Origin: Flavobacteriaceae bacterium
GTDB lineage: Bacteria > Bacteroidota > Bacteroidia > Flavobacteriales > Flavobacteriaceae
Direction of reading: 5' to 3'
Assembly (NCBI GenBank): GCA_947451525.1
Contig: CANFZM010000002.1
Span: forward strand, 1-64,000
Length of the DNA: 64,000 nucleotides
Numbering within the stretch: position 1 is the first letter of the stretch; each line of letters begins with the position of its first letter. Below the pieces are notes generated by a model. The model did not search any database. It saw nothing but the letters and a program-made list of their open reading frames with translations, and was not told where the DNA came from. The translations under genes were made by a program, and so were the position numbers. Shown piece by piece: positions 1 to 64,000 of the stretch.

Positions 1-1737
1 GGTGATCCTGCTAAGAGACAAGCGGTAACTAATCCAACTAAGACTATTGCTTCTATCAAACGTTTTATGGGTCATTCTTTTTCTGAAGTTTCGGCTGAGG
101 CAAAAAGAGTTCCTTATTCTGTAGTAAAAGGAGACAACAATACACCACGTGTGGATATTGATGGTCGTTTGTATACTGCACAAGAATTGTCAGCTATGAC
201 ACTTCAAAAAATGAAAAAAACTGCTGAAGACTATTTAGGTCAAACAGTTACTGAAGCGGTTATTACTGTTCCTGCTTACTTTAATGATGCACAACGTCAA
301 GCTACAAAAGAAGCTGGTGAAATTGCAGGTCTTAAAGTTATGCGTATTATCAACGAACCTACAGCTGCAGCTTTGGCTTATGGTTTAGATAAAAAAGGTA
401 AAGATCAAAAAATTGCTGTTTACGATTTAGGTGGAGGTACATTTGATATTTCTGTTCTTGAATTAGGAGACGGAGTTTTTGAAGTATTATCTACAAATGG
501 TGATACTCACCTTGGTGGAGATGATTTTGACCATGAAATTATTGACTGGTTAGCTGACGAATTTAAAACGGAAGAAGGTATTGATTTACGTTTAGATCCA
601 ATGTCTTTGCAACGTTTAAAAGAAGCTGCTGAAAAAGCAAAAATTGAATTATCTTCTTCTTCTGAAACTGAAATCAATTTACCTTATGTAACTGCTACAG
701 CTTCTGGACCAAAACACTTAGTAAAAAAATTAACTAGAGCTAAATTTGAGCAATTGACGGATTCATTAGTGAAACGTTCCATGGCACCAGTTGCTAAAGC
801 TTTAAAAGATGCAGGTTTATCTGTTTCTGATATTGACGAAGTTATTCTTGTAGGAGGTTCTACTCGTATGCCAAGAATTGCTGACGAAGTGGAAAAATTC
901 TTTGGTAAAAAAGCGTCTAAAGGAGTTAACCCTGATGAAGTTGTTGCAATTGGAGCAGCTATTCAAGGTGGAGTTCTTTCTGGAGATGTAAAAGATGTAT
1001 TGTTGTTAGACGTTACTCCTTTATCTTTAGGTATCGAAACTATGGGTGGTGTTATGACAACTCTTATCGAGTCTAATACAACTATTCCAACTAAAAAATC
1101 GCAAATTTTCTCTACAGCTGCAGATTCTCAGCCAACTGTTGAACTACACGTTCTTCAAGGTGCAAGAGCAATGGCTGCAGATAACAAAACTATTGGTCGT
1201 TTCAATTTAGATGGTATTCCACCAGCACCAAGAGGAGTTCCACAAATTGAAGTTACTTTTGATATTGATGCTAATGGTATCATCAAAGTTTCTGCTACAG
1301 ACAAAGGAACTGGAAAATCGCATGATATTCGTATCGAAGCTTCTTCTGGTTTAACTGCTGAAGAAATCGAAAGAATGAAGAAAGATGCTGAAGCAAATGC
1401 TGGAGCGGATAAAATCGCTAGAGAAAGAGCTGAAAAATTGAACGAAGCAGACGGAATGATCTTCCAAACTGAATCTCAATTGAAAGAACTTGGTGATAAA
1501 TTAACTGACGATCACAAAACAGCAATTGAATATGCTCTAACTGAATTGAGAATGGCACACCAATCGCAAGATTTAGAGGCTATCCAAAAAGGTTTAGACA
1601 ACATCAATGCTGCTTGGAAAACTGCAACGGAAGCAATGTATGCTCAAGGTGGTGACCAAGGTCAAGCACAACAAGCTGCTCCATCAGAGCCACAAGGAGA
1701 TAACACTCAAGATGTGGAATTTGAAGAAGTTAAATAA
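1..1737 (+). CDS. dnaK: Molecular chaperone DnaK (Hsp70), 5' truncated by the window edge
   Basis: Frame open from base 1 ([12 protein letters not shown]...); [31 protein letters not shown] and [11 protein letters not shown] Hsp70 motifs; C-terminus DVEFEEVK. Confidence 0.98.
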
Positions 1738-1769
1738 GTATTAAGATATTAGTACAAAGTATTAAGACT

Positions 1770-1800
1770 AAACCGAGCAAGAAAATTGCTCGGTTTTTTT
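1770..1800 (+). terminator. Rho-independent terminator of dnaK (copy A of a repeated terminator)
   Basis: aaccgagcaa-gaaaa-ttgctcggttttttt stem-loop plus T tract. Confidence 0.9.
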
Positions 1801-1863
1801 AATGTTTGTGTCTATTGTTTTTTTAAACCTAATTTAATATATTTGTGTATCAAAAAACGATTT

Positions 1864-2100
1864 ATGCTATTTGAATTTTCCTCACATAGTTTGGAACAAA
1901 TTAAATTACGTTCCATCACTAAAGAGATTGTAGAGTTAGTTATAAATGAGCCTGATGAAATAATTATTGAAGAGAATAATCAACAAATTTTTCAAAAAAT
2001 TATTGAAAATTATTTATATAGAGTTTTTGTTAACTCAAATAAAACACCTTCAATTATAAAAACTGTTTATAGAACTTCTAAAATCAATAAATACTTGTAA
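1864..2100 (+). CDS. DUF4258 family protein (putative toxin-like partner)
   Basis: ORF 1786-2100 re-started at ATG 1864 (MLFEFSSHSLEQIKLRSITKEIVELVINEPDEI...); TATATTTG promoter-like box at 1838-1845; overall DUF4258 pattern. Confidence 0.7.
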   Translation: MLFEFSSHSLEQIKLRSITKEIVELVINEPDEIIIEENNQQIFQKIIENYLYRVFVNSNKTPSIIKTVYRTSKINKYL

Positions 2101-2102
2101 AT

Positions 2103-2297
2103 ATGAAAGTTAAATATGATAAAGAAACAGATATATTGTATATCACTTTAAGTGATGAAGCAATTGAAGAATCAGATGAAGAAAAAAAAGGATTCATTTT
2201 AGATTATTCTAAAAATGGTGAATTGGTAGGAATAGAAGTGCTAAATGCTTCAAAATCATCAATCAATCCAGCTAAAGTTGAATATGAAGTAGCATAA
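2103..2297 (+). CDS. DUF2283 family protein
   Basis: MKVKYDKETDILYITLSDEAIEES...GELVGIEVLNASK is the DUF2283 signature; 2 bp after the DUF4258 stop. Confidence 0.8.
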   Translation: MKVKYDKETDILYITLSDEAIEESDEEKKGFILDYSKNGELVGIEVLNASKSSINPAKVEYEVA

Positions 2298-2334
2298 TTT
2301 TTTTAATTTTAATATTGGTACAAAGTATTAAGAC

Positions 2335-2366
2335 TAAACCGAGCAAGAAATTGCTCGGTTTTTTTT
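2335..2366 (+). terminator. Second copy (B) of the dnaK-type terminator
   Basis: taaaccgagcaagaaattgctcggtttttttt. Confidence 0.88.
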
Positions 2367-2378
2367 ATTGATTATATT

Positions 2379-3269
2379 CTACTTTTTATTATTAAACATT
2401 TTTGTTATCACAAAAGCATGAGGAAAAGTTATTGCTGCTAAAAAAGAAAAAAAGATGGCATTAAATATTTGCTTGTCCTTAAATATATAATAAAGTAGGA
2501 TAATTCCAATAATAGATATTATCCAATATACTAATGCCGTTTTACAATAGGATTTAAAATTTTGCAATGAATATTCACCATATAAATAATTCATTTGTTC
2601 TAAAATTGAAGGAATACTGTGCCACAAGATAAAATATAAAGAGAATCCCCAAATCAAACTTGATGTTTTGAAAATGATGGTAAACACTATTAAATAGAAT
2701 AACTCTTTAAGAATTTTTTCTCTTAACCTTTTATAAATATAATAAGTGTAAACTACTATTATAAAAAAAGCACTTCCAAATATTTTGAATAGTAGAGGTA
2801 GATAAAATGTTGGCATTCTAATCTTAGTAATTTCGAAAATTATATTTTCAACTTCTGATGTATGAAAAATAAATAGCAGTAATAGAATAAAAAGCCCGTA
2901 AGAAAAACCAATGGAATTGCAAATCCAATTCGGATATAATCCAATTAACTCTTTCCATTGCTGTTCCCCAAAATGAAAAGCACTAACTATTATAAATAAG
3001 AAAAGTGCAAACCATGGTAAGAAGTAAAATAGTATCGCACTTAAGATTACAATTAAGATGTAGATTATTAGCGTTTTAATAAAAAAAGAAGTGTTTTTTT
3101 TATTGTTTTTGTTTTCAATTAAGAGCAAATCATTAGCTCCATGCAAGATTCCGAATGAAAAAATGAATGAAAATCCTAAAATTATTTGAATTTGATTAGA
3201 AAAAAATGAATCTAACCATAACCCAAAAAAGCTTGCTACTATTGCAATATTTGAATATTTACCCATCAT
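2379..3269 (-). CDS. blh: Brp/Blh family beta-carotene 15,15'-dioxygenase (retinal synthesis)
   Basis: Multi-TM protein with HGANDLLL, SAFHFGEQQW, WHSIPSI and FPHAFVI histidine motifs; divergently adjacent to the rhodopsin gene. Confidence 0.85.
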   Translation of the reverse strand: MMGKYSNIAIVASFFGLWLDSFFSNQIQIILGFSFIFSFGILHGANDLLLIENKNNKKNTSFFIKTLIIYILIVILSAILFYFLPWFALFLFIIVSAFHFGEQQWKELIGLYPNWICNSIGFSYGLFILLLLFIFHTSEVENIIFEITKIRMPTFYLPLLFKIFGSAFFIIVVYTYYIYKRLREKILKELFYLIVFTIIFKTSSLIWGFSLYFILWHSIPSILEQMNYLYGEYSLQNFKSYCKTALVYWIISIIGIILLYYIFKDKQIFNAIFFSFLAAITFPHAFVITKMFNNKK

Positions 3270-3279
3270 GTTTTATATT

Positions 3280-3357
3280 TTGTTTAAAAATATGAAAAAA
3301 AAATTAAACAAAATGCTTTTTTATTGTTTAATTATTCATATGTTTGTTTAAACAAAC
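3280..3357. promoter_or_regulatory. Divergent blh/rhodopsin intergenic region with repeated TTGTTTAA/TTAAACAA boxes and a 16-bp perfect palindrome
   Basis: TTGTTTAA at 3280-3287, TTAAACAAA at 3304-3312, TTGTTTAA at 3324-3331, GTTTGTTTAAACAAAC at 3342-3357. Confidence 0.55.
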
Positions 3358-3376
3358 CCCTTAAAAATAATTTATT

Positions 3377-4102
3377 ATGACAAAATTTATGCTTATCCCA
3401 GGATTGATTGCAAAATTGTTACCTACTGATTATGTTGGTTTTACATTTTTTGTTGGCTGTATGGCTATGATGGCTGCATCAGCATTTTTCTTTTTATCAT
3501 TGAATCAATTTGATAAAAAGTGGCGTACCTCTGTATTGGTTTCAGGTTTAATAACCTTCATTGCAGCAGTACATTATTTTTACATGAAGGAATATTGGGC
3601 AGAAATTGGTGAATCACCAACTTTTTTCCGTTATGTAGATTGGATTTTAACAGTGCCATTAATGTGTGTTGAATTTTATTTAATACTAAAAGTAGCTGGA
3701 GCAAAAACAGATTTATTATGGAAAATGATAGCACTATCATTAGTAATGCTTGTTACAGGATACGTTGGAGAAACAATTGATCGTCCAAATGCATGGATTT
3801 GGGGATTGGTTTCTGGAATAGCGTATTTCTTAATTGTTTATGAAATTTGGTTAGGTAAAGCATCCAAATTAGCGCAAGCAGCTGGCGGAGATGTATTAGC
3901 TTCCCACAAAATTTTATGTTGGTTCGTACTAGTAGGTTGGGCAATTTACCCATTAGGATACATGTTAGGAACGGATGGATGGTATACAGGTATTATTGGA
4001 AAAGGTAGCGTAGATGTAGCTTACAACATTGCAGATGCAATTAACAAAATTGGATTTGGTTTGGTTATTTACAATTTAGCTTCAAAATCCCAAACTAATT
4101 AA
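3377..4102 (+). CDS. Proteorhodopsin-type light-driven proton pump
   Basis: 7-TM; RYVDWILTVPLMCVEFYLIL (D88, T92, E99; M96 at the spectral tuning site), H66, Schiff-base K224 in DAINKIGFG. Confidence 0.95.
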   Translation: MTKFMLIPGLIAKLLPTDYVGFTFFVGCMAMMAASAFFFLSLNQFDKKWRTSVLVSGLITFIAAVHYFYMKEYWAEIGESPTFFRYVDWILTVPLMCVEFYLILKVAGAKTDLLWKMIALSLVMLVTGYVGETIDRPNAWIWGLVSGIAYFLIVYEIWLGKASKLAQAAGGDVLASHKILCWFVLVGWAIYPLGYMLGTDGWYTGIIGKGSVDVAYNIADAINKIGFGLVIYNLASKSQTN

Positions 4103-4120
4103 TATTTCTATTTTCCAAAT

Positions 4121-4151
4121 TAAACCGAGCAAGAAATTGCTCGGTTTTTTT
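4121..4151 (+). terminator. Third copy (C) of the dnaK-type terminator, downstream of the rhodopsin gene
   Basis: taaaccgagcaagaaattgctcggttttttt, core identical to copy B. Confidence 0.9.
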
Positions 4152-4215
4152 ATTTAACATTTTTCAATAAGTTTATTTTGTATATTAGACATCACAATCA
4201 TCTAATTAGAAATAA

Positions 4216-4803
4216 ATGAAAAAAATATTTTTCCTAGTAGTACTTTCTTTAATTGGTTACAATTCCTTTGGTCAGAAAAAAAAATCGGCACCAAAAGCTA
4301 AACCTTTAACTGTTTTTGCAAAAGTGGATAATCTGGTAGCCGAAGTTAAAAACGGTACTTTTCAAATTACAATTAATGAAAATGGCACTCCAAAAGATGC
4401 TATTGAAGTTAAAACTGTAGAAACTAAATTTGCACCAACCGATTGTAAATTAACTCCCTTTAAAGCAAATGGTACGCAACTTTATCTATTATCATGGACA
4501 GAAAGCACACAGACAAAAACCGATTTAAAAACAGAAGATGCTGCTACTATTTATTCTAATATTTATGAATTAACTTCTAAAAAATTAATATTGTCTAACA
4601 AACAAGTTTCTAGTCATATTGTAGAAAAAGTATTTTTAGATAAATTAAAAAATGCTAGTGAAACCCAAGAAAGAAAGCATAGTGAAGGATTGGAATTCAA
4701 ATTAAATCCGGATGGTTCAATTATTCAGAAAACCAAAACCCAAGAAAATAAGTTGGTTTATGATGTTGCTAAAATGCAATATGTAATTTCTAAGAAAAAA
4801 TAA
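4216..4803 (+). CDS. Hypothetical exported protein
   Basis: Signal peptide MKKIFFLVVLSLIGYNSFGQ; no recognised family. Confidence 0.7.
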   Translation: MKKIFFLVVLSLIGYNSFGQKKKSAPKAKPLTVFAKVDNLVAEVKNGTFQITINENGTPKDAIEVKTVETKFAPTDCKLTPFKANGTQLYLLSWTESTQTKTDLKTEDAATIYSNIYELTSKKLILSNKQVSSHIVEKVFLDKLKNASETQERKHSEGLEFKLNPDGSIIQKTKTQENKLVYDVAKMQYVISKKK

Positions 4804-4813
4804 AACAAAAAAA

Positions 4814-4839
4814 AACCGAGTTATTTAACTCGGTTTTTT
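4814..4839 (+). terminator. Rho-independent terminator overlapping the 3' end of the opposite-strand gene
   Basis: aaccgagttatttaactcggtttttt. Confidence 0.8.
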
Positions 4840-5069
4840 AATATAAATTCAGTTGTTTTACTAATAAATTTTCTAGTCTTAGAAATTTTAACTTCTTTTA
4901 AATTAGAATGATACCGTTCGCAAAAATGAGAAGCAATCTCTGTATTTTCTTCCACAGATTCAAAAACATTTTCCTGGCATAAAGTACAAAACCGTACCTT
5001 TTCTTCTGAGGATAGTTCCAACCAATTCTCCTGACAGTGTCTTGGTATTACATTACTTTTAGTTGCCAT
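4821..5069 (-). CDS. Small Cys-containing hypothetical protein
   Basis: 82 aa with CTLC and other Cys/His residues; immediately downstream of the cyclotransferase gene. Confidence 0.6.
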   Translation of the reverse strand: MATKSNVIPRHCQENWLELSSEEKVRFCTLCQENVFESVEENTEIASHFCERYHSNLKEVKISKTRKFISKTTEFILKNRVK

Positions 5070-5075
5070 GAGTAT

Positions 5076-6152
5076 TTATTGGTTTATTTTAATCTCAAAC
5101 ATTTTGTCCCAATTTTTTCCAGTTACAAAGAATGTTTTAGTTTTTGGGTTGTAGGCAATTCCGTTTAATACATCTACATCTGGTAATTTAGTTCTTTTGT
5201 TTTCTAAATCCGATAAATCTAGCATTGCTTCAACTGCACCACTTTTAGGATTAATAACAATTACAAAGTTTTTTTGATAAATATTACTGTAAATTTTACC
5301 ATCAACCCATTCTAATTCATTTATTGAAGGGATTTTAGATCCACCAGAATAAACATTTAAATAGTCAATTTGTTTTAATGTTTCTGGGTTCACAACATGA
5401 ATTTTCTCGGAACCATCATTATAATATAAATTCTTACCATCATTAGTCATTCCCCAACCTTCCATTTCTTTGTAATATGGCAATGTTTTTAATTTCTTAA
5501 ATGTATTAACATCATAAACATAACATTCGTTATTTTTCCAAGTTAATTGATAAATTTTTCCATTTAAAATTGAAATTCCTTCACCAAAGATTTTTTCTGG
5601 ATATTCTACTTTTTTCAAAATATTTCCAGTTTTATAATCTACTTTTCTCATGCTTGAAATACCTTTTATTCCAGTGTCATTTCCAGCACCATTTCCAGTT
5701 CCTTCATACAAAGTATCTCTATAAAACTCTAAACCTTCAGTGTAAGCCTTGATATCATGAGGGTAGGTGTTAACTATAGTATAAGTAAGAACTTTTGGAG
5801 TAATATCCGAAATCAATTCTACTCGAGAAGAATCTACTTCAGTAGAACCTTCAAAATAAATATTGGCCTTTAAATTTTGATACCCTAATTTTTGGTCTTT
5901 AAGCGCAAAACTGAATTTACTATTTCCTTTTACCGAACCAACTTTTAGGTTATTTATTGAGTAAACAATACTGTCAATTTTTTTATTACTGCTGTCTACA
6001 ACTTCTAATTTTATCGATTCTTTTGGCGTGTATTGCGCCTTTAAAACGGCTTCGTTAATGCTAAAAAAACTTTCTGTATTCGTATTGTCTTTACAACTTA
6101 CCACCAATAAAGTTGCTAATAAAATGAATGCTAATGCGTTATATTGTTTCAT
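5076..6152 (-). CDS. Glutaminyl-peptide cyclotransferase family lipoprotein
   Basis: Start re-set to MKQYNALAFILLATLLVVSC (lipobox); YPHDIKAYTEGLEF, EGWGMTNDG, NELEWVDGKIYSNIY and VLNGIAYNPKTKTFFVTGKNWDKMFEI motifs. Confidence 0.88.
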   Translation of the reverse strand: MKQYNALAFILLATLLVVSCKDNTNTESFFSINEAVLKAQYTPKESIKLEVVDSSNKKIDSIVYSINNLKVGSVKGNSKFSFALKDQKLGYQNLKANIYFEGSTEVDSSRVELISDITPKVLTYTIVNTYPHDIKAYTEGLEFYRDTLYEGTGNGAGNDTGIKGISSMRKVDYKTGNILKKVEYPEKIFGEGISILNGKIYQLTWKNNECYVYDVNTFKKLKTLPYYKEMEGWGMTNDGKNLYYNDGSEKIHVVNPETLKQIDYLNVYSGGSKIPSINELEWVDGKIYSNIYQKNFVIVINPKSGAVEAMLDLSDLENKRTKLPDVDVLNGIAYNPKTKTFFVTGKNWDKMFEIKINQ

Positions 6153-6238
6153 TATAAAAAGGTTGAATTTTATTGTTACAAATGTATTATTTAAGATGTT
6201 AATTTCTTGCAAAAATATAAAAAGATTGTATATTTGCA

Positions 6239-6333
6239 GCGGCAAGTCCTACACGACCAGCTCCTGCAGACTCCTCCAGGATGGGAACATAGCAAAGGTA
6301 TGTGGTTGAGCGGTGCGATGTAGGTCGCTTGCC
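6239..6333 (+). ncRNA. ffs: Bacterial small signal recognition particle RNA
   Basis: ggcaagtcctaca...cctccaggatgggaacatagcaaaggtatg...tgtaggtcgcttgcc: closing stem ggcaag/cttgcc and conserved SRP core; TATATTTG box just upstream; hairpin plus T tract downstream. Confidence 0.88.
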
Positions 6334-6343
6334 ATTTTTAATC

Positions 6344-6369
6344 TCCGAACTCGTTTCGGATTTTTTTTT
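6344..6369 (+). terminator. Terminator downstream of the SRP RNA
   Basis: tccgaactcgtttcggattttttttt. Confidence 0.75.
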
Positions 6370-6469
6370 GCCCAAAAACTCCCGTACAATTTTCCTAATT
6401 ACCTAAAAATTCAATTTATTCCTTTAGGTTACATTAAGTTTTCTATCTTTAGACTCTAATTCAGAATTT

Positions 6470-6850
6470 ATGAAATTTCAACCAATAGTTCCAATGATTT
6501 GGACTAAAGAATTGCACGAAACCGTCGATTTTTACTGTGATATTTTAGGATTTACCTGCGGAAATTACAATGAAGATTGGGGTTGGGCAGCCATCCACAA
6601 AGACGATTGCGAAATAATGATTGCCAAACCCAATGAACATACTCCATTTGAAAGACCTTATTTTTCGGGAACATTTTACATTAAAACCGACGATGTGGAT
6701 GCACTTTGGAACCAAATAAAAGACAAAGTAAAAATTGCTTACGATATTGAAAATTTTGATTGGAACATGCGCGAATTTGCCATTTACGACAACAATAGTT
6801 ACATAATACAGTTTGGGCAAGATTTAGTTAGAAAAGCAATTAGTAACTAG
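6470..6850 (+). CDS. Glyoxalase/bleomycin resistance/dioxygenase superfamily (VOC) protein
   Basis: VOC pattern: MIWTKELHETVDFYCDILGF ... FYIKTDDVDALWNQIKDK ... REFAIYDNNSYIIQFGQ. Confidence 0.85.
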   Translation: MKFQPIVPMIWTKELHETVDFYCDILGFTCGNYNEDWGWAAIHKDDCEIMIAKPNEHTPFERPYFSGTFYIKTDDVDALWNQIKDKVKIAYDIENFDWNMREFAIYDNNSYIIQFGQDLVRKAISN

Positions 6851-6889
6851 TAATTAGTTCTAAATTCTGAAATTAAATTCAAAAAATAA

Positions 6890-7693
6890 ATGAGTAAAGT
6901 AGTTTTAATAACCGGTGCATCTTCAGGAATAGGAAAATCCATAGGAGAGTTTTTGCATGCCAAAGGATTTACCGTATATGGCACCAGCAGAAATCCAGAG
7001 CGAATATCTAATTCTGTTTTTCCGTTATTGGCTTTAGACGTTCGCAACAAAGAAAGCATCCAAAAAGCAGTAGCCGAGGTAATCCAAAAATCGGGTAGGG
7101 TAGATGTAGTGATTAATAACGCCGGGGTTGGAATTACTGGCCCAATCGAAGAAATTCCCACCGAAGAAATTAAAAACAATTTCGAAACCAACCTTTTTGG
7201 ACCAATCGAAGTAATGAAAGCCGTTTTGCCTGCCATGCGTTCGCAAAATTCGGGCTTGATTATCAACATTACCTCCATTGCAGGCTATATGGGATTGCCG
7301 TATCGCGGAATTTACTCTGCCTCCAAAGGCGCACTAGAACTCATTACCGAGGCCTTACGAATGGAAGTAAAATCCTTCGGAGTTCACATTACCAACGTTG
7401 CCCCGGGTGATTTTGCTACCAATATTGCTGCCGGAAGATTTCATGCTCCTTTAGTAAAAGGATCCGCCTATGAAATTCCTTATGGAACCACTCTTAGCAT
7501 GATGAACGAACATGTAGATAGTGGCAATAATCCCAACGAAATGGCAGAGGCTATTTATAAAATTATCCAAATTCCAAACCCTAAAGGGCATTACAAAATT
7601 GGTGCTTTTATGCAAAAATTCTCCATCGTCTTAAAACGTATTTTACCAGATAAAGTCTATGAGAAAATGCTTATGAATCATTATAAAATTTAA
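6890..7693 (+). CDS. SDR family oxidoreductase
   Basis: VLITGASSGIGKSIG, NNAGVGITGPIE, YSASKGALELITEALRME. Confidence 0.92.
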   Translation: MSKVVLITGASSGIGKSIGEFLHAKGFTVYGTSRNPERISNSVFPLLALDVRNKESIQKAVAEVIQKSGRVDVVINNAGVGITGPIEEIPTEEIKNNFETNLFGPIEVMKAVLPAMRSQNSGLIINITSIAGYMGLPYRGIYSASKGALELITEALRMEVKSFGVHITNVAPGDFATNIAAGRFHAPLVKGSAYEIPYGTTLSMMNEHVDSGNNPNEMAEAIYKIIQIPNPKGHYKIGAFMQKFSIVLKRILPDKVYEKMLMNHYKI

Positions 7694-7695
7694 AA

Positions 7696-7860
7696 TATCA
7701 AAAATCAATTTCAAAAATCAATTTCAATTTCATATTGCCATTTCCATTGACTCTTGATATTGATTTTTGAAATTGACTTTTGCCATTGCCATTGATTTTT
7801 GATTCTTGATATTGATTTTTGATATTGAAATTGATTTTTGATATTGAAATTCGTAATTTC
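7696..7860. repeat. Quasi-tandem low-complexity intergenic repeat (TTGATTTTTGATATTGAAA-like words, both orientations)
   Basis: Repeated attgatttttgatattgaaattgatttttgatattgaaatt, with the complementary words tcaaaaatcaatttcaaaaatcaatttc at the left end. Confidence 0.85.
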
Positions 7861-7901
7861 GCCACATAAATAAATAAACACAACTTTTTAACATACAAAC
7901 T

Positions 7902-8558
7902 ATGAAATTTTTTATCGACACCGCTAATCTAAACGACATTAAAGAAGCACAATCTCTAGGGATTTTAGATGGTGTTACCACCAATCCTTCCTTGATGGCC
8001 AAAGAAGGAATTACCGGAAAAAACAACATCCTTAAGCACTACGTAGACATTTGCAATATTGTAGAAGGCGAAGTAAGTGCTGAAGTTAACGCTATTGATT
8101 ACGACGGAATGGTTAAAGAAGGCGAAGAATTAGCCGATTTACACGACCAAATCGTAGTTAAATTGCCAATGACCAAAGAAGGAATCAAAGCCTGTAAATA
8201 TTTTTCCGATAAAGGAATAAAAACCAATGTAACCCTTGTTTTCTCGGCAGGTCAAGCATTATTGGCTGCCAAAGCCGGTGCTACTTTCGTGTCGCCATTC
8301 ATTGGACGATTAGACGATGTTTCTACTGATGGTTTAAACTTAATTCAAGAAATCAGAGAAATCTACGACAACTACGGTTACGAAACTCAAATCCTTGCAG
8401 CATCCGTACGCCATACCATGCACATTGTAAACTGTGCTAAAATTGGAGCCGATGTCATGACAGGTCCATTATCGGCAATTTTAGGGCTATTAAAACACCC
8501 ATTAACCGATATTGGTTTAGCACAATTCATTGCCGATTTCGAAAAAGGAAACAAATAA
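7902..8558 (+). CDS. fsa: Fructose-6-phosphate aldolase / transaldolase-like protein
   Basis: [83 protein letters not shown]. Confidence 0.92.
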
Positions 8559-8582
8559 TTCCCAATCTCTAAACCACATACT

Positions 8583-8617
8583 AAAGTGATTTTCAACCGA
8601 AAATCACTTTTTTTTTT
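8583..8617 (+). terminator. Rho-independent terminator
   Basis: aaagtgattttcaaccgaaaatcacttttttttttt. Confidence 0.9.
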
Positions 8618-8920
8618 GGAGCAAATCAGTAGGCATTTTAGTAAACGTCATTCCCGCTTTTCGCACCGCATGGCGGATTGCTTCAATCGGGGCTACTCAG
8701 GTTTTGTCTTTTGTAAAATTAGAATTTCAAAAGTAACTTAAATTAAAATAACAATACTACATTTTCCTAATAAATAAAAGATAATATATATATTTGGTAA
8801 TAATATGCATAATTGTGGCAATCAACACTAAAATGGGTTTATTTACAAAGTTGAGATGCGTATATTCAAAATTTACCAGCCATTATCTCGCGACATAAAC
8901 GTAAAAACAAAAATAGAAAT

Positions 8921-10522
8921 ATGAATAAAAATACTATACTAAAACTAAAAATACTTTTCATTCCTTTTTTAATTATATCAATTGGATTTTGTGCTATTTA
9001 TACATTTTTAAATTGGCTTTTATTAATCAAATTTCAATTATTTTCAGTTAAAGAAATTATAGTAGAATTTGGTATTCCACTTGTACTTCCAGCAATTCCA
9101 ATATTATTCTATTTGCGCCCAAGATTAAAAATTTTGAATTTAGAAAAATCAAATGGAAAATCTTTAAACGATTTCTATATGTTTATTCTGTGGTTTGCAA
9201 TTGCAGGCCCAACTTTAATCGCTCAAAGCTATTTAAAAAACTCAACTGGTAAGTTAAGTCAAATTGAAAACGTTAGTCAAATTTCAAAACAAAAACAAAC
9301 TAAATATTACAAAATAAAGCGGTTCTATTTAGACAAATCAAGTGTTGGGGTTCATACGGCATTTGAAGTTACTGGAAAATACAATAATGACTTTAATATG
9401 ACCTTATTTGTAGTTTTACCAATTTTCGATAAAAAAAGTAAAACTTCTGAGGCAACTTGTAAATATTGGTTAGGTGTAAAATATCACAATCGTATTAGTA
9501 ACAAACTTGAAGAAAAAGAGAAAGAAAATGAATATGAGAAATTTTTAAAAGAAAGTCAAAATGACTTTGATAGAAAAGATTTGAATGATTTTGTGTATTT
9601 AGAACGAGTAGGGAATTCTGATATTGGTGATGGGTATAAAGAAGCTTTAAAAAAATGTACAAAGTTTAATAGTGAAGGTTCTACAATCTTCATTTCAAAC
9701 AATGAACCATTTGAAAAAAGAAATGGGAATACTCTTTCTTGGCTTATTGGAACATTCTTAATTGGTGCTTTAGTTTGGTTAATAATGATATTAATTCCAA
9801 AATTTAATAAGACAGAATTGAAACGTTTTCAAAGTGGAAAGCCATATGAAGATAAAGACTTAAAAGAATTTATAGAATTTCTAAAACCAAGAGAAGGTTA
9901 TTTCATAACACCTATTTTAATTTATACTAATATTTTTATTTATTTAATAATGGTTTTTGCTGGATTAGGATTTATTTCATTTAATGGACAAGATTTATTA
10001 AAATGGGGTGCAAATTTCCGACCATCAACAATCAATGGAGAATGGTGGAGACTTATAACAAATACTTTTCTTCACGGTGGTTTAATGCATTTGCTGTCAA
10101 ATATGTTTGGTTTATTATTTGTTGGTACTTTTATTGAGCCAATTTTGGGTAGAACTAAATATCTAATCATATATTTAGTCACAGGAATTTTAGCAAGTTG
10201 TGCCAGTATTTGGTGGTACGAAGATACAGTAAGTATTGGTGCTTCAGGAGCAATATTTGGACTTTATGGTCTATTTTTAGGATTACTATTAACGAAAGTC
10301 TTTCCTCCTGATTTTAGCAAAACTTTTTTAACTACAACTTTGATTTTTGTTATCTACAATTTGCTAATGGGATTGACTGGCGGAATTGATAATTCTGCTC
10401 ATATTGGTGGACTTTTGAGCGGCTTTATAATTGGAATAATTATTAGTAAATCGTTAAAAGAAGAAATTGATAACGGAAAAATTGAAAATAGGTTAAGTAG
10501 AAAAACAGAAGAAAAAGAATAA
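8921..10522 (+). CDS. Rhomboid family intramembrane serine protease with long N-terminal extension
   Basis: C-terminal GEWWRLITNTFLHGGLMHLLSNM, GASGAIFGLYG (catalytic Ser) and AHIGGLLSG (His); about 330 aa N-terminal membrane-anchored extension. Confidence 0.9.
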   Translation: MNKNTILKLKILFIPFLIISIGFCAIYTFLNWLLLIKFQLFSVKEIIVEFGIPLVLPAIPILFYLRPRLKILNLEKSNGKSLNDFYMFILWFAIAGPTLIAQSYLKNSTGKLSQIENVSQISKQKQTKYYKIKRFYLDKSSVGVHTAFEVTGKYNNDFNMTLFVVLPIFDKKSKTSEATCKYWLGVKYHNRISNKLEEKEKENEYEKFLKESQNDFDRKDLNDFVYLERVGNSDIGDGYKEALKKCTKFNSEGSTIFISNNEPFEKRNGNTLSWLIGTFLIGALVWLIMILIPKFNKTELKRFQSGKPYEDKDLKEFIEFLKPREGYFITPILIYTNIFIYLIMVFAGLGFISFNGQDLLKWGANFRPSTINGEWWRLITNTFLHGGLMHLLSNMFGLLFVGTFIEPILGRTKYLIIYLVTGILASCASIWWYEDTVSIGASGAIFGLYGLFLGLLLTKVFPPDFSKTFLTTTLIFVIYNLLMGLTGGIDNSAHIGGLLSGFIIGIIISKSLKEEIDNGKIENRLSRKTEEKE

Positions 10523-10531
10523 TACCAAAAA

Positions 10532-11077
10532 ATGAAACTAGAATATAAAATAGAAGAAAACGACTACCTCCAATACCAACTTTATACAGCATCCAAAACG
10601 GAAAGAATTAAGAAACAAAGAATAAAAAGTTGGATTTTGGTTTCTTTATTATTCTACATAATCAGTCTTTTATTTTTGATAAACGAAAATAAAATGGCAT
10701 TTTATAGTTTCATGATATTTGGATTTATAACTTTAATTTTTTACCCATCTTATTTGCGGAAGCACTACAAAGAGCACTACAGTAAATTTATCAAAGAAAA
10801 TTATAAAAATAGATTTGATGAACGTTTAGTAATTGAATTTTTTGAAAATGAATTAATGTCAAATGATTCTAATTCAGAATCTAAAGTAAAATATTCCGCA
10901 TTTGAAGAGTTTAACGAAATAGGAGATTTTATTTTCCTAAAGTTGAAATCTAGTTCAAGTTTTATAATTCCAAAATTAAAAATAGATAATTTAGAAGAAC
11001 TAAAAGTGGAATTAAATACTATTGCAGAAAAATACAACATAAAACAAAATGTTGAATTAAATTGGCGATGGAAATAA
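10532..11077 (+). CDS. Hypothetical membrane protein (possibly YcxB-like)
   Basis: Two predicted TM segments followed by a YSAFEEFNEIGDFIFLKLKSSSSFIIPK region. Confidence 0.6.
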   Translation: MKLEYKIEENDYLQYQLYTASKTERIKKQRIKSWILVSLLFYIISLLFLINENKMAFYSFMIFGFITLIFYPSYLRKHYKEHYSKFIKENYKNRFDERLVIEFFENELMSNDSNSESKVKYSAFEEFNEIGDFIFLKLKSSSSFIIPKLKIDNLEELKVELNTIAEKYNIKQNVELNWRWK

Positions 11078-11388
11078 AATAGTTTTATTTCCAATCCAAA
11101 CCCGATGCTAAAAACTAAGAGTATACTTTATTATATTGACAACTATTATCCTCAAAGCTGTCATTCCGTAAGGAATCTCAAAATAAGTAAGGTAATACCA
11201 TGGTGAAGATCTCTTAAGATTTCCAAAAGAAATTCTCGCAAATAAAATCTTCAATCCTCAATAATTCAATAAAACAGGTGTGTAATTTGTCAAATCTATA
11301 TTAAAAAGATAGAATTACAATTAAATCAGTAATATTAGTATATCCGTCTGTTGTTTTTTTATATTTTTGCTACGCTAAAACAAAAACC

Positions 11389-13365
11389 ATGAACTTCGAT
11401 AGAAAAGACTTATCCAATATACAACTATTAGATTTATATAAAAGACTATTAAAACCAAGACTTATAGAAGAAAAAATGTTGATTCTTCTTCGTCAAGGCA
11501 AAGTTTCTAAATGGTTCTCGGGTATTGGTCAAGAAGCTATTTCTGTTGGAATTACTTCGGCTTTAGATAAAGACGAATACATCCTACCAATGCATCGAAA
11601 TCTTGGTGTTTTCACAGGACGTGATATTCCGTTGCACCGCTTGTTCTCCCAATGGCAAGGAAAAGCAACCGGTTTCACTAAAGGGCGCGACAGAAGTTTT
11701 CACTTCGGTACCCAAGAGTTTAAAATCATCGGAATGATTTCGCATTTAGGTCCGCAATTAGGTGTTGCCGACGGAATTGCCTTAGCCAATAAACTAAAGA
11801 AAAACGGAAAAGTAACTGCAGTTTTCACCGGAGAAGGAGCAACTAGCGAAGGTGATTTTCACGAAGCTTTAAACATTGCAGCTGTTTGGGATTTACCAGT
11901 TTTGTTTGTAATTGAAAATAATGGTTACGGACTTTCAACGCCAACCAACGAGCAATACCGCTGCGAAAACCTTGCCGATAAAGGAATAGGGTATGGCATT
12001 GAAAGCTACATTATTGATGGAAATAACATCTTAGAGGTTTACTCTAAAATAGCCGAATTAAAGGCTTCATTGGCCGAAACTCCAAGACCAGTTTTATTAG
12101 AGTTTAAAACCTTTAGAATGCGTGGTCACGAAGAAGCTAGTGGAACCAAATACGTACCGCAAGAATTAATGGACATGTGGGCAATTAAAGATCCAATTGC
12201 AAATTATAAAGAATATTTACTTTCAATAAGTGTCCTTTCGGAAGAAATGGATGCCGAATTTAAAGCCGAAATTAAAACTGAAATTGATGAGCATTGGGCA
12301 ATTACGCAAGCCGAACCAGACATCATCGCTGATTTAAGTGAAGAGTTAAATGATGTTTATAAAACCTATCAATTTGAAGAAGTTAACCCTTCAAGTGAAG
12401 TAGAAAATATCCGTGTGGTGGATGCTATTTCGCATGCTTTAAAACAATCTATGGAACGCCATGATAATTTGGTTATCATGGGACAAGATATTGCAGAATA
12501 CGGTGGCGCATTTAAAATCACCGATGGTTTTGTTGATTTATTCGGGAAAGAGCGAGTTCGTAATACGCCAATTTGTGAAAGCGCTGTGGTTTCTGCCGGA
12601 ATGGGGTTATCCATAAATGGACATAAGGCTGTAGTTGAAATGCAATTTGCTGACTTTGTTTCTACAGGATTCAATCCAATAGTGAATTTATTAGCCAAGC
12701 AACACTACCGTTGGAATGAAAAAGCCGATGTGGTAGTGCGTATGCCTTGCGGTGGGGGTACTCAAGCAGGGCCTTTTCATTCGCAAACTAACGAGGCATG
12801 GTTTACTAAAACCCCAGGTTTAAAAGTTGTTTATCCTGCCTTTCCGTATGACATAAAAGGCTTATTGAATACTGCTATTAACGACCCTAATCCGGTGTTG
12901 TTTTTTGAACACAAACAATTATACCGTTCGGTTTACCAAGACGTACCTAAAGACTATTACACCCTTCCTCTCGGAAAAGCCGCTTTGCTAAAAGAAGGAA
13001 CAGAAGTTACTATTATTTCTTTTGGTGCAGGAGTACATTGGGCATTAGAAACTTTATCTAAAAATCCAGATATTAATGCCGATTTATTGGATTTAAGAAC
13101 GCTACAACCATTAGATAAAGAAGCAATTTTTGCTTCCGTTAAGAAAACTGGAAAATGTATTATTCTACAAGAAGATACTTTATTTGGTGGAATTTCTAGT
13201 GATATTTCGGCAATGATAATGGAAAACTGTTTTGAATTCTTAGACGCTCCAGTACGAAGAGTAGGAAGTATTGAAAGCCCTATCCCATTTGTTAAAACTC
13301 TTGAAGATCAATTCCTTCCAAAAGTTAGATTTGAAACCGAATTAAAAGAATTGTTGGCGTATTAG
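11389..13365 (+). CDS. Branched-chain 2-oxo acid dehydrogenase E1, fused alpha and beta subunits
   Basis: E1alpha (GIGQEAISVG..., GEGATSEGDFHEALNIAAVWDLPVLFVIENNGYG) and E1beta (GQDIAEYGGAFKIT, PCGGGTQAGPFHSQ) in one 658-aa ORF. Confidence 0.92.
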   Translation: MNFDRKDLSNIQLLDLYKRLLKPRLIEEKMLILLRQGKVSKWFSGIGQEAISVGITSALDKDEYILPMHRNLGVFTGRDIPLHRLFSQWQGKATGFTKGRDRSFHFGTQEFKIIGMISHLGPQLGVADGIALANKLKKNGKVTAVFTGEGATSEGDFHEALNIAAVWDLPVLFVIENNGYGLSTPTNEQYRCENLADKGIGYGIESYIIDGNNILEVYSKIAELKASLAETPRPVLLEFKTFRMRGHEEASGTKYVPQELMDMWAIKDPIANYKEYLLSISVLSEEMDAEFKAEIKTEIDEHWAITQAEPDIIADLSEELNDVYKTYQFEEVNPSSEVENIRVVDAISHALKQSMERHDNLVIMGQDIAEYGGAFKITDGFVDLFGKERVRNTPICESAVVSAGMGLSINGHKAVVEMQFADFVSTGFNPIVNLLAKQHYRWNEKADVVVRMPCGGGTQAGPFHSQTNEAWFTKTPGLKVVYPAFPYDIKGLLNTAINDPNPVLFFEHKQLYRSVYQDVPKDYYTLPLGKAALLKEGTEVTIISFGAGVHWALETLSKNPDINADLLDLRTLQPLDKEAIFASVKKTGKCIILQEDTLFGGISSDISAMIMENCFEFLDAPVRRVGSIESPIPFVKTLEDQFLPKVRFETELKELLAY

Positions 13366-13457
13366 TGGTTATATTGTTTTCAGTTTTTTTATGCTATTTT
13401 CCATTTTTTTAATTTTCAAAAAATGACTATATTTGTGTAAACTAAAATAGTTATTTT

Positions 13458-14693
13458 GTGAGTGCTACTAATAAACTTAAGATTTTTAACGACCCCATTT
13501 ATGGTTTTATTACCATTCCCAATACTTTAATTTACGATTTAATACAACACCCTTATTTTCAGCGTTTACGACGGATTTCCCAAATGGGAATGTCTTATTT
13601 GGTTTATCCGGGAGCACACCATACTAGGTTTCATCATGCTTTAGGTTGTATGCACATTATGCAAAAAGCAGTACAAACATTACGTTTTAAAGATGTTGCT
13701 ATTTCCAACGAAGAAGAAAATGCACTTTATGTTGCTATCTTGTTGCACGATATTGGCCATGGCCCTTTTAGTCATGCTATGGAAAACAGCATTGTAGAAG
13801 AAGTGCACCACGAAGAAATTTCCCTAAAATTCATGAATGCTTTGAACGAAGAATTTGAAGGAAAATTAGATTTAGCAATTCAAATTTTTAAAGGAGAATA
13901 CCATAGAAAATTCATGCTGCAATTAATTTCTAGTCAACTAGATATGGATAGGATGGATTATTTAAAACGCGATAGTTTTTATAGTGGTGTTGCCGAAGGA
14001 AACATCAACAGTGATCGATTGATTCAAATGATGAATGTGCAAGACGATGCATTAGTTGTGGAAGAAAAAGGAATTTACTCGGTAGAAAAATTCTTAGTTT
14101 CCAGAAGGTTAATGTATTGGCAAGCCTATCTTCATAAGACTTCGGTAGTTGCCGAAATGACCTTAACTAAAATTTTGAAAAGAGCCAAAGAGTTAACCCT
14201 TAAAGGAATTGTTTTACCTTGTAGTGAGCCCCTTTCGTTCTTTTTAAATAATAAAATAATAATGGTTTCCTTTGATGAAGAGGTATTGCGAATTTTTGCA
14301 TTGCTTGACGATTACGATGTTTTGGGAGCAATTAAATCGTGGCAATTTCATTCGGATTTTGTGCTGAGTTCTTTAAGCAAGATGATTATTAATCGCGATT
14401 TATTAAAGATTATTCTGTTGGATGAAAAAGCCGATACGGAGAAATTAGCCGATTATAAAAATAAACTAATGGCTTTGTATTCTATTTCCGACAAAGAAGC
14501 AGCCTATTTTGTGTTTAAAGGAAAACTAAAAAATCAGGCATATAACAAAGAAAGTGAGCCTATTAGTATCTTGAAAAAAGATGGTACCATTGAAAATTTA
14601 GTAGATTCATCGGATCAGTTACAGGTAAGGGCTCTCTCTAAAGCAGTTACCAAATATTTCATCTGTTTTCCAAAAGTGTTATTAGATACCTAG
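13458..14693 (+). CDS. HD domain-containing phosphohydrolase
   Basis: RFHHALGCMHIM ... ILLHDIGHGPFSHAME HD signature. Confidence 0.9.
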   Translation: MSATNKLKIFNDPIYGFITIPNTLIYDLIQHPYFQRLRRISQMGMSYLVYPGAHHTRFHHALGCMHIMQKAVQTLRFKDVAISNEEENALYVAILLHDIGHGPFSHAMENSIVEEVHHEEISLKFMNALNEEFEGKLDLAIQIFKGEYHRKFMLQLISSQLDMDRMDYLKRDSFYSGVAEGNINSDRLIQMMNVQDDALVVEEKGIYSVEKFLVSRRLMYWQAYLHKTSVVAEMTLTKILKRAKELTLKGIVLPCSEPLSFFLNNKIIMVSFDEEVLRIFALLDDYDVLGAIKSWQFHSDFVLSSLSKMIINRDLLKIILLDEKADTEKLADYKNKLMALYSISDKEAAYFVFKGKLKNQAYNKESEPISILKKDGTIENLVDSSDQLQVRALSKAVTKYFICFPKVLLDT

Positions 14694-14803
14694 TGTTTAA
14701 ATTTAATTTTATATTTTTGCAACTTAGGCGAGGAGCAATTTAGCAGGAAAAGAAAAGTAATACCAGTTCCATCATGTTAGGATGGGAAATATAATTTAAG
14801 TAA

Positions 14804-15823
14804 ATGAAATTCACAGCAGAGCAAATTGCGGGGATATTAGACGGAGAAGTAGTGGGTAACCCTAATGCGGAAGTTTATAAATTGGCAAAGATTGAAGAAG
14901 GGTCACTTGGCTCTCTTACTTTTTTGTCAAATCCAAAATACCAAAATTACATCTATTCTACTCAGGCAACCATTACTATTGTTAACAAAAGTTTTGAGCC
15001 AGAGCAACCTATAGTAACTACTTTGATAAAAGTAGAAGATGCTTACCAATCTTTTTCAAAACTACTAGAATATTACAATCAAGTTAAATTGATGAAATCT
15101 GGAATCGAGCAACCATCGGTGCTATCAGAAAATGTAACCTATGGGGAGGATTTGTATTTAGGAAGTTTTTGTTATGTAGGTAAGAATGTGAAAATCGGTA
15201 ATAATGTAAAAATTTACCCTAATACTTTCATTGGTGACAATGTAATTATTGGGGATAATTGCGTTTTCTTTGCAGGTGTTCGAATTTATTCAGAAACCGA
15301 AATAGGAAACAATTGCGTAATTCATTCGGGAGTTATTGTGGGTTCCGACGGATTCGGATTTGCACCATTGGAAGATGGAACATATAGTAAAATTCCGCAA
15401 ATAGGAAATGTTATTTTAGAAGACGATGTTGAAATTGGTTCTTGTACAACTATTGATAGAGCCACAATGGGTTCTACTATTATTCGAAAAGGAGTAAAAT
15501 TAGACAATCAAATACAAATTGCGCACAATGTTGAAATAGGTGAAAACACCGTCATCGCTGCACAAACAGGTGTTGCAGGATCCACCAAAATTGGTAAAAA
15601 CTGCATGATTGGTGGGCAGGTAGGAATTTCAGGACATATTACTATTGGTGATAATGTAAGAATACAAGCACAAGCGGGTATTGGAAAATCCATTAAAGAT
15701 GGAGAAATAGTGCAAGGAACTCCAGCATTTAATTATGGAGATTTTAGCAAATCCTATGTTCATTTTAGAAACTTACCAAAAATAGTTTCCGATTTGGATG
15801 CCTTGAAAAAGAAAATAGATTAG
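14804..15823 (+). CDS. lpxD: UDP-3-O-(3-hydroxymyristoyl)glucosamine N-acyltransferase
   Basis: Left-handed beta-helix hexapeptide repeats; GVIVGSDGFGFAPLEDGTYSKIPQIG; upstream of lpxC/fabZ and lpxA. Confidence 0.95.
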   Translation: MKFTAEQIAGILDGEVVGNPNAEVYKLAKIEEGSLGSLTFLSNPKYQNYIYSTQATITIVNKSFEPEQPIVTTLIKVEDAYQSFSKLLEYYNQVKLMKSGIEQPSVLSENVTYGEDLYLGSFCYVGKNVKIGNNVKIYPNTFIGDNVIIGDNCVFFAGVRIYSETEIGNNCVIHSGVIVGSDGFGFAPLEDGTYSKIPQIGNVILEDDVEIGSCTTIDRATMGSTIIRKGVKLDNQIQIAHNVEIGENTVIAAQTGVAGSTKIGKNCMIGGQVGISGHITIGDNVRIQAQAGIGKSIKDGEIVQGTPAFNYGDFSKSYVHFRNLPKIVSDLDALKKKID

Positions 15824-15849
15824 AAAATATAATAAATAGTTTAAAAATT

Positions 15850-17238
15850 ATGGTAAAGCAAAAAACCATCCAAAGTGAAATTTCACTTACAGGTGTTGGA
15901 TTACATACTGGAAAAGAAGTAAAAATGACTTTTAAACCAGCTCCAATTAACAACGGTTTTACTTTTGTAAGAGTTGATCTAGAAGGAAGCCCTATTATAG
16001 AAGCAGATGCTAACTATGTAGTGAATACCCAACGCGGAACAAACTTAGAAAAACTAGGTGTTAAAATTCAAACTTCGGAGCACGTTTTGGCTGCATTTGT
16101 TGGTCTTGACGTAGATAATGTTATCATAGAATTAAACGAATCCGAACCACCTATTATGGATGGTTCTTCTAAATTCTTTGTAGAAGCTATCGAAAAAGTT
16201 GGTATTGTTGAACAAGATGCCGAACGTAAATATTATGTTGTAAAAGAAGTCATTTCTTTTGTAGATGAAGCAACTGGAAGCGAAATTATTGTAATGCCAT
16301 CCGATGATTATCAGGTTACTGCAATGGTAGATTTTGGTACTAAAGTATTAGGAACTCAAAATGCAACTCTAAAAAACATTGCTGATTTTAAAACTGAAAT
16401 ATCCGATGCTAGAACATTTAGTTTCTTACACGAATTAGAAAGTTTATTAAATGACGGTTTGATAAAAGGTGGTGATTTAAATAATGCTATTGTTTACGTA
16501 GACAAAGAGATTTCTCCTGAAACTATGGAAAATCTTAAAAAAGCATTCGGTAAAGACCATATTGCTGTTAAAGAAAACGGAATTTTAGATAACTTAACTT
16601 TGCATTACCCTAACGAAGCAGCACGTCATAAATTGCTAGATGTAATTGGTGATTTGGCTTTAATAGGAATTAGAATTAAAGGAAAAGTAATTGCTAATAA
16701 ACCAGGACATTATGTAAACACGCAGTTTGCTAAAAAAATGGCTAAGATTATTAAAATTGAGCAAAAGAATCACATTCCGGTTTATGACTTAAATTTGCCT
16801 CCTTTAATGGATATTCACCAAATTATGAATATCTTGCCACACCGACCACCATTTTTATTGATTGACAGAATCATAGAAATGTCAAGCACACATGTGGTTG
16901 GGATGAAAAATGTAACCATGAATGAAAATTTCTTTGTGGGTCATTTTCCAGATGCACCAGTAATGCCAGGGGTTTTAATTGTAGAAGCAATGGCACAATC
17001 GGGCGGAATATTAGTATTAAGTACCGTTCCAGATCCAGAGAATTATTTAACTTATTTCATGAAAATTGATAATGTTAAATTCAAACATAAAGTATTGCCT
17101 GGCGATACATTAATATTTAAATGTGATTTAATTACTCCTATTCGAAGAGGAATTTGTCACATGCAAGCCAATGCTTACGCAAATGGGAAATTAGTTGCAG
17201 AGGCCGAATTGATGGCTCAAATTGCTAAAAAACAATAA
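15850..17238 (+). CDS. lpxC/fabZ: Bifunctional UDP-3-O-acyl-GlcNAc deacetylase / 3-hydroxyacyl-ACP dehydratase (LpxC-FabZ fusion)
   Basis: LpxC (SLTGVGLHTGKEV, TSEHVLAAFVGLDVDN) plus FabZ (ILPHRPPFLLIDRI, GHFPDAPVMPGVLIVEAMAQSGG). Confidence 0.96.
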   Translation: MVKQKTIQSEISLTGVGLHTGKEVKMTFKPAPINNGFTFVRVDLEGSPIIEADANYVVNTQRGTNLEKLGVKIQTSEHVLAAFVGLDVDNVIIELNESEPPIMDGSSKFFVEAIEKVGIVEQDAERKYYVVKEVISFVDEATGSEIIVMPSDDYQVTAMVDFGTKVLGTQNATLKNIADFKTEISDARTFSFLHELESLLNDGLIKGGDLNNAIVYVDKEISPETMENLKKAFGKDHIAVKENGILDNLTLHYPNEAARHKLLDVIGDLALIGIRIKGKVIANKPGHYVNTQFAKKMAKIIKIEQKNHIPVYDLNLPPLMDIHQIMNILPHRPPFLLIDRIIEMSSTHVVGMKNVTMNENFFVGHFPDAPVMPGVLIVEAMAQSGGILVLSTVPDPENYLTYFMKIDNVKFKHKVLPGDTLIFKCDLITPIRRGICHMQANAYANGKLVAEAELMAQIAKKQ

Positions 17239-17316
17239 AAAAAAAGTTTATTGTTTATAGTTTATTGTTGCTTTAACAATAAACTATAAACCACAAACTA
17301 CAAACAAAAAAAACAT

Positions 17317-18102
17317 ATGAATCAACCGTTAGCATACGTTCATCCAGGCGCCAAAATCGCTAAAAATGTTGTAATTGAACCTTTTACAACTATTCATAAT
17401 AATGTGGAAATTGGTGAAGGAACTTGGATAGGTTCTAATGTAACCATCATGGAAGGCGCTCGAATTGGTAAAAATTGTAATATTTTTCCTGGAGCCGTAA
17501 TCTCTGCAGTACCACAAGATTTAAAATTTGGAGGAGAAGATTCTCTTGCAATTATTGGCGATAATACTACAGTTAGAGAATGCGTTACCATCAACAGAGG
17601 AACTATCGCATCTGGCCAAACTAAGATTGGAAGTAATTGTCTAATCATGGCAACAGCACATATTGCTCACGATTGTCACATTGGTGATAATGCCATTATT
17701 GTAAATGGTGTAGCATTAGCTGGACACGTAATTGTAGGAAATTATGCCATCATTGGCGGATTGGCTGCTTTGCACCAATTTATTCATGTAGGTGATCATG
17801 CTATGATTTCCGGTGGATCTTTAGTTCGTAAAGACGTTCCCCCTTATACTAAAGCAGCAAAAGAGCCTTTATCTTATGTAGGTATCAACTCGGTTGGTTT
17901 AAGAAGAAGAGGTTTTACTTCCGAAAAAATTAGAGAAATTCAAGATATATACAGAATTCTATACCAAAAAAACTATAATACTTCTCAAGCAGTTGGGATT
18001 ATTGAAGGCGAAATGGCAGCATCTCCAGAACGTGATGAAATATTAGACTTTATCAAAAATTCTTCTCGTGGTATCATGAAAGGATATTCTGGGGGATATT
18101 AG
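17317..18102 (+). CDS. lpxA: Acyl-ACP-UDP-N-acetylglucosamine O-acyltransferase
   Basis: Hexapeptide repeats; VISAVPQDLKF, TIHNNVEIGEG, ALHQFIHVGDHAMISGGSLV. Confidence 0.95.
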   Translation: MNQPLAYVHPGAKIAKNVVIEPFTTIHNNVEIGEGTWIGSNVTIMEGARIGKNCNIFPGAVISAVPQDLKFGGEDSLAIIGDNTTVRECVTINRGTIASGQTKIGSNCLIMATAHIAHDCHIGDNAIIVNGVALAGHVIVGNYAIIGGLAALHQFIHVGDHAMISGGSLVRKDVPPYTKAAKEPLSYVGINSVGLRRRGFTSEKIREIQDIYRILYQKNYNTSQAVGIIEGEMAASPERDEILDFIKNSSRGIMKGYSGGY

Positions 18103-18180
18103 TTTTTAGTATTCAGTGGTCAGTTTTCAGTGATCAGATAAAAAATAAGCAAATAAACAATAACAATAAACACATTAAAA

Positions 18181-18747
18181 ATGGCATCTACTTCAGATAT
18201 TAGAAACGGATTATGTATTAAATTCAATCACGATATTTATAAAATCATTGAATTCCTTCACGTTAAACCAGGAAAAGGGCCTGCTTTCGTAAGAACCAAA
18301 TTAAAAAGTTTAACTAACGGAAAAGTATTGGATAATACTTTTTCTGCAGGTCATAAAATTGAAGATATTCGTGTGGAAACACAAACGTTTCAGTATTTAT
18401 ATGCTGAGGGTGAATTATATCATTTTATGAACACCGAATCGTATGAACAAATTACATTAGATAAGAAAATTCTAGATGCTCCAGATTTATTAAAAGAAGG
18501 AACAATAGTTATGGTTCAAATTAATACTGAAACGGACATGCCTATTTCGGTAGACATGCCAGCATCAATTGTATTAGAAGTTACTTATGCTGAGCCAGGT
18601 GTTAAAGGTAATACAGCAACTAATGCTACAAAACCTGCTAAAGTTGAAACTGGTGCATCCGTAAACGTCCCTTTATTTATTAATGAAGGAGATAAAATCA
18701 AAATTGATACAGCTACTGGTAACTACATGGAACGCGTTAAAGAATAG
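18181..18747 (+). CDS. efp: Elongation factor P
   Basis: FLHVKPGKGPAFVRTKLKSL; HKIEDIRVETQTFQYLYAEGELYHFMNTESYEQ. Confidence 0.97.
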   Translation: MASTSDIRNGLCIKFNHDIYKIIEFLHVKPGKGPAFVRTKLKSLTNGKVLDNTFSAGHKIEDIRVETQTFQYLYAEGELYHFMNTESYEQITLDKKILDAPDLLKEGTIVMVQINTETDMPISVDMPASIVLEVTYAEPGVKGNTATNATKPAKVETGASVNVPLFINEGDKIKIDTATGNYMERVKE

Positions 18748-18809
18748 TTTTAGTGAGCATTATTCAGATAATACTGAATACTGAGCACTAATTACGGAAT
18801 ACTAAAATT

Positions 18810-19739
18810 ATGAAATTCAACAAAACCCATACTTTAAAAGAAATTGCAACTATTATCAACTGTAACTATGTTGGTGATGCAAATTTTTCGGTTACTGGAA
18901 TGAATGAGATTCATGTGGTTACTGCTGGAGATATTGTTTTTGTGGACCATCCAAAATACTACGATAAAGCATTACAATCTGCCGCAACTGTAGTTTTAAT
19001 CAATAAAGAAGTAGATTGTCCTGAAGGAAAAGCGTTGCTAATTTCAAACGATCCTTTTAGAGATTTCAATAAACTTACCAATCATTTTAGACCTTTTACT
19101 GCTGCTAATGTTTCGGTTTCTGAATCGGCAGTAATAGGACTAGGGACAGTAATTCAACCCAATTGTTTTATTGGTCATAATGTGACTATAGGTAGCGATT
19201 GTATTATCCATTCTAATGTTTCCATTTATGATAATTGTGTAATTGGAGATAACGTAATTATTCAAGCAGGAACTATTCTTGGAGCCGATGCTTTTTATTA
19301 TAAAAAAAGAGCAGAAGGTTTTGATCAACTCCTTTCAGGAGGAAGAGTGGTTATTGAAAATAACGTTGGAATTGGAGCGCTATGCACCATTGACAAAGGG
19401 GTTACAGGTGACACTACTATTGGAGAAGGAACAAAAATTGACAATCAAGTGCATGTTGGTCACGATACCGTTATTGGTAAAAAATGTCTTATTGCTGCCC
19501 AAACCGGTATTGCTGGTTGCGTAATTGTAGAAGATGAAGTTACCCTTTGGGGACAAGTAGGAACTACTAGTGGCATCACTATTGGTGCGAAAGCAGTAAT
19601 TTTGGGACAAACCGGAGTAACCAAATCGGTTGAAGGTGGTAAATCTTATTTTGGAACTCCAATTGAAGAGTCTCGAGAAAAATTAAAACAATTGGCTTAT
19701 ATCAAACGTATTCCGGAACTTTTAAAAAATCTTAAGTAA
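18810..19739 (+). CDS. Second LpxD-like UDP-3-O-acylglucosamine N-acyltransferase
   Basis: N-terminal LpxD-type domain plus hexapeptide repeats (GADAFYYKKRAEGFDQLLSGGRVVIENNVGIGALCTIDKG). Confidence 0.88.
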   Translation: MKFNKTHTLKEIATIINCNYVGDANFSVTGMNEIHVVTAGDIVFVDHPKYYDKALQSAATVVLINKEVDCPEGKALLISNDPFRDFNKLTNHFRPFTAANVSVSESAVIGLGTVIQPNCFIGHNVTIGSDCIIHSNVSIYDNCVIGDNVIIQAGTILGADAFYYKKRAEGFDQLLSGGRVVIENNVGIGALCTIDKGVTGDTTIGEGTKIDNQVHVGHDTVIGKKCLIAAQTGIAGCVIVEDEVTLWGQVGTTSGITIGAKAVILGQTGVTKSVEGGKSYFGTPIEESREKLKQLAYIKRIPELLKNLK

Positions 19740-20101
19740 TGACTCCAAAAGAACTAGTTTTAGATTTTTATAAAAATGATGTGATTTTAAATCAATCGGA
19801 AGTAAATGAATTTTTGCATCCCGATTTAATCATTGAATGGAACAGCAGTAAAGGTTTCGTTCAAATGGATAGAAACGATGTTTTAAATCTAACATTAGAA
19901 TTAAAAAAAGCATATACACGTTCCAAAATGCGAATAACCCATGTAATTGAAGAAGGTGCTATGGTATCTATTCGTTATTCCCATTTTGTAAAGACATTTG
20001 AAAACCCAAGAGAGGAAATGCTTTTGGCACATTTTTTTGTAATTTGGGAAGTCAAAGACAATAAATTGTACCGTGGATACCAAATGAGTCAATTCAATTA
20101 A
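19739..20101 (+). CDS. NTF2-like/SnoaL-like fold protein
   Basis: 120 aa; FYKNDVILNQSEVNEFLHPDLIIEWNSSKGF... NTF2-like pattern; start overlaps the stop of the upstream gene. Confidence 0.7.
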   Translation: MTPKELVLDFYKNDVILNQSEVNEFLHPDLIIEWNSSKGFVQMDRNDVLNLTLELKKAYTRSKMRITHVIEEGAMVSIRYSHFVKTFENPREEMLLAHFFVIWEVKDNKLYRGYQMSQFN

Positions 20102-20220
20102 AAACATATATAGAAATTTAGCAAGATTTAGTTAAAAAACTAATTACTAATGGCTAATTACTAATTACTATTTTATACTTTTGCAACACAAAAAATTAAA
20201 CACAATATAATATACATATC

Positions 20221-21093
20221 ATGAGCGTTTTAGTTAATAAAGATTCAAAAATAATAGTTCAAGGATTTACTGGAAGCGAAGGAACTTTCCACGCACAGCA
20301 AATGATTGAATACGGAACTAACGTAGTAGGTGGTGTAACACCAGGAAAAGGTGGTTCAACTCACCTTGATCGTCCTGTTTTTAACACCGTTAAAGATGCT
20401 GTTGAAAAAGCAGGTGCCGATACTACTATCATTTTTGTACCACCAGCTTTTGCTGCAGATGCAATTATGGAAGCTGCCGATGCAGGTATTAAAGTAATCA
20501 TCTGTATTACAGAAGGTATTCCAGTTGCCGATATGATTAAAGCATATGCTTATATTAAAGATAGAGAATGTAGATTAATAGGTCCTAACTGCCCGGGAGT
20601 GATTACTCCAGGAGAAGCAAAAGTTGGTATTATGCCAGGTTTTGTTTTCGAAAAAGGAACTGTTGGAATTGTTTCTAAATCAGGAACATTAACTTATGAA
20701 GCTGCAGACCAAGTAGTAAAACAAGGTTTAGGAATTACTACAGCAATCGGTATTGGTGGAGATCCAATTATTGGAACTACTACAAAAGAAGCTGTAGAAT
20801 TGTTAATGAACGATCCAGAAACTAATTGTATCGTTATGATTGGAGAAATTGGTGGTCAACTAGAAGCAGATGCTGCTAAATGGATTAAAGCCGATGGTAA
20901 CCGTAAACCAGTTATTGGATTTATTGCTGGTGAAACTGCTCCTAAAGGTCGTACAATGGGTCATGCTGGTGCGATTGTTGGTGGTGCTGATGATACTGCA
21001 GAAGCTAAAAAACGTATCATGAGAGAATGTGGTATTCACGTAGTGGATTCACCTGCTGAAATTGGTAAAAAAGTAAAAGAAGTTTTAGGATAG
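20221..21093 (+). CDS. sucD: Succinate-CoA ligase subunit alpha
   Basis: [65 protein letters not shown]. Confidence 0.97.
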
Positions 21094-21119
21094 TTAAATG
21101 TCCATTCAAATATAAAGAA

Positions 21120-21148
21120 GCTCTACTGTTAAGTAGGGCTTTTTTTTG
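21120..21148 (+). terminator. sucD terminator, copy 1
   Basis: gctctactgttaagtagggctttttttt. Confidence 0.85.
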
Positions 21149-21206
21149 TGTTAATTTTTAAAAATCTAAAACTATTTTTTTTATTTTTGTTTTAAATTAT
21201 ACTACC

Positions 21207-21470
21207 ATGATCAATATAACTAGTATAGAAATGTATAACATACTCAAAATAAAGCTTGGCGAAAAAGAAGCAAAAGCTCTTACAGAGTATGTGGAAAGTC
21301 ATGTGGAAAAATCTTTTGAAAAAGAAATAGATAGACTGGCTACCAAAGAAGATTTGCTTGCATTGCGAGTAGAATTAAAAGATCAAAAAGCAGAAATAAT
21401 AAAATGGATGTTTATTTTTTGGATCGGACAAGTAGCGGTTACTTTGGCTATTGTATTTTTCAGAAAATAA
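21207..21470 (+). CDS. Small coiled-coil protein with C-terminal TM helix (DUF1640/CCDC90-like)
   Basis: 87 aa: LATKEDLLALRVELKDQKAEIIKWMFIFWIGQVAVTLAIVFFRK; TATTTTTG promoter-like box at 21182-21189. Confidence 0.65.
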   Translation: MINITSIEMYNILKIKLGEKEAKALTEYVESHVEKSFEKEIDRLATKEDLLALRVELKDQKAEIIKWMFIFWIGQVAVTLAIVFFRK

Positions 21471-21496
21471 ATATTAAAAAGTAAAATATTTTTGAA

Positions 21497-21523
21497 GCTC
21501 TACTGTTAAGTAGGGCTTTTTTT
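21497..21523 (+). terminator. sucD-type terminator, copy 2
   Basis: gctctactgttaagtagggcttttttt. Confidence 0.85.
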
Positions 21524-21651
21524 GTGTAAAATTATGAATTTAATATTTTAAAAATCATGGAGTGAGAAATTCACAAAAATTTGCAAATAAACGAGTTATA
21601 CAAATACTATATTGATTTAATGAAATAAATTTGTGTTATAAAATTTGAATT

Positions 21652-22623
21652 ATGGATAACGTTTATATAAAAGGAACAGGATCTTATGCTCCAGAAAATG
21701 TGGTTAAAAACGATTTTTTTGACGCAATTGGTTCTTCCGATGAATGGATATACTCCAAACTAGGTATAAAAGAAAGAAGAATTTCTACTGGTGAAGTAAC
21801 AAGTGATTTGGCATACAAAGCAGGATTAAAAGCAATTGAAAATGCTAATTTAACTGTAGATGATATTGATTTAATTATTGTAGCCACAACTACTCCCGAT
21901 AGGCCAGCACCTTCCTGTGCTTGCTTTGTTCAAGACAAATTAAAGGCACACAAAGCCGTAGCATTTGATGTTTCGGCAGTTTGTTCGGGTGCGTTGTTTA
22001 GTATTGCAATTGGGGTACAGTTTGTAAAAACGGGCATGTACAAAAATGTTTTGGTTATTGGTGCCGATACCTTCTCGAGTATTATCGATTGGGAACGTCG
22101 GGATGCCGTTTTCTTCGGAGATGGAGCAGGAGCATTAGTGCTTTCGGCCACCAAAGAAGATAAAGGATTTATCGATTTTAATTTGCATTCGGATGGTGAA
22201 GGAAAAGAGCATTTTACGGTTCTTGCTGGTGGTTCTGAAAATCCTGCTACTGCACAAACGGTTGCCAATAAAATGCACTATTTTAAAATGAATGGCAAAG
22301 AAGTTTACGATACTGCTACCAAAGTAGTTCCTATAAGTATCAACGAAATCTTAGCAAAAAACAACTTGACTATTGATGCTGTCGATTTTATGTTGCCGCA
22401 CCAACCAAGCATTCGAATACTGAAAGAAATTGCCGAAAAAGTAAATCTTCCTTTTGAAAAAGTAAAAACCAATATGGATCGTTATGCCAATACATCCGGC
22501 GGTACGGTTCCAATAATATTGGATGAAGTGCACCGAAATAACGAATTCAATACTGGAGATATTCTACTCTTTGCTGCAGTAGGAGCAGGGTGGACTTGGG
22601 GAACCGCATTATACAAATGGTAA
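21652..22623 (+). CDS. fabH: Beta-ketoacyl-ACP synthase III
   Basis: Cys active site in FDVSAVCSGALFSI; HQPSIRIL; NTSGGTVPIILDE. Confidence 0.93.
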   Translation: MDNVYIKGTGSYAPENVVKNDFFDAIGSSDEWIYSKLGIKERRISTGEVTSDLAYKAGLKAIENANLTVDDIDLIIVATTTPDRPAPSCACFVQDKLKAHKAVAFDVSAVCSGALFSIAIGVQFVKTGMYKNVLVIGADTFSSIIDWERRDAVFFGDGAGALVLSATKEDKGFIDFNLHSDGEGKEHFTVLAGGSENPATAQTVANKMHYFKMNGKEVYDTATKVVPISINEILAKNNLTIDAVDFMLPHQPSIRILKEIAEKVNLPFEKVKTNMDRYANTSGGTVPIILDEVHRNNEFNTGDILLFAAVGAGWTWGTALYKW

Positions 22624-22653
22624 AATTAGTTTAACAAATAAAATTTAATTGCA

Positions 22654-23475
22654 ATGTTTACAAATAAAACTTTTTTGATTACAGGAATAGCCGACGAAAA
22701 TTCTTTAGCAATGTTCGTTGCCAAAAAAATTATTCAAAATGGCGGTAAGGTGGTTTGCACCGGACTTGGAGTAAGTGAATTCCACACCAATTTATCCGAA
22801 AAAGCAACCCAATTTTTGAATAATAACTTTGAAGATTTTAAACAATCCGTTCAAAAAGAATTAGGTACTGTTTCAACTGAAATTTTGGACGTTACTTTGG
22901 ATGCCAACATAGATTCTTTTGCCCAAAAATTAAAAGAGAAAAATATAAAATTAGATGGATTTTTACATGCTATTGCAATGGATAAAACCATTCGAAAAAA
23001 AGAAGTAAAACCATTATTGGAAGTTACTAAAGACGAGTTTTGTGACACTATGGAAGTTTCTGCATTTTCTCTTATCCGAATTGCACATTACTTATACAAG
23101 TACAATATTATACAACCGGGTTCTTCTATTTGTTCTTTAAGTTATATTGCTGCTGCAAAAGTTACGTTCCATCCGTATCGAAATATGAGTATTGCCAAAG
23201 CGGCTTTAGAGCGCATCACTATTGAATTGGCTGATGAATTAGGACGTAAAAATGGTACTCGTGTAAATGCCATTCGATTTTCTCCATATATGGGAAGCAA
23301 GGCTGGAACTGCAACATTAAATCAAGAAGATTTTGATACTGCCAATAAATTAAGCCCTTTAGGCAATGCAACTCCCGAAGATTTAGCCAATGAAGTAATT
23401 CATTTATTCCGACCTAACGGAAGAATTACTGGAGAAATTCGACATGTAGATGGTGGATATAATATTATGGGATAA
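22654..23475 (+). CDS. fabI: Enoyl-ACP reductase (NADH), FabI-like SDR
   Basis: TFLITGIADENSLAMFVAKKI; SLSYIAAAKVTFHPYRNMSIAKAALERI. Confidence 0.9.
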   Translation: MFTNKTFLITGIADENSLAMFVAKKIIQNGGKVVCTGLGVSEFHTNLSEKATQFLNNNFEDFKQSVQKELGTVSTEILDVTLDANIDSFAQKLKEKNIKLDGFLHAIAMDKTIRKKEVKPLLEVTKDEFCDTMEVSAFSLIRIAHYLYKYNIIQPGSSICSLSYIAAAKVTFHPYRNMSIAKAALERITIELADELGRKNGTRVNAIRFSPYMGSKAGTATLNQEDFDTANKLSPLGNATPEDLANEVIHLFRPNGRITGEIRHVDGGYNIMG

Positions 23476-23531
23476 AATAATTTAAACTACAAATTCGCAA
23501 ATTATATCAATAAATAGTATTTGCGAATTTG

Positions 23532-23729
23532 TAATTATTAACCCGTTGGGTGTAATTAGATTTAATTATATAAAACTACAAATACAGATCAGTTATAAGT
23601 TTTTTTTGTCATTTCGAGGAACGAGAAATCACATTTCGTGTATTTATTATGTGATTCCTCCTTTGTCGGAATGACAAAACAATAATTTTTTCAATTTTTA
23701 AGCAATTGCACCCAACGAGTTAATTATTA
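23532..23729. repeat. MITE-like nested inverted-repeat element
   Basis: Outer arms taattattaacccgttgggtgtaatt (23532-23557) / aattgcacccaacgagttaattatta (23704-23729); inner arms tgtcatttcgaggaacgagaaatcacat (23607-23634) / atgtgattcctcctttgtcggaatgaca (23649-23676). Confidence 0.75.
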
Positions 23730-23740
23730 TTATTTAGGTA

Positions 23741-24931
23741 CTAATTAAGAAATGGATTGGACCATTTAGCATCTGTATAAACAGCAGTTCCAGATAATGT
23801 TTTGATGAATGCAATAACCGAATTTACTTCCGTAGAGGTTAAATGCAATTGTTGTCCTATTCCTGTTGGATTTAGTTTTTGATCCAAATTCGTATTTCCA
23901 GGAGCAACTGTAATCGTTCCATAATGACCAATAACTTGTTGTAAAGTACTGAAAACTCCTGTATGCATCATAGGTCCATTTAAGGTTCCATTAGGTTTTA
24001 CAAGATTTCGTAAGGATGGAGCTCTGGTAACAGTAAGATCAATTCCTGTACCACTTATAGTTCCAATTACTCCATTGTTATGGGAATTTATAGAAATGTC
24101 AAACTCAGGTGCTTTATGACATTGTGCACAACCCAATCCTCCTGAAATTCGGTTTCCGGTAGTATCAAAAACAGGTGTTGTTAAAAATAAATTTTTACCA
24201 TCATTTTCTTCATTTGTAAAATTAGGAAAAATAGCACTATCAGTTGCAACTTGACTTCTACCAGCATCGTATTTAGAATCAAAGGATTGAATGCTTTTTA
24301 TAAATTGAGCCAATGCCAATTGCATTTTACTTTCGGTGATTTCTTCAGTACCATAAACAAATTTAAATAACTCTTTATAATATCCAATGGCACTTAATTT
24401 TGTTACTAAATCAGTAATACTTAAATCTCCATTAAGGCTGCTATAGCCCATTTCATCATGATTTTTTATTGGCATGGTGGTTTGCATTTCTAAAGAAGTA
24501 GCTCTTTCATCCCAAAAGAATTTAAATTCAGAAGCAAAACGAGTATTAATAAGTCGCATTGAATGTCTTGCAGTGGTTCCGTTTGCTCCAATACTTGCTA
24601 CTGCAACATCACTAAAAGCATTAGCTTGTTGGTGACAAGAAGAACATGAAATTGTATTATTGAACGATAAATTTTTATCATAAAATAAAACTCTTCCTAA
24701 TGTTGCACCTTTATTTGTAATAGAATTACCTAGAGTTGTATTATCTTTAGTAATATACGATGGCACAGTTTGCCCTGCATAATCAATTAGATTATCTAAA
24801 TCTATGGTAGTACCAAAAGCGGCTTTTACATTTGGATAATTACTAATAGCTTGATAGTTATCTTCCGATTTACTACATGAAAAAATTAACGTACTGATTA
24901 GCAGTAAACTAAAAACTCTAATTGATTTCAT
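23741..24931 (-). CDS. Di-haem cytochrome-c peroxidase family lipoprotein (MauG/CcpA-like)
   Basis: Two CXXCH motifs (CSSCHQQANAFSD and CAQCHKAPEF); lipobox LIFSCSK. Confidence 0.92.
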   Translation of the reverse strand: MKSIRVFSLLLISTLIFSCSKSEDNYQAISNYPNVKAAFGTTIDLDNLIDYAGQTVPSYITKDNTTLGNSITNKGATLGRVLFYDKNLSFNNTISCSSCHQQANAFSDVAVASIGANGTTARHSMRLINTRFASEFKFFWDERATSLEMQTTMPIKNHDEMGYSSLNGDLSITDLVTKLSAIGYYKELFKFVYGTEEITESKMQLALAQFIKSIQSFDSKYDAGRSQVATDSAIFPNFTNEENDGKNLFLTTPVFDTTGNRISGGLGCAQCHKAPEFDISINSHNNGVIGTISGTGIDLTVTRAPSLRNLVKPNGTLNGPMMHTGVFSTLQQVIGHYGTITVAPGNTNLDQKLNPTGIGQQLHLTSTEVNSVIAFIKTLSGTAVYTDAKWSNPFLN

Positions 24932-25169
24932 AAATAATTATTTGTTCGTAAATATAATAAAAGAAATTATATTTCATATTTATTAGGTAGTTTCCAATGC
25001 AAAAAAGATTGATTCTTAATTGTTTATCCAAACCTATATCCAATTAGTATTTCTATTCAATTGTAAGTAACTTTATTATTAGCATAAAATTAGCGGAATT
25101 CAAGCTTATTAACTTAAATTGTATTTCTTATATTTGCAAAGCAATAAACAAATAAATACTATTATAGAT

Positions 25170-25916
25170 ATGAAATTATTGGAAGGAAAAGTAGCGATTA
25201 TAACTGGAGCAAGTCGCGGAATTGGAAGTGGAATTGCAAAAGTATTTGCACAACACGGTGCCAACGTAGCGTTTACTTATAGTGCTTCTGCAGAATCTGC
25301 TTTGGTTTTAGAAAATGAGCTAAATGCTTTAGGAATTAAAGCAAAAGGATATAAATCGAATGCTGCTGATTTTAATGAAGCGCAAAAATTGGTTGACGAT
25401 GTAATGGCCGATTTTGGTACTGTAGACGTTTTGATTAACAATGCCGGAATTACCAAAGATAATTTACTTATGAGAATGAGTGAAGAAGATTTTGATAAAG
25501 TAATTGAAATCAACTTGAAGTCGGTATTTAATATGACTAAAGCGGTACAAAAAATCATGCTTAAAAACCGTAAAGGTTCTATAGTAAATATGAGTAGTGT
25601 AGTAGGAGTGAAGGGTAATGCCGGACAATCTAACTATGCAGCTTCCAAAGCTGGAATGATTGGTTTTACCAAATCTATTGCTTTAGAATTAGGTTCAAGA
25701 AATATTCGTTGTAATGCTATTGCACCTGGATTTATTGAAACCGAAATGACTGCCAAATTAAACGAAGATGTGGTGCAAGGTTGGAGAGATTCTATTCCAT
25801 TAAAACGCGGTGGAACTCCCGAAGACGTTGCTAATGCTTGTCTTTTCTTTGCTTCCGATATGAGTGCTTATGTTTCTGGGCAAGTTATGAACGTTTGCGG
25901 AGGAATGCTTACCTAA
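25170..25916 (+). CDS. fabG: 3-oxoacyl-ACP reductase
   Basis: MKLLEGKVAIITGASRGIGSGIA; NNAGITKDNLLMRMSEEDFDKVIEINLKSVFN; YAASKAGMIGFTKS. Confidence 0.95.
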   Translation: MKLLEGKVAIITGASRGIGSGIAKVFAQHGANVAFTYSASAESALVLENELNALGIKAKGYKSNAADFNEAQKLVDDVMADFGTVDVLINNAGITKDNLLMRMSEEDFDKVIEINLKSVFNMTKAVQKIMLKNRKGSIVNMSSVVGVKGNAGQSNYAASKAGMIGFTKSIALELGSRNIRCNAIAPGFIETEMTAKLNEDVVQGWRDSIPLKRGGTPEDVANACLFFASDMSAYVSGQVMNVCGGMLT

Positions 25917-25960
25917 TATTGAGTTTTAAGCATTAAAGAATTATTATTTAGATACTACAC

Positions 25961-27988
25961 ATGAACAATTCCACTATAGTTTTACTACTTCTATCCGTTG
26001 TAATAGCAGGTGGTTTGTCTTATTTTCAATATTTCTTCAAAGCCAAAAGCAGGTCGAATACGACTAAACTTTTGGCTTTTTTACGTTTTCTAACTATTTT
26101 CGGATTGTTATTGTTATTGATAAACCCAATTGTAAGCCGAAGCACTTTTGAAACTATAAAAACCCCTTTGCCAATTGTGGTAGATAATTCGAGTTCCATT
26201 ATAGATTTAAAAGCGACTCAAGTTGCACAAGAAGTTTATGAAAAACTAAATTCCAATTCCGATTTAAAGAATAAGTTTGATGTACAAACCTACCGTTTTG
26301 ACTCCGAATTTCAATCGGCGGAAGCCTTTGATTTTAAAGGTAAACAAACCAATTTGGATGCTGTAGCAGAAAATTTAAAAAGCATTTATAAAAATCGTTC
26401 CTTTCCAACGGTATTAATTTCCGATGGAAACCAAACCACAGGTTCGGATTATGTTTTTAGTTTTGATGCTGCTAATAAAGTCTATCCTTTAGTAGTAGGA
26501 GATACCACTACTTATTTGGATTTGAAAATCAATACCATTAACGTTAATAAGTATGCCTTCCATAAGAATAAATTTCCTGTAGAAGTATTTTTACAATACG
26601 CAGGAACTAAATCGGTAACGGCTAAATTTTCAATTACCCAAGGAAACGAAGTGCTTACAACTCAAAGTGTTTCCTTTTCTCCATCTAAAAAATCGGAAGT
26701 AATAAATGTATTATTACCTGCAGATAAATCGGGATTGCAAATTTATAATGCTAAAATTTCTTCTTCGGAAACAGAAAAAAACACCTATAATAATTCTAAG
26801 AAATTTGCTGTAGAAGTTATCGATCAAAAATCGGAAATCGCTTTAATATCAGCAATTAATCATCCCGATTTAGGTGCTTTAAAACGCGCCATTGAAACTA
26901 ATGCACAACGAAAGGTAACCATACTTAAACCAAATCAAGTCAATAGTTTAAATAATTACAATGTTTTAATTTTATACCAACCAACTGCCGAATTCAAGTC
27001 GGTATTGGAAGCCAATAAAAATCTTAAAATAAATACCTTTATCCTTACAGGAAATAAAACTGATTTTGGATTCTTAAACCAACAACAAGCAGACTTTGAA
27101 TTTAAAATGTCTTCCCAAAAAGAAGATTATTTATCCAATTTCAATACTGATTTTAATGTGTTTGCCACCGAAAATATTGGTTTTGAAAATTTCCCACCTT
27201 TAGAAAATCCTTATGGAACTATTTCTGCTAAGCCTAATGTTTCGGTATTGCTTACTTCTAGCATTAGAAATGTATCTACCAACGCCCCATTATTAGCATT
27301 TACAGATACTTCAGGTAAACGTAGTGCTTATTTATTTGGTGAAAATATCTGGAAATGGCGTGCCGAAAGTTTTATTAGTAAAAAATCTTTTGAAGCATTT
27401 GATGTTTTCATGGATAAAATCATTCAATTTTTGGCATCGAACGATTCTAAAAAATCGTTAATAGTAAACCACGAACGATTTTATAATTCGGGGGATGCTT
27501 TGGAGATAACAGCGCAATATTTCAATAAGAATTACGAATTGGATGAAAAAGCACGTTTAACAATAGCCGTTACCAATACCAAAACGAAGCAAGTTAAGAA
27601 ATACGATTTATTAAAAACTACCTCTAATTTTAAAGTAAACCTTGACGGATTGGCACCCGGAAGTTATTCTTTTTCGGTGAAAGAATTGAATTCTAATGCT
27701 AGTTATTCGAGTACTTTTGAAGTCATTGATTTTGATATTGAAAAACAATTTGTCAATCCAGATGTAGCAAAACTGAAACAATTGGCATCCCAAACCAAAG
27801 GTACCGTTTATGTTCCAAATCAAGTGGATGCACTTATAAAAGTATTGCTTGACAATGCCGATTATAAAGCGGTACAGAAAGCCGTAGTCCAAAAAACACC
27901 ATTAATCGATTGGTATTGGTTGCTAGTTCTTATTACTATAACACTGGCTAGCGAATGGTTTATTAGGAAATATAATGGGTTATTATAA
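25961..27988 (+). CDS. Large membrane protein with VWA-like N-terminal architecture, hypothetical
   Basis: N-terminal TM segments then PIVVDNSSSIIDL ... PTVLISDGNQTTGSDYVF (VWA-like) and a C-terminal TM segment. Confidence 0.7.
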   Translation: MNNSTIVLLLLSVVIAGGLSYFQYFFKAKSRSNTTKLLAFLRFLTIFGLLLLLINPIVSRSTFETIKTPLPIVVDNSSSIIDLKATQVAQEVYEKLNSNSDLKNKFDVQTYRFDSEFQSAEAFDFKGKQTNLDAVAENLKSIYKNRSFPTVLISDGNQTTGSDYVFSFDAANKVYPLVVGDTTTYLDLKINTINVNKYAFHKNKFPVEVFLQYAGTKSVTAKFSITQGNEVLTTQSVSFSPSKKSEVINVLLPADKSGLQIYNAKISSSETEKNTYNNSKKFAVEVIDQKSEIALISAINHPDLGALKRAIETNAQRKVTILKPNQVNSLNNYNVLILYQPTAEFKSVLEANKNLKINTFILTGNKTDFGFLNQQQADFEFKMSSQKEDYLSNFNTDFNVFATENIGFENFPPLENPYGTISAKPNVSVLLTSSIRNVSTNAPLLAFTDTSGKRSAYLFGENIWKWRAESFISKKSFEAFDVFMDKIIQFLASNDSKKSLIVNHERFYNSGDALEITAQYFNKNYELDEKARLTIAVTNTKTKQVKKYDLLKTTSNFKVNLDGLAPGSYSFSVKELNSNASYSSTFEVIDFDIEKQFVNPDVAKLKQLASQTKGTVYVPNQVDALIKVLLDNADYKAVQKAVVQKTPLIDWYWLLVLITITLASEWFIRKYNGLL

Positions 27989-27998
27989 TATTTATTTT

Positions 27999-30521
27999 CT
28001 ACGATTCACTTTTATATCTCTTAAAAAACCAAACCTTCAATAAATCGGCTGTAATTATATAAGCAGCGACAATTAATAGCATTGCGCCTAACTGAAATAA
28101 GGGTAAAGGAACCAGTCCTACTTCTTTTGCTAACGGAATATACGGAAGTCCAAGTGTAAGAATAAAGCCCAAAATACTCAATAGAAATAAGTATTTCCCT
28201 GGTTTGCTCTTAAAGAAATTCTTGTGGGTTCGAATGATGAAAAGAATGAATAATTCGGTCAAAATAGATTCTATAAACCACCCAGTTTGGAAAGCCGATT
28301 CTTTTACTTTCAAGACATACAATAATGTACAAAAAGTTAGTACATCAAATATGGAACTGTGAATACCAAAAATCACCATATAATTTCGGATGAATTTTAA
28401 ATTCCATTTTCCAGGTCTAGACAGTTGTTCTTCATCTACATTATCCGATGCTACGGTAAGATAAGGAAAATCGGTAATGAAATTAGTTAGTAATATTTGC
28501 TTCGGTAACATTGGCAAAAAGGGCAATACCAACGATGCAATTGCAACGCTAAACATATTTCCAAAAGTGGAACCTGTATTTATAAAAATATATTTTAGAG
28601 TGTTGGCAAATGTTTTTCTGCCTTCTACAATTCCTTCTACCAGCACCATTAAGTTTTTCTCCATTAAAACAAAATCGGCTGCTTCTCTGGCAACATCCAC
28701 TGCATTTTCTACCGATATCCCAACATCGGCAGCAGTTAGCGCAGCCACATCGTTAATACCATCGCCCATATAGGCAACCGTATAACTTTTTCGTAATGCT
28801 TGAATGATTCGCTCTTTTTGTTGGGGCTCCACTTCTGCAAAAATGTGGATTTTTTTCACCAATTGCTTTAATGCTTCCGGACTAGTTTTTAATAGTTCGT
28901 TGCCGGTCATAATTCTAGGCTCTTTAATTCCGATACTTAATGCAATAGATTGTGCAATATTTCTATTATCACCAGTGATAATTTTCAGACCTACTTTAAG
29001 TTTTTTTAACTCGTCAATAGTTTCAATAATGCCACTTTTCACTGGATCTTGCAATAATATAAACCCCATAAATACCATTTCTACTTCGTCTTCCTTAGTG
29101 ATAATAGTATCGGTAGTTATGTTTTTACTGCAAATGGCAATTACTCGCAAACCACTTTTTCCGTAGTTTTCAAACTTGGTTTGTAAATCGGGTAGGTGAG
29201 TAGAAATAGCCTCAATAGAACTTTCGCTGGTTTTTATTTGGGTGCAAATTTGTATAATTTCCGAAAAGGCACCTTTACTAATTAATAATTTTTCAGAAGG
29301 AGTAGCAACTGCAATACTAAGACGTTTTCGAATAAAATCATACGGAACTTCGCCTATTTTAGTCACTTCAAGTTTTGCACTAGGAGCCAATTGTTTCAGC
29401 GCTTCATCAATAGGATTGGTATAGCCGGTTTCAAAAGTAGCATTCCAATAGGCCAACGTTTTAACTTCTTCACTTTCTTCTCCAAGTCCATTTACAAGGC
29501 CAACCACCTTAATCATCCCCTCGGTAATGGTGCCCGTTTTATCGGTACAAAGCAAATTAACTTCACCCAGATTTTGAATGGAAGATAATTTTTTTACAAT
29601 CACTTTTTTCTCCAACATTCGTTTAGCACCCGTACTCATTGCAATGGTGGTAATGGCTGGCAATAATTCGGGAGCCATTCCAACGGCTAATGCCAAAGCA
29701 AATAATGCCGATTCGATGACACTTTTATGATTAACTAAATTTACTACTAAGATAAATACAGAAAGCACTAAGGTGATTTTCATTAAAAAGAAACCAAAAT
29801 CTTTAATTCCCTTTTCAAAAGTGGTTTCTATAGTTGTAGAAGCACTTTGGGCTATAGAGCCAAAAATAGTGTCTTTGCCGGTGTGAATTACTAATGCTGT
29901 TCCCTTGCCACTAACTACGTTGGTTCCTTCCCAAAGACAATTGGTTCTTTTGGATAATTCGGTAGAAATATCTAGTTCTCCCACTTCTTTCCGAATAGGA
30001 TACGATTCTCCAGTTAAACTTGCTTCATTAGCATTCAGTTCGTTGGACTCTATTAGTAAACAATCGGCTGGAATCCTATCGCCTGCTTGAAATGAAATAA
30101 CATCGCCAACTACTATGGTAGAGGAATCTATTTTCTCCAGTTTACCATCTCTAAAAACAGTACTTTTTAAGGAAATCATCGATTGTAGTTGTTCAACAAC
30201 TTTACTGGCATTTCGTTCTTGGTAAAAACTTAAGATACCTGTAGATAATACAATAAACAATATAATAAATACGTCGGAAGTATCTCCTAAAAAAGCCGAT
30301 AAAACCACTGCTCCTAAAAGTAATAGCATCAACGGACTTTTAAATTGACCCAGAAAAAGAATACAATCTTTAACAAATCTTGAACGTACTTTTGTAATTC
30401 CACTTGCTTGTAAATACAATTTATGTGCAACCGCTTGCGATAATCCGTTGGCAGAAGAATTTAATTTTTTGTACCAATAGGAGGTAGGGTTGTTCCAAAA
30501 ATTAGAGTCTGTTGGTGTCAT
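27999..30521 (-). CDS. mgtA: Magnesium-translocating P-type ATPase
   Basis: LLCTDKTGTITEG, TGDNRNIAQSIA, GDGINDVAAL; MgtA-type C-terminus GWFIESILTELFILFIIRT. Confidence 0.93.
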   Translation of the reverse strand: MTPTDSNFWNNPTSYWYKKLNSSANGLSQAVAHKLYLQASGITKVRSRFVKDCILFLGQFKSPLMLLLLGAVVLSAFLGDTSDVFIILFIVLSTGILSFYQERNASKVVEQLQSMISLKSTVFRDGKLEKIDSSTIVVGDVISFQAGDRIPADCLLIESNELNANEASLTGESYPIRKEVGELDISTELSKRTNCLWEGTNVVSGKGTALVIHTGKDTIFGSIAQSASTTIETTFEKGIKDFGFFLMKITLVLSVFILVVNLVNHKSVIESALFALALAVGMAPELLPAITTIAMSTGAKRMLEKKVIVKKLSSIQNLGEVNLLCTDKTGTITEGMIKVVGLVNGLGEESEEVKTLAYWNATFETGYTNPIDEALKQLAPSAKLEVTKIGEVPYDFIRKRLSIAVATPSEKLLISKGAFSEIIQICTQIKTSESSIEAISTHLPDLQTKFENYGKSGLRVIAICSKNITTDTIITKEDEVEMVFMGFILLQDPVKSGIIETIDELKKLKVGLKIITGDNRNIAQSIALSIGIKEPRIMTGNELLKTSPEALKQLVKKIHIFAEVEPQQKERIIQALRKSYTVAYMGDGINDVAALTAADVGISVENAVDVAREAADFVLMEKNLMVLVEGIVEGRKTFANTLKYIFINTGSTFGNMFSVAIASLVLPFLPMLPKQILLTNFITDFPYLTVASDNVDEEQLSRPGKWNLKFIRNYMVIFGIHSSIFDVLTFCTLLYVLKVKESAFQTGWFIESILTELFILFIIRTHKNFFKSKPGKYLFLLSILGFILTLGLPYIPLAKEVGLVPLPLFQLGAMLLIVAAYIITADLLKVWFFKRYKSES

Positions 30522-30568
30522 AATCGTAGTTTAAGATTAAATTAAAAAAGGATTAAATAAACTGTAAT

Positions 30569-30661
30569 TTACGCTTTTTTCTCCATTTCGCGTACAATAC
30601 TAATGATTTTCTCCAATCTATTAATTTTCATAGAATGGACTAGTATTGTAAATGCGTCAAT
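30569..30661 (-). pseudogene. Remnant of the 3' end of a DUF1003 gene
   Basis: Minus strand encodes IDAFTILVHSMKINRLEKIISIVREMEKKA*, aligning without gaps to the C-terminus of the intact DUF1003 protein at 38238-38654 (IEALAIQLNSMEVDKLDKIIRMLEEMEKKA*). Confidence 0.8.
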
Positions 30662-30823
30662 TTAATTGTAGTATTCTTATCCATAGAAGAAACTTATCCG
30701 AGTTATCGGTGTCTATCTGGGATGGCTATTTATACTCGAAAAAATAACTACATATCGCTCAATTTAAAAAGTTGTTGATAACTTTAAATGCTTTACATAG
30801 GAATGGCTGTTGGCAGTAGTTTA

Positions 30824-31615
30824 TTATTTTTTTAATAATGGTCCTATTTCTTCTGTTTTTATTGATAAAGGTTCGTTTTCAGAAAATTTCACAAGTAATA
30901 AAGTATCTGATATTTCTTTTGTTTTTCTATTGAATTTTGCACAAACAAATATATCATTGTATTTTTTAAGAATTACAGTATTTTCTTTTGTTGAAATTGT
31001 TTGAAATGTTTTTTGTTTAGTTGCTTCTGCATCTCCAAAGAAAAAACAAAAAAAGGGTATCATTAGTAATATAAAAATAAAGTTAGTTTCTTTTTCGTCA
31101 AATTTTTGCAACAAATTTGATAATAAATAGTATTTTCCTCCATTAGGTCTTTCATCTTCAATTTGTTGAAGTTTTTCTTTTAAACTTTTCTTTTTACGTA
31201 TTAAAAAAAGAAATGGAATACCCCAAGTTAATAAGTTTACGAGCAATGCAAAAATCAAAAAGTAAATTAAAATTCTCCAACTAAAAGGATATATAATAAG
31301 CATCAATATTCCAATAACTACAATGATACCATTTAATAAATTTATGCCTTTTAAATGTTTTTTATTTTCATTTTTGACTGCATTAAAGAATGGAAGTGAT
31401 AAGCCTAAAATATTAACACTAGAAAATAGAATCCCAAAAAGTGAAGTTGCAAAAATCAATATTGTTGTTAAGCAAGGTTCAATTAAATATTTAGGAATTC
31501 CAAAATGATTGCAATATCCAAATTCATATTCAAAAGTTATAAAATAAATATAAGCTGGAATAATAGCAATCAAAATTGTTGCATCTATAATTTTTTTTTG
31601 CTTATTTTCTTCCAT
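30824..31615 (-). CDS. Hypothetical multi-TM membrane protein
   Basis: 263 aa with several TM segments; no recognised family. Confidence 0.65.
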   Translation of the reverse strand: MEENKQKKIIDATILIAIIPAYIYFITFEYEFGYCNHFGIPKYLIEPCLTTILIFATSLFGILFSSVNILGLSLPFFNAVKNENKKHLKGINLLNGIIVVIGILMLIIYPFSWRILIYFLIFALLVNLLTWGIPFLFLIRKKKSLKEKLQQIEDERPNGGKYYLLSNLLQKFDEKETNFIFILLMIPFFCFFFGDAEATKQKTFQTISTKENTVILKKYNDIFVCAKFNRKTKEISDTLLLVKFSENEPLSIKTEEIGPLLKK

Positions 31616-31652
31616 AAATTTGATTTTCAGTTTTTGTGGTTAAATTACTGCC

Positions 31653-31744
31653 AACGTCAGTTCGTCTAAAAAACCTAAATTTTCATAAGAACTCACCTTA
31701 ATTAAAATCAAATATACTACTTTTTAGCAAGGATAAAAAGATAA
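31653..31744. repeat. Copy 1 of a 92-bp dispersed repeat
   Basis: aacgtcagttcgtctaaaaaacctaaattttcataagaact...tttttagcaaggataaaaagataa, near-identical to 36568-36658. Confidence 0.95.
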
Positions 31745-31930
31745 ATTATAAATTAGGGTTTGTGATGAATTGCAAAACAATTGCTTAAAAAGAGCTTTAA
31801 AACCGTTGTAAAAACCATAAAAAGTAAGCCAAAGTATCTTTAGATACTTTTTGATTAGATTATGGTCAATGAGGTATGCAATTTTGCCTATCTATAGAAG
31901 GGGCATATCCGAGCTATCTGGGTTTTATTC

Positions 31931-34900
31931 TTAAATCTCTATTTTATCAATTTCTTTCATTAATCTATCCGTTTCTGTAAGTGCTACAATTATCTTTTGA
32001 TAATGAAAAATGTCATCAAAATTTAAGGTGTTGCCTTTTCTATCTTTCAGCCATTTTTGTGCGGGTTGATAACCACCAATATAAAAATTCCAAGCCACAT
32101 TGGGAACATTGTCAAAATATTGGGTTTCGTTGATGTAAACACGCCCGGTTTTGTCCTGCTGACGTAAGGAAGCATCCCACTCGATTGGATTTTCTTTATG
32201 CGATTCCTCCTGCGTCGGAAGGACAAAATGCGGTTTTTCAACGTTGTTATCGCCAATTACATTAAATTGTGTGATATAATTTTCTACAACACTACTTTCT
32301 AATAAATGAATTTCTCGAATTTTCGAACCTAATGCTACCAATTGCCAAAACGTAGTTGCATCTTTTGGATAAGGAATTTTAGGAAAATCTATTTTTAAAA
32401 ATTCTTTGTATTTTTCTCTGTAAGTAGGCGAGTGCAACACCGCATAAATATAATCGAGAATATCAATAGGAGCGAAATTGTTTTCGGGTTTCGGGTTTCG
32501 AGTTTCGGGTTTCTCAACAATAAATTCTAAACCTAAACCTTTGGCAATTTGAGTAACAATTTCAGGTTTTAAATTTGGTTTTCGGATTTCGTCAATTTCT
32601 GTAGAAAGTTGCCCATTGGTTTCTGGATAAAGATATAGTGGAAAAGTATTAACACTATCTAATGAAGAAACTAAATTTTTATCTGTTATTTGCTTGCTTA
32701 AAAAATAATTATGAGAATTAATTGAACGTCCATTTTTATTTAAGTTTAAAGCAATATTCTGTTTTTTTATAAAATGACACATTACTTTTTCTCTTGCTCT
32801 TTCAAGCAATTTGGTATCATAATAAACAAATTTTAAATCAAAAGGTCGGTAAGATAATTGTTTAATTAAATCAGGATTTCCACTAATATTGTAAAATTCA
32901 TTTACATTTTTTAGTAATGTATTTTTATTTTCATTTACAAGAATGATATCTTTTGAAGTTACAATTCCAACATTGTTTAATATGAATAAATCATTTATTG
33001 AAAATCCTTTGTTGTAATTATCTTGTTCTTTAAAATCTTTTTTTACAAAAAAATAATTTGGTGCATCATTTGGTAATTCTTTATAATCAATTGAATTTAT
33101 TGAATTTTCATTTAAAAAATCATATTTAAACTCTCTTTTTCCATACAAATCATAATGAAATACTGTTCCTAATTCATTTGGTTTTTTATTTCCTGTTTTT
33201 ACAAATAAATTTATAGAAACACCTTGCATAATATCAAATACGTTTATATCAGCAGAACCGTCTGGCGCGCTTTCTTTTTTAGTTGAATTTCCGTGCAAAT
33301 CTATTGTGTAAATTTTGTCGTAGGTTTTTAGCAAATTCCAACGCATTCCTCTAAAAGTAGGATTGTCTAAAAATCCGTGAGGATTAATAAAAGCCAAAAC
33401 GCCACTTCCATTTTTTTCGATATAATGCTGACTGTAACGAATAAATTTTACATAATCGTCATTTATTGCTTTTGAATTTTGTTCTTTTAATTTTTCTTTT
33501 CCGCCTGGCTCTTTTTTGTAATCGTCCATTAGTTTCATAACCCATTCGCCTTTGTTGGCGCTTTCGCCACTATAAGGTGGATTTCCAATAATGCACATTA
33601 CTGGCGTGTCGCGTTTTATATAATTGGCTTCGTTGGCTTCACTACTCAACCAATTGGCAAAAAGCGTTCCTGTGTCAGGATGGCTTTCTTCTAAACTATT
33701 GGTTAAATAGATGCGAAAACGTTGGTCTTTGGTTGGTTTATAGCCTGTTTCGGTAAGCAATAAATCCATTTGCAAATGTGCCATTGCATAACTAGCCATT
33801 AGCAATTCAAAACCGTTTAATCTTGGCAATAAGTGTGTTTCTATATAATTGCTCCAAATGCCTTGTTGACCACCAAATTTTTTGTGAATGTGTTTTACAA
33901 CTTCTGCCAAGAAAGTTCCTGTTCCTGTTGCAGGATCCAGAATTTGCACTTTGTGTACTTCTTCTTCAACGGTTCTTATATTGTCTTTGAAACGTTTGTC
34001 TGTAGCTTGCAGGTTTACTTTTATTTTGGTTTTGCTTGTGTCTGCCAAACCTTGAGGCAAATCAAACTCGGTTTTAAGAATATCATCAACAGCACGAACA
34101 ATAAAATTTACTACAGGTTTTGGTGTGTACCAAACACCTTTTGCTTTTCGGAGTTTTGGGTCGTATTCGCTCAAAAAAGTTTCATAAAAATGGATGATTG
34201 GATCTTCCATTTTGGTGCTTTTTCCGTAACTTTTTAGAATTTCGGCAACATTACAAGCCAAGAAAACATCCACTAGACTATCAACAACCCATTTAATACG
34301 GTCGTCAATATCTGGACCTGCAATATAACCAAACAATTTTCTTAAAAATGGATTTGATTTTGGTATTAATTCAGCCGCTTCTTGACGTGAAAAAGTAGGC
34401 AACGTTGGGTCGTGCAAACGTGCGCAAAACATTCCGTAAGCAATAGTTTGCGCATACACATCAGCAAAACCTTTGGGTGTAATGTCGTGAATTAGTATTT
34501 CTTTAAAAGCGTTCATTTGGTCTTTCAGCGTACTATCTTCCTCTTTATTTTCGTCATTTGTTAATGCTTCATCAATAATATCGGCTAGTAAACGTGCTTT
34601 ACTAGCCATCATTTCGGCAAGTTTTTTAGAACTTTTAATAGTTTGACCAACGTGTAAACAAAAGTTTTTGATAAGATTGGTAAAGGAGGTGAAGTTTTCG
34701 GGTAATGCTTTTATTTCGCCATTTACTATTTCTGCAATGGCAATTTTAGTTATAAGAACATCGTTTAGATAAAAATGAAAATCAATATAATCAGTAAAGA
34801 TTAAATTTTCTAGCGATTTTTTATAGCGATCAAATTGTTCTTTGTTCCCTGTTTTTTTTGCTCCTGATAAATCTTTGTCGCCAACATCTTTAGCTTCAAT

Positions 34901-35098
34901 AAATCCAAACGGAATATCTTTTCTCGTTAGCACATAATCGGGGGCACCACACGAAATTCTTTTAGGCTCGTTGGTTGCCGTAATGTTTGGAACAATACTT
35001 TCTAAAAGTTGTTTTAAATCGCCACGATACGTATGCTCTGTTGCAGTACCTCGTTTATAGGCTTGATTTATATTGGAAATGTATTGTTCTAAAGTCAT
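31931..35098 (-). CDS. Single-polypeptide restriction-modification enzyme (type IIG / type ISP-like N6-adenine methylase with N-terminal nuclease)
   Basis: PD-(D/E)xK-like PDYVLTRKDIPFGFIEAK; DPATGTGTFL SAM motif; IIGNPPYSG (NPPY); C-terminal GRVYINETQYFDNVPNVAWNFYIGGYQPAQKWLKDRKG. Confidence 0.88.
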   Translation of the reverse strand: MTLEQYISNINQAYKRGTATEHTYRGDLKQLLESIVPNITATNEPKRISCGAPDYVLTRKDIPFGFIEAKDVGDKDLSGAKKTGNKEQFDRYKKSLENLIFTDYIDFHFYLNDVLITKIAIAEIVNGEIKALPENFTSFTNLIKNFCLHVGQTIKSSKKLAEMMASKARLLADIIDEALTNDENKEEDSTLKDQMNAFKEILIHDITPKGFADVYAQTIAYGMFCARLHDPTLPTFSRQEAAELIPKSNPFLRKLFGYIAGPDIDDRIKWVVDSLVDVFLACNVAEILKSYGKSTKMEDPIIHFYETFLSEYDPKLRKAKGVWYTPKPVVNFIVRAVDDILKTEFDLPQGLADTSKTKIKVNLQATDKRFKDNIRTVEEEVHKVQILDPATGTGTFLAEVVKHIHKKFGGQQGIWSNYIETHLLPRLNGFELLMASYAMAHLQMDLLLTETGYKPTKDQRFRIYLTNSLEESHPDTGTLFANWLSSEANEANYIKRDTPVMCIIGNPPYSGESANKGEWVMKLMDDYKKEPGGKEKLKEQNSKAINDDYVKFIRYSQHYIEKNGSGVLAFINPHGFLDNPTFRGMRWNLLKTYDKIYTIDLHGNSTKKESAPDGSADINVFDIMQGVSINLFVKTGNKKPNELGTVFHYDLYGKREFKYDFLNENSINSIDYKELPNDAPNYFFVKKDFKEQDNYNKGFSINDLFILNNVGIVTSKDIILVNENKNTLLKNVNEFYNISGNPDLIKQLSYRPFDLKFVYYDTKLLERAREKVMCHFIKKQNIALNLNKNGRSINSHNYFLSKQITDKNLVSSLDSVNTFPLYLYPETNGQLSTEIDEIRKPNLKPEIVTQIAKGLGLEFIVEKPETRNPKPENNFAPIDILDYIYAVLHSPTYREKYKEFLKIDFPKIPYPKDATTFWQLVALGSKIREIHLLESSVVENYITQFNVIGDNNVEKPHFVLPTQEESHKENPIEWDASLRQQDKTGRVYINETQYFDNVPNVAWNFYIGGYQPAQKWLKDRKGNTLNFDDIFHYQKIIVALTETDRLMKEIDKIEI
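32150..32228. repeat. Palindromic repeat element embedded in the R-M coding sequence
   Basis: Arms ttttgtcctgctgacgtaaggaagcat (left) and atgcgattcctcctgcgtcggaaggacaaaat (right) are imperfect inverted repeats; right arm resembles 23649-23680. Confidence 0.7.
32482..32514. repeat. 7-bp tandem repeat tract (ggtttcg)n inside the R-M coding sequence
   Basis: gttttcg-ggtttcg-ggtttcg-agtttcg-ggtttct. Confidence 0.85.
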
Positions 35099-35173
35099 TT
35101 AAAAAGTATTTTAGCAAATATAAATAATTGGTAATGATTATTTTCGTTATATTTGAAATTAAACATACTAAAA

Positions 35174-35341
35174 ATGGAAAAATACAAATACAAACCAACC
35201 AAATTATTTTATTTTCTAATTGGAAGTTTGCTGGTTTCCATACTAATTTCTCCGATTGCTTTTGGTATTGTTTTCGGAATTTGGTTTTTTGTTGCTTTGA
35301 TAAATTGGGCGAACAAAATAAACAAAGAAAATAATTGTTAA
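35174..35341 (+). CDS. Small membrane protein, hypothetical
   Basis: MEKYKYKPTKLFYFLIGSLLVSILISPIAFGIVFGIWFFVALINWANKINKENNC; TATATTTG box just upstream. Confidence 0.5.
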   Translation: MEKYKYKPTKLFYFLIGSLLVSILISPIAFGIVFGIWFFVALINWANKINKENNC

Positions 35342-35506
35342 TTATCTATCTTTAGTCTATTTTTATGTGGTTCGCAGATATTATATAAGCTATTTATTCT
35401 CAATATTGTGCTTACAGATAGGAACAAAATTTAGTTTCAAAATCACCAATTCTGATAAATCCCAAGCCCCGCAATTTCTTGTAGGAACTGCTGTAGTATG
35501 CAGGCT

Positions 35507-36526
35507 TTATTCAATTATTACTTCTCTATAAATAGCAATTGGACTAATCGCAATTTTAGGAAAACTTGGTACAAAAAAGAATTTTTCAAAGTTTTCAAAT
35601 GATGAAAAAACATTTCGAAATATTTTGTCATAAACTACAGCTTCTGTTAATTCATCATCTTCATAACCCAAAAATTCATCATTTAAGTCTACACGAATAT
35701 CTTTTTTTCTTGGACAAGATGTAATAATACCAAAAACCGATAACTTTATGTTAGGTCTACTACCATAAGTGAAAATTACATTTTCAAAATCTCCATTTAC
35801 TAAATATTGGCTTTTCAAATTTGATAAAATTTGAAATTCTGGGAACATTTCAAATGGAGCTAATCTAAAATTTAATCTATTTGGTGAAAATGTATCCAAA
35901 AATGTTTTAACTCTTTCTACAAATGTTTCGTCAAGAAGTTGTGCTTTTGATAATTCTTCAAGAGTTTTATCAAATTGTTTTTCAATTGCTTTTAGTTTAG
36001 CCAACTCTTTTACATTATTTGCCTTTGCAAGTCCTCTTTTCAGTTCATTAATTTCTTTTTTTTGAGCTATTATTTCTGGAGATTTTTCTAAAGCTGATGC
36101 ATAAATTAGTCTTTGAATTTCATTAAAATTTGACATTATTTCTTTGAATCGTTTGAAATCTTCAAACGAACTCCAACCATTTGCTTTGATATAGTTAAAG
36201 TTTGGAACTTCTTCTAAAAAATCATTAAATGAAGTTGTAAGCGATAAATTTAAATCTTTAAGAACATTATTTTCAGTTAGTTTTTTTTCTACATCGTTTA
36301 ATAATTCGTGATAAAGTTCAATTTTTTCTGTTCTAATTTTTTTGTCTTTATCAGAAGTTCCAATACTTCCTTTTAAAATTTTTAAATCAAATCCTAATTC
36401 TGAATTTAGTCCACCTTCTTCTTCAATTGCTCTAGTTATTTCGTTAATTAATCCTCCGCTCAATTGGCTACTAATAGATTTAGCTTTGTCATAATCGAAA
36501 TATATTAAATCTTTTATTGATTTCAT
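35507..36526 (-). CDS. Hypothetical protein, possibly DUF6414-like
   Basis: 339 aa; N-terminus IKDLIYFDYDKAKSISSQLSGGLI resembles DUF6414-type starts; central coiled coil; family call from memory only. Confidence 0.5.
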   Translation of the reverse strand: MKSIKDLIYFDYDKAKSISSQLSGGLINEITRAIEEEGGLNSELGFDLKILKGSIGTSDKDKKIRTEKIELYHELLNDVEKKLTENNVLKDLNLSLTTSFNDFLEEVPNFNYIKANGWSSFEDFKRFKEIMSNFNEIQRLIYASALEKSPEIIAQKKEINELKRGLAKANNVKELAKLKAIEKQFDKTLEELSKAQLLDETFVERVKTFLDTFSPNRLNFRLAPFEMFPEFQILSNLKSQYLVNGDFENVIFTYGSRPNIKLSVFGIITSCPRKKDIRVDLNDEFLGYEDDELTEAVVYDKIFRNVFSSFENFEKFFFVPSFPKIAISPIAIYREVIIE

Positions 36527-36567
36527 TTTAGTCTTTTTTAGGATTTTTTTTCAGAAGCTTGCAAACA

Positions 36568-36658
36568 ACGTCAGTTCGTCTAAAAACCTAAATTTTCATA
36601 AGAACTAACCTTTATTAAAATCAAATATACTACTTTTTAGCAAGGATAAAAAGATAAG
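36568..36658. repeat. Copy 2 of the 92-bp dispersed repeat
   Basis: aacgtcagttcgtctaaaaacctaaattttcataagaact...tttttagcaaggataaaaagataa. Confidence 0.95.
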
Positions 36659-36769
36659 GTTATTTTAATAAAAAAATGAATGATTTGGTTAAAATAAATC
36701 CATTAAATAACAAAACACATCTTATCTCGGTTTTACTACATCTAGTTTGTATCCGAATATATCCACAAC

Positions 36770-37088
36770 AGAATGACTTAAATCTGTATTTATGTTATCA
36801 AGAGCTTTATTTATGTCGGCAAGTTCTAGATCGTGATTATACCAATCCAGCACCTGATGAATCCAATCTGGAACATAATTACACCAATCTAGTACAGGTC
36901 GACTTCAAGATTAATTTTTTAAAAAAAATCTAAAACTAGACAACTTAAATCTACAACAAGGTCATTTCAATACAACACTTGACAATATAGATACAGATTT
37001 ATGTTGGTAGGAGCTGGAACACAATTACTCCAATACAGCACACGATTACTCCAATCGAGAACAAGACGACTCCAATCTACTGTTTTAG
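36770..37088 (+). repeat. Degenerate 21-bp repeat array encoding heptapeptide repeats in broken frames
   Basis: Frame 1: NDLNLYL CYQELYL CRQVLDR DYTNPAP DESNLEH NYTNLVQ; shifted frame: DNLNLQQ GHFNTTL DNIDTDL CW*ELEH NYSNTAH DYSNREQ DDSNLLF*. Confidence 0.7.
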
Positions 37089-37243
37089 TAATTAAATAAT
37101 TAGCGGAGCCCAATAAAATTAAGTATTTGTAAATTTTAAGAAAATATTTAGAATTTTAACATACTATGCTGCAATATAGTTAGTTATATTTTATATCTTT
37201 AAATAAGAATTTCAACAATTGTTTAATTAAAATTTAAGTAGAA

Positions 37244-37858
37244 ATGGGAAGATCCTATTTTCCAACGTCGGATGCTGCGCAATCCGCTTGGGCAAGCAAT
37301 TATAAACTTAAAATTGCAGAGGTTGCTTCTGCTCTTGGTTTGACACCAGAGCAAGCAGAAAAACAAATCGCAAATTGCGACAAAATTATGGGAGGTATCA
37401 GTAATGTGTCAGCCAAAAGAGCCGATTTAAAAGAGGCTATCGGAAAACGAAATGGAATAATTGCTACTAATGGAGAAGCATTGCGCGCAGACATTAGTAA
37501 CATTAAAACATTGCCTGGCTATACTGCGGGTATCGGTAGTGCGTTGGGTATTATTAGCGTTTCCTCCAGTACCGATTATGCCACCTTTAAACCAACATTA
37601 ATTATTGGGATGTTTGGTGGTAAGGTGCGTATTAAATTTAAAAAAATGGATACGGACGGTGTAAATATCTATCGCAAAAAAATAGATGCTTCCGAATGGT
37701 CTTTCTTAGCTAAAGCTAACAAGAGTCCGTACGATCAAAGTTTTATTTTGGAAGTGCCTGGACAAACTGAGATATGGCAGTATCGTGCCTATGGGGTTTT
37801 AAATGATATCGAGATAGGAAAACCAAGTGATATTATTCAGGTAGTTTATCTATTATAG
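37244..37858 (+). CDS. Hypothetical protein with possible C-terminal Fn3-like beta domain
   Basis: MGRSYFPTSDAAQSAWASNYKLKIAEVASALGLTPEQ...; C-terminal VRIKFKKMDTDGVNIYRKK ... WQYRAYGVLNDIEIGKPSDIIQV looks beta-rich. Confidence 0.7.
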   Translation: MGRSYFPTSDAAQSAWASNYKLKIAEVASALGLTPEQAEKQIANCDKIMGGISNVSAKRADLKEAIGKRNGIIATNGEALRADISNIKTLPGYTAGIGSALGIISVSSSTDYATFKPTLIIGMFGGKVRIKFKKMDTDGVNIYRKKIDASEWSFLAKANKSPYDQSFILEVPGQTEIWQYRAYGVLNDIEIGKPSDIIQVVYLL

Positions 37859-37885
37859 GTTGGAAAAAAATGTTGTGGAAAGAAA

Positions 37886-37910
37886 AGTAGGCGGGAGCCT
37901 ACTTTTTTTT
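37886..37910 (+). terminator. Rho-independent terminator
   Basis: agtaggcgggagcctactttttttt. Confidence 0.85.
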
Positions 37911-37966
37911 ATCTTAAAGTTACTCAATTGGTATAATTCAATTTATTTTTCTATAAATCCAAGGGT

Positions 37967-38169
37967 TTTAAAATAAAAATCCGAACCAATCCATCAATAT
38001 CCATTTTATCCGCGTTCCAATATTTCGCTTTAGCGAAAAGCCAAGCACCTTTTACCCAATCCAAAACTATGTTCTATAAGATTTAAAATAAAAATCCGAG
38101 CCAATCCATCAAAATCCGTTTCATCCGCGTTCCAATATTTCGCTTTAGCGAAAAGCCAAGCACCTTTCA
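37967..38169. repeat. Two direct copies of an 88-bp intergenic repeat with internal TTCGCTTTAGCGAA palindrome
   Basis: Copies 37967-38054 and 38082-38169: tttaaaataaaaatccgaRccaatccatcaaWatccRttt...ccgcgttccaatatttcgctttagcgaaaagccaagcacctttYa. Confidence 0.95.
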
Positions 38170-38237
38170 CAATTAAAATAAGGATTTATTAAAGTATTTA
38201 AAGCTATTGGAACTTTACATTAATTACTAAAAATAAT

Positions 38238-38654
38238 TTATGCTTTTTTCTCCATTTCTTCCAACATCCGAATGATTTTATCCAACTTATCTACTTCCAT
38301 AGAATTGAGTTGGATGGCAAGTGCTTCAATTTCAATCTTAGCATCAATATTGGTTTTGTAATCGGCTTGAGCCTGAACGCGATCTCTTTCGTTTTGACGG
38401 TTTTGAGCCATCATAATAATGGGAGCGGCATAGGCCGCTTGGGTAGAAAACAAAAGATTTAATAAAATGAAAGGGTAGGGATCCCAATGCGAAACATAAG
38501 CTATCAAATTCAATCCCATCCAAACTACTACTAAAATAGTTTGAATAATTATAAAAGACCACGAGCCCATTCCGTTAGCAACTGCATCGGCAACCCTGCT
38601 TCCTAAACTTAAACTAGCTTTGTGTTGTTCGTGCCAATTTTTAGGTAATTCCAT
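38238..38654 (-). CDS. DUF1003 domain-containing membrane protein
   Basis: RVADAVANGMGSWSFIIIQTILVVVWMGLN...DPYPFILLNLLFSTQAAYAAPIIMMAQNRQNERDR. Confidence 0.92.
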   Translation of the reverse strand: MELPKNWHEQHKASLSLGSRVADAVANGMGSWSFIIIQTILVVVWMGLNLIAYVSHWDPYPFILLNLLFSTQAAYAAPIIMMAQNRQNERDRVQAQADYKTNIDAKIEIEALAIQLNSMEVDKLDKIIRMLEEMEKKA

Positions 38655-38807
38655 ATTTTTTTGTTGAAAGATAGTAATAATAGTTCAGCTCTATATCAAA
38701 GAGGTTATTAATAATTTAGGTTATGAATCCAACTGAATTTTACCGCAATACATTGGATATTAAGATAAAATAAAGTATTTTTGTTGCAAATTTTAACTTT
38801 ACAAATA

Positions 38808-40001
38808 ATGAATTTCCCCAAATTAGTATTATCCCTTTTCGTATTGGCTGCAGTAACAACTGTAAAGGCCCAAAGTGTTTCTTCTCAAATGGTAGAATTT
38901 CAAATGTTGAAAGCGCCAAAAAATCCAATTGATGCTGCTTCTAGGCTATTGAAAGTAACCGTTACTTCTCCGTATAGTTTGAAAACAGAAGATGTAGTTG
39001 CACAATCGAAAGTAGATTTTCAAAATGCTTTAAAAAACTACAACCAAACGGTTGCAGATAGCGAAAAAGAGTTCCAACAAAAATTGGTAGATTACAATCA
39101 AGAAGTTGCTAAGGCTAAAGAAAAATTTGAATTGGAATCGGCTGAATTCAAAAAATTATCCATGTTGGAGCGTTTAACAATGACCGATCAAGGTAAAAAC
39201 CCACATTTGGTTACTCCTACAAAACCATTGTATTACAAACCACAACCTCCTGTTTACAGAGATCCAAACTTAAACGACTATATCATTGTAGATAATAATG
39301 TATTGGCTTCGCAAGTAACTATTGCTGGTTTTTCTCGTGACGGAAATTATGTGGATGTTAATTTAGACATTCAAAAATTGAATTTTCAAGATAACGCCGG
39401 ACAAACTTTTGCCAACCAACCAACTAAATTGGTTGTAAAAGTAAACGGAGTAGAAAAAATCAATACTACCTTCTTTAAAGATTTTGCTTTTATTTCTTCT
39501 GCACCAACAAATAACATCAACAAACCATTAGAAGAAAAAAATCACTTGAACAAAGTTATGGCTTTCATCAACCAATATCTTAATGATAATTTTGGATACC
39601 AAAGTATGCGAGGTACCGTGAAACTTCAAAGTGTAAAAAATAAAGGGAAATACGATGATTTGGAAAGAGCAGACATTAATGTTACTACCAACTTAAGAAA
39701 GTTAAACCCACAAAATCCTGAAATAACTGCTGTTGCAATGACTAACATGCAAAAAGGAATTGATATCTGGAAAGAAACGTTAACCAAAATTGCTTATAAA
39801 GATAAAAATGCCGATTTCAACAATAAAATTGCGGAATTTGTATATTTCAACTTAATCCGTTTGAACATTGCTTTGGGTAAAAAGACAGAGGCTGAAAAAT
39901 ATTTAAACGAATTTCAAGAGAATCAAATTTATATGAAATTGTCTTATGACGATCAAAATGAATTGAAATCTTTAGAAACTTCTATTTACAATTCTAAATA
40001 A
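38808..40001 (+). CDS. Hypothetical exported protein
   Basis: Start re-set to MNFPKLVLSLFVLAAVTTVKAQ (signal peptide). Confidence 0.75.
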   Translation: MNFPKLVLSLFVLAAVTTVKAQSVSSQMVEFQMLKAPKNPIDAASRLLKVTVTSPYSLKTEDVVAQSKVDFQNALKNYNQTVADSEKEFQQKLVDYNQEVAKAKEKFELESAEFKKLSMLERLTMTDQGKNPHLVTPTKPLYYKPQPPVYRDPNLNDYIIVDNNVLASQVTIAGFSRDGNYVDVNLDIQKLNFQDNAGQTFANQPTKLVVKVNGVEKINTTFFKDFAFISSAPTNNINKPLEEKNHLNKVMAFINQYLNDNFGYQSMRGTVKLQSVKNKGKYDDLERADINVTTNLRKLNPQNPEITAVAMTNMQKGIDIWKETLTKIAYKDKNADFNNKIAEFVYFNLIRLNIALGKKTEAEKYLNEFQENQIYMKLSYDDQNELKSLETSIYNSK

Positions 40002-40007
40002 TAAACT

Positions 40008-40042
40008 GGGGTAAAGCAGCTACTGTTTTACCCTTTTTTTTA
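40008..40042 (+). terminator. Rho-independent terminator
   Basis: gggtaaagcagctactgttttaccctttttttt. Confidence 0.75.
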
Positions 40043-40295
40043 TTCTAAAATTGGCATTTACGAAAGCAAAATTGGGTTAATCTGTACAGCTTTTGTCTAT
40101 CCGACGAAGCAAATCCCCTAACGTAAGTAACTAATGCGATTGCTGCTCTAGTTCGCTATGCTCGTGCCCTCTTTCGTAAGAAGGACAACAAAACTAACAA
40201 AATTTGTTTTCTACAAATGCTTTAAATAATAGAATAAGTATAAAAATTACAAAAAGCAATTTCAACGAAACTTTAAATAACCTAAAAAATTACCA

Positions 40296-41708
40296 ATGAA
40301 TATTAAAATTTTTACCAGTTTGGCTTTACTAGTAGTTTCTAGTTTAATGGCACAAAGTAAAGTAGAGTGGGGTACCAAGTTTGATGTGGATACCAAAAAC
40401 GAGCAAGACCTGCAATTGGTTATGAAAGATAACTACAATTACTATATGGCTTCTGTGGTTAACCATGACGGAATGTTGGCTCAAAACCAAGTGATTATTA
40501 GAAAGTTTGATCAAAGAAATCAATTGGTGAATACCTTCACGCAAAACTTTCCGTTAGCAGATATGTTCACTTTGCATTTCTACAAAGGAAGTTTCCAATT
40601 GGGAGATACTAAATTTGTAGTTTTCACCCATTCGTATTCTAATAAAACCAAAAAAGCACAGTTAGACAAAATTGTTTTTGATAAAACTACTGGAACTTTT
40701 ACTACCACTACGCTTTTTGAATACCCAATACTTTCTTTGTCTAAATCGGGAGACATCTATACGATGCGTTCGGAAAACGGAAAATATATTGGAATTGTAT
40801 TTCAAAAATATGGAACGAAGAAAGATCCAGAAGAAAGCGATTGTATTGTTTTAGACGGGGCTACCTTGGACGAAGTTTGGAAAAAAACTATTTCTTTTCC
40901 AGCAGAATCCAATACGAATGAAAGAGTGCTTACCAATTCTGGTAGATTTGCATTCGTAAGAACCATCAAAGAAGTCGGTTACAACCATGTTTTAGCCATG
41001 GTAGATGCTAACGGTATTGAAAATAAAGATTTTGGTGCCGTTATCAAACTTCAAAAACCTATTGCAATTTCTATTGGAACCCAAGATTATCTTGTTGCCT
41101 TTAATTATCCCGCAAAAGGAATCCGTAGAGGCGATTATGGTTATTTAATGCTGTACGATATTCAATTGGGTAAAATGCTACAAAATAATGATATAGATGG
41201 ATTTAATAGTATCAAAGATCTTAATCAAGTAGTGTTTAGAAATGTAACTATCCAAAATAACGAAATTCAGTTGTTTTCAGATTGTAAATACCAAGCGGGT
41301 ACTATGCCAGATCCTGCATTCCCAAATACTAGTTTTACAATTCCTTTATACAGATTTGGTCATTCTAGCGTTATTGTTCTTGGAATGGATGGGAAATTTA
41401 AGAAAAAAATTAATTTAGGTGATGAAACTAATATCTATAATGATTCTTTCGGTTTGCTTAAAAACCGTGGTGATTATTATATCAATTTAGGGTATCACGG
41501 TGGTTTCTTTAAATTAAACTCTCCTAACTTAGATACTAGAGAAACTAAAATATCTTTAGATTATAATTCGGAGTTTAGAGATTATCAATATGGCGAATAC
41601 ATCAACCAACTTTTCACTTATTTTCCAGATAGAAATGCCATGTTGTTTGCTAAACGATTTACTGATGGTAAAATGATTTTTGTAAGTTATAATGATGTAA
41701 AACTATAA
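40296..41708 (+). CDS. Hypothetical exported protein
   Basis: Signal peptide MNIKIFTSLALLVVSSLMAQS; 470 aa. Confidence 0.75.
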   Translation: MNIKIFTSLALLVVSSLMAQSKVEWGTKFDVDTKNEQDLQLVMKDNYNYYMASVVNHDGMLAQNQVIIRKFDQRNQLVNTFTQNFPLADMFTLHFYKGSFQLGDTKFVVFTHSYSNKTKKAQLDKIVFDKTTGTFTTTTLFEYPILSLSKSGDIYTMRSENGKYIGIVFQKYGTKKDPEESDCIVLDGATLDEVWKKTISFPAESNTNERVLTNSGRFAFVRTIKEVGYNHVLAMVDANGIENKDFGAVIKLQKPIAISIGTQDYLVAFNYPAKGIRRGDYGYLMLYDIQLGKMLQNNDIDGFNSIKDLNQVVFRNVTIQNNEIQLFSDCKYQAGTMPDPAFPNTSFTIPLYRFGHSSVIVLGMDGKFKKKINLGDETNIYNDSFGLLKNRGDYYINLGYHGGFFKLNSPNLDTRETKISLDYNSEFRDYQYGEYINQLFTYFPDRNAMLFAKRFTDGKMIFVSYNDVKL

Positions 41709-41736
41709 GTTACTCACCAATATAATTGCAACAAAA

Positions 41737-41770
41737 AAATCCGGATTACGATAAGTAAATCCGGATTTTT
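41737..41770 (+). terminator. Rho-independent terminator
   Basis: aaatccggattacgataagtaaatccggattttt. Confidence 0.85.
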
Positions 41771-41803
41771 CATGATTAATGATTTGTAAATCTATGGGTT
41801 ATT

Positions 41804-43897
41804 TTATTTCTGGTATTTCTTTTTCTTTAGCAAATAGGATGCTGTTTGATAATACGAAATAGTTTCCTTGATTAAATCGGTTCGTTCTTTTTCCAAAGGC
41901 TTTTGATCGTAATACAATTGAAAATCAGGTTCTATTCCTTCTTTTGGTTGCAGTGTTAATTGGAACTGTTTGGCTTTTTTAACTGGTGAAATAATCGTCA
42001 ATACATTGTCTTTTATCAATCCTAAATCTTGGTAAGTTGCAATTAAAGCACGCGGTTTATAATCAGGTTTAAGAACGTCTTGTCCGTAAAATTTGCTATC
42101 ATACTTGAAGTTCAATAATCCAAATAAAGTAGGCATTACATCAATTTGCGACATCAAATTAGTGTACCGTTTTGGCGCTACAAATCCTGGTGCATAGATC
42201 ATAGCAGGAATTCTATATTTATCTGCTGGAAGTTCGGTTTTGCCAGAACTAGAAGCACAATGGTCAGCAAGAATTACAAATACTGTATTTTTAAACCAAG
42301 GTTGTTTTTCTGCCATAGCAAAGAATTTTCTAAGCGCATAATCGGTATATTTTACGCCACCTTCCCGAGATTTTGCATGCGAATCAATATCAATTTTTCC
42401 ATCAGGATAGGTAAAAGGTCGGTGGTTGCTTACGGTCATCCAATGGTTAAAGAAGGGTTTGCCCGAACTTGCTTCTTGGTTCATCACCTGGATTGCTTTG
42501 TTGGCCATATCTTCATCACAAACGCCCCAAATATTTGCAAAAGAAATTTCATTGGGTTGGAACGCTTTTTTATCTACAATATCATAACCATTTCCAGAAA
42601 AGAAATCGCCCATATTATCAAAATACGCATCCCCACCATACAAGAATTTAGTAGCATATCCTCTTTGTTTGAAAATACTTCCTGTAGAAAATTTGTTTTT
42701 ATTATCTACCCGCTTCACCACGCTTTCGCCAGCAGTAGGAGGGAAGCACAAAGTAACAGCTTCTAATCCACGAACGGTGCGGTTTCCAACAGCATACAGA
42801 TTGGTAAATAACAAACTTTGGGTAGCCAAAGAATCTATAAAAGGAGTGATTTTTTGATCGTTCCCGTAAGCCTTTAAGAAATCGGCGCTGTAACTTTCAA
42901 TTGTAATTAGCACTACATTTTTATGATTTTCGGCAGCAGCACTATTAATTTGTCTTAGGGAACTATCTCTACCAATACCTGGAATTTGCTTTTGCAGTAA
43001 TGCAAAAGCTTCTTTTTCCGGAAGGGTTTTGTAGAATTTATCGTAATCCAATTCACTATTCATAAACGCCAAATAGAATCGGTAAAGTCCATTGGCTTGT
43101 AATTCATTGGCAAACACATTAGTCGAATTTTGTAGTTTAGCAACCGCAGGAATTATAAATAAGGATATTACAAATAAGAAAGCGTAAAGTCCGAAATTCT
43201 TGATTTTTTCCAATCCATTTGGAAGATGGTCTAAATAATTGCTAGATCTTTTTATGATAAAAATAGTTGCAATCAAAGACACAAGCCCAACTCCTATAAA
43301 CAAAGGGACTACAGGATAGGATTCCATAATATTTCCAATTACAGTATTGGTGTAAACCAAATAATCTACCGCAATAAAGTTGTAACGTACCCCAAATTCA
43401 TTCCAAAAAAAGAATTCACTAACTGCATTTTGTACAATGACCAATACAAAAATAAATATCGTAATAGAATACAGTGCAAATCGGATTTTACTTCTGTATT
43501 TAGGTAGAAATAATAACAAACCGAATAAAACTGTTTTTAATGCAATAAAGGAAATTCCAATTTCTGGCAACGAACCACCATATTCATGCAGTATCGATTT
43601 TCCAGAAATGGCATATAGTAATAGTAAAACCAAGCCACCAAAGAAAATATATCCCCAAGGTTTATCAAATTTAGAATTGGATAAAAACAATAAATACAAC
43701 CAAAGTAAAACGCTTGCAACTAGAAATACAAAAGCATCGGAAACTAATCCTAGTACAAATATTTTGATACTATCAATAACTGTGAAGCTAGTTTGGGTAA
43801 TTGGATGAAAAAGAAGTACAACTCTTGTAATAAAACTTATTAGTATATAAAACAAAGCCAGATTATAAAAGGGAGATTTTTTTTGAAATAATTGCAT
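41804..43897 (-). CDS. LTA synthase family (sulfatase-fold) membrane protein
   Basis: Multi-TM N-terminus; NVVLITIESYSADFLKAYG, AVGNRTVRGLEAV, FVILADHCASSSGKTELP. Confidence 0.9.
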   Translation of the reverse strand: MQLFQKKSPFYNLALFYILISFITRVVLLFHPITQTSFTVIDSIKIFVLGLVSDAFVFLVASVLLWLYLLFLSNSKFDKPWGYIFFGGLVLLLLYAISGKSILHEYGGSLPEIGISFIALKTVLFGLLLFLPKYRSKIRFALYSITIFIFVLVIVQNAVSEFFFWNEFGVRYNFIAVDYLVYTNTVIGNIMESYPVVPLFIGVGLVSLIATIFIIKRSSNYLDHLPNGLEKIKNFGLYAFLFVISLFIIPAVAKLQNSTNVFANELQANGLYRFYLAFMNSELDYDKFYKTLPEKEAFALLQKQIPGIGRDSSLRQINSAAAENHKNVVLITIESYSADFLKAYGNDQKITPFIDSLATQSLLFTNLYAVGNRTVRGLEAVTLCFPPTAGESVVKRVDNKNKFSTGSIFKQRGYATKFLYGGDAYFDNMGDFFSGNGYDIVDKKAFQPNEISFANIWGVCDEDMANKAIQVMNQEASSGKPFFNHWMTVSNHRPFTYPDGKIDIDSHAKSREGGVKYTDYALRKFFAMAEKQPWFKNTVFVILADHCASSSGKTELPADKYRIPAMIYAPGFVAPKRYTNLMSQIDVMPTLFGLLNFKYDSKFYGQDVLKPDYKPRALIATYQDLGLIKDNVLTIISPVKKAKQFQLTLQPKEGIEPDFQLYYDQKPLEKERTDLIKETISYYQTASYLLKKKKYQK

Positions 43898-44077
43898 TGT
43901 TACTATTTTTTACAAATGTATAAAAAATAGTCCTCTTTAAAAGTAGTTAACGGTAAATTAAGATTCTCTTAAAATCAAGCAACATTAACATTAATTTATA
44001 CTAATAATATTCGATTATCGTTAGGTTTACAAGCAAAAGAAGTCTTTGTATTTTAGAATTAAAAAAAACATTAAATC

Positions 44078-44521
44078 ATGAAAAAACAAGTAGTAATTAC
44101 TTTCTTTATTGCATTCTTTTCTGTTATTGTTAATGCACAGCAATGGAAAACCAATTTTGAAGAAGCTAAAACCGAAGCTAAAGCACAAAATAAACGAATA
44201 GTTTTAGTTTTTTCGGGTTCTGATTGGTGTGGGCCTTGTATAAAATTAGATAAAACAGTTTGGCAATCGGCAGAATTTAATAAGTATGCCAAAGATAATT
44301 ATGTTTTGTATCGTGCCGATTTTCCTAAGAAAAAAGCCAATCAATTGCCAGAAGAATTGCGAAAACAAAATTTAGCTTTAGCAGAAAAATATAATGAAGA
44401 TGGAAATTATCCATTTGTTTTGCTATTAGATAGCGATGGAAAAGTATTAGGTGTTTTAGGATATTTAGATTTAGAAGCCTCAGAATACCTAGACAGAATT
44501 AAAGAATTAGATAAAAAATAA
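44078..44521 (+). CDS. Exported thioredoxin-family protein
   Basis: Signal peptide; VLVFSGSDWCGPCIKLDKTVW (WCGPC). Confidence 0.88.
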   Translation: MKKQVVITFFIAFFSVIVNAQQWKTNFEEAKTEAKAQNKRIVLVFSGSDWCGPCIKLDKTVWQSAEFNKYAKDNYVLYRADFPKKKANQLPEELRKQNLALAEKYNEDGNYPFVLLLDSDGKVLGVLGYLDLEASEYLDRIKELDKK

Positions 44522-45511
44522 ATGAAGAAAATAGGATTTTTATTACTACTTTTAAGTGTTAGTTCACTTTCTGCACAAGTAATCCATAAAAGAGTTCTAA
44601 GCTTACTTGGAAGCCCCTTTGAGATTACTTTGGTAGGAAAAGACACCATCGAAGTCAATGAAAATATAGACATTGGTGTTGCCGAAGTAAGACGAATAGA
44701 AAATTTAATTTCCGATTGGATTCCGACTACCCCAATATCTGAAATCAATAGAAATGCAGGAATAAAGCCAATTAAAGTTTCAGAAGAATTGTATAATTTG
44801 GTAGATAGAGCAATAAAAATTTCAATGATTACCGATGGAGCTTTTGATATTAGTTATGCATCGATGGATAAAATTTGGAAATTTGATGGGAGCATGAAAG
44901 AAATGCCATCAGAGGCAGCCATAAAAGAATCGGTTTCTAAAGTTGGGTATAAGAATATTATTTTAGACAAAAAAAATAGCACTATTTTTTTAAAATTACC
45001 TGGAATGAAACTCGGTTTAGGAGGAATAGGGCAGGGTTACATTGCTGATACGGTTGCTATTTTGTTAAAATCAAAAGGGGTAACCTCTGGAATTATTAAT
45101 GTTTCTGGGGATATCAGCACTTGGGGAAAACAACCTAATGGCCAACAATGGAAAGTTGGAATCAAAAATCCAATGAATAAAAATAAGATATTTGCAATGT
45201 TTCCGCTAGAAGATTCTGCTGTGGAAACATCTGGAAGTTATGAGAAATATGTGATTTTTAACGGAATTCGATATTCTCATATTATTGATACTCGAACAGG
45301 GTATCCTGCACAAGGTTTGGTGAGTGTTTCGGTTTTTGCAAAAACCACCGAAGTTGCAGATGCACTTGCAACTGGAGTTTTTGTTTTAGGAAAAGAAAAA
45401 GGAATGGCTTTAGTTAATAGATTACCCGGAATTGGTTGCATTATGGTAGACGATACCGGAAAAGTAACTTCTTCTAATAATATAGATTTAAAAAATTACA
45501 AAAATTATTAA
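44522..45511 (+). CDS. apbE: FAD:protein FMN transferase
   Basis: LGGIGQGYIADTVAILLKSKGVTSGIINVSGDIS; YSHIIDTRTGYPAQG. Confidence 0.92.
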   Translation: MKKIGFLLLLLSVSSLSAQVIHKRVLSLLGSPFEITLVGKDTIEVNENIDIGVAEVRRIENLISDWIPTTPISEINRNAGIKPIKVSEELYNLVDRAIKISMITDGAFDISYASMDKIWKFDGSMKEMPSEAAIKESVSKVGYKNIILDKKNSTIFLKLPGMKLGLGGIGQGYIADTVAILLKSKGVTSGIINVSGDISTWGKQPNGQQWKVGIKNPMNKNKIFAMFPLEDSAVETSGSYEKYVIFNGIRYSHIIDTRTGYPAQGLVSVSVFAKTTEVADALATGVFVLGKEKGMALVNRLPGIGCIMVDDTGKVTSSNNIDLKNYKNY

Positions 45512-45518
45512 GTATTTA

Positions 45519-45713
45519 GTGTTGTTAGTATTTGCTGCTTCGATGACTTCTTGCGTAGCCGTAAAAGAGTATGAAAAAGAGTTAATTAATGATCCTGAAA
45601 TGAAACTAGGAGCAAGATCTTCAGAGAAGTATGAAGTTACTTTTCAAGTTTACAGAGAAGCTGCTGCAGGCGCTAACGGAGGAAAATCGGGTGGAGGCTG
45701 TGGCTGTAATTAA
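45519..45713 (+). CDS. DUF4266 domain lipoprotein (start uncertain, may lie upstream)
   Basis: MTSCVAVKEYEKELINDPEMKLGARSSEKYEVTFQVYREAAAGANGGKSGGGCGCN; between apbE and a DUF3570 gene. Confidence 0.82.
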   Translation: MLLVFAASMTSCVAVKEYEKELINDPEMKLGARSSEKYEVTFQVYREAAAGANGGKSGGGCGCN

Positions 45714-45716
45714 TTT

Positions 45717-47147
45717 ATGAAAAAGCAACTATCACTTTTAGTTTTATTTATTTCATTGGTTTCTTTTTCGCAAGAAAAGACAAAGGACACGGTCGTGAAA
45801 TTCAAAAAAGCAGTTTTGGAAAGTACTGAAGCCGATATTTTAATGAGTTATTACAAGCAAGACGGAATTCACTCGGCAGTTTCAGGAGGAATGGGGTCGG
45901 AAAAATTATCCGATTTCGCCACCAATATTGTAGTCGCAGTTCCAATGAATGATGATGATGTATTAACTATTGATACGGGTATTTCGGCTTATACTTCGGC
46001 TTCTTCCAGCAACATCAATCCATTTAATAGCAATAGTACAAGTTCTGGGGCTTCTGGACATTCTACCACTACAACCTCGCCTCCTGTTGGAACTCCTTGG
46101 TTGGCTTCATCAGGGGCTTCGGCTTCCGATCAATTAATTACTTTGAGTGGTAATTATAGCCATAGCAGTAATAATAGAAATTTTATTTGGAATGCCGATA
46201 TTTCGGTTTCCAATGAATACGATTATACTTCTTTTGGTTTTGGGGGAGGTATCACTAAATTATTCAACAAGAAAAATACCGAGTTGAGTTTGAAAACCAA
46301 TATTTATTTAGATAAATGGCGACCAATTTACCCAACCGAATTACATGAATATGCTAAGTATGGTAGTACTTTTCAGTACAATGGCTATTTAGCAGGAGTT
46401 ACTATAATGAATGAAAATGGCGCTGCTAGTACTTTGTATAAACCAATAAAATTTACAACATTAGATATAGAAAAAAGAAATTCGTATTCGGCTTCTTTTA
46501 GTTTTTCGCAAATAGTATCGCGTAAATTACAGTTCTCTTTATTCTTTGATTTGTTGCGTCAAGAAGGTTTATTATCTACCCCATACCAACGAATTTATTT
46601 TGCCGATGTGGCCAATTATTATATAGGACAGAAACAGTACATCCCAAATTATGAATCTTCATCCAATGTTGGGGTATATCGGTTAGCAGATGATATTGAG
46701 CGTTTGCCAGGTACAAGAGTGAAATTTCCTATTGGAATTAGAGCCAATTATTATATAAATGAAAAGTTTAAATTAAGAACCTATTATCGCTACTATACAG
46801 ATGATTGGGGTATTAATGCGCAAACGTTTAATGTTGAAATTCCGATTAAAATAAACGATAAGTACACGGTTTATCCTATGTATCGTTATTATACACAAAA
46901 TGCTTCTAAATATTTTGCACCATTTGAACAACATCTTTCCACAGAGATATTTTATACCTCCGATTACGATTTATCTAAGTTCAATAGTAATCAATATGGG
47001 TTTGGTGCAACCTATTTAGATATTTTTACTAATTTTAAACTTTTTGGTTTCGGTTTGAAAAATATTGACTTTAGATATAATAATTACCAACGAAATGATG
47101 GCTTAAAAGCCAATATTGTTACCTTTAACTTTAAATTTGTATTATAA
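45717..47147 (+). CDS. DUF3570 domain outer-membrane protein
   Basis: Signal peptide; beta-barrel-like alternation; QDGIHSAVSGGMGSEKLSDFATNIVVAVPMNDDDVLTIDTGISAYTSASSSNI. Confidence 0.85.
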   Translation: MKKQLSLLVLFISLVSFSQEKTKDTVVKFKKAVLESTEADILMSYYKQDGIHSAVSGGMGSEKLSDFATNIVVAVPMNDDDVLTIDTGISAYTSASSSNINPFNSNSTSSGASGHSTTTTSPPVGTPWLASSGASASDQLITLSGNYSHSSNNRNFIWNADISVSNEYDYTSFGFGGGITKLFNKKNTELSLKTNIYLDKWRPIYPTELHEYAKYGSTFQYNGYLAGVTIMNENGAASTLYKPIKFTTLDIEKRNSYSASFSFSQIVSRKLQFSLFFDLLRQEGLLSTPYQRIYFADVANYYIGQKQYIPNYESSSNVGVYRLADDIERLPGTRVKFPIGIRANYYINEKFKLRTYYRYYTDDWGINAQTFNVEIPIKINDKYTVYPMYRYYTQNASKYFAPFEQHLSTEIFYTSDYDLSKFNSNQYGFGATYLDIFTNFKLFGFGLKNIDFRYNNYQRNDGLKANIVTFNFKFVL

Positions 47148-47156
47148 ATAACTTTT

Positions 47157-47825
47157 ATGGCAAAAATATTAATTATAGAAGATGAAATAGGAATTTCTAA
47201 TTTTTTAACCCAAGGTTTGGAAGAAGAAGGATATGAGATTATTGTGGCTAATAATGGGCATACAGGTTTAGAATTGGCACTAAACTCTGGTGCAGATTTA
47301 ATTTTATTGGATTGGATGTTGCCAAAAATGTCTGGAATTGAAGTTTGCAAAAAGATTAGAGAAAAAAATAAGCAAGTTCCAATTTTATTTTTAACTGCTA
47401 GAGATACCATTCAAGAAACTATTGAAGGATTAAAGGAAGGTGCAAATGATTATATCAAGAAACCTTTTAGTTTTGAAGAATTATTAGAGCGAATTAAAAT
47501 TCATTTTAGAAATAGTACTTCAGATGAAATGCTAACTTTAGGTACTATAAAAATAAATCTTGCAAAGCACGAGGTTACTTGTAATGATAAAATAGTGTCT
47601 TTTACCCAACGCGAATATGAACTTTTAACCTATTTAGTAAAAAATAAAGGTAGAGTTTGTACAAGAACCGAAATAATAGAAAAGGTTTGGAATATTTATT
47701 TTGAATACGATACCGGAGTTATTGATGTTTTTATGAATTCCATCAGAAAAAAACTAAATATTAACAAAGACAACGATTGTGTAAAAACCATCCGAGGTGT
47801 AGGATATATTGCTAACGATATTTAA
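47157..47825 (+). CDS. OmpR-family response regulator
   Basis: ILIIEDEIGISNFL, LILLDWMLPKMSG, KKPFSFEELL; winged-helix C-terminus TIRGVGYIAND. Confidence 0.95.
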   Translation: MAKILIIEDEIGISNFLTQGLEEEGYEIIVANNGHTGLELALNSGADLILLDWMLPKMSGIEVCKKIREKNKQVPILFLTARDTIQETIEGLKEGANDYIKKPFSFEELLERIKIHFRNSTSDEMLTLGTIKINLAKHEVTCNDKIVSFTQREYELLTYLVKNKGRVCTRTEIIEKVWNIYFEYDTGVIDVFMNSIRKKLNINKDNDCVKTIRGVGYIANDI

Positions 47826-47827
47826 TT

Positions 47828-49213
47828 ATGAATAATTTTTCTTTAAAAAATCGAATAGCGTTTTACTATATTATATCTGCAGCATTATTAATTTTTGTTG
47901 TATTTTTCTCTATTTATAATATTGTTTCTATAACAGTAAATAAAAACATAAACGACCATTTATTGTCTGAGGTAAAAGAATACCAACATAAATTAAGTTA
48001 TGAAGAAGATGAAGAAATAGAGTTTATTGATCACGAAGAATGGGAAAATAGAGAACATAATGAAGTATTTGTAGATCCTGTTTTCTTACAAATAACCAAT
48101 CCAGATGGAACTGTAATTGAGAAATCGGGAAACCTTAAGAATAAAGAATTATTATTTGAAAAGAAACTTAAGATTCAAAGAATATCTAACTTTAAGTTTA
48201 CGGGTAAAAGTATTCGTCAAATTCAAGTTCCCTTATTTAATAATGAAAAAATTATTGGGTATTTAATGGTTGCTGTTTCAATTGAAGAAGAAAATGCAAT
48301 TCAAGAAAAATTAAGTACTATTTTATTCATACTTTTTCCATTCGTTTTAGTTTTATTATTTTTTATAGCCCAATTTATTGCTGGTAGAAGTATCAAACCT
48401 ATTAATTCTATAATTGCTGTATCCGATTCTATTAATAACAACAATTTAAAGACTAGAATTCCTTTACCTAAAAACAAAGACGAATTATATAAACTTTCCA
48501 AAACAATTAATAATCTTTTAGATAGAATTGCAAATACTATTGAAAGGGAAAAACAATTTACCTCGGATGCTTCCCATGAATTAAGAACACCATTAGCGGT
48601 AATTAAAGGTACTTTGGAAGTTTTAATACGCAAGCCTCGAAATACAGAAGAATACCAACAAAAAGTAAATTTTTGTATATCTGAAGTGGATAGGATGAAT
48701 AATTTGGTAGATCAATTACTGCTTCTTGCACGATTGGAAAATCAAAAACTATTTCTTAGAATTGAAAAGCAAAATTTAAATGAATTAGTTAATGAAATAG
48801 TCTTCCATTTTGCTGGTAAACTGCAAGAAAAACAAATCTCAATTTCTCTAAATAATAAAAATTCCTATTTCATAAATACCGATAAATACTTACTTACTAT
48901 AGTTCTTCAGAATTTAATTTCAAATGCCATTAAATATTCTAAAACAAATGGCACAATTATAATTGATACAGAAAAAGTAGATACTAAAACAATTTTGAAA
49001 ATTTCAGATGAAGGAATTGGTATTGCAAAAGATGAAATTGATAAAGTATTCAATGCATTTTACAGAACAACTTATTCAACAAATCACCCCGAAATTGAAG
49101 GAATAGGTCTAGGCTTATCAATAGCAAAAAGATTATGTGATATTTTAAATATTGAATTAGGAATAACTAGCGAAGAAAATAAAGGAACTACTTTAAACTT
49201 AAGTATTAATTAA
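47828..49213 (+). CDS. HAMP-containing sensor histidine kinase
   Basis: SDASHELRTPLAVIKGTLEVL (H box), NLISNAIKYS, DEGIGIAKDE, GLGLSIAKRLCD. Confidence 0.95.
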   Translation: MNNFSLKNRIAFYYIISAALLIFVVFFSIYNIVSITVNKNINDHLLSEVKEYQHKLSYEEDEEIEFIDHEEWENREHNEVFVDPVFLQITNPDGTVIEKSGNLKNKELLFEKKLKIQRISNFKFTGKSIRQIQVPLFNNEKIIGYLMVAVSIEEENAIQEKLSTILFILFPFVLVLLFFIAQFIAGRSIKPINSIIAVSDSINNNNLKTRIPLPKNKDELYKLSKTINNLLDRIANTIEREKQFTSDASHELRTPLAVIKGTLEVLIRKPRNTEEYQQKVNFCISEVDRMNNLVDQLLLLARLENQKLFLRIEKQNLNELVNEIVFHFAGKLQEKQISISLNNKNSYFINTDKYLLTIVLQNLISNAIKYSKTNGTIIIDTEKVDTKTILKISDEGIGIAKDEIDKVFNAFYRTTYSTNHPEIEGIGLGLSIAKRLCDILNIELGITSEENKGTTLNLSIN

Positions 49214-49278
49214 CTTAAATTTTAACTTAATTTGTATTAAAATAAGTAACTTTAAAGTAATCTTTAAATATAGAAATT

Positions 49279-49764
49279 ATGAATGATGCACATTTACATA
49301 TGGTGGTGAACCACTTTCCTATTATTGGAATTATTTTGGGGTTAGGCGTTTTAATTATTGGAGTTGTACTTAAAAACAAGACGGTAATAAATACAGCTTA
49401 CGGATTGTTTATTGTAGGTGCAATTTTTGCTGCTTTGAGTATGGCAACTGGAGACGGTGCTGAAGAAATGGTAGAAAATTTTCCAAATATCGGCAAACAA
49501 ATTATCCATGAACATGAAGAAATTGCAGAAAAACTCGCTCTTGTTTTATATATTTTAGGAGTGGTTTCTCTTATTGGATGGTATCTAAATATTAAAAATC
49601 ATTCTAAAGCGGCTTTAGTTTCATTTCTTGCTATTACTTTAGCAATCGTTGGAGTTTTCCTCGCGCAACAAACAGGTACTACAGGAGGAGAAATACGCCA
49701 TACTGAAATAAGACCAACAAATACTACAACCGTTATACCAACAGAAGAAAACGAAGATAAATAA
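49279..49764 (+). CDS. DUF2231-like membrane protein
   Basis: HLHMVVNHFPIIGIILGLGVLIIG; four predicted TM segments. Confidence 0.65.
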   Translation: MNDAHLHMVVNHFPIIGIILGLGVLIIGVVLKNKTVINTAYGLFIVGAIFAALSMATGDGAEEMVENFPNIGKQIIHEHEEIAEKLALVLYILGVVSLIGWYLNIKNHSKAALVSFLAITLAIVGVFLAQQTGTTGGEIRHTEIRPTNTTTVIPTEENEDK

Positions 49765-49770
49765 TCAATC

Positions 49771-50166
49771 TTAGTTTTTCTCTAATAATTGCAATTGACT
49801 CTTCCATCTTTCTATAAGCATCGTAATTATACGCTTATTTAAATTGGAAGAGTTTTTTGTATATTCTATATACTCTTCTACCGAAAATAAGCCAACAACA
49901 ACTCCAATAAGTTGGTTTCTAAAAGCAATATCCGTTGTGGTTGCCTTTTCAATATAACTACATTTTTTGTCTAAGGATAAAGTAAAAAAAACATTTTTAT
50001 TCCTAGTGGCATAACTAATAAATAGTTGTAACAATAGGTTATTTTGAAATTTCAAAATAGGGCGGAGGGTGTTGTTTTGAAACATCTCATCAGTTGACAT
50101 TCCTTCAGTTACCTTACCTAATGTTTCGTTTCTTAATTCTATAACTTGTGTATCTCTATCTTTCAT
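49771..50166 (-). CDS. Hypothetical protein
   Basis: 131-aa ORF with no recognised motif. Confidence 0.5.
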   Translation of the reverse strand: MKDRDTQVIELRNETLGKVTEGMSTDEMFQNNTLRPILKFQNNLLLQLFISYATRNKNVFFTLSLDKKCSYIEKATTTDIAFRNQLIGVVVGLFSVEEYIEYTKNSSNLNKRIITMLIERWKSQLQLLEKN

Positions 50167-50179
50167 TTTCTTGGAATAA

Positions 50180-50210
50180 AAAAGCCTCTGTTTTTAAAAC
50201 AGAGGCTTTC
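50180..50210. terminator. Terminator hairpin between two minus-strand genes
   Basis: aaaaagcctctgtttttaaaacagaggcttt. Confidence 0.75.
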
Positions 50211-50230
50211 ATTAAATATAAATTATTGTA

Positions 50231-51571
50231 TTATTTTCTTACTTTAAAAGTTACTCTTCTAACAACTTTTCTCGCTTCTTCAGAAGTAACGTCTACTGAA
50301 GTATCTTCTCCAGAAGAAATTACAGTTAATCTTGAAGCATCAATACCAGATTTAATTAAAACAGATTTAACTGCTTCAGCACGATCTTTAGAAAGTTTAA
50401 GGTTACGATCATTAGCACCAATTTCATCTGCGTGACCTATAATGCTAATAGATTCAGTAGGGTTGTTTTTCAAATATGTTCTAATAAAATCAATACCTTC
50501 AGTAGAAACATTAGTAGGATTAACTTTACCTGTATCAAAATATGTAGCAACATAACCATCATTAATAAAACGTTGTACCATTTCAACATTATTGGCTTTA
50601 GTAGTTTCTTTATTGTTTTGATCAATAAATCTTTCTAATTCATCCGGAACACCATTTCTGTTAATATCAACCATTCTTCCTTTGGTATCTACAGCCACTC
50701 CAGCAACTGAATTGTTTTCTTGATCTAAATAATCAGGAACACCATCTTTATCAGTATCATTCATAAGAGTTTCAACATCATTTATCTTTTTTTGCATTGA
50801 CTCAATTTGAACTAAATTTTTATCTTTAATTACAGCCCAATCTCCATGCATCTTGTTTTTCCCTAAAGAGTAGGTAAGTCCAGCTGACATAGAAACCAAT
50901 TGACCAGATAAGTTATTAGAATCATCAGAATAAGCACCATCCCAAGCAAAATGTTGTCTTAAATTGGTTACAATAGAAATGTCAGTAATAAAAGAAACTC
51001 TTTTAGTCAATCTTAATTGTGGTGAAAAACCAACAATTAAACCTCCGTTATATTCTTTTAAACCTGAGTTATGGTTACGAACCATCAAAGTTGGATTGGT
51101 TAAACTCATTTCATTTGCAGTAAGAGGTCTCATTTGTGACACTTGAATTCCTCCATGAAGTAACAACCCAAAACGTCCACTAGGTTTCTCAATATTAAAT
51201 AACCTAGAAGCATTAATAACACCTTGAAAACCTAAAGTATACATTTTCATTTCAAAAGGTAAACTAATTGTATTTTTATTATTAACCAAATCCAAATATC
51301 CAATATCCATTTTTAATCCAAACACTGGACTTATCATATAACGTACTCCCAAATTATAAGAGTTTACAGTTATACTTCCAATAAACTTATCATTATTACT
51401 AGAAAAATAACCGTTGGTATATGGTTTAATTCCTTTAGCTTGACCTGCACTAAATTCAATGGTTAGTTTATTGAATTCTGATGAAATAGTGTCTTTTTCT
51501 ATTTTATTTTCTTGTGAGTAACCAGAAAAACCAGAAAATATTAATAAAGACAGAATAGTAACTTTTTTCAT
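50231..51571 (-). CDS. OmpA family outer-membrane protein with thrombospondin type 3-like repeats
   Basis: DTDKDGVPDYLDQE, DINRNGVPDELE; C-terminal OmpA peptidoglycan-binding ISIIGHADEIGANDRNLKLSKDRAEAVKSVLI. Confidence 0.92.
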   Translation of the reverse strand: MKKVTILSLLIFSGFSGYSQENKIEKDTISSEFNKLTIEFSAGQAKGIKPYTNGYFSSNNDKFIGSITVNSYNLGVRYMISPVFGLKMDIGYLDLVNNKNTISLPFEMKMYTLGFQGVINASRLFNIEKPSGRFGLLLHGGIQVSQMRPLTANEMSLTNPTLMVRNHNSGLKEYNGGLIVGFSPQLRLTKRVSFITDISIVTNLRQHFAWDGAYSDDSNNLSGQLVSMSAGLTYSLGKNKMHGDWAVIKDKNLVQIESMQKKINDVETLMNDTDKDGVPDYLDQENNSVAGVAVDTKGRMVDINRNGVPDELERFIDQNNKETTKANNVEMVQRFINDGYVATYFDTGKVNPTNVSTEGIDFIRTYLKNNPTESISIIGHADEIGANDRNLKLSKDRAEAVKSVLIKSGIDASRLTVISSGEDTSVDVTSEEARKVVRRVTFKVRK

Positions 51572-51695
51572 AATTTAAGTTTATGTATTAAATTTCGGAA
51601 TTATCTCACAAATATAAGGGTTTAGATTAAAGGAACAACTTTTTTCACTATTAAATCTTTAATTTTTATTAATTTTGTAAGGTAAAATTTAAATT

Positions 51696-52118
51696 ATGAG
51701 AGTTTCTTTTATTTTTGTTACAGTAGATATAATTTTATTTAAAGAAGTTTCTAATAAAAATTTAATTCTTTTGATAAAAAGAAAAAATGAACCTTTTAAA
51801 GATTGTTGGGCTTTACCTGGTGGATTTGTAGATGAAAATGAAGATTTAAAGGTTGCTGCAATAAGAGAACTTCATGAAGAAACTCAAATTGAAATAGAGA
51901 ATTTAGAACAACTTAAAGCCTTCGGAAAACCTTTTCGAGATCCAAGAAGTCATGTGGTTTCTATAGCATATACTGGTTTTGTTTCTCCCGAGACAAATGC
52001 AATTGCAAGTGATGATGCTAAAGAAGCGAAATGGTTTTCGGTTAATGATTTGCCAAAATTAGCTTTTGACCATGATGAAATCATTAATTTCGCATTGTTA
52101 AAACATAAAATAAAATGA
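51696..52118 (+). CDS. NUDIX hydrolase
   Basis: GGFVDENEDLKVAAIRELHEETQIEIE Nudix box. Confidence 0.93.
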   Translation: MRVSFIFVTVDIILFKEVSNKNLILLIKRKNEPFKDCWALPGGFVDENEDLKVAAIRELHEETQIEIENLEQLKAFGKPFRDPRSHVVSIAYTGFVSPETNAIASDDAKEAKWFSVNDLPKLAFDHDEIINFALLKHKIK

Positions 52119-52516
52119 GATTTCATACAAGAAAATGGGTTAAACCCGAAGATTTAAACCCAAACAGTACTTTATTTGGCGGACGATTACTTGCCTGGAT
52201 TGATGAAGAAATTGCTTTGTATGCAATTATTCAATTGGAAAGTCCAAGAATTGTCACTAAACACATGTCGGAAATTAATTTTAGAAGTTCTGCTAAACAA
52301 GGCGATATAGTTGAAATAGGTATTGATGTTTTAAAATTTGGCACCACTTCGATAACATTAACCTGCGAGGTGCGAAATATGATGACTAAAGAAACTATAA
52401 TTACTATTGATCAAATAACTATGGTAAGTGTTAGTTTAGAAGGAAAACCACAAGCCCACGGCAAAACAAAAATAGAATTTGTTGAAGACCGACTAAAAAA
52501 TAATATTATTATATAG
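52115..52516 (+). CDS. Acyl-CoA thioesterase (hotdog fold)
   Basis: LNPNSTLFGGRLLAWIDEEIALYA; INFRSSAKQGDIVEIGIDVLKFGTTSITL. Confidence 0.9.
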   Translation: MRFHTRKWVKPEDLNPNSTLFGGRLLAWIDEEIALYAIIQLESPRIVTKHMSEINFRSSAKQGDIVEIGIDVLKFGTTSITLTCEVRNMMTKETIITIDQITMVSVSLEGKPQAHGKTKIEFVEDRLKNNIII

Positions 52517-53759
52517 TTTTATCTGTAGACATTTCATAAACCTCTAAGTCGAAATAGGCTATAGAAGCAATGATATGATCAAATATGTCAGCCATTAAAT
52601 ATTCGTATTGTTCAAATCGCTGGTCTTTGGAGAATGCATAAATTTCTAATGGAATTCCTTGCGCAGTTGGTTGCAACTGTCTGCAAATCAATATCATATT
52701 TTTATTTATTCCTGGGTAATTTTCTAAATAATTGGTAATATATTTTCTAAACAACCCAAAATTTGTAATATTCCTGCCATTAATAGGTAAAGATTTATCT
52801 ACATTATAGGTCTTGTTGTATTTATTAATTTCCAATTGTTTGCTTTCAATATAATGAGAAATTAATTGGATTTTTTTCATTTTAAGCAACTCTTCTTCAT
52901 TTAGAAAACGAATACTTTTGGCTTGAATTAAGATATGTCTCTTAATTCTTCTTCCATCCGAATTTAGCATTCCTCTCCAATTTCTAAAAGAATCAGAAAT
53001 CAAACTATAAGTAGGAATAGTGGTTGTTGTATTATCAAAATTTCTAACTTTTACAGTTGCTAAATTGATCTCAATAACATCACCATCTGCTCCAAATTTA
53101 TCAAAGGTAATCCAATCGCCAATTCGAACCATATCGTTTAAAGATACCTGAACACTAGCAACAAATCCAAGTATAGTATCCCTAAAAATTAAAATTATTA
53201 TTGCCGAGATGGCTCCTAATATTCCTAATAAAGTGTTTTTATTTATGTCAAAAATTTCAGAAATAATTTCACCAACACTAAATATCCAAAGCACAATCAT
53301 AATTACTTGAATGTAACTATCAATTGGCTTATCACTAAAACGGGGTTGTTCTTTTAAAAAATCACTAGTGGCTTTTAAAATACTTCGAACAATCCATAAA
53401 GACAATAAGACGATGTAAACTCCTACCATTTTTCCGAAAACAGATTCCCAATAATCGTATTTTTCTAAAATTACAGGTACCGATTTGTAGATAAATAAAA
53501 ACGGAATTAAATGCGCAATATATTTGGCTGTTTGATTGGAAACCAACAAATCATCAAAATTAGTTTTGGTTTTTTTGGCGACAATAGCCATTAAAGAAAT
53601 CAAAACTAATCGAAAAATCACATAAATAATATAAGATAAAATACACAGAACGAATATATTAATAATTAAACTAATATAAGACGCTACAAGATCTCCCAAA
53701 GAAATTTTGCGTAACAATGGGTACAACCAACTGAATATTTTTTCTAAAAAATTATGCAT
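52509..53759 (-). CDS. MscS-family mechanosensitive ion channel
   Basis: FVASVQVSLNDMVRIGDWI ... GDVIEINLATVKVRNFDNTTTTIPTYSLISDSFRNW. Confidence 0.92.
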   Translation of the reverse strand: MHNFLEKIFSWLYPLLRKISLGDLVASYISLIINIFVLCILSYIIYVIFRLVLISLMAIVAKKTKTNFDDLLVSNQTAKYIAHLIPFLFIYKSVPVILEKYDYWESVFGKMVGVYIVLLSLWIVRSILKATSDFLKEQPRFSDKPIDSYIQVIMIVLWIFSVGEIISEIFDINKNTLLGILGAISAIIILIFRDTILGFVASVQVSLNDMVRIGDWITFDKFGADGDVIEINLATVKVRNFDNTTTTIPTYSLISDSFRNWRGMLNSDGRRIKRHILIQAKSIRFLNEEELLKMKKIQLISHYIESKQLEINKYNKTYNVDKSLPINGRNITNFGLFRKYITNYLENYPGINKNMILICRQLQPTAQGIPLEIYAFSKDQRFEQYEYLMADIFDHIIASIAYFDLEVYEMSTDKTI

Positions 53760-54036
53760 TTTTCAAATATTTTTTTTCGATAAAAAAAGCACCAAACGGA
53801 ATAAGAGAGCCTAAAATTACTATTAATAAATCTTTAATTGCCCAATTCAGTTTGCTTTTTACCATAAAAGTTAAGAAAAGATAACTAATAAAAAGTAGGC
53901 CGTGGCTCATGCCAATTGGGAATAATAAGATTTTGTATAATATTATGTTGTTAGGTTTAATAAATAACATATTTGCTAGTAATATTAAATAGGAAAACCC
54001 TTCTGAAATTGCAATAATTTTAAAAAATTTAATCAT
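53752..54036 (-). CDS. DUF3817 family membrane protein
   Basis: Start re-set to MIKFFKIIAISEGFSYLILL; PIGMSHGLLFISYL; GSLIPFGAFFIEKKYL. Confidence 0.85.
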   Translation of the reverse strand: MIKFFKIIAISEGFSYLILLANMLFIKPNNIILYKILLFPIGMSHGLLFISYLFLTFMVKSKLNWAIKDLLIVILGSLIPFGAFFIEKKYLKNA

Positions 54037-54125
54037 TTTGTTTCTTTTGATTTGCAAAATTAAGTAATAACCTTAAGATTAAAACTACAAAGTGAGTTAC
54101 TTTTGCAATTATTTAGCATTTAGTT

Positions 54126-54641
54126 ATGAGCAAACGAGATTTGAAAAAATACTTATCGGAATTAAATAAAGAACAACTAGAAGAACAAATCATAGAATTA
54201 TATGATAAATTTAAAGAGGTTAAAGTTTATTATGACTTTGTATTTAACCCAAAAGAAAATAATCTAGTAAAGGAAGCAAAACTCAAAATTACCAATGAGT
54301 ATTATCCGGTAAGGGGTAAAAAACCTAAAATGCGGAGATCTACTGCTCAAAAATTTATTAAACATTTTATTTTGTTAGGCGTTGATGTTTATGTCATTGC
54401 AGATATTATGCTATATAATATTGAAATTGCACAAACACTTTCTTCAGAAAAAGAAATTAAACAAGAAGCATTCTATAAAAGTATGCTTAACTCTTTTCAA
54501 CAAGCAATAAGTTTTATTATTGAAAAAGGTGTTTTAGAAGATTTTAAGAGTAGAGTAGTGGCTATTCAAGAAGAAACTAATTCTCAAGAATGGATTAATA
54601 AATACGAGTTCAATAGTATTATTGAGCGATTTGATTATTAA
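54126..54641 (+). CDS. DUF6155 family protein
   Basis: MSKRDLKKYLSELNKEQLEEQIIELYDKFKEVKVYYDFVFNPKEN. Confidence 0.7.
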   Translation: MSKRDLKKYLSELNKEQLEEQIIELYDKFKEVKVYYDFVFNPKENNLVKEAKLKITNEYYPVRGKKPKMRRSTAQKFIKHFILLGVDVYVIADIMLYNIEIAQTLSSEKEIKQEAFYKSMLNSFQQAISFIIEKGVLEDFKSRVVAIQEETNSQEWINKYEFNSIIERFDY

Positions 54642-54714
54642 TTTATTTATTATTGAAAAATATCATGGTGAAACCTTTTTTTAGGTGTAATTTTGCAAAA
54701 TTGTACAAATTACC

Positions 54715-56253
54715 ATGCCTAAAAAAGATTTACTTGCCGAAATTGAAGGAAAAAAAGAACTTTATGGATACCAAATTGGTGACATAGATAAGATCTTTGA
54801 GCGTTTAGATAATGCCCCTCACAATTATCATTTACTTTACCAATTACCAACAGGTGGTGGGAAAACTGTTATTTTTTCAGAAATTACTAGACGCTATCTA
54901 AAACAACATAATAAAAAAGTTGTTGTTTTAACTCATAGAATCGAACTCTGTAAGCAAACATCTAAGATGCTTAAGGCATTTGATGTTAAAAATAAAATCA
55001 TCAATAGTACTATTAAAGAATTACCAGATCAAGAAGAATATTCTTGTTTTGTAGCAATGATTGAAACTCTAAAGAATCGACTAAATGACGAAAAATTAGA
55101 GATAGAAGATGTTGGTTTAGTGATAATTGACGAGGCTCACTTCAACTCATTTAGAAAGTTATTTAGTGCCTTTGGTAATGCTTTTATTCTTGGAGTTACA
55201 GCAACTCCTTTAAGTTCGAATATCAAATTACCGATGTATGAAAACTACAACGAATTGATTGTTGGAGATACCATTCAAAATCTTATTCAAAACGGATTTT
55301 TAGCAAACGCAACAACTTATAGCTATGACGTTGGTTTGACTTCTCTAAAAGTTGGTATAAATGGAGACTATACCGTTAAATCATCGGATGATTTGTATAG
55401 TAATATGGTAATGCAAGAAAAACTATTGCATGCTTATACTGAAAAATGCTTGGGCAAAAAAACCTTAATTTTCAATAATGGAATAAACACCTCGTTGCAT
55501 GTTTATGAAAGTTTTAGAACTGCAGGTTATAATATAAGACACTTAGATAATACAACCACTGTAGAAGAACGAAAAGATATATTGCATTGGTTTAAGAAAA
55601 CTCCAGATGCAATTTTAACTTCCGTTGGAATACTAACAACAGGATTTGATGAACCAACTGTAGAAGCAATCATATTAAATAGAGCAACTAAGTCGCTAAC
55701 TTTGTATTTTCAAATGATTGGTCGTGGATCAAGAAAATTACCTCATAAGGATAATTTTACCGTTATTGATTTAGGAAACAATGCTTTACGGTTTGGATTA
55801 TGGAATAATCCTATAGATTGGCAGCATATTTTTAAATCACCAGAATATTATTTAGAAAGTCTTCGAGAGGATGCTGATATTGAAAGTAATTTCAAATATG
55901 TAATGCCGCCTGAATTACTAGCTAAATTTAATAAATCTACAGATATTTCTATGGATGTTATGGAAGAGTTTAAATTTACAATAAAAAATAATTTAAAAGC
56001 CAAAACTATCATTGAAAAATCTTTAGAACAACATGCCAATATGTGTGTTGAAAATACCGAAGATTTAATTTCTGCAAGAAAACTATCTAAAGAACTTAAT
56101 GATGATATTGAATTTAGAATTCGACAATATTGTACTTGTTTAGGAAACGTTACCAAAAACTATAGAAGTTGGTTAATAGAAGATTATAGTTTAAAATTAA
56201 CCATTGCAATTGGTAGAATTTACAGAATAAAAGTCATGAATGAAGCAGATTAA
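54715..56253 (+). CDS. SF2 DEAD/DEAH-box helicase
   Basis: QLPTGGGKTVIF, IIDEAHFNSF, GVTATPLSS, QMIGRGSRK. Confidence 0.93.
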   Translation: MPKKDLLAEIEGKKELYGYQIGDIDKIFERLDNAPHNYHLLYQLPTGGGKTVIFSEITRRYLKQHNKKVVVLTHRIELCKQTSKMLKAFDVKNKIINSTIKELPDQEEYSCFVAMIETLKNRLNDEKLEIEDVGLVIIDEAHFNSFRKLFSAFGNAFILGVTATPLSSNIKLPMYENYNELIVGDTIQNLIQNGFLANATTYSYDVGLTSLKVGINGDYTVKSSDDLYSNMVMQEKLLHAYTEKCLGKKTLIFNNGINTSLHVYESFRTAGYNIRHLDNTTTVEERKDILHWFKKTPDAILTSVGILTTGFDEPTVEAIILNRATKSLTLYFQMIGRGSRKLPHKDNFTVIDLGNNALRFGLWNNPIDWQHIFKSPEYYLESLREDADIESNFKYVMPPELLAKFNKSTDISMDVMEEFKFTIKNNLKAKTIIEKSLEQHANMCVENTEDLISARKLSKELNDDIEFRIRQYCTCLGNVTKNYRSWLIEDYSLKLTIAIGRIYRIKVMNEAD

Positions 56254-56271
56254 TAACCTATCTATTTTGCA

Positions 56272-56305
<34 letters not shown>

Positions 56306-56482
56306 GAATTTATTATTTACCCACTATTATTACTCATTTTTTATTGTTTTATAAAACAAAGATAAATAATAATTGAATTTGTATGACACTTATTTAATTA
56401 TTAGAAACTTAAATAAATATTATCGATTCCTAGCATATCTTTATTAATTTTGTAGTATATTTAATTATATAATTTATCAGTC

Positions 56483-58402
56483 ATGAATATGGAAAATGCT
56501 ATTTCACAGCGTATAGCTAATTTTTTAAAAGATTATGAACCATTTAATTACTTAACCCACGAGGATTTAATTAAAATTGTTTCAACCATTCGTGTGCTTA
56601 ATTTAGAAAAACATAAATCCCTGTTTCAAATTAATGAAACTTTACACGATTCTTTTTATGTAGTTGCTTCTGGTGTGATTCATTTATCAGTAATATCAGA
56701 TGCTGAAGAAACTTTGCTTAATAAATGTTATGCTGGAGATATTTTTGGTTTGCGACCATTTTTTGCGAAAAATAACTACCAAATGTCTGCAAAAGCCCGT
56801 GAAGAAAGTATTGTTTACGCTATTCCAATCGTTACTTTCAAACCTTTTGTTGCTCAAAACCCAAAAGTTTTAGATTTTTTACTCGAAAGTTTTGCTGTAA
56901 ATACCAAAAATAGTTTAGATAATCAAAACCACGGATTGATTTCTGACAATATAAGTTACACTGATAATCAGTCGGATATGCAGTATTTTCAGACTTTAAA
57001 CTATAATAAAACACCTTTAAAAATAAGTTTTGATACTCTTATTAAAGAAGCAGCCCAATTAGTTACAGATAACATGTTTGATAGTGCATTAATTACAGAC
57101 CAAAGTTATCCTATTGGTATTGTGACCGATAAAGATTTTCGTTCAAAAGTAGCAACAGGACGCTTTCCGTTAACCAATACTATAGATAAAATAATGGCTT
57201 CCCCAGTTATTACGGTAACCGAGAATATTTCGGTAGCCGAAGCACAATTGGTGATGCTAAAACATGGTGTTACCCACCTTTGTGTTACAAAAGACGGTAC
57301 TGATAAATCGGAAGTAAAAGGAATTATATCCGAACACGACCTAGTTGTGGCCCAAGCTAACAATCCAGGTATTTTACTTAAAGAAATCAAACGCTCACAA
57401 ACAGCAAAAGAATTAAAATTAGTTCGTAATAAATTATCAGATATTATTCAATCGTCTCTTAATAAAAATATTCCGCTTACCCATATTAATAGTATCGTTG
57501 GAGAAATTACTCTTGCTATTGTTAGGAGAGCCGTGGAACAAGCAATTTTAGATTTGGGCTCCCCTCCTGCTCGTTTTGCATGGTTAAGCATTGGAAGTCA
57601 AGGCAGAAAAGAGCAACTACTTTTAACGGATCAGGATAGTATTTTGGTATTTGAAGATGTTTCTGAAGATAAATATAGAGATGTTAAAGACTACTTTTTA
57701 AAATTAGCCAAGAAGACAACAGTAACTTTAGAAAAAGTTGGATTTATGTCTTGTCCTCAAGGGCATATGGCGAGTAACATGATGTGGTGTAAATCTCTGA
57801 CAGACTGGATTAAACAATATAACAACTGGATGAATACTCCAGGTGAAAGCACCAATGAAATAAGCAGTGTTTTCTTTGATTACGAGATGGCATTTGGAGA
57901 GCAAAAAATTGAAGACGCAATAACCGAAACCATTTTTAATAATATAAAAAACAAAGTTCTTTTCTTTGATTATTTAGGAAATGATACTTTAAAAAAACCT
58001 ACGCCACTCAACTTCTTTAAAAAATTCAATGTAGAAGAAGAAGGAGAAAACAAAGGAAAATTTGATATTAAAACAAGAGCGCTAATGCCATTAATTGATG
58101 GGGCGAGAATGCTTGTGTTGAGTAATACTATTAAAGGAATTAATAGTACTTATTTACGATACAAGCAATTAGCCATGGTTGACCCTAAATTTTCAGAGAT
58201 TTATTTAAATTGTGCGGATGCCTTTTTAATATTATCTAAATTTAGAACTTTAGAAGGTTTAAAAAATGATGATTCCGGTCAATTTATCAATTTGGATGAG
58301 TTAACTAAAGTAGATAAAGAAAAATTGAAAAATGCTTTAAATCCTATGAAGGAACTTGAAGAATTAATTAAAGATAAATTCCAATTAACCCAATTTTCTT
58401 AA
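56483..58402 (+). CDS. cNMP-binding / CBS / DUF294 nucleotidyltransferase-like protein
   Basis: N-terminal cNMP-binding-like domain, two CBS-like segments (PIGIVTDKDFRSKV; KGIISEHDLVVA), WLSIGSQGRKEQLLLTDQDSILVFED. Confidence 0.88.
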   Translation: MNMENAISQRIANFLKDYEPFNYLTHEDLIKIVSTIRVLNLEKHKSLFQINETLHDSFYVVASGVIHLSVISDAEETLLNKCYAGDIFGLRPFFAKNNYQMSAKAREESIVYAIPIVTFKPFVAQNPKVLDFLLESFAVNTKNSLDNQNHGLISDNISYTDNQSDMQYFQTLNYNKTPLKISFDTLIKEAAQLVTDNMFDSALITDQSYPIGIVTDKDFRSKVATGRFPLTNTIDKIMASPVITVTENISVAEAQLVMLKHGVTHLCVTKDGTDKSEVKGIISEHDLVVAQANNPGILLKEIKRSQTAKELKLVRNKLSDIIQSSLNKNIPLTHINSIVGEITLAIVRRAVEQAILDLGSPPARFAWLSIGSQGRKEQLLLTDQDSILVFEDVSEDKYRDVKDYFLKLAKKTTVTLEKVGFMSCPQGHMASNMMWCKSLTDWIKQYNNWMNTPGESTNEISSVFFDYEMAFGEQKIEDAITETIFNNIKNKVLFFDYLGNDTLKKPTPLNFFKKFNVEEEGENKGKFDIKTRALMPLIDGARMLVLSNTIKGINSTYLRYKQLAMVDPKFSEIYLNCADAFLILSKFRTLEGLKNDDSGQFINLDELTKVDKEKLKNALNPMKELEELIKDKFQLTQFS

Positions 58403-58405
58403 TTT

Positions 58406-59002
58406 ATGATTGATTGGCTAAAAAACATAAATAAAAACTCACCTGAATTTTGGAAGAGTTACTTAACTAAGTTCGAAAAAAAATCCAATCGATACGTAGT
58501 TTTATGTACTGAAACTAGTGGGTTAAATCCTAAAACGGATGTTATCCTATCTTTTGGTGCTATAGCGGTAATTGATTATAGTATTCGTTTAGGGGATGTA
58601 TTTGAAGTGACAATTCCACAATATAAATTCTTACATGATAACGGATTATCTAATGATTTTCTTTTAGAATCCGAGCAGCCTAAATTATCTGAAAATCAAG
58701 CCATTGAAAAACTAATTGATTATATTGGCAATGCAACTTTAGTTGGGCATCGGATACATTTTGATGTAGAAATGATTAATCAGGCTCTAGAAAGATTGGC
58801 TTGCGGTAGATTAAAAAATGAAGCCCTTGATATTGAAGTCATGCATAAAAAATTAAATGACATCAATAACGCAAATTTTTCTATGGACCAGTTAAGTACC
58901 ATTTATAAAATCCAAAAAAACGAGCGTATTTCAACTACCGATGATGCATATACCATTGCACTTTTATTTCTTAAATTAAAATCTCGTTTGGGATTGAAGT
59001 AA
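58406..59002 (+). CDS. DEDD-family 3'-5' exonuclease (DnaQ-like)
   Basis: VVLCTETSGLNPKTDVILSFGAIAV; TLVGHRIHFDVEMINQAL; TTDDAYTIALLFL. Confidence 0.85.
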   Translation: MIDWLKNINKNSPEFWKSYLTKFEKKSNRYVVLCTETSGLNPKTDVILSFGAIAVIDYSIRLGDVFEVTIPQYKFLHDNGLSNDFLLESEQPKLSENQAIEKLIDYIGNATLVGHRIHFDVEMINQALERLACGRLKNEALDIEVMHKKLNDINNANFSMDQLSTIYKIQKNERISTTDDAYTIALLFLKLKSRLGLK

Positions 59003-59477
59003 TCGTAATAATTCGTTCAAATCTACCGTGATTAGTTATTGATAAAGGCTTTGTAGAGGAATCAAAAGTGTCAAAATAACTCGGAATTCCATTTTGTACT
59101 TGAATTGTTTCAGGTCTTTTTATGAGTTTTATTCTTTCAAAATCACTAATTAATTGAATTGCTTCCGAATAAATAAATTCGGGAGAGATTTCGGTTCTTG
59201 AATAATAAACCTGATTTCCAAATACTATTTTCCCATCTTCTGAAGCAAAACAGTCAAATTGAATAGGGTTATATTTTCTAATTCCCGATTGCCTATTGTA
59301 TATTTTGTAAGCGGCCTCCTTCCTACTCCATAGACTCCAAATCATAGAGTTTTGATTTTCAGAAGAATGTATCTGTAATTGCTCTTGCAGCGTAAAGATT
59401 TTATTTAAAAAACCTTTTCGTTGCCAGTTACTTTCTTTTTTCGCTAAAGCCAAATCTACAATGTCGTTTCCTATCAC
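58971..59477 (-). CDS. 4'-phosphopantetheinyl transferase superfamily protein
   Basis: MIGNDIVDLALAKKESNW; SLWSRKEAAYKIYNRQSGIRKYNP. Confidence 0.88.
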   Translation of the reverse strand: MIGNDIVDLALAKKESNWQRKGFLNKIFTLQEQLQIHSSENQNSMIWSLWSRKEAAYKIYNRQSGIRKYNPIQFDCFASEDGKIVFGNQVYYSRTEISPEFIYSEAIQLISDFERIKLIKRPETIQVQNGIPSYFDTFDSSTKPLSITNHGRFERIITITSIPNEILI

Positions 59478-59728
59478 TTTTGCGACAACTTGGTTTTAAT
59501 AATTTCTAAAGCGGCTTTTATTGTTACCATTTTTTCCATCGAAATATTGTCAATTTCAATATCAAATTCTTCTTCGGTATCTAAAACAATGTCTACTAAA
59601 TTAGCCGAATTGATTTGCAAATCGTTAATAAAATCGGTGTCTTCGGTTAGATTTTTGAATGCTTCTTCATTCTTAACAAATGGTTGTACAATTGCTTTTA
59701 ATTTTTGTAAAGTTTCTTCTTGATTCAT
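59474..59728 (-). CDS. Acyl carrier protein
   Basis: 84 aa; DTDFINDLQINSANLVDIVLDTEEEFDIEIDNISMEKMVTIKAALEII (Ser in an LQINSANLV 4'-PP site). Confidence 0.9.
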   Translation of the reverse strand: MNQEETLQKLKAIVQPFVKNEEAFKNLTEDTDFINDLQINSANLVDIVLDTEEEFDIEIDNISMEKMVTIKAALEIIKTKLSQK

Positions 59729-59731
59729 AGT

Positions 59732-61003
59732 TTATTTGTATTTTTTAAAGAGTACGCATCCATTTACATCTCCAAAACCAAAACTAGCTTTGGCAATTAT
59801 ATTTATTTCTGTTTCTATTATTTTTTTTGGAATACTTTTCTCTGATATTAAACCAGTTATTTCGGGATGTATATCCTCGCAATTAATATTTGGAAAAATA
59901 AATCCGTGGTACAGTTGCAAAATTGTAGCCACACTTTCTATGCTTCCTGCAGCTGTTAAACAATGCCCAACCATTGATTTTAAAGAGTTAATATATGGAA
60001 AGGCATCTCCACTTCGGTTCAAGGCTTCTGTCCAGTTTTTTATTTCCAAACTATCTTTGGAAGTAGCCGTTAAATGCCCATTTATTACATCAATATCTTC
60101 TGAATATACTTTGGCATTTTCAAGGGCATCTGTTATACATTTTTTTACAGCTACCGAGTTGGGCGCTGTCATTGTTCCTTCTCCACGTTGCCCACCAGAG
60201 TTTATGTTTCCACCTAAAACCTCGGCATAAATTCTCGCACCACGGTTTAAAGCGGTTTCTAGATCTTCTAAAATCAATGCTCCTGCACCACTTCCAGGTA
60301 CAAAACCAGAAGCCGTGGCACTCATTGGACGTGATCCTTTTTCGGGAGAATCGTTATGTTTAAAGGTACAAACGCGCATGGCGTCAAAACCTCCCCAAAT
60401 ATAAGGGCCAGAATCACTGGTACTTCCTGCTATTATTCGTTTGGCTTGACCATTTTTAATTCGTTCATACGCCATTAAGATGCTTTCAGTTCCAGTTGTG
60501 CAAGCCGAGGAATTGGTTGTTACTTGATTTCCTAAGCCTAATTTCCCTCCAATATAAGCACTTACACCACTATTCATGGTTTGAACCACGGCAGTGCTAC
60601 CTAATTTTCTGGTTTGAAAATCATCAATTTTGTAAATACTTTCTCTAAATTTATCAATTCCAGAAGTTCCTGTTCCGAAAATTGTTCCCGAATCCCAATC
60701 TGGATTTTCGTTGTTTTCAATTTCTAAACCAGCATCTTTCCAAGCATCCAACGCTGCAATTACGCCATACATTATTCCAGAAGAATTAAAATTCCGCAAT
60801 TCTAATTCGGTAAAATAATATAACGCATAATCGTTGGTAATTTCTGGCCTACCCGATATTTGACATGAAAATTGCAGACGTTCTAATTCGGCATCGTGTT
60901 TTATTCCTGAAATTCCGTTTTTTATAGCATGAGTAAACGAATCAAGACCGAACCCATTTGGAGCCACAATTCCTAAACCTGTTATAACTACTCTATTTTC
61001 CAT
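59732..61003 (-). CDS. Beta-ketoacyl-ACP synthase (KAS I/II type)
   Basis: VVITGLGIVAPNG; TNSSACTTGTESI (Cys); VINGHLTATSKDS (His); SMVGHCLTAAGSIE (His). Confidence 0.9.
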   Translation of the reverse strand: MENRVVITGLGIVAPNGFGLDSFTHAIKNGISGIKHDAELERLQFSCQISGRPEITNDYALYYFTELELRNFNSSGIMYGVIAALDAWKDAGLEIENNENPDWDSGTIFGTGTSGIDKFRESIYKIDDFQTRKLGSTAVVQTMNSGVSAYIGGKLGLGNQVTTNSSACTTGTESILMAYERIKNGQAKRIIAGSTSDSGPYIWGGFDAMRVCTFKHNDSPEKGSRPMSATASGFVPGSGAGALILEDLETALNRGARIYAEVLGGNINSGGQRGEGTMTAPNSVAVKKCITDALENAKVYSEDIDVINGHLTATSKDSLEIKNWTEALNRSGDAFPYINSLKSMVGHCLTAAGSIESVATILQLYHGFIFPNINCEDIHPEITGLISEKSIPKKIIETEINIIAKASFGFGDVNGCVLFKKYK

Positions 61004-61052
61004 TTTATTTTATTCTTTTTGAATTGCAAAATTTTAAATATTTTTATTCATT

Positions 61053-61481
61053 TTAAACAATCATTCCTGCAATTGTTCCGTGACAAACTTCAATTCCTAC
61101 ATCGTTTATCATTCGGACTTTGCATTTTAACTTTCCAAATCTAAAATAAATTTTTTCTGAAATCACTGTAACTTTTTCTTTTGGATAAACAGGTTTTAAA
61201 AATTCTATTTCATTAGATGTTAATGCAATTAATGTATTTTTATTGATGTTATTATTTAATAAAAAAATACCAAGACAAACCACTCCTATTTGCGCCATAA
61301 CTTCCGTCAATATCACTCCTGGAGTTACTGGATTATCTTTAAAATGACCTTTATAAAAATCTAAATTCTCATCAAAAGTATAGTTTCCTACTACCCCATT
61401 TTCAGTTATAGAAGTAATTTTATCTACAAAAAGAAATGGTTTAGAATAGGGCAATTGTGCTATAATTTCTGAATATTCCAT
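61053..61481 (-). CDS. FabZ/FabA-like hotdog dehydratase
   Basis: LPYSKPFLFVDKI; YKGHFKDNPVTPGVILTEVMAQIGVVCLG. Confidence 0.88.
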   Translation of the reverse strand: MEYSEIIAQLPYSKPFLFVDKITSITENGVVGNYTFDENLDFYKGHFKDNPVTPGVILTEVMAQIGVVCLGIFLLNNNINKNTLIALTSNEIEFLKPVYPKEKVTVISEKIYFRFGKLKCKVRMINDVGIEVCHGTIAGMIV

Positions 61482-61484
61482 AAT

Positions 61485-62537
61485 TTAAAATTTTAATAAA
61501 ATACGTTGAGCCGAAAATCCTGGTCCAAAACTTAGCATTAATCCCTTTTCTCCTTTTTTTGGTTGGGAATCCATAATTCGTTCTAAAACATAAAGGACTG
61601 TTGCGCTAGACATATTACCATATAATCGCAATACTTCCTTGGTATCGTTGATGTTTTTTCCTAAACTAGAAAATAAATCTTCCACAGTATTGACAATTTT
61701 CTTTCCACCTGGATGAAAAATTAAATGATCAATATCTTCTATTTTTAAATTGTTTTTCTTTAAAAAAGGATGAATTATATCTGGAAAATGAGAGGCTATA
61801 GTATCTGGAACTTCAATATCTAAAACCATTTGCAAGCCCGAATTGGTAAGTTTGAAACCCATCATGTGTATGTTATCGTAAAAATGATACATCTCTTCGG
61901 CAAGAATTTCAGGACCTTCATCTTCATCATTTGACGAAAGTAACACACAAGCACCACCATCGCCAAAAATAGCCGCACTTACAATATTTGCCATCGAATA
62001 ATCATCCAACTGAAATGTGGCTGTTGGACTTTCTATAGCAATAACCGCAGCGCGTTTTCCAGGATTGGCTTTCAGAAAATTTTTGGCGTATATCATACCC
62101 GAAATTCCTGCAGCACAGCCCATTTCGGTGACTGGCAAGCGGATGATATCTTGGCGTAATTTTAAAGAATTGATAAGATAAGCATCTAGCGACGGAATCA
62201 TTATTCCGGTGCAACTTACAGTTATAATATAATCTAAATCGGTTGGTTTCCAGTTGGCTTTGTTAAGTGCTTTTTCAAGTACTTTCTCTCCCAAATCAAT
62301 TACTTCTCTTACATAAATAGCATTTCGTTCTTCAAAAGATGTATGCGTAAAAACCTCTATCGGATCCATAATAGAATATCGTTTGTTTACCATTGCTCCT
62401 TCAAAAATCTTTTTTACTTTTCTAATAAAACGTGGTTCTTGGTTAATTAACCATGCATCTAAAAAAGGTAAAATTTCTGCTGTAGTTCTAGAATATTTGG
62501 GTAATTGCTTAGCAACTGTTTTTATTTTTACACTCAT
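61485..62537 (-). CDS. Type III polyketide synthase (chalcone/stilbene synthase-like)
   Basis: Cys in LPVTEMGCAAGISG, His in LIFHPGGKKIV, Asn in YGNMSSATVLYVL; C-terminal LSFGPGFSAQRILLKF. Confidence 0.9.
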   Translation of the reverse strand: MSVKIKTVAKQLPKYSRTTAEILPFLDAWLINQEPRFIRKVKKIFEGAMVNKRYSIMDPIEVFTHTSFEERNAIYVREVIDLGEKVLEKALNKANWKPTDLDYIITVSCTGIMIPSLDAYLINSLKLRQDIIRLPVTEMGCAAGISGMIYAKNFLKANPGKRAAVIAIESPTATFQLDDYSMANIVSAAIFGDGGACVLLSSNDEDEGPEILAEEMYHFYDNIHMMGFKLTNSGLQMVLDIEVPDTIASHFPDIIHPFLKKNNLKIEDIDHLIFHPGGKKIVNTVEDLFSSLGKNINDTKEVLRLYGNMSSATVLYVLERIMDSQPKKGEKGLMLSFGPGFSAQRILLKF

Positions 62538-62555
62538 ATTTTTTTATTTTAGACC

Positions 62556-62615
62556 AATGGATGATAGACTAATAGATGATAGACGAATAGATGATAGACG
62601 AATAGATAATAGATC
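62556..62615. repeat. 15-bp tandem repeat, four units, forming an inverted repeat with 62698-62727
   Basis: aatggatgatagact-aatagatgatagacg-aatagatgatagacg-aatagataatagatc; right arm attatctattcgtctatcatctatctgtct. Confidence 0.92.
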
Positions 62616-62733
62616 TACTGTTAACGGAAAAGTTAAATAATTAATAATCAATATTTTAATTGCCAAATTTATTTTATAATCTATCATTTGTATGTCTATT
62701 ATCTATTCGTCTATCATCTATCTGTCTATTAAT

Positions 62734-63447
62734 TTAAACTTTTTCAATAATCCACTGATATCGAAACGCCCATTTCCAGTGAATGGAATATTTTTTCAAC
62801 TTTAATTTTTTTGAAAAATCTTCTAATTCTTCTTTTTTAAAACCTCTTAAAATTGAAATTAAGCCATCTTCTCTTGACATGGAATTCAATTTAAAAACAA
62901 AACACAATGCCTGAAATAATCGATAGGCAATTTTGCTTCTTTGTAAATCATTAATAATAATTCCAATACTCGAATTTTTATAGAAGATAGACATTAATTT
63001 TAGGATTTCAGCATCTTTAAAATGATGTAAAGTCAAGTTGCAAACTACAATATCATATTTTAAAGAGTTGAATTTGCTATCAAAAATATCTTCACATTTA
63101 TAAGTAATATTTGGATACTCTTTAGATAATTCCTTTGCATGATCAATTGTAAATGGATTAGCATCGATACCAATTAATTGGAAATTTAAGTTGTTATCCT
63201 TAGCATATTCTGCTAAAACTCGCAACATATCTCCATTTCCGCAACCAATATCAACTATAGTAATTGTTTTGCCTAAATCCAATGCTTGCAACAAATATTG
63301 AACTCCCTGCAAAATCAACTTATTCCCTCCTAGTAACTGGTTTATTTTTGCTATTTTATCTAAAGCATCCCGAAGAACTTCACCTACTAAAGTAAAGTCA
63401 TCCATTATTTCGGGTTCATCTGTTCTATGTTCAGTATTTAGAGACAT
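62734..63447 (-). CDS. Class I SAM-dependent methyltransferase
   Basis: ITIVDIGCGNGDMLRVLAEYA; FQLIGIDANPFTIDHA; YDIVVCNLTLHHF. Confidence 0.9.
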   Translation of the reverse strand: MSLNTEHRTDEPEIMDDFTLVGEVLRDALDKIAKINQLLGGNKLILQGVQYLLQALDLGKTITIVDIGCGNGDMLRVLAEYAKDNNLNFQLIGIDANPFTIDHAKELSKEYPNITYKCEDIFDSKFNSLKYDIVVCNLTLHHFKDAEILKLMSIFYKNSSIGIIINDLQRSKIAYRLFQALCFVFKLNSMSREDGLISILRGFKKEELEDFSKKLKLKKYSIHWKWAFRYQWIIEKV

Positions 63448-64000
63448 TTAATTTTCAATTGTTATAGGTTTTCCATGGGTCTTTTTAATAATACTATTTA
63501 GTAAAAAAGGAAATAATAGTACAATATGCAGCAATTTTTCTGAAAGTTTTGGATTCAATAAAATTTTAGATAACAATCTTCCTATTTTTATTCGCCAATT
63601 AAAATTTGAATTCCATTTTTCTTGGTATTTATTTTCTAATTCAATTCTAGTTTTTATTTCCTTATTAAAATAAGCAATAACTAATTCAGAAACAATTTTA
63701 GCACTATGAATAGCCATTGCCATTCCGTTTCCGCTCAACGGATGAATTAATCCAGCAGTATCACCAATCATTAAAATATGATTTTCTACTGCTTGTTTTG
63801 GAACAAAAGAAATCTGACTTATTGTTAATGGTTTTTCAAAAAGGAGTTTAGAATTTTCAAATATTTTTTGCAAATGTGGGTTTTGTTTCACCACTAAATT
63901 TTGAAAATCTGCAATATTTTTATATTCTTTAAAAGAACTATACTTGGTTAAGTAGCAAATGTTTATTCTATTATTTTCAACTTTGGAAACTCCACAATAA
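63448..64000 (-). CDS. FAD-dependent oxidoreductase (geranylgeranyl reductase-like), truncated by the window edge
   Basis: HILMIGDTAGLIHPLSGNGMAMAIHSAKIVSELV; reading frame stays open to base 64000 (GVSKVENNRINICYLTKYSSFKEYKNIADFQNLVVKQNPHL). Confidence 0.88.
   Translation of the reverse strand, partial: YCGVSKVENNRINICYLTKYSSFKEYKNIADFQNLVVKQNPHLQKIFENSKLLFEKPLTISQISFVPKQAVENHILMIGDTAGLIHPLSGNGMAMAIHSAKIVSELVIAYFNKEIKTRIELENKYQEKWNSNFNWRIKIGRLLSKILLNPKLSEKLLHIVLLFPFLLNSIIKKTHGKPITIEN

Follow-up and report, generated by a model that had tools for sequence, protein, structure and literature searches.

The 3′ flank of dnaK in this Flavobacterium-like Flavobacteriaceae genome carries three copies (A, B, and C) of a locus-specific terminator hairpin, and we lean slightly toward regarding the flank as an insertion slot, whose inserts have dnaK terminator copies at their borders and would be gained or lost through these repeats. 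The analysis covered a window of 64,000 nucleotides, that is, the whole stretch of DNA under study, together with loci fetched from related genomes. The locus specificity of the hairpin, the occurrence of empty and filled sites, the continuity of their flanks, and a 62-nt direct repeat were directly observed. The inserts would be moved by homologous recombination anchored in dnaK and in the copies of its terminator.

Genes and terminator hairpins of the dnaK–rhodopsin locus

The window begins with dnaK, followed in order by hairpin A, the DUF4258 and DUF2283 genes, hairpin B, blh on the minus strand, the proteorhodopsin gene, hairpin C, orf4216, and hairpin D (Table 1). Pfam matches agreed with the gene identities proposed in the initial annotation (DUF4258, DUF2283, divergent blh, and rhodopsin), and the three hairpins lay where its layout had placed them, namely after dnaK (A), after DUF4258/DUF2283 (B), and after rhodopsin (C). 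The bacteriorhodopsin-like protein (PF01036) contains the D-T-E proton-pump residues in RYVDWILTVPLMCVE and the Schiff-base lysine in DAINKIGF, and forms a proteorhodopsin photosystem with the retinal-forming enzyme encoded by blh (PF15461). A small SRP RNA gene (Rfam RF04183, 90.7 bits) was located at 6233-6338 on the plus strand of the window.

Table 1. Coordinates of the features discussed, with the loci bearing the integrase element
Feature	Position or loci	Strand	Basis or remark
dnaK, 3′ part (5′ end outside the window)	1-1737	+	at least 90% identical to dnaK of near relatives
Left copy of 62-nt direct repeat (dnaK 3′ UTR and terminator A)	1746-1807	+	84% to 2312-2373
Terminator hairpin A (dnaK), loop GAAAA	1770-1796	+	sequence comparison, folding, genome-wide pattern count
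DUF4258 protein	1864-2100	+	PF14076
DUF2283 protein	2103-2297	+	PF10049
Right copy of 62-nt direct repeat (second dnaK 3′ UTR and terminator B)	2312-2373	+	sequence comparison
Terminator hairpin B, between DUF2283 and convergent blh	2336-2361	+	exact 31-mer, folding
blh, beta-carotene 15,15′-dioxygenase	2379-3269	-	PF15461, 4e-42
Proteorhodopsin	3377-4102	+	PF01036, 3e-42
Terminator hairpin C (rhodopsin)	4122-4147	+	exact 31-mer, folding
Right flank of C and orf4216 promoter region	4148-4215	+	continuous with the dnaK terminator of rhodopsin-negative relatives
orf4216	4216-4803	+	immediate 3′ neighbor of dnaK where rhodopsin is absent
Terminator hairpin D, bidirectional, related stem, ACCGAGTTATTTAACTCGGT, 3′ of orf4216	4810-4839		comparison, folding
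Element-bearing loci	L095 (G006), L093, L107, L112, L113, L116, L130, L138, L142, L161, L174; far ends L185-L194		

As the initial annotation had noted, copies B and C share the 31-mer TAAACCGAGCAAGAAATTGCTCGGTTTTTTT exactly (2335-2365 and 4121-4151; no such match in 100 shuffles), and copy A is the same hairpin with one additional A in the loop. The folds of A, B, and C consist of 11-bp stems followed by a U-tract, with energies of -16.8 to -17.6 kcal/mol and z-scores of -5.9 to -7.3. With a stable GC-bearing stem-loop and a U-run just 3′ of a stop codon, each is predicted to be an ordinary intrinsic terminator. The likeness between A and B extends over 62 nt at 84% identity and includes 24 nt of the dnaK 3′ UTR, whereas that between C and A/B is confined to the hairpin. 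The right flank of B aligned with the blh-side flank of the dnaK terminator in genome G106. Elsewhere in the window, another near-identical terminator pair, GAAGCTCTACTGTTAAGTAGGGCTTT, was found ~350 nt apart at 21113-21145 and 21493-21519.

The pattern AACCGAGCN{3,14}GCTCGGTT occurred at exactly three places in the 2.84-Mb genome, corresponding to A, B, and C, and no ACCGAG..CTCGGT terminators besides A-D were found genome-wide. A relaxed GNRA-loop pattern gave 95 matches in 150 Flavobacterium genomes, against none for its reversed control; 56 followed dnaK and 14 followed rhodopsin at a distance of no more than 170 nt, and 25 lay elsewhere. The latter comprised copy B, three matches on the blh side of the photosystem, 11 at displaced dnaK ends, five after the next gene downstream of a dnaK end, one 711 nt behind dnaK, and about four unrelated matches. 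Approximately 91 of the 95 matches were thus tied to the dnaK locus, ~21 of them at dnaK-derived positions besides the 56 and 14. A narrower pattern gave 31 matches in 400 genomes, three of them clearly elsewhere, one upstream of blh where the contig ends, and the rest at dnaK or rhodopsin ends. The Winogradskyella/Lacinutrix clade has a different hairpin, ACGCAATCATTNATTTGRTTGCGT, likewise confined to the dnaK–rhodopsin locus (eight matches, all but one at the end of dnaK or of rhodopsin; the remaining match lies another 3.3 kb downstream).

The initial annotation had named as a ground for refutation that the 31-mer might be a common generic terminator across the genome; in its wider form, this explanation makes the hairpin generic to the genus and its three copies a coincidence. 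Many terminators have CCG..CGG stems and GNRA loops, and similar hairpins also stand behind dnaK in rhodopsin-negative genomes; with only three copies in the genome, all at the dnaK–rhodopsin locus, and the 150- and 400-genome counts given above, this explanation is extremely unlikely and was rejected. The locus specificity of the hairpin family is the firm result of the analysis.

The terminator type appears to go with the site and not with the gene. A dnaK-type terminator followed rhodopsin in 28 of 65 distinct loci at the dnaK site (the other 37 lacked it) and in none of 21 loci at other sites (Fisher p 9e-5, kinship uncorrected), and the dnaK and rhodopsin terminators of many positive genomes were quite unlike. 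The idea that, in other genera, look-alike terminators also flank rhodopsin outside the dnaK site was rejected: in 29 loci from further genera of the family, three of them at dnaK, no near-identical pair was seen, and L018 had a moderate one. It is quite improbable that dnaK and rhodopsin share a need for one special terminator or mRNA 3′ terminus and that the sequence was selected twice. GNRA loops stabilize RNA ends and both genes may be highly expressed, but the 21 rhodopsins at other sites lack the dnaK-type terminator, and other genes inserted at the slot do have such terminators.

Empty and filled sites behind dnaK

Each related species was represented by a single genome, in many cases a metagenome assembly, and dnaK flanks were drawn by dnaK similarity; the hairpin alignments are short. 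Rhodopsin-negative relatives showed the order dnaK–terminator–orf4216, and orf4216 is probably the ancestral downstream neighbor of dnaK. The single terminator that the initial annotation had anticipated at such sites was the usual state, as 60 of 62 rhodopsin-negative dnaK flanks contained at most one hairpin-family copy within 2.5 kb. The annotation had also stated that several copies at rhodopsin-negative sites would argue against it. G102 and G079 have two to three, with the additional hairpins behind the next genes; since these copies lie between other inserted genes, they widen the pattern and do not refute it.

Many rhodopsin-positive relatives had one terminator on each side of the photosystem, and pairs of empty and filled sites could be compared. 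The empty sites of G604, G133, and G082 each contained one CCGGRTAAGCAATTATCCGG terminator, identical to CCGGGTAAGCAATTATCCGG or one base off, and rhodopsin-positive G065 contained exact CCGGGTAAGCAATTATCCGG twice, behind dnaK and behind rhodopsin. The empty sites of G511 and G069 had one window-type hairpin each. To the right of C, TTTTTTTATTTAACATTT...TTTTGTATATTAGACATC is followed by orf4216; in empty sites, this sequence stands on the right side of the lone dnaK terminator, and alignments of 4097-4382 and 4122-4776 to the empty sites of G069 and G511 demonstrated the continuity of this flank. To the left of A lies the dnaK 3′ UTR. Copy A thus keeps the left flank of the empty-site terminator and copy C its right flank, which indicates that the insert is bounded by terminator copies. 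The arrangement of one terminator in the empty site and one per side in the filled site was found for a subset of lineages.

The photosystem is not the only insert at this slot. DUF4258 was found in one of 150 genus genomes and DUF2283 in one of 348 order genomes, in both cases the window genome; because all relatives searched lack the pair, it appears to be a recent arrival, bounded by the 62-nt direct repeat of dnaK 3′ UTR and terminator, and its insertion implies that duplication can accompany insertion. An adjacent DUF4258-DUF2283 pair also occurs on IMG/VR viral contig L267 (2235-2641; 1864-2297 in the window), and this shared adjacency suggests a phage-borne two-gene module. An origin of the DUF2283 3′ end from the dnaK 3′ end was rejected, as the alignment was at chance level (8% of random windows). 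In G028, the dnaK-blh gap (L086) is occupied by a 271-aa gene (MKQIFN..., no Pfam match) between two GCCAG..CTGGC hairpins, and the same protein is encoded behind rhodopsin in L006 (10995-11810); from these different positions, the gene seems to move within the slot. In L053/L067, an orf4216-like gene at the slot is accompanied by a second ACCGTT..AACGGT-type hairpin.

Age of the photosystem and routes of insertion

Blh–rhodopsin was located 3′ of dnaK in 86 fetched loci (66 distinct), and the order dnaK-blh-rhodopsin spans Flavobacterium, Winogradskyella, Lacinutrix, Psychroserpens, Algibacter, and Subsaximicrobium. A second common arrangement places blh–rhodopsin between an SDR gene and a transaldolase gene (L030, L037-L041). 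Rhodopsin was present in 47 of the 150 genus genomes. Additionally, one genome encoded two complete rhodopsin genes ~1 kb apart (G142:C4:57867-60363), and the metagenome-assembled genome CAIJFC01 (L017, L045) had two at different sites.

The dnaK and rhodopsin distances correlated (r = 0.67), indicating that much of the inheritance was vertical. The window shared 95% identity in rhodopsin and 69% in blh with G028, and 87% and 80%, respectively, with G106; this difference in nearest relative points to inheritance with exchange. Copy C is one transition apart from the rhodopsin terminator of G028 and was probably inherited. The initial annotation had proposed that the photosystem came by a terminator-associated route. 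The locus-specific hairpin, the usual limit of one copy at rhodopsin-negative sites, and the bounding of the insert by terminator copies support this proposal; a recent arrival does not stand, given the correlation above, the inherited copy C, and an arrangement old enough to be shared by several Flavobacteriaceae genera, and the photosystem is unlikely to have arrived recently in the window genome.

In the mechanism that we propose, blh–rhodopsin would have been inserted at the terminator of an ancestral dnaK–terminator–orf4216 order, giving a photosystem with one terminator toward dnaK and one toward orf4216. A later insertion of DUF4258/DUF2283 would have used this slot too, placing the pair between dnaK and blh with another copy of the dnaK 3′ UTR and terminator at its border, and the terminator copy beside blh would stop transcription from both directions. 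The copies are direct repeats at least ~30 bp long, adjoin the conserved chaperone gene dnaK, and would offer homology for recombination: donor DNA could be inserted by one crossover in dnaK and one in the terminator, excision could follow from a crossover between two terminator copies, and the photosystem could in this way come and go more than once at a single site. The one-genome-per-species sample showed neither an excised circle nor strains differing in the presence of the photosystem. In a more tentative form of the proposal, the terminators might serve as integrase-free cassette boundaries, at which homologous recombination between dnaK terminator copies repeatedly inserts, deletes, and stacks short units of genes, including the whole proton-pumping photosystem, behind dnaK.

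The main rival explanation, which accounts for the rhodopsin part nearly as well, is that blh–rhodopsin was inserted once, long ago, and that gene conversion has kept its terminators alike with no role in movement. Such concerted evolution agrees with the lineage-specific sequences common to both terminators in G065, L012, L063/L071, and L131, with the old shared synteny and the distance correlation, and with the inheritance of the window rhodopsin terminator with G028. However, rhodopsin-negative relatives whose single terminator has the same lineage-specific sequence are explained just as well by duplication at insertion, and the A/B pair takes in the dnaK 3′ UTR and is tied to a recent insertion; we consider gene conversion without movement rather unlikely. 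In a comparison of 49 positive loci with both terminators, seven pairs scored at least 0.8, against 2.7% expected under swapping among loci (mean, p ~0.0005; count, p 0.0001; kinship uncorrected). A second set of 28 loci showed a weaker within-genome excess (p 0.044, kinship uncorrected), and the excess for non-rhodopsin terminators was not significant (p 0.066). The within-genome match beyond family resemblance thus appears modestly above chance and is only suggestive of ongoing homogenization. Near-identity was found in 11 of 133 terminator pairs at <3 kb and in none of 161 at 6-20 kb, in loci chosen around rhodopsin, so that these values are no general rate.

The dnaK 3′ end is also associated with an integrase. 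Eleven fetched loci have another type of hairpin, ACCGCTGTAAACG..., after dnaK, and a gene for a 419-aa tyrosine recombinase (PF00589, 2e-24) begins there ~750 nt behind dnaK; the integrase homologue was found only in these loci, which have the ACCGCTG-type terminator behind dnaK. In the integrase-type genomes, the GNRA hairpin was located either 20-126 kb downstream in the same orientation, at a greater distance, or on a different contig, and in ten cases it was preceded by a second TTTGAAGAAGTNAAATAA (the dnaK 3′ end) or a near copy. Most simply, about a dozen relatives would harbor a site-specific tyrosine-integrase element for which the 3′ end of dnaK serves as attachment site, spanning 20-126 kb where both ends are on one contig in order; use of this site by a large element would be part of why the flank varies so much. 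No published description of dnaK as an attachment site was found in the open-access literature. The presence of such an element in relatives raises the question of whether it brought the photosystem, but no second copy of TTTGAAGAAGTNAAATAA was found on the far side of the insert in any rhodopsin locus, and no integrase of the dnaK-targeting type near blh–rhodopsin in any positive locus. Nothing links the element to the photosystem, whose loci are without both marks; carriage by this element is highly improbable, and placement of the photosystem within it was rejected.

Comparison with known systems

Hairpins A, B, and C resemble intrinsic (Rho-independent) terminators in their GC-containing stem, short loop, U-tract, and position just behind stop codons; unlike the usual case of an unrelated hairpin for each gene, they repeat a single locus-specific sequence. 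Searches of the open-access literature yielded no account of terminator repeats linked to dnaK. As in integron/cassette arrays, genes at a fixed chromosomal site are bounded by short related repeats, but here the repeats are terminators and no integrase was seen beside blh–rhodopsin. The locus is also reminiscent of tyrosine-integrase ICEs or genomic islands at the 3′ end of a conserved gene, a role that the dnaK 3′ end appears to play in relatives, whereas blh–rhodopsin and DUF4258/DUF2283 are without a duplicated dnaK end of the element type and without an integrase.

Proteorhodopsin is patchily distributed in Bacteroidota. In the parts of the Dokdonia (PMC3587595) and Polaribacter (PMC5932025) accounts considered here, blh adjoins rhodopsin, the distribution is patchy, and neighbors are conserved within the genus, as at the present locus; the neighbors there are other genes (L-serine dehydratase in Polaribacter, PMC5932025), and those parts describe no flanking terminator repeats. 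For Polaribacter, the identical gene context was taken as a sign of loss, with repeated gain at one site judged unlikely (PMC5932025, in the part considered). If terminator repeats both mark and aid insertion, repeated gain at one site becomes plausible, and the inference of loss in Polaribacter needs care. Terminators would then have a role in genome rearrangement, insulating the new gene and supplying homology for its gain and loss.
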